A stretch of 11,417 nucleotides of DNA, from positions 1 to 11,417 of the forward strand of contig JAUVKJ010000025.1 of NCBI GenBank assembly GCA_030592145.1, written 5' to 3'. This document shows positions 1 to 11,417 of this stretch, one piece after another. Under the pieces are notes generated by a model that was not told the origin of the DNA, made no database searches, and worked only from the letters and a program-made list of their open reading frames with translations. Position 1 is the first letter of the stretch. Every line of letters begins with the position of its first letter. Source of the stretch: Bacteroides sp. GTDB taxonomy: Bacteria > Bacteroidota > Bacteroidia > Bacteroidales > SM23-62. The position numbers were made by a program, and so were the translations under genes.

Positions 1-2
1 CA

Positions 3-1310
3 ATTAGCGGAAAATTTACATCCAATGTGGATTCATACATTGTCTACTTTGATGCTGACAAATTGGAAAAAATCCTCGAAAACCTTTTAAGTAATTCCTG
101 CAAGTCCTTTAAAAAACCGGGCACTATTTCAGTCGACGTAAAAATTGTGGAGAAAAGACATCTAGCCAATCCATCCTCGAATGAAGTAAAAACCGGCGAT
201 CTAATCATGTCAATTGTGGATGACGGTCCGGGACTGCCCCCTGAAAAGCTGAAGCGAATTTTTGAACCTTTTCAATCCACTGATTCTACAGATCTCCAGA
301 GTAGCGGCATCGGGCTATCGCTTGTAAATAGCCTGGTGAAATACCTGAATGGTATGATCAATATCACCAGTCCACCCAGGGGTGGTACGACTGCTGTAAT
401 ACAATTGCCTCTGGTTCATAATCCTTCACCTGATCTGATTCAAAATGATGTCTTCATAGAAAAGAATTCCAGTTTCAACCTTGAGGATACATTACTTTAC
501 CTCGATTCAGAACCGGCCGTCACATTTGACCTTCAGGATAATGGTACAGTAAAAGAATATGAATTACTAATTGTAGAGGATAACACAGAACTTGCATCCT
601 TTCTCAGCCATCATTTTGCCAGTGTTTTTAAAGTACATATTGCACATAATGGGGCAGAGGCCCTTGATAAAATTAAAAAATCTCATCCTGATTTGATAAT
701 AAGCGATATCATGATGCCGCGAATGGATGGATTTGCACTGTGTAATGCAGTTAAGGACTCGATTGAGACCTGCCATATACCTATCATATTGTTGACCTCA
801 AAGACTGGTGATGAATCACGTATCGAAGGACTTTATAAGGGTGCCGATGCCTATGTGGGCAAACCATTTAATCTGAAAGAACTTGATCTGCAAATAAGGA
901 ATATTTTGATATCAAGAGAAAATCTCAGAAAGCATTTTGTGAAATTTGGTTCCCTGCAAGAAACCGTGGGTCAGCTGGGCAATAAGGATCAGATGTTCAT
1001 TAAGAACCTTACGAATATTGTGCATAAACACCTGGACGATGGTAGTTTTGATGTGGATATGTTCTGCAGGGAGGTCAATGTGAGCAGGACCCTGATGCAT
1101 ATGAAACTCAAGAAGATCACCGGATTAAGCACCACAGAATTTATTAAAAATATCAGGTTGAACGAAGCACGAAAAATGCTATTGGAAGGTAACCTTAATG
1201 TTTCAGAAATTGCCTACAGGGTGGGATTCAATGACCCTGCCTATTTCAGCAAATCATTCAAAAAGCGGTTTAATGAAACCCCTTCTGCCATTGGTGTAGA
1301 GGAATCCTAA
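3..1310 (+). CDS. Hybrid two-component regulator (HTCS), C-terminal part: kinase ATPase, receiver and AraC domains; 5' end off window
   Basis: The reading frame is open to the left edge, so this is the C-terminal part of a longer protein; the GTG at 27 is internal, not a start. Numbering from that GTG: a histidine-kinase ATPase domain (about 1-130) shows an N-box (ENLLSNSCKSF), G1 (DDGPGLP), F-box (FEPF) and G2 (GIGLSLV). A receiver domain (about 179-295) has acidic pocket E184/D185, phospho-acceptor D227 (in SDIMMP) and K279 (in GKPF). An AraC-type double helix-turn-helix (about 325-425) ends with the usual EIAYRVGFNDPAYFSKSFKK signature. This order defines the Bacteroidota HTCS family, one-protein regulators that usually carry a periplasmic propeller sensor and control nearby transport or polysaccharide-use genes. 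The HisKA domain and sensor lie outside the window. All visible catalytic residues are intact, so it should be functional. It ends 8 bases before the transporter gene; that this is its target is inference. Confidence 0.95.
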   Translation: MSGKFTSNVDSYIVYFDADKLEKILENLLSNSCKSFKKPGTISVDVKIVEKRHLANPSSNEVKTGDLIMSIVDDGPGLPPEKLKRIFEPFQSTDSTDLQSSGIGLSLVNSLVKYLNGMINITSPPRGGTTAVIQLPLVHNPSPDLIQNDVFIEKNSSFNLEDTLLYLDSEPAVTFDLQDNGTVKEYELLIVEDNTELASFLSHHFASVFKVHIAHNGAEALDKIKKSHPDLIISDIMMPRMDGFALCNAVKDSIETCHIPIILLTSKTGDESRIEGLYKGADAYVGKPFNLKELDLQIRNILISRENLRKHFVKFGSLQETVGQLGNKDQMFIKNLTNIVHKHLDDGSFDVDMFCREVNVSRTLMHMKLKKITGLSTTEFIKNIRLNEARKMLLEGNLNVSEIAYRVGFNDPAYFSKSFKKRFNETPSAIGVEES

Positions 1311-1322
1311 ATGCATGCATGA
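1311..1322 (+). promoter_or_regulatory. Overlapping start codons and three-codon mini-ORF at the regulator/transporter junction
   Basis: Directly after the regulator's TAA lies a 10-base palindrome (ATGCATGCAT) carrying ATG codons in all three frames at 1311, 1315 and 1319. The ATG at 1311 opens a three-codon frame (Met-His-Ala) whose TGA overlaps the transporter's ATG at 1319 as ATGA. A purine-rich AGAGGA at 1298-1303 sits 7 bases before the 1311 ATG and 15 before 1319. This could couple transporter translation to that of the regulator, but a chance arrangement is quite possible. Confidence 0.25.
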
Positions 1323-2725
1323 CTTCATATCACCGGCAAGTCCCGTTTTACTATCTTTACCCTTTCATGAAAAAATACTGCAACATCCCATTTGCCCCGG
1401 CGAAAGTGCCGGTTTTTTACGGATGGATCATCCTCGGGGCCGGTACGATCGGGATTTTAATGAGCATTCCGGGACAAACCATGGGGGTTTCCGTCTTCAC
1501 TGAAAACCTGCTTGAAGATCTTGAGATCAACCGGAACAATCTCAGCCTTGCCTACCTTATCGGAACCATGGGATCCGGATTGCTGATCACCCGGGCAGGC
1601 AAACTCTACGACCGGTTTGGTGCCAGGATAATGGCACTCATTGCCGGTGCCATGCTGGGACTCATGCTGCTTTATCTCACCCGTGTGGAGGGTGCTGTAC
1701 AATATCTTAACAACCGGAACGGGATCTCTCCGGCCCTCGCAACCTTCCTTTTGCTTGCATTCGGTTTCTGGGGCATTCGTTTCTTTGGCCAGGGACTGCT
1801 TACCATGGTGTCCCGGAACATGGTCATGAAGTGGTTTAACAAGAAAAGGGGACTGGCCAATGCGGTTCTGGGCGTATTTTCTGCTTTCGGATTCTCCCTT
1901 GCTCCAAAATTATTCAACCAGTTCATTGAGAAACTGGAATGGCAGGGAGCCTGGCTGCTGCTGGCAACAGTTGTCGGCCTTGGATTTGTTGTGTTTGTGC
2001 TGATCTTCTATCGTGACAATCCTGAAAACTGTGCATGCATTGCTGATGGTAAACGGATTTCCGGTAAAAAGACCAAACGACCGTCCAGCCTGCCTGACCG
2101 TGATTATAGCCTTGCTGAGGCAAGAAAAACCCGGGCCTTTTGGGCTTTTACCTTTGGAATGACACTTACAGCTCTTTATATCAGTGGACTGACATTCCAT
2201 GTTGTTTCGGTTTTTGATTCAGCCGGCCTGAATAAGGAAATGGCACTGGGAATCTTTTTGCCGACTTCCATAATTGCCATCGTAGTCCAGTTTATCTGTG
2301 GATATCTCAGTGACTTTATCCGGTTGAAATATTTGCTGATCCTGTTTATGTTTGGTATGCTCATCACAAGCACCGGGCTCACCATGCTCGGGAATCAATA
2401 TGCTGCTTACTGGCTCGTCATATTCGGGAATGGTATTGTATGGGGACTTTATACCGTTCTTATCGCAGTTACATGGCCCAGGTTTTTCGGATTGAAAAAT
2501 CTGGGAGCCATATCTGGGTTCTCCCTGAGCTGGGCTGTCTTTGGATCAGCGCTGGGACCCTATTTTTTCAGTCTTTCGATAATTTATACAGGCAATACAG
2601 ACCTGATTTCATGGATATGTGTGGCTTTATCCATATTTCTTTTCTTTTTCGCATTCAAGGCAGATAATCCAAATGAACTAAAAATATCAAACCATGAAAG
2701 ATCTTCGAAAAACCATCCATATTAA
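1319..2725 (+). CDS. MFS transporter, oxalate/formate antiporter (OFA)/monocarboxylate-like type, 12 membrane helices
   Basis: A 468-residue inner-membrane protein with twelve hydrophobic segments in two groups of six, separated by a polar loop at about 238-265. The MFS motif A between helices 2 and 3 is present (GKLYDRFGAR, residues 94-103, with D98 and R99). Helix 4 and the following loop (RFFGQG, then MKWFNKKRGLA) and the RDNPENC segment after helix 6 resemble MFS groups related to oxalate/formate and monocarboxylate carriers, so a small organic anion is a reasonable but unproven substrate. Two starts are possible: ATG 1319, 8 bases after the upstream stop, or ATG 1367 (residue 17), which gives a shorter cytoplasmic tail (MKKYCNIP) before helix 1. 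Neither has a well-spaced ribosome-binding site. The end overlaps the next gene by 32 bases, implying co-transcription with it. Confidence 0.9.
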   Translation: MTSYHRQVPFYYLYPFMKKYCNIPFAPAKVPVFYGWIILGAGTIGILMSIPGQTMGVSVFTENLLEDLEINRNNLSLAYLIGTMGSGLLITRAGKLYDRFGARIMALIAGAMLGLMLLYLTRVEGAVQYLNNRNGISPALATFLLLAFGFWGIRFFGQGLLTMVSRNMVMKWFNKKRGLANAVLGVFSAFGFSLAPKLFNQFIEKLEWQGAWLLLATVVGLGFVVFVLIFYRDNPENCACIADGKRISGKKTKRPSSLPDRDYSLAEARKTRAFWAFTFGMTLTALYISGLTFHVVSVFDSAGLNKEMALGIFLPTSIIAIVVQFICGYLSDFIRLKYLLILFMFGMLITSTGLTMLGNQYAAYWLVIFGNGIVWGLYTVLIAVTWPRFFGLKNLGAISGFSLSWAVFGSALGPYFFSLSIIYTGNTDLISWICVALSIFLFFFAFKADNPNELKISNHERSSKNHPY

Positions 2726-3074
2726 AGTACCACGCGAAAAAGTCTATAATGCCATTACCAATCCCCTTACCATTGAACTCTGGTCTGGTTATGAGGCCAG
2801 AATGGAGGACAAACCCGGAAGTGAATTTTCTTTGTTTGACGGTGATATTTCGGGAAGGATCCAAACTCTTTATCCCCCATCATTGCTCGAACAGGTATGG
2901 GATTTTGAAGGTCAGGAGGAAGATTCCGTTGTACGATTGGAGTTGTTTGACGAATCCGGCAAAACAAGGGTTGAGCTCATCCATACAAACATCCCCGATG
3001 ATGCTTTTGAAAACATTGAAACCGGGTGGAAAGAATATTACCTGGGTGCACTGAAGACCTACCTCGAGATGTAA
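2694..3074 (+). CDS. SRPBCC/AHSA1-like (START-fold) small protein
   Basis: A 126-residue soluble protein of the SRPBCC superfamily, closest in appearance to the AHSA1 (Hsp90-ATPase-activator-like) group. Visible hallmarks are the N-terminal strand with a VPREKVYNAITNP helix, a central GSEFSLFDGDISGRI hairpin, a QVWDF strand and the C-terminal helix GWKEYYLGALKTYLEM. Length matches the single-domain family (about 125-150 residues). The fold forms a hydrophobic cavity for lipids or other small ligands, but bacterial members rarely have known ligands and none can be named here. The start lies inside the 3' end of the transporter gene in another frame (32-base overlap), so the two are very likely co-transcribed and probably translationally coupled. 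No signal peptide is present, so it should be cytoplasmic. Confidence 0.85.
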   Translation: MKDLRKTIHIKVPREKVYNAITNPLTIELWSGYEARMEDKPGSEFSLFDGDISGRIQTLYPPSLLEQVWDFEGQEEDSVVRLELFDESGKTRVELIHTNIPDDAFENIETGWKEYYLGALKTYLEM

Positions 3075-3111
3075 GTCCCACATACCTGGCCGGCTATATT
3101 TATAATGAGGG

Positions 3112-3125
3112 TTTTTGTATCTTTA
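3112..3125 (+). promoter_or_regulatory. Candidate Bacteroidota -7 promoter box upstream of the giant sensor gene
   Basis: The sequence TTTTTGTATCTTTA contains TATCTTTA (3118-3125), one base from the Bacteroidota sigma-ABfr -7 consensus TAnnTTTG. It lies 24 bases before the ATG at 3150. A second box of the same kind, TATATTTA, lies at 3095-3102. No convincing TTTG-like -33 element is visible at the usual spacing. Almost the same 14-mer occurs at 8463-8476, before the oxidoreductase gene. If this box is the promoter, ATG 3150 rather than 3105 is the start of the sensor. Confidence 0.35.
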
Positions 3126-3149
3126 TTGCATAAACCCCGCAAACTGGTT

Positions 3150-6100
3150 ATGAGACCCCATATTTTTTTTACTGGATTTGTGTTCCTGCTGTGGACTTTT
3201 TTCTCAGTCCCATTAGACGCAAGAGATCTTGACGAGATTAAAAAAAGCGGAATAATCCAGATTGCCTTCACCGAAACCGATTACAATACCATAAATTATC
3301 CCCTGGCCCTGGAATTTGCCCGGTATCTTAATGTTGAAATGGAGTCCGTGACCATTACCTGGGACCAGGCCTTTCAGATAAACGGCAGGATCCCGGATGA
3401 CCTCCAGATGAACCCGGAGGTTTCCTACACTCCCGATGTTTTCTCCGGGGTGGATGCCATTTTCAGCACGTTTACAGTACTCGAATGGAGAAAGCGGATA
3501 TTTGGATTCGCCGAAACCCTGTTTTCAGCAGAATTGATCGTGATAAATAAAAAGGATGAGTCCCCTAAAAACTATGATGAGTTGAAAGGAAAAAGCCTTG
3601 CCATGATGCACGGTACCAGTTTTGAAAGCCATATCTCCGAGATAAACGAGTCCATCGGGGGTGGAATCACAACCATTCTTACAGAAAATTCAGATGATGC
3701 AAAAAATCTCCTGAAGAACGGCCAGGTATGGGGTGTGGTCCTGGATGCCGATGAAGCATTGAATTTCAGTGCAAAGAACAACAATGCTTTCAAGATCGGC
3801 ATTCCCATCAGTTCGGTCAGCAAAACCGCCTATGCTGTTGAAAAGGGCAATTCCCTGCGGCAGGAGATTGAGAACTTTTTCGAAACCATTGCAAACAACG
3901 GGGAACTCGACCGGATCTTTAATGAAATGTTCGGTATAACTTACTCGGTCTATTTTCAGCAGATATCCAAAAGTTCACGCCTGGAATACCTGAACAGGGA
4001 CCTGGCTGAGATACTTGAGTCTAAAAAACTTGTGGTAGCCCTGAGAGAAAGAAACTTTATCTACAAGGAAGGGGGGCAAAAACAGCTGATGCATGCCCTG
4101 GCTGAAGAGTTCGCTGATTTTCTCGGTGTCCAGATGGAATTCGTTGTAACACCCTATTTTGCAAAATACTGGGAAACAGCTGATGGAAGTGTTATCAAGG
4201 ACAGTTCCTACACCCCGGAATGGTTTAATTATTTTGATGTGGCCTGTGAGGTGATCGCACCCCTTGACTGGAGAACCAACAAGATTAACCTTGCAGGCAT
4301 ATATCCTTCAGATTATACCATCATTTCGAGAAAAGATACCAGGATCACCCGGATCGAGGATCTCAGAGACCTGTACGGAGTAACCTCCAAGCAAACGGTG
4401 TATGAACAGATCCTGCTTGAAAACGGCATTGACAGTTTTTATTATGCGAAGGTAAATGACTTTCTCTCCGATGTCATGGAAGGAAAGGCAGATTATACCA
4501 TGATCTATAATGCCTTCTTTGAATTGTCCGATTACCCGCAACTGGAAGTCAAATTACCCATGGGTGAACTGGAAGTATGCTGGGCAATGAGAAAGGACCA
4601 GCCTGAACTGAAATTGGCCCTGCAAGAATTCCTTAAAAGATCAGAAGAAAAGGGACTGATCAATATCCTTTTAAAGGCCATGCGGGGGCAAACCCTTCAG
4701 AGTACTGAAGATTTCATCAGCAGCTACTATGAACGCTTCCAGACCGGCCAGCTGCCATATGTCCTTTACGGGGCTGAAGACGGCCTGCCCCAGGAGGATG
4801 TGTTTTCCATTTACCAGGACCGGAAAGGCTATATGTGGTTTGGAACAAATTCCGGGGTGGTCCGGTATAACGGACGGGAAATGAAAGTTTATAATTCAGA
4901 CAACGGGCTGATCGACAATACGGTGCTGGACATTATACAGGATACCTCGGGACTGATCTATTTTGCCACATCCAAGGGCATAGCCGTATTCGATGAAGAC
5001 AGCATAGTCAGGAACCTGCTGGAGAAAAGTTCTTTTACATCCATTTTTGTTGACAGCTACAACACCAAATGGCTTCTGGGCGATAACGGGATATATCTCC
5101 TTGATCCACAGTTCAGCCTGTCTCACCTGAATGAATCCTTCCCGGAGTTGCCCGACAATGTCTATGCTGTGTGCGAGGACCCGGTAACCCATGATAAATA
5201 CATCGCCACCTCAGAAGGGATTTACATTCTTTCCCGTGCCGGCAATACCCTTACCAGGGTGTTCGACGAAAATTGCTATTCCATTTTTATTGACTCCAAT
5301 GACAGTATCTGGATCTCTACACAAAATGGCTTGTTTATCTCCGGTCTGGATGATCTCAGAAAAGGCCTCCTGCCCGACAGTAAAAGGAAATTGAATAAAA
5401 GCCTTAATTTTTCCGGCAAGATAATTAAGGGGATTTTTCAGAACAGTTTTGGTTCTGTCTGGCTGATTTCTGATTCCGAAATCCTTCAGGTGCTGTCAAC
5501 CGATCAGAAAGCCATAAAATATGAGAAAGAGATCGGCCTGAAAAACAATAATATTCTTTCCTTCTGGGTGGATATTGAAGATAATATCTGGATTGGCTTT
5601 TCGGGTGGACTCCAGCGCCTGACCAATAAACGGGGACTGCGGAATTTTTATCCGAATACGATTAATTCCTATATCTATTCTTCCTTTGAAGACAGGAACG
5701 GACGGATCTGGATAGCTTCTCACAACGGCATTTATTATTTTAAGAACATCCTTGTCAATTTTACTTCAAATCTTTCTTCCCAGACAGAAAAATATTGTGC
5801 CACGCTTCTTCCATCCGGGAATATCCTGGCAGCTTCTTCCGAAGGACTTTATGAGATCAGTGTCAATTCTCTCAAGATTGTCCGCCGCCGGAAATTTTCA
5901 AATTATCTTTTAAGCATTGAAAACATAACAGTCACTGAAAAAGGAGATATCTTTCTGCTAACAGGATTGAACAGGATCGTTTACTACTTTGAGAACTTCA
6001 GTGCTGCCCCGAAGGTGATCGAGAATAAACAAACTACCAATATCTACCAGTTGATTGATCTGAATGGTATCGTCATCGGTGGGAATAAAAATGAGATTGT

Positions 6101-7793
6101 GAATTTCAAGAACGGGAGCTTCCGAACCATTGAAAGGATAGGATGCAATATCTGGTGTATGTGCTATGCCGACAATGCATTATGGATAGGCAGCGATTGC
6201 GGATTATGGAAATTTGAAAATGGGGAATACCATAAGCTTGAAGTTCCCGGTAACAATACGGTCATCAAGTCCATTGTGCCTGCCAAAAACAAAAATTATC
6301 TCTGGCTTGGAACCAATAACGGATTTTCCTATTACAATATCTCCAATGACGATATTAAATTCACCATAGATTCAAAAGACGGGCTGCCGGGAAATGAAAT
6401 AACCGTTGGCAACCTCTTTATCGATGGTAATGACCTGCTGTGGATCGGCACCTATCACGGGCTGTCGAATTTCAATCTCCGCGCCAAAGCAATGCGTACA
6501 TTTACGCCCCTTTGCTATATTGAAAAGATCCTGTTGAACGGAGAATCCATTGATAAAGAGAGCGGAAAGATTTTCAGGCATTTTGAAAATAACCTTGTAT
6601 TTGAGATCTCCGGATTATCATATTCTAATGAACGATCCATTGAATATGAGTTCTACCTGCGGGGGGTGGAAAATGAATACTCCTCTTACCATAAGGGTCC
6701 CGAATTCAAAGCATACTATAACAATCTGCCCCCCGGAAAGTTTGAATTCATTTACAAAGCCAAAGGCAAGAACAACATCTGGGGGTATGCCCAGAAATAC
6801 CAGTTCACAATTATGAAAGCATGGTACCAGACCTGGTGGTTCAGGATCACCCTTGTTTTTCTTATCACTGCCGGTGCATGGTCTTTTTATAAGATCCGTG
6901 TACGCACGATCGAAGCCCAGAAAAAAAGGCTTGAACAACTCGTCAGGGAACGCACCCATGAACTTGAAGTGGCCAACATCGAAATCGAGGCCCAGCGGGA
7001 TCTTGCCACTTCACAACGCGATAAGATATTGAATCAGAAGAAGGAGATTGAAGACAGCATCTATTATGCACAGAGAATTCAGCAATCCCTCCTTCCTTCA
7101 CAGGAATTTCTTGACCGGCTGCTGCCTGAACATTTCATCTACTTCAGGCCAAGAGACATCGTCAGCGGTGATTTCTTCTGGGCCAATTATATCCGCGGAA
7201 AACTTATCATTACAGCGGTAGATTGTACCGGTCACGGAGTTCCGGGTGCATTTATGAGTATGCTTGGCATCGCTTTTTTAAATGATATCGTCAATAAGCA
7301 GGAACAGATCGATGCCAGCATCATCCTGAACCAGTTGCGCAATGAAATCATCCAGGCACTTGGTCAGACGGGGGCTGAAGATGAATCCAAAGACGGCATG
7401 GACATGTCACTATGCATCATTGATCGTGAAAACAAAATTCTTCAGTTTGCCGGAGCAAACAATCCCCTCTACCTTATCAGGCAGAAAGAATTAATGGTAA
7501 CCAGGGGAGATAAGATGCCGGTGGCAATTTATGATAATATGCCCCCTTTTACCAGCCATTCCATCTCCCTTGAAAAGGGGGATGCCCTGTACCTTTTTTC
7601 CGACGGGTATGCGGACCAGTTCGGTGGACCCAAAGAAAAGAAATTCATGTACAAGGCATTTAAGCAGCTGCTGTCTGAAATATCCGATAAATCCATGCCT
7701 GAACAGTCGAAGATCCTGGAAAAAACCATGGAAGACTGGCAGGGAACTTACGAACAGATCGATGACATGGTGATCATAGGCATTCGTATTTGA
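3150..7793 (+). CDS. Giant membrane sensor phosphatase: tandem SBP_bac_3, double propeller, Y_Y_Y, transmembrane helix, coiled coil, SpoIIE/PP2C
   Basis: Numbering is from ATG 3150 (1547 residues); ATG 3105 in the same frame would add 15. I prefer 3150 because it gives a compact signal peptide (MRPH, hydrophobic core to about 22, cleavage near LDA) and lies after a promoter-like box. Domains in order: family-3 solute-binding domain 1 (about 27-265), domain 2 (about 285-513), fourteen propeller blades (about 537-1115), Y_Y_Y immunoglobulin-like domain (about 1150-1215), one membrane helix (about 1229-1251) followed by basic residues, coiled coil (1252-1312) with the SIYYAQRIQQSLLP linker, and a SpoIIE-type PP2C phosphatase (about 1317-1547). 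Metal-binding aspartates are all present: D1341 (SGDF), D1358 (VDCTGHG), D1485 (FSDG) and D1539 (DDM). The ectodomain is thus periplasmic and the phosphatase cytoplasmic. The likely role is ligand-controlled dephosphorylation of an anti-sigma-antagonist-type partner; no such partner is in the window. No frameshift or lost catalytic residue is seen. Confidence 0.92.
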   Translation: MRPHIFFTGFVFLLWTFFSVPLDARDLDEIKKSGIIQIAFTETDYNTINYPLALEFARYLNVEMESVTITWDQAFQINGRIPDDLQMNPEVSYTPDVFSGVDAIFSTFTVLEWRKRIFGFAETLFSAELIVINKKDESPKNYDELKGKSLAMMHGTSFESHISEINESIGGGITTILTENSDDAKNLLKNGQVWGVVLDADEALNFSAKNNNAFKIGIPISSVSKTAYAVEKGNSLRQEIENFFETIANNGELDRIFNEMFGITYSVYFQQISKSSRLEYLNRDLAEILESKKLVVALRERNFIYKEGGQKQLMHALAEEFADFLGVQMEFVVTPYFAKYWETADGSVIKDSSYTPEWFNYFDVACEVIAPLDWRTNKINLAGIYPSDYTIISRKDTRITRIEDLRDLYGVTSKQTVYEQILLENGIDSFYYAKVNDFLSDVMEGKADYTMIYNAFFELSDYPQLEVKLPMGELEVCWAMRKDQPELKLALQEFLKRSEEKGLINILLKAMRGQTLQSTEDFISSYYERFQTGQLPYVLYGAEDGLPQEDVFSIYQDRKGYMWFGTNSGVVRYNGREMKVYNSDNGLIDNTVLDIIQDTSGLIYFATSKGIAVFDEDSIVRNLLEKSSFTSIFVDSYNTKWLLGDNGIYLLDPQFSLSHLNESFPELPDNVYAVCEDPVTHDKYIATSEGIYILSRAGNTLTRVFDENCYSIFIDSNDSIWISTQNGLFISGLDDLRKGLLPDSKRKLNKSLNFSGKIIKGIFQNSFGSVWLISDSEILQVLSTDQKAIKYEKEIGLKNNNILSFWVDIEDNIWIGFSGGLQRLTNKRGLRNFYPNTINSYIYSSFEDRNGRIWIASHNGIYYFKNILVNFTSNLSSQTEKYCATLLPSGNILAASSEGLYEISVNSLKIVRRRKFSNYLLSIENITVTEKGDIFLLTGLNRIVYYFENFSAAPKVIENKQTTNIYQLIDLNGIVIGGNKNEIVNFKNGSFRTIERIGCNIWCMCYADNALWIGSDCGLWKFENGEYHKLEVPGNNTVIKSIVPAKNKNYLWLGTNNGFSYYNISNDDIKFTIDSKDGLPGNEITVGNLFIDGNDLLWIGTYHGLSNFNLRAKAMRTFTPLCYIEKILLNGESIDKESGKIFRHFENNLVFEISGLSYSNERSIEYEFYLRGVENEYSSYHKGPEFKAYYNNLPPGKFEFIYKAKGKNNIWGYAQKYQFTIMKAWYQTWWFRITLVFLITAGAWSFYKIRVRTIEAQKKRLEQLVRERTHELEVANIEIEAQRDLATSQRDKILNQKKEIEDSIYYAQRIQQSLLPSQEFLDRLLPEHFIYFRPRDIVSGDFFWANYIRGKLIITAVDCTGHGVPGAFMSMLGIAFLNDIVNKQEQIDASIILNQLRNEIIQALGQTGAEDESKDGMDMSLCIIDRENKILQFAGANNPLYLIRQKELMVTRGDKMPVAIYDNMPPFTSHSISLEKGDALYLFSDGYADQFGGPKEKKFMYKAFKQLLSEISDKSMPEQSKILEKTMEDWQGTYEQIDDMVIIGIRI
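3228..4690 (+). repeat. Internal duplication: two tandem family-3 solute-binding (Venus-flytrap) domains
   Basis: Two domains of the bacterial solute-binding family 3, which binds amino acids and similar small ligands, lie head to tail inside the giant sensor. Each has an unusual SYTP motif followed 22 residues later by the arginine of a W-R pair: S92 to R114 in copy 1 and S353 to R375 in copy 2, an exact offset of 261 residues. Around these, both copies carry SYTP[D/E]xF and [E/D]WR, then a strand leading to a K-D turn (INKKD and ISRKD). The tandem arrangement resembles the two flytraps of BvgS-type sensors, where it controls a kinase. There is no adjacent permease or ATPase gene, so sensing rather than transport is the likely role. 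Confidence 0.75.
4760..6485 (+). repeat. Fourteen propeller blade repeats (two predicted seven-bladed beta-propellers)
   Basis: Within the giant sensor I count fourteen copies of the two-component-regulator-propeller blade, roughly [IL]W[IF]GTxxG[LI]xx[YF] and degenerate forms. Their approximate positions are 4829 (MWFGTNSGV), 4951 (IYFATSKGI), 5065 (KWLLGDNGI), 5197 (KYIATSEGI), 5305 (IWISTQNGL), 5454 (VWLISDSEI), 5583 (IWIGFSGGL), 5703 (IWIASHNGI), 5820 (ILAASSEGL), 5945 (IFLLTGLNRI), 6065 (IVIGGNKNEI), 6178 (LWIGSDCGL), 6297 (LWLGTNNGF) and 6435 (LWIGTYHGL). Fourteen is the number expected for two seven-bladed propellers, as in HTCS sensors such as Bacteroides BT4663. Blades 6, 10 and 11 are the most degenerate. 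Confidence 0.8.
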
Positions 7794-7797
7794 TCCG

Positions 7798-7833
7798 TTT
7801 TAATGCAACCCCTGATTAATCCTCCTGTCTTTG
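7798..7833 (+). promoter_or_regulatory. Candidate promoter upstream of the barrel gene
   Basis: In the 77-base gap after the sensor gene, TGTCTTTG (7826-7833) is one base from the Bacteroidota -7 consensus TAnnTTTG. A weak TTTT/TTAATG stretch about 20-24 bases upstream (7798-7805) could serve as the -33 element. A start site near 7840 would give a leader of about 30 bases before ATG 7871. No stable hairpin that could act as a terminator is visible in the gap. Confidence 0.35.
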
Positions 7834-7870
7834 TTAATAAGATATATCATAAAACCAAATCCGGACACCT

Positions 7871-8449
7871 ATGAGAAAAATAATTATTGCTTCCTTTATT
7901 ATCCTGTCTGTTAGCGGTCTGAAGGCCCAGGACAGCGAAATCCAGACATTGTTCTCCGGTACCACAAGCATCAGTGGCTTCGGTGGACCCGCGATGAGTT
8001 TTACAACAATAAACGGAGAATTTGCCCATATGATGGGTGGTGGTGGTGGAGTCCTGCTGGGTGATTTCTTCTTCGGGGGTTATGGCGAGGGATTGACCAA
8101 CGGGATCCCTATCGGTGCTAACCGGCTTGATTTCGGCCATGGCGGCTTCTGGACCGGATACTCTTTTTTCGCCAACAGGCCATTTCATCCGGCAATTTCA
8201 GCCCAGATTGGGTGGGGAGGGGTTTCTGAAAGAGATTACAATTATTCTTACCTGACTTCCGATAATGTATTTGTCTTCAACCCGGCTATTGAACTTGAAA
8301 TGAACTTCACAAGGTTTTTTCGCCTGAGTGTCGGTGTACATTACCGGATTGTAACCGGTGTTAATCCCGAGATGTATTCCAGCCATCTTACCAATTCAGA
8401 CCTGTCCGGTCCCGGAGCTTTACTGGCCTTTAAATTCGGATGGTTTTAG
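7871..8449 (+). CDS. Small exported protein, probable outer-membrane beta-barrel; function unknown
   Basis: A 192-residue protein that I do not recognise as a characterised family. It starts with a clear signal peptide (MRKIIIASFIILSVSGLKA, cleavage before QDS). The mature part is rich in glycine and aromatic residues arranged as alternating strands, includes a run of five glycines after HMM (about residues 55-61), and ends in the aromatic sequence FKFGWF. A terminal phenylalanine preceded by alternating hydrophobic residues is the usual signal for outer-membrane barrel assembly, so a small barrel of about eight strands is plausible (inference). It has its own possible promoter and lies 31 bases before the oxidoreductase gene, so it may be co-transcribed with it. 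No catalytic motif is visible. Confidence 0.75.
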   Translation: MRKIIIASFIILSVSGLKAQDSEIQTLFSGTTSISGFGGPAMSFTTINGEFAHMMGGGGGVLLGDFFFGGYGEGLTNGIPIGANRLDFGHGGFWTGYSFFANRPFHPAISAQIGWGGVSERDYNYSYLTSDNVFVFNPAIELEMNFTRFFRLSVGVHYRIVTGVNPEMYSSHLTNSDLSGPGALLAFKFGWF

Positions 8450-8462
8450 TACTTTCCCTGCT

Positions 8463-8476
8463 TTTTTGTATTTTTA
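8463..8476 (+). promoter_or_regulatory. Candidate -7 promoter box immediately before the oxidoreductase GTG start
   Basis: TTTTTGTATTTTTA matches the 14-mer at 3112-3125 at 13 of 14 positions and contains TATTTTTA (8469-8476), close to TAnnTTTG. A GGTTTTAG stretch at 8442-8449 could be a weak -33 element at about 21 bases. The box ends only 4 bases before the GTG at 8481, so a transcript from it would have little or no leader. The A/T-rich palindrome TTTTTAAAAA at 8471-8480 overlaps it. Confidence 0.3.
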
Positions 8477-8480
8477 AAAA

Positions 8481-10079
8481 GTGTATGATTACATCGTAAT
8501 TGGTTCGGGATTCGGCGGAAGTGTTGCAGCTCTCCGCATGGCTGAAAAAGGTTATTCCGTACTTGTAATCGAAAAGGGGAAAAGATATTCCCATAATGAT
8601 TTCCCGAAAACCAACTGGAACCTGAGAAAATACCTCTGGGTGCCCGCCCTCAGGTTATTCGGGTTTATGAAGCTCACATTAAACCGTAATGCAAGTATCC
8701 TGTCCGGAGTCGGAGTCGGAGGAGGGAGCCTTGTATATGCCTGTACCCTGTTTCATCCACCGCTTGATTTTTTCGGGCATCCTTCCTGGAAAGGTTTTGC
8801 CGACTGGAAAAAGGTTCTTGATCCGTATTATGAAAAGGCAGGTTTCATGATGGGCCGCAAGAAATACGACAAGCTGAATCCGGAGGATATGCTTCTGAAG
8901 GAGGTGGCTGAAGAAATGGGCCGGCCCGACAGCTTTGACAGGGTACATGTCGGGGTATACCTGGATGAACAAGAAGAAGAAAGGGATCCTTATTTCGGGG
9001 GACTGGGTCCAATGAGAAAACCCTGCACGGAATGTGCAGGTTGCATGACAGGCTGCCGGGATAATTCAAAAAATTCCCTGGACAAGAATTATCTGTATTT
9101 TGCCGGGAAAATGGGCGCTGAAATCCTGGCCGAAACCAGGGCTGTGAAAATTGAATGCAAGCAGGGCGAATACCTTGTCAAAACCTGCTCCTCCACATCT
9201 TTTTTCAGGCGTAAGCCTGTTGTTTACAAGGGTAGGGGACTGATCCTTGCCGGGGGTACCCTGGGCACCATGGAATTACTTTTAAAGCAAAAACATAAAT
9301 ACAAATCCCTGCCGGCCCTTTCCGACAGGCTTGGTTTCGGAATCCTGACGAATTCCGAATCTCTTTGTGCTGTTTCCTCCATTCCCCGGAAAATGAATAA
9401 CGGCCTCGCCATCACATCAGTCTTTAACCCGGATGATGACACCCATATTGAAGTGGTGAAATACCCCGACGGATCGAATGCCCTGAAATGGTTTTACTCG
9501 CTTTCGGCGAGCGGATCCAGGTACAACTTTTTTCGCTTTTTTAAGCTTATACTCAATAGCCTTCGACATCCCTGGAAGTTCCTTAAAATAGTTTTTAATA
9601 TGAACTGGTCAACCGGCCTGGTGATCTTTCTTGTCATGCAGCATATTGAAAATGCAATGAGCATGAAATGGAAGAAAACCATTTTCGGAGGAAAGATGAT
9701 CATCGACAACATGGGCAAGAAAAAGGCGCCGGCCTATATCGATATCGGGCAGAAGGTAATGGATACCTATGCACAAAAATCAGGCGGTATCGCCCAGAAT
9801 GTCATTCTCGAGATCCTGTTTAACCGTCCCACTACAGCACATATCCTGGGGGGTTGTGCCATGTCTGAAGGAGTCGGCACCGGAGTGGTCGATCCTGAAC
9901 TCAGGGTTCACGGGTACCCGAACATGTATGTGGTGGATGGGTCCGTTATCCAGGGGAACATTGGTGTAAATCCAAGTTTCACCATCCTGGCCATGGCAGA
10001 ATATGCCATGGATAAGATCCCTGAAAAAAAAGGCAACCGGCAGGTCTCCCTTGCAAAACAAATGGAAGGAATATCATGA
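8481..10079 (+). CDS. GMC-family FAD-dependent oxidoreductase with CxxCxxCxxxC cluster
   Basis: A 532-residue flavoprotein of the glucose-methanol-choline family, in the group resembling bacterial cholesterol oxidases. It starts at GTG 8481; no later start fits, because the FAD-binding Rossmann motif (GSGFGG, residues 8-13, then E31 at the end of strand 2) begins at once. A second glycine-rich FAD segment (SGVGVGGGSLVY) lies at about 75-87. The C-terminal catalytic region has H454 (TAHILGG) and N497 (GVNPSFTI), the His/Asn pair that abstracts the substrate hydroxyl proton and hydride in GMC enzymes. C182, C185, C188 and C192 form a ferredoxin-like cluster seen in this subgroup. There is no signal peptide, so it is probably cytoplasmic or membrane-associated; a hydrophobic stretch lies at about 374-391. 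The alcohol substrate is unknown. Its stop overlaps the lipoprotein start (ATGA), so the two proteins are probably made together. Confidence 0.92.
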   Translation: MYDYIVIGSGFGGSVAALRMAEKGYSVLVIEKGKRYSHNDFPKTNWNLRKYLWVPALRLFGFMKLTLNRNASILSGVGVGGGSLVYACTLFHPPLDFFGHPSWKGFADWKKVLDPYYEKAGFMMGRKKYDKLNPEDMLLKEVAEEMGRPDSFDRVHVGVYLDEQEEERDPYFGGLGPMRKPCTECAGCMTGCRDNSKNSLDKNYLYFAGKMGAEILAETRAVKIECKQGEYLVKTCSSTSFFRRKPVVYKGRGLILAGGTLGTMELLLKQKHKYKSLPALSDRLGFGILTNSESLCAVSSIPRKMNNGLAITSVFNPDDDTHIEVVKYPDGSNALKWFYSLSASGSRYNFFRFFKLILNSLRHPWKFLKIVFNMNWSTGLVIFLVMQHIENAMSMKWKKTIFGGKMIIDNMGKKKAPAYIDIGQKVMDTYAQKSGGIAQNVILEILFNRPTTAHILGGCAMSEGVGTGVVDPELRVHGYPNMYVVDGSVIQGNIGVNPSFTILAMAEYAMDKIPEKKGNRQVSLAKQMEGIS

Positions 10080-11417
10080 TCCGGCTCATATACCTGAAAC
10101 TAATCCTTTGGGGTGTTCTGGCATTTTCGCTCGTCACCCTTGCCTCCTGCAAGACCGGTTCCGGACCCTGGCCTGCAGGAGACCTTCCACAATTCATACC
10201 ATATTTGAATGAGCTAAAAGTCGATGGTGATCCGTCGGATTGGCCGGATTCCTATCCTCCCCTCCGGATACTTTCTGACATATACGGAGATGCGCCCGAC
10301 TCCTCTGATCTGTTTGCCCGGTTCAGGCTTGCCTGGAATCATAATGGCCTGTTCATCCTGGCTGAAGTATGGGACGATTCCCTGTATGAGGATCCCTCCA
10401 GGTTCTGGAACGGTGACGGACTGGAACTCTTTGTCAGTCCCGGTAAAGGATCATTTGATATTGTCCAGGTCTCCGTTCGTCCATCCTACGATCTGCCGGA
10501 TTCCCTTACTGCAGTGGTTCATTATGATCACCGCAGGTCCGATTCGCTGCGGTCTGTTGTTCCCGGATCCATTTTCTTCAGTCATAAATCCACCGGCTAT
10601 TACCTACTCGAAGGTATGGTCCCGCTTGATATGCTGGGAATGAATCCTTCGATTGGAATGGAAATGGCCGTCCAGATATACATAAACGATTCAGACAGAA
10701 AAAATGATTCCATGAACCATAGCCTTCCATGGTATCCCGTCCGTGATTCATACAGGAATCCCTATGCTTTTCACCGGGTTCAGTTCAGTGAGTTTGCCCT
10801 CCCTGTCATTACCCCTGAAGTCAGGGCATACATCAGCGACGAAAGGACCATTCATCTTAAAATCCTTTCAGATCAATCCTGCAATGGTAAAGAGTTACAA
10901 ATTCTTTCAGACAATTTTACCAGGCAATTCATCCTGCACCCTGAATACAACGGCCTTTACATACGTCAATGGAAGTTGCCGCTAAGAAAGTTCCAGCCCT
11001 TACATGGCACCATTTATTTTCTTCTGCATGACAGCCTGTTTTCAAGCATTGACCTGTGTATGGCGCACAGGGTGTATGAGAACATCCCGAAACCCAACCG
11101 GTTTGAAGACGAGATCAGGATCTTTGAGATCATTGATCACCATCAGCCTCCACCGGAAAATGCAATCTTGTTTACCGGCAGTTCCACCATCCGAAAATGG
11201 CATGAGATTGAACAGTATCTGCCCGGTTTAAAGTTGATCAACCGTGGATTCGGAGGATCTACCATGAAAGACCTGAATTATTACCTTAACCGCATTGTAT
11301 TTCCCTACAACCCTGCCCTCATATTTATTTATGAAGGAGATAATGACATAGCCCGGGGTGCCGGTCCCACGGAATTTATTGAAGAATGCAGGGATTTTAT
11401 CCTCGCCTGCGGTGACC
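10076..11417 (+). CDS. Lipoprotein with CBM9-like domain and SGNH/GDSL hydrolase domain; 3' end off window
   Basis: An open frame of 447 codons runs from ATG 10076 to the right edge without a stop, so the C-terminus is missing. A lipoprotein signal peptide ends in the lipobox LASC with C25 as the lipid-attached residue, so the protein is anchored in a membrane, probably exposed in the periplasm or at the surface. Residues about 48-233 resemble a CBM9-type carbohydrate-binding domain (VDGDPSDW around 49-56, LFILAEVWDDSL, and NGDGLELF with D114 and E117). A linker region of about 235-355 is unassigned. An SGNH hydrolase domain follows: block I GSST (candidate nucleophile S370), block II GFGGS (391-395) and block III GDND (421-424, N423). 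The block V Asp-His pair lies beyond the window. The likely activity is an esterase or acylhydrolase, perhaps deacylating a polysaccharide; the substrate is inference. It overlaps the oxidoreductase gene by 4 bases. Confidence 0.9.
   Translation, partial: MIRLIYLKLILWGVLAFSLVTLASCKTGSGPWPAGDLPQFIPYLNELKVDGDPSDWPDSYPPLRILSDIYGDAPDSSDLFARFRLAWNHNGLFILAEVWDDSLYEDPSRFWNGDGLELFVSPGKGSFDIVQVSVRPSYDLPDSLTAVVHYDHRRSDSLRSVVPGSIFFSHKSTGYYLLEGMVPLDMLGMNPSIGMEMAVQIYINDSDRKNDSMNHSLPWYPVRDSYRNPYAFHRVQFSEFALPVITPEVRAYISDERTIHLKILSDQSCNGKELQILSDNFTRQFILHPEYNGLYIRQWKLPLRKFQPLHGTIYFLLHDSLFSSIDLCMAHRVYENIPKPNRFEDEIRIFEIIDHHQPPPENAILFTGSSTIRKWHEIEQYLPGLKLINRGFGGSTMKDLNYYLNRIVFPYNPALIFIYEGDNDIARGAGPTEFIEECRDFILACGD

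Follow-up and report, generated by a model that had tools for sequence, protein, structure and literature searches.

A tandem-flytrap, double-propeller sensor protein with a probable SiaA-type phosphatase output in Bacteroidales-type bacteria

The SiaABCD system of Pseudomonas aeruginosa, a phospho-switch involved in the control of biofilms, is the closest described relative of the output examined here; its SiaC is a binding partner and activator of the diguanylate cyclase SiaD, according to passages of PMC8457831 and PMC7647112, and SiaABCD-like combinations have also been reported in Campylobacterota, in a study that names Bacteroidetes in its references only (PMC9239204). Sensor parts comparable to those of our protein are known from other systems. 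Two consecutive flytraps are found in BvgS (PDB 4q0c), in EvgS (9ilw) and in the tandem SBD of GlnPQ (6h30), whose outputs are a kinase for the first two and a transporter for the third, while a double propeller followed by a Y_Y_Y domain makes up the ectodomain of the HTCS proteins BT4663 (4a2l/4a2m) and BT3049 (3v9f). CdgH of Vibrio cholerae joins tandem periplasmic binding domains to a non-kinase output, in this case a diguanylate cyclase, with no propeller mentioned in the accessible portion of PMC5431781. Finally, in RsbU and its kin, a coiled coil signals to a phosphatase dimer, as presented in excerpts of PMC12143880, with other sensor parts than ours and the general stress response as output. 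In the protein described in this work, tandem flytraps precede a double propeller and the output is a PP2C phosphatase. Within the open literature (subscription journals and preprints lying outside the scope), we met no work pairing SBP_bac_3 with SpoIIE or pairing SpoIIE or a phosphatase with propeller families, and nothing evidently related that combines Y_Y_Y, SpoIIE, propeller and phosphatase. In the same scope, the DUF1987/DUF6272/SiaB/SiaC family names were met only in PMC8457831, and SiaC together with PP2C and Bacteroid- only in PMC9239204.

The flytrap gene (3150..7793, + strand, 1547 aa) lies in a window of 11,417 nucleotides, by which we mean the whole stretch of DNA that was analysed; its open frame begins at 3105, 5' of the gene start, and all its features are on the + strand. 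A signal peptide (3150..3221), hydrophobic from residue 4 with a hydropathy of 1.73 over 19 residues and a presumed cleavage site, is followed by flytrap 1 of the SBP_bac_3 type (residues 24-266, 3219..3947), identified by sequence and structure matches, and by a divergent flytrap 2 of the same type (residues 281-512, 3990..4685), for which a single-sequence search gave no match and a profile search was then used, together with structure matches. The HTCS-like double beta-propeller (residues ~534-1116, 4749..6497) is recognised by Reg_prop, by PDB entries 3v9f and 4a2l and in the structural model, which also supports the Y_Y_Y domain (residues ~1117-1222, 6498..6815) that Pfam scores at 26.3 bits against a cut-off of 26.6. 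A membrane helix (residues ~1229-1249, 6834..6896), placed by position and weak hydropathy only, leads to a coiled-coil linker (residues ~1250-1314, 6897..7091) proposed from the phasing of its length, and to a PP2C/SpoIIE phosphatase domain of SiaA type (residues 1315-1547, 7092..7790) with intact metal-site aspartates. SpoIIE is the sole C-terminal Pfam match; the scan revealed neither a histidine kinase nor a receiver or AraC output in the protein. The architecture put forward in the original prediction, from the two flytraps to the phosphatase, is thereby borne out by the domain evidence, and the predicted structure of the ectodomain agrees with it. Compared with HTCS proteins, the double propeller and Y_Y_Y are retained, whereas the histidine kinase, receiver and AraC output are missing and tandem flytraps are added in front.

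The window is the entire contig of a fragmented genome bin, a situation in which the flytrap gene might be an assembly join of two genes, as had been envisaged near position 4700, or a pseudogene. A protein search scored 8000 candidates, 2558 of them with E ≤1e-3, and listed the best 120, one of which is the window's own protein. Among the matches listed, the flytrap protein is covered to 99% or more by 118 of the 119 other homologues (to 89% by the last one), their identity to it ranges from 56 to 87%, and their length stays near 1547 aa. The existence of these near-full-length homologues excludes a join near 4700; with the catalytic residues intact besides, any join or pseudogene appears vanishingly improbable. 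Throughout the order, the flytrap query found a match in 36 of 393 genomes and 18 of 206 genera, with one gene per genome, double rows in that search being halves of one gene. The match falls in a frame of 1404-1673 aa in 32 of these 36 genomes; in the other four, three genes run off the end of their contigs and one match (G325) is partial. A sample of the phylum (395 genomes) yielded a match in the own genome only and in 0 of the 394 others, and 80 loci found with the protein all belong to metagenome-assembled genomes, mostly of Bacteroidales or Bacteroidetes. The flytrap-propeller-phosphatase protein is a conserved, orthologous and architecturally stable family of some Bacteroidales-type bacteria. 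The supposed rarity of the combination is half right: it was met in a single order, in which, however, it forms an orthologous family.

The two flytraps were compared in an alignment of 70 rows (the window, 62 listed homologues and 7 distant orthologues). All 70 rows have Trp113-Arg114 in flytrap 1 and Trp374-Arg375 in flytrap 2, and 66 have Asp199, which also belongs to flytrap 1. The Arg114 and Arg375 columns align with the carboxylate-binding arginine of amino-acid binding proteins, and the Asp199 column is that of their ammonium-binding aspartate; in flytrap 2, the profile alignment places Tyr453 in this latter column in 60/70 rows. Both ligand sites look alive as far as residues can tell. 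Since the arginine is conserved in both flytraps and Tyr453 takes the place of Asp199 in flytrap 2, we propose differing ligand classes: flytrap 1 may bind an alpha-amino acid or a peptide end, and flytrap 2 may bind another carboxylate without the usual ammonium contact. In structural terms, Foldseek aligned the tandem flytraps with BvgS 4q0c (E 8.1e-18, 508 columns, TM-score by target 0.35, rmsd 11.8), which is outranked by the GlnPQ tandem 6h30 (E 1.3e-22). This comparison rests on the Foldseek list, the PDB neighbours of the ectodomain model being filled by propellers, and the TM-scores by target of the tandem-flytrap matches (0.35-0.47) leave the mutual arrangement of the two flytraps unmatched. 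The term BvgS-like is suitable for the fold, not for the family, as there is no histidine kinase.

The same output could also be reached if the flytraps were mainly structural, with the propeller alone sensing a glycan, or if one flytrap were a fixed clamp. The tyrosine in the ammonium-aspartate column of flytrap 2 and the loss of Asp199 in 4/70 rows of flytrap 1 would suit such a scheme, as would the closed VFT2 of BvgS described in a part of PMC4352136. However, the invariance of the carboxylate-site arginine and its neighbouring tryptophan in both flytraps is unlike relaxed constraint, and we hold both schemes to be rather unlikely. The best reading of the input of the flytrap phosphatase remains a small molecule, perhaps also a glycan.

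How the signal could reach the catalytic domain is suggested by the linker, whose length was measured from the motif RT.[EQ][LIV] after the membrane helix to the motif YA..IQ at the start of PP2C. Both motifs are present in 93 of the 157 distinct SpoIIE ORFs, the first being missing from 56 and the second from 8, and the distances of 17, 24, 31, 38 (the window), 45, 52, 59 and 73 residues are in phase modulo 7 in 93/93 cases, or in 93/98 with a looser first motif. By comparison, four distances taken as controls in these proteins are spread over 3-7 residue classes. Similarly, the linker segment measures 21, 35, 49 or 56 across the homologues of alignment A2 (69 rows), in which a multiple of 7 is seen for 2 of the 13 indels outside the linker. 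With orthologues included, phase is kept by each of 102 proteins, which form 44 clusters at 60% identity but 3 at 50%, so the independent events are fewer than these counts. Among the orthologue rows themselves, some of which are one gene from two collections, 36/41 are in phase, the exceptions being two with distant anchors (1152 and 1113 residues) and three truncated ones. Such heptad-step lengths fit a continuous coiled coil, a mode of signalling that has been argued for PPM phosphatases in sections of PMC12143880.

The catalytic domain is a SiaA-like PP2C with an intact metal site. The NCBIfam SiaA model (NF038263), the best phosphatase profile for the flytrap protein, gives 198.4 bits with a match limited to residues 1252-1547, far below the equivalog cut-off of 700 bits for the whole protein because the sensor part differs; it gives 201.8 and 183.3 bits for the two distant orthologues that were scanned. 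The sole PDB sequence match of the phosphatase is SiaA-PP2C 6k4e (E 4.4e-37). From this alignment and the order of motifs, the metal-site residues of SiaA, as named in passages of PMC7647112, have their counterparts in D1341, D1358, G1361, D1418, D1485, G1486, D1489 and D1538/D1539, all invariant in 36 aligned sequences. The protein thus shares its PP2C metal site with P. aeruginosa SiaA, from which it differs by an unrelated sensor part. The kinship extends to most phosphatases of the own genome, where SpoIIE occurs at 11 places; the window and nine others were scanned (a fragment on C95 was left out), and SiaA is the best match for eight of these nine (L196, L197, L200-L205; 141-196 bits). 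The SiaA model gave no match for the ninth, the 411-aa phosphatase of L199.

If the domain is of SiaA type, SiaB and SiaC would be its partners, and both are indeed found with it. Of 60 related genomes, 30 encode SiaC (PF09345), the very same 30 encode SiaB (PF19788, for which the name DUF6272 is still in use), and 45 encode SpoIIE. Both partners are present in all 29 genomes that possess at least three SpoIIE copies; the other 31 comprise one with both and 30 with neither. Raw Spearman coefficients over the 60 genomes, in which kinship is ignored, are 0.89 for SpoIIE-SiaC and 0.91 for SpoIIE-SiaB. SiaB and SiaC are present in 8/8 flytrap genomes of this set (kinship again ignored) and in 19/19 genomes matching the flytrap protein at E ≤1e-100, some of these matches spanning only its C-terminal third. 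The own genome encodes two SiaB and six SiaC proteins. One of these SiaB proteins matches 6kko_A (E 7.1e-10) and passes model NF038262 (158.9 against a cut-off of 85), and SiaC matches 6kko and 6k4f (E 1e-16) while remaining below its equivalog cut-off (88.8 against 150). At the SiaC phosphosite column, 53 of 58 distinct ORFs have Thr and the other 5 have Ser. SpoIIE reaches up to 49 copies per genome and outnumbers SiaC in 26 of the 30 SiaC-bearing genomes; many phosphatases may therefore converge on few SiaC proteins.

Gene order points to the same partnership in part of the orthologues. Among 35 flytrap neighbourhoods (own + 7 + 27, drawn from the 36 genomes without the partial match of G325), SiaB and SiaC lie upstream on the same strand in seven: in the order B-B-C-flytrap gene in L247, L252 and L254, B-B-B-C-one gene-flytrap gene in L249, and B-C(-B-C)-phosphatase-flytrap gene in L248, L250 and L253. 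Pfam confirms ten clustered SiaB/SiaC proteins from L247, L249, L252 and L254 and four in L014, the same locus as L250, where the intervening phosphatase carries TPR repeats; those of L248 and L253 were detected by purpose-built profiles only. The linked neighbourhoods fall in two families of the order, covering 4/4 and 3/4 genomes, with the contig ending in the fourth. The window and the 27 further neighbourhoods, several of them on short contigs, show no SiaB/SiaC. In the 80 loci found with the flytrap protein, SiaB or SiaC appears in eight, in same-strand order in four (raw count). The eight of 80 are unconvincing alone, and it is the neighbourhoods of flytrap orthologues that give clear linkage. 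Elsewhere in the own genome, SiaB and SiaC come after a phosphatase gene in L196, and SiaC alone does so in L197. An apparent fusion was also seen, a 508-aa ORF with both SiaB and SiaC matches (L014, 18000-19526).

These results bear directly on the output. The partner-switching phosphatase of the original prediction holds, with SiaB and SiaC as co-occurring partners, and a SiaA-type output is a better reading than control of an alternative sigma factor. In the latter case, an RsbU-type route, the phosphatase would act on an RsbV-like STAS protein and free a sigma factor, for which the general SpoIIE fold and two STAS genes above cut-off in the own genome can be invoked. One is a standalone gene (L119, 181-528), directly followed by what we take to be a ribonuclease Z gene; the other (L120, 1480-1818) lies between an ABC gene and a small gene that presumably resembles an HPt domain. 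The search for STAS and anti-sigma partners was thus positive for STAS, but revealed no clear small RsbW-type kinase in this genome, which is 73% complete; of four HATPase_c_2 matches, one is above cut-off, in a 746-aa frame. Moreover, SiaA is the best profile for the flytrap protein and nearly all the phosphatases scanned with it, and the exception of L199 may itself be the STAS partner. Fifteen of the 60 genomes have 1-2 SpoIIE and no SiaB/SiaC, so a separate kind of phosphatase seems to exist. A SiaA-type output is preferred because of the SiaA-like domain and the co-occurrence and linkage of SiaB/SiaC, and we consider the RsbU-type route improbable.

An AHSA1 protein (2694..3074, + strand) is encoded directly upstream, as in six other loci, and the order MFS-AHSA1-flytrap gene-192 aa-GMC-CBM9/GDSL characterises the clade of the window, L188 and L189 (the latter with one more ORF). 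This block, from MFS to CBM9/GDSL, spans 1319-11417 of the window; its 192-aa protein has no Pfam match, and its GMC oxidoreductase scores 513 bits against a cut-off of 850 with the cholesterol-oxidase model. Positions 3-1310 encode the C-terminal portion of a hybrid histidine kinase that carries receiver and AraC domains and is truncated where the contig stops. An anti-phage role was set aside, as PADLOC gave no match for two proteins.

In the flytrap genomes, a diguanylate cyclase is an unlikely effector. GGDEF was found in 2 of 60 genomes, some of them incomplete, and in 0/8 flytrap genomes, so that the likeness to SiaABCD, which comprises SiaB and SiaC, the kept phosphosite and a SiaB/SiaC gene cluster in part of the orthologues, stops at the GGDEF protein. 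Of 45 distinct SiaC loci, which are the best-scoring ones and no random draw, 32 have beside SiaC a protein of ~1030 aa that combines ABC_tran with ABC2_membrane and shows a TerB match slightly below cut-off; it is encoded on the strand of SiaC in 17 and on the opposite one in 15. In all, 5 of 60 loci have no called SiaC. One example, a 1030-aa ABC_tran-ABC2_membrane protein in L071 (22130-25222, - strand), is a candidate effector. By eye, L196 (9312-9716) and L120 (1-1344, - strand) begin alike.

Taken as a whole, the flytrap protein is quite probably a transmembrane sensor phosphatase that takes the part of SiaA in a partner switch of the SiaA/SiaB/SiaC type, to judge from its sequence and that of its presumed partners. 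Ligand binding to flytrap 1 (an alpha-amino acid or a short peptide, probably), to flytrap 2 (a carboxylate) and perhaps to the propeller would alter the geometry of a putative ectodomain dimer. The change would pass through one membrane helix into the in-phase coiled coil, which would set the pairing of PP2C and thereby its activity, upwards or downwards. SiaB would act as the kinase that phosphorylates SiaC on Thr/Ser, and the active flytrap phosphatase would remove this phosphate, with the altered SiaC then binding or leaving its effector. On a wider scale, the Bacteroidota of this order might run a large SiaABC network free of c-di-GMP, a view that we regard as equally open to confirmation and to failure. 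It would comprise many sensor phosphatases (propeller, TPR, GAF/PAS and double flytrap-double propeller) with heptad-step coiled coils, fewer SiaB/SiaC pairs and, maybe, the ~1030-aa ABC-ABC2 protein as effector.

To conclude, our results provide many SpoIIE phosphatases of Bacteroidota with a definite partner system accessible to in vitro assays, and the heptad rule predicts how their sensor parts may be swapped. They also offer a case in which two small-molecule clamps and a propeller are wired into one phosphatase. Besides, they suggest that the SiaABC switch operates without its known target enzyme, SiaABC-like switching having been carried into a setting seemingly without diguanylate cyclases.
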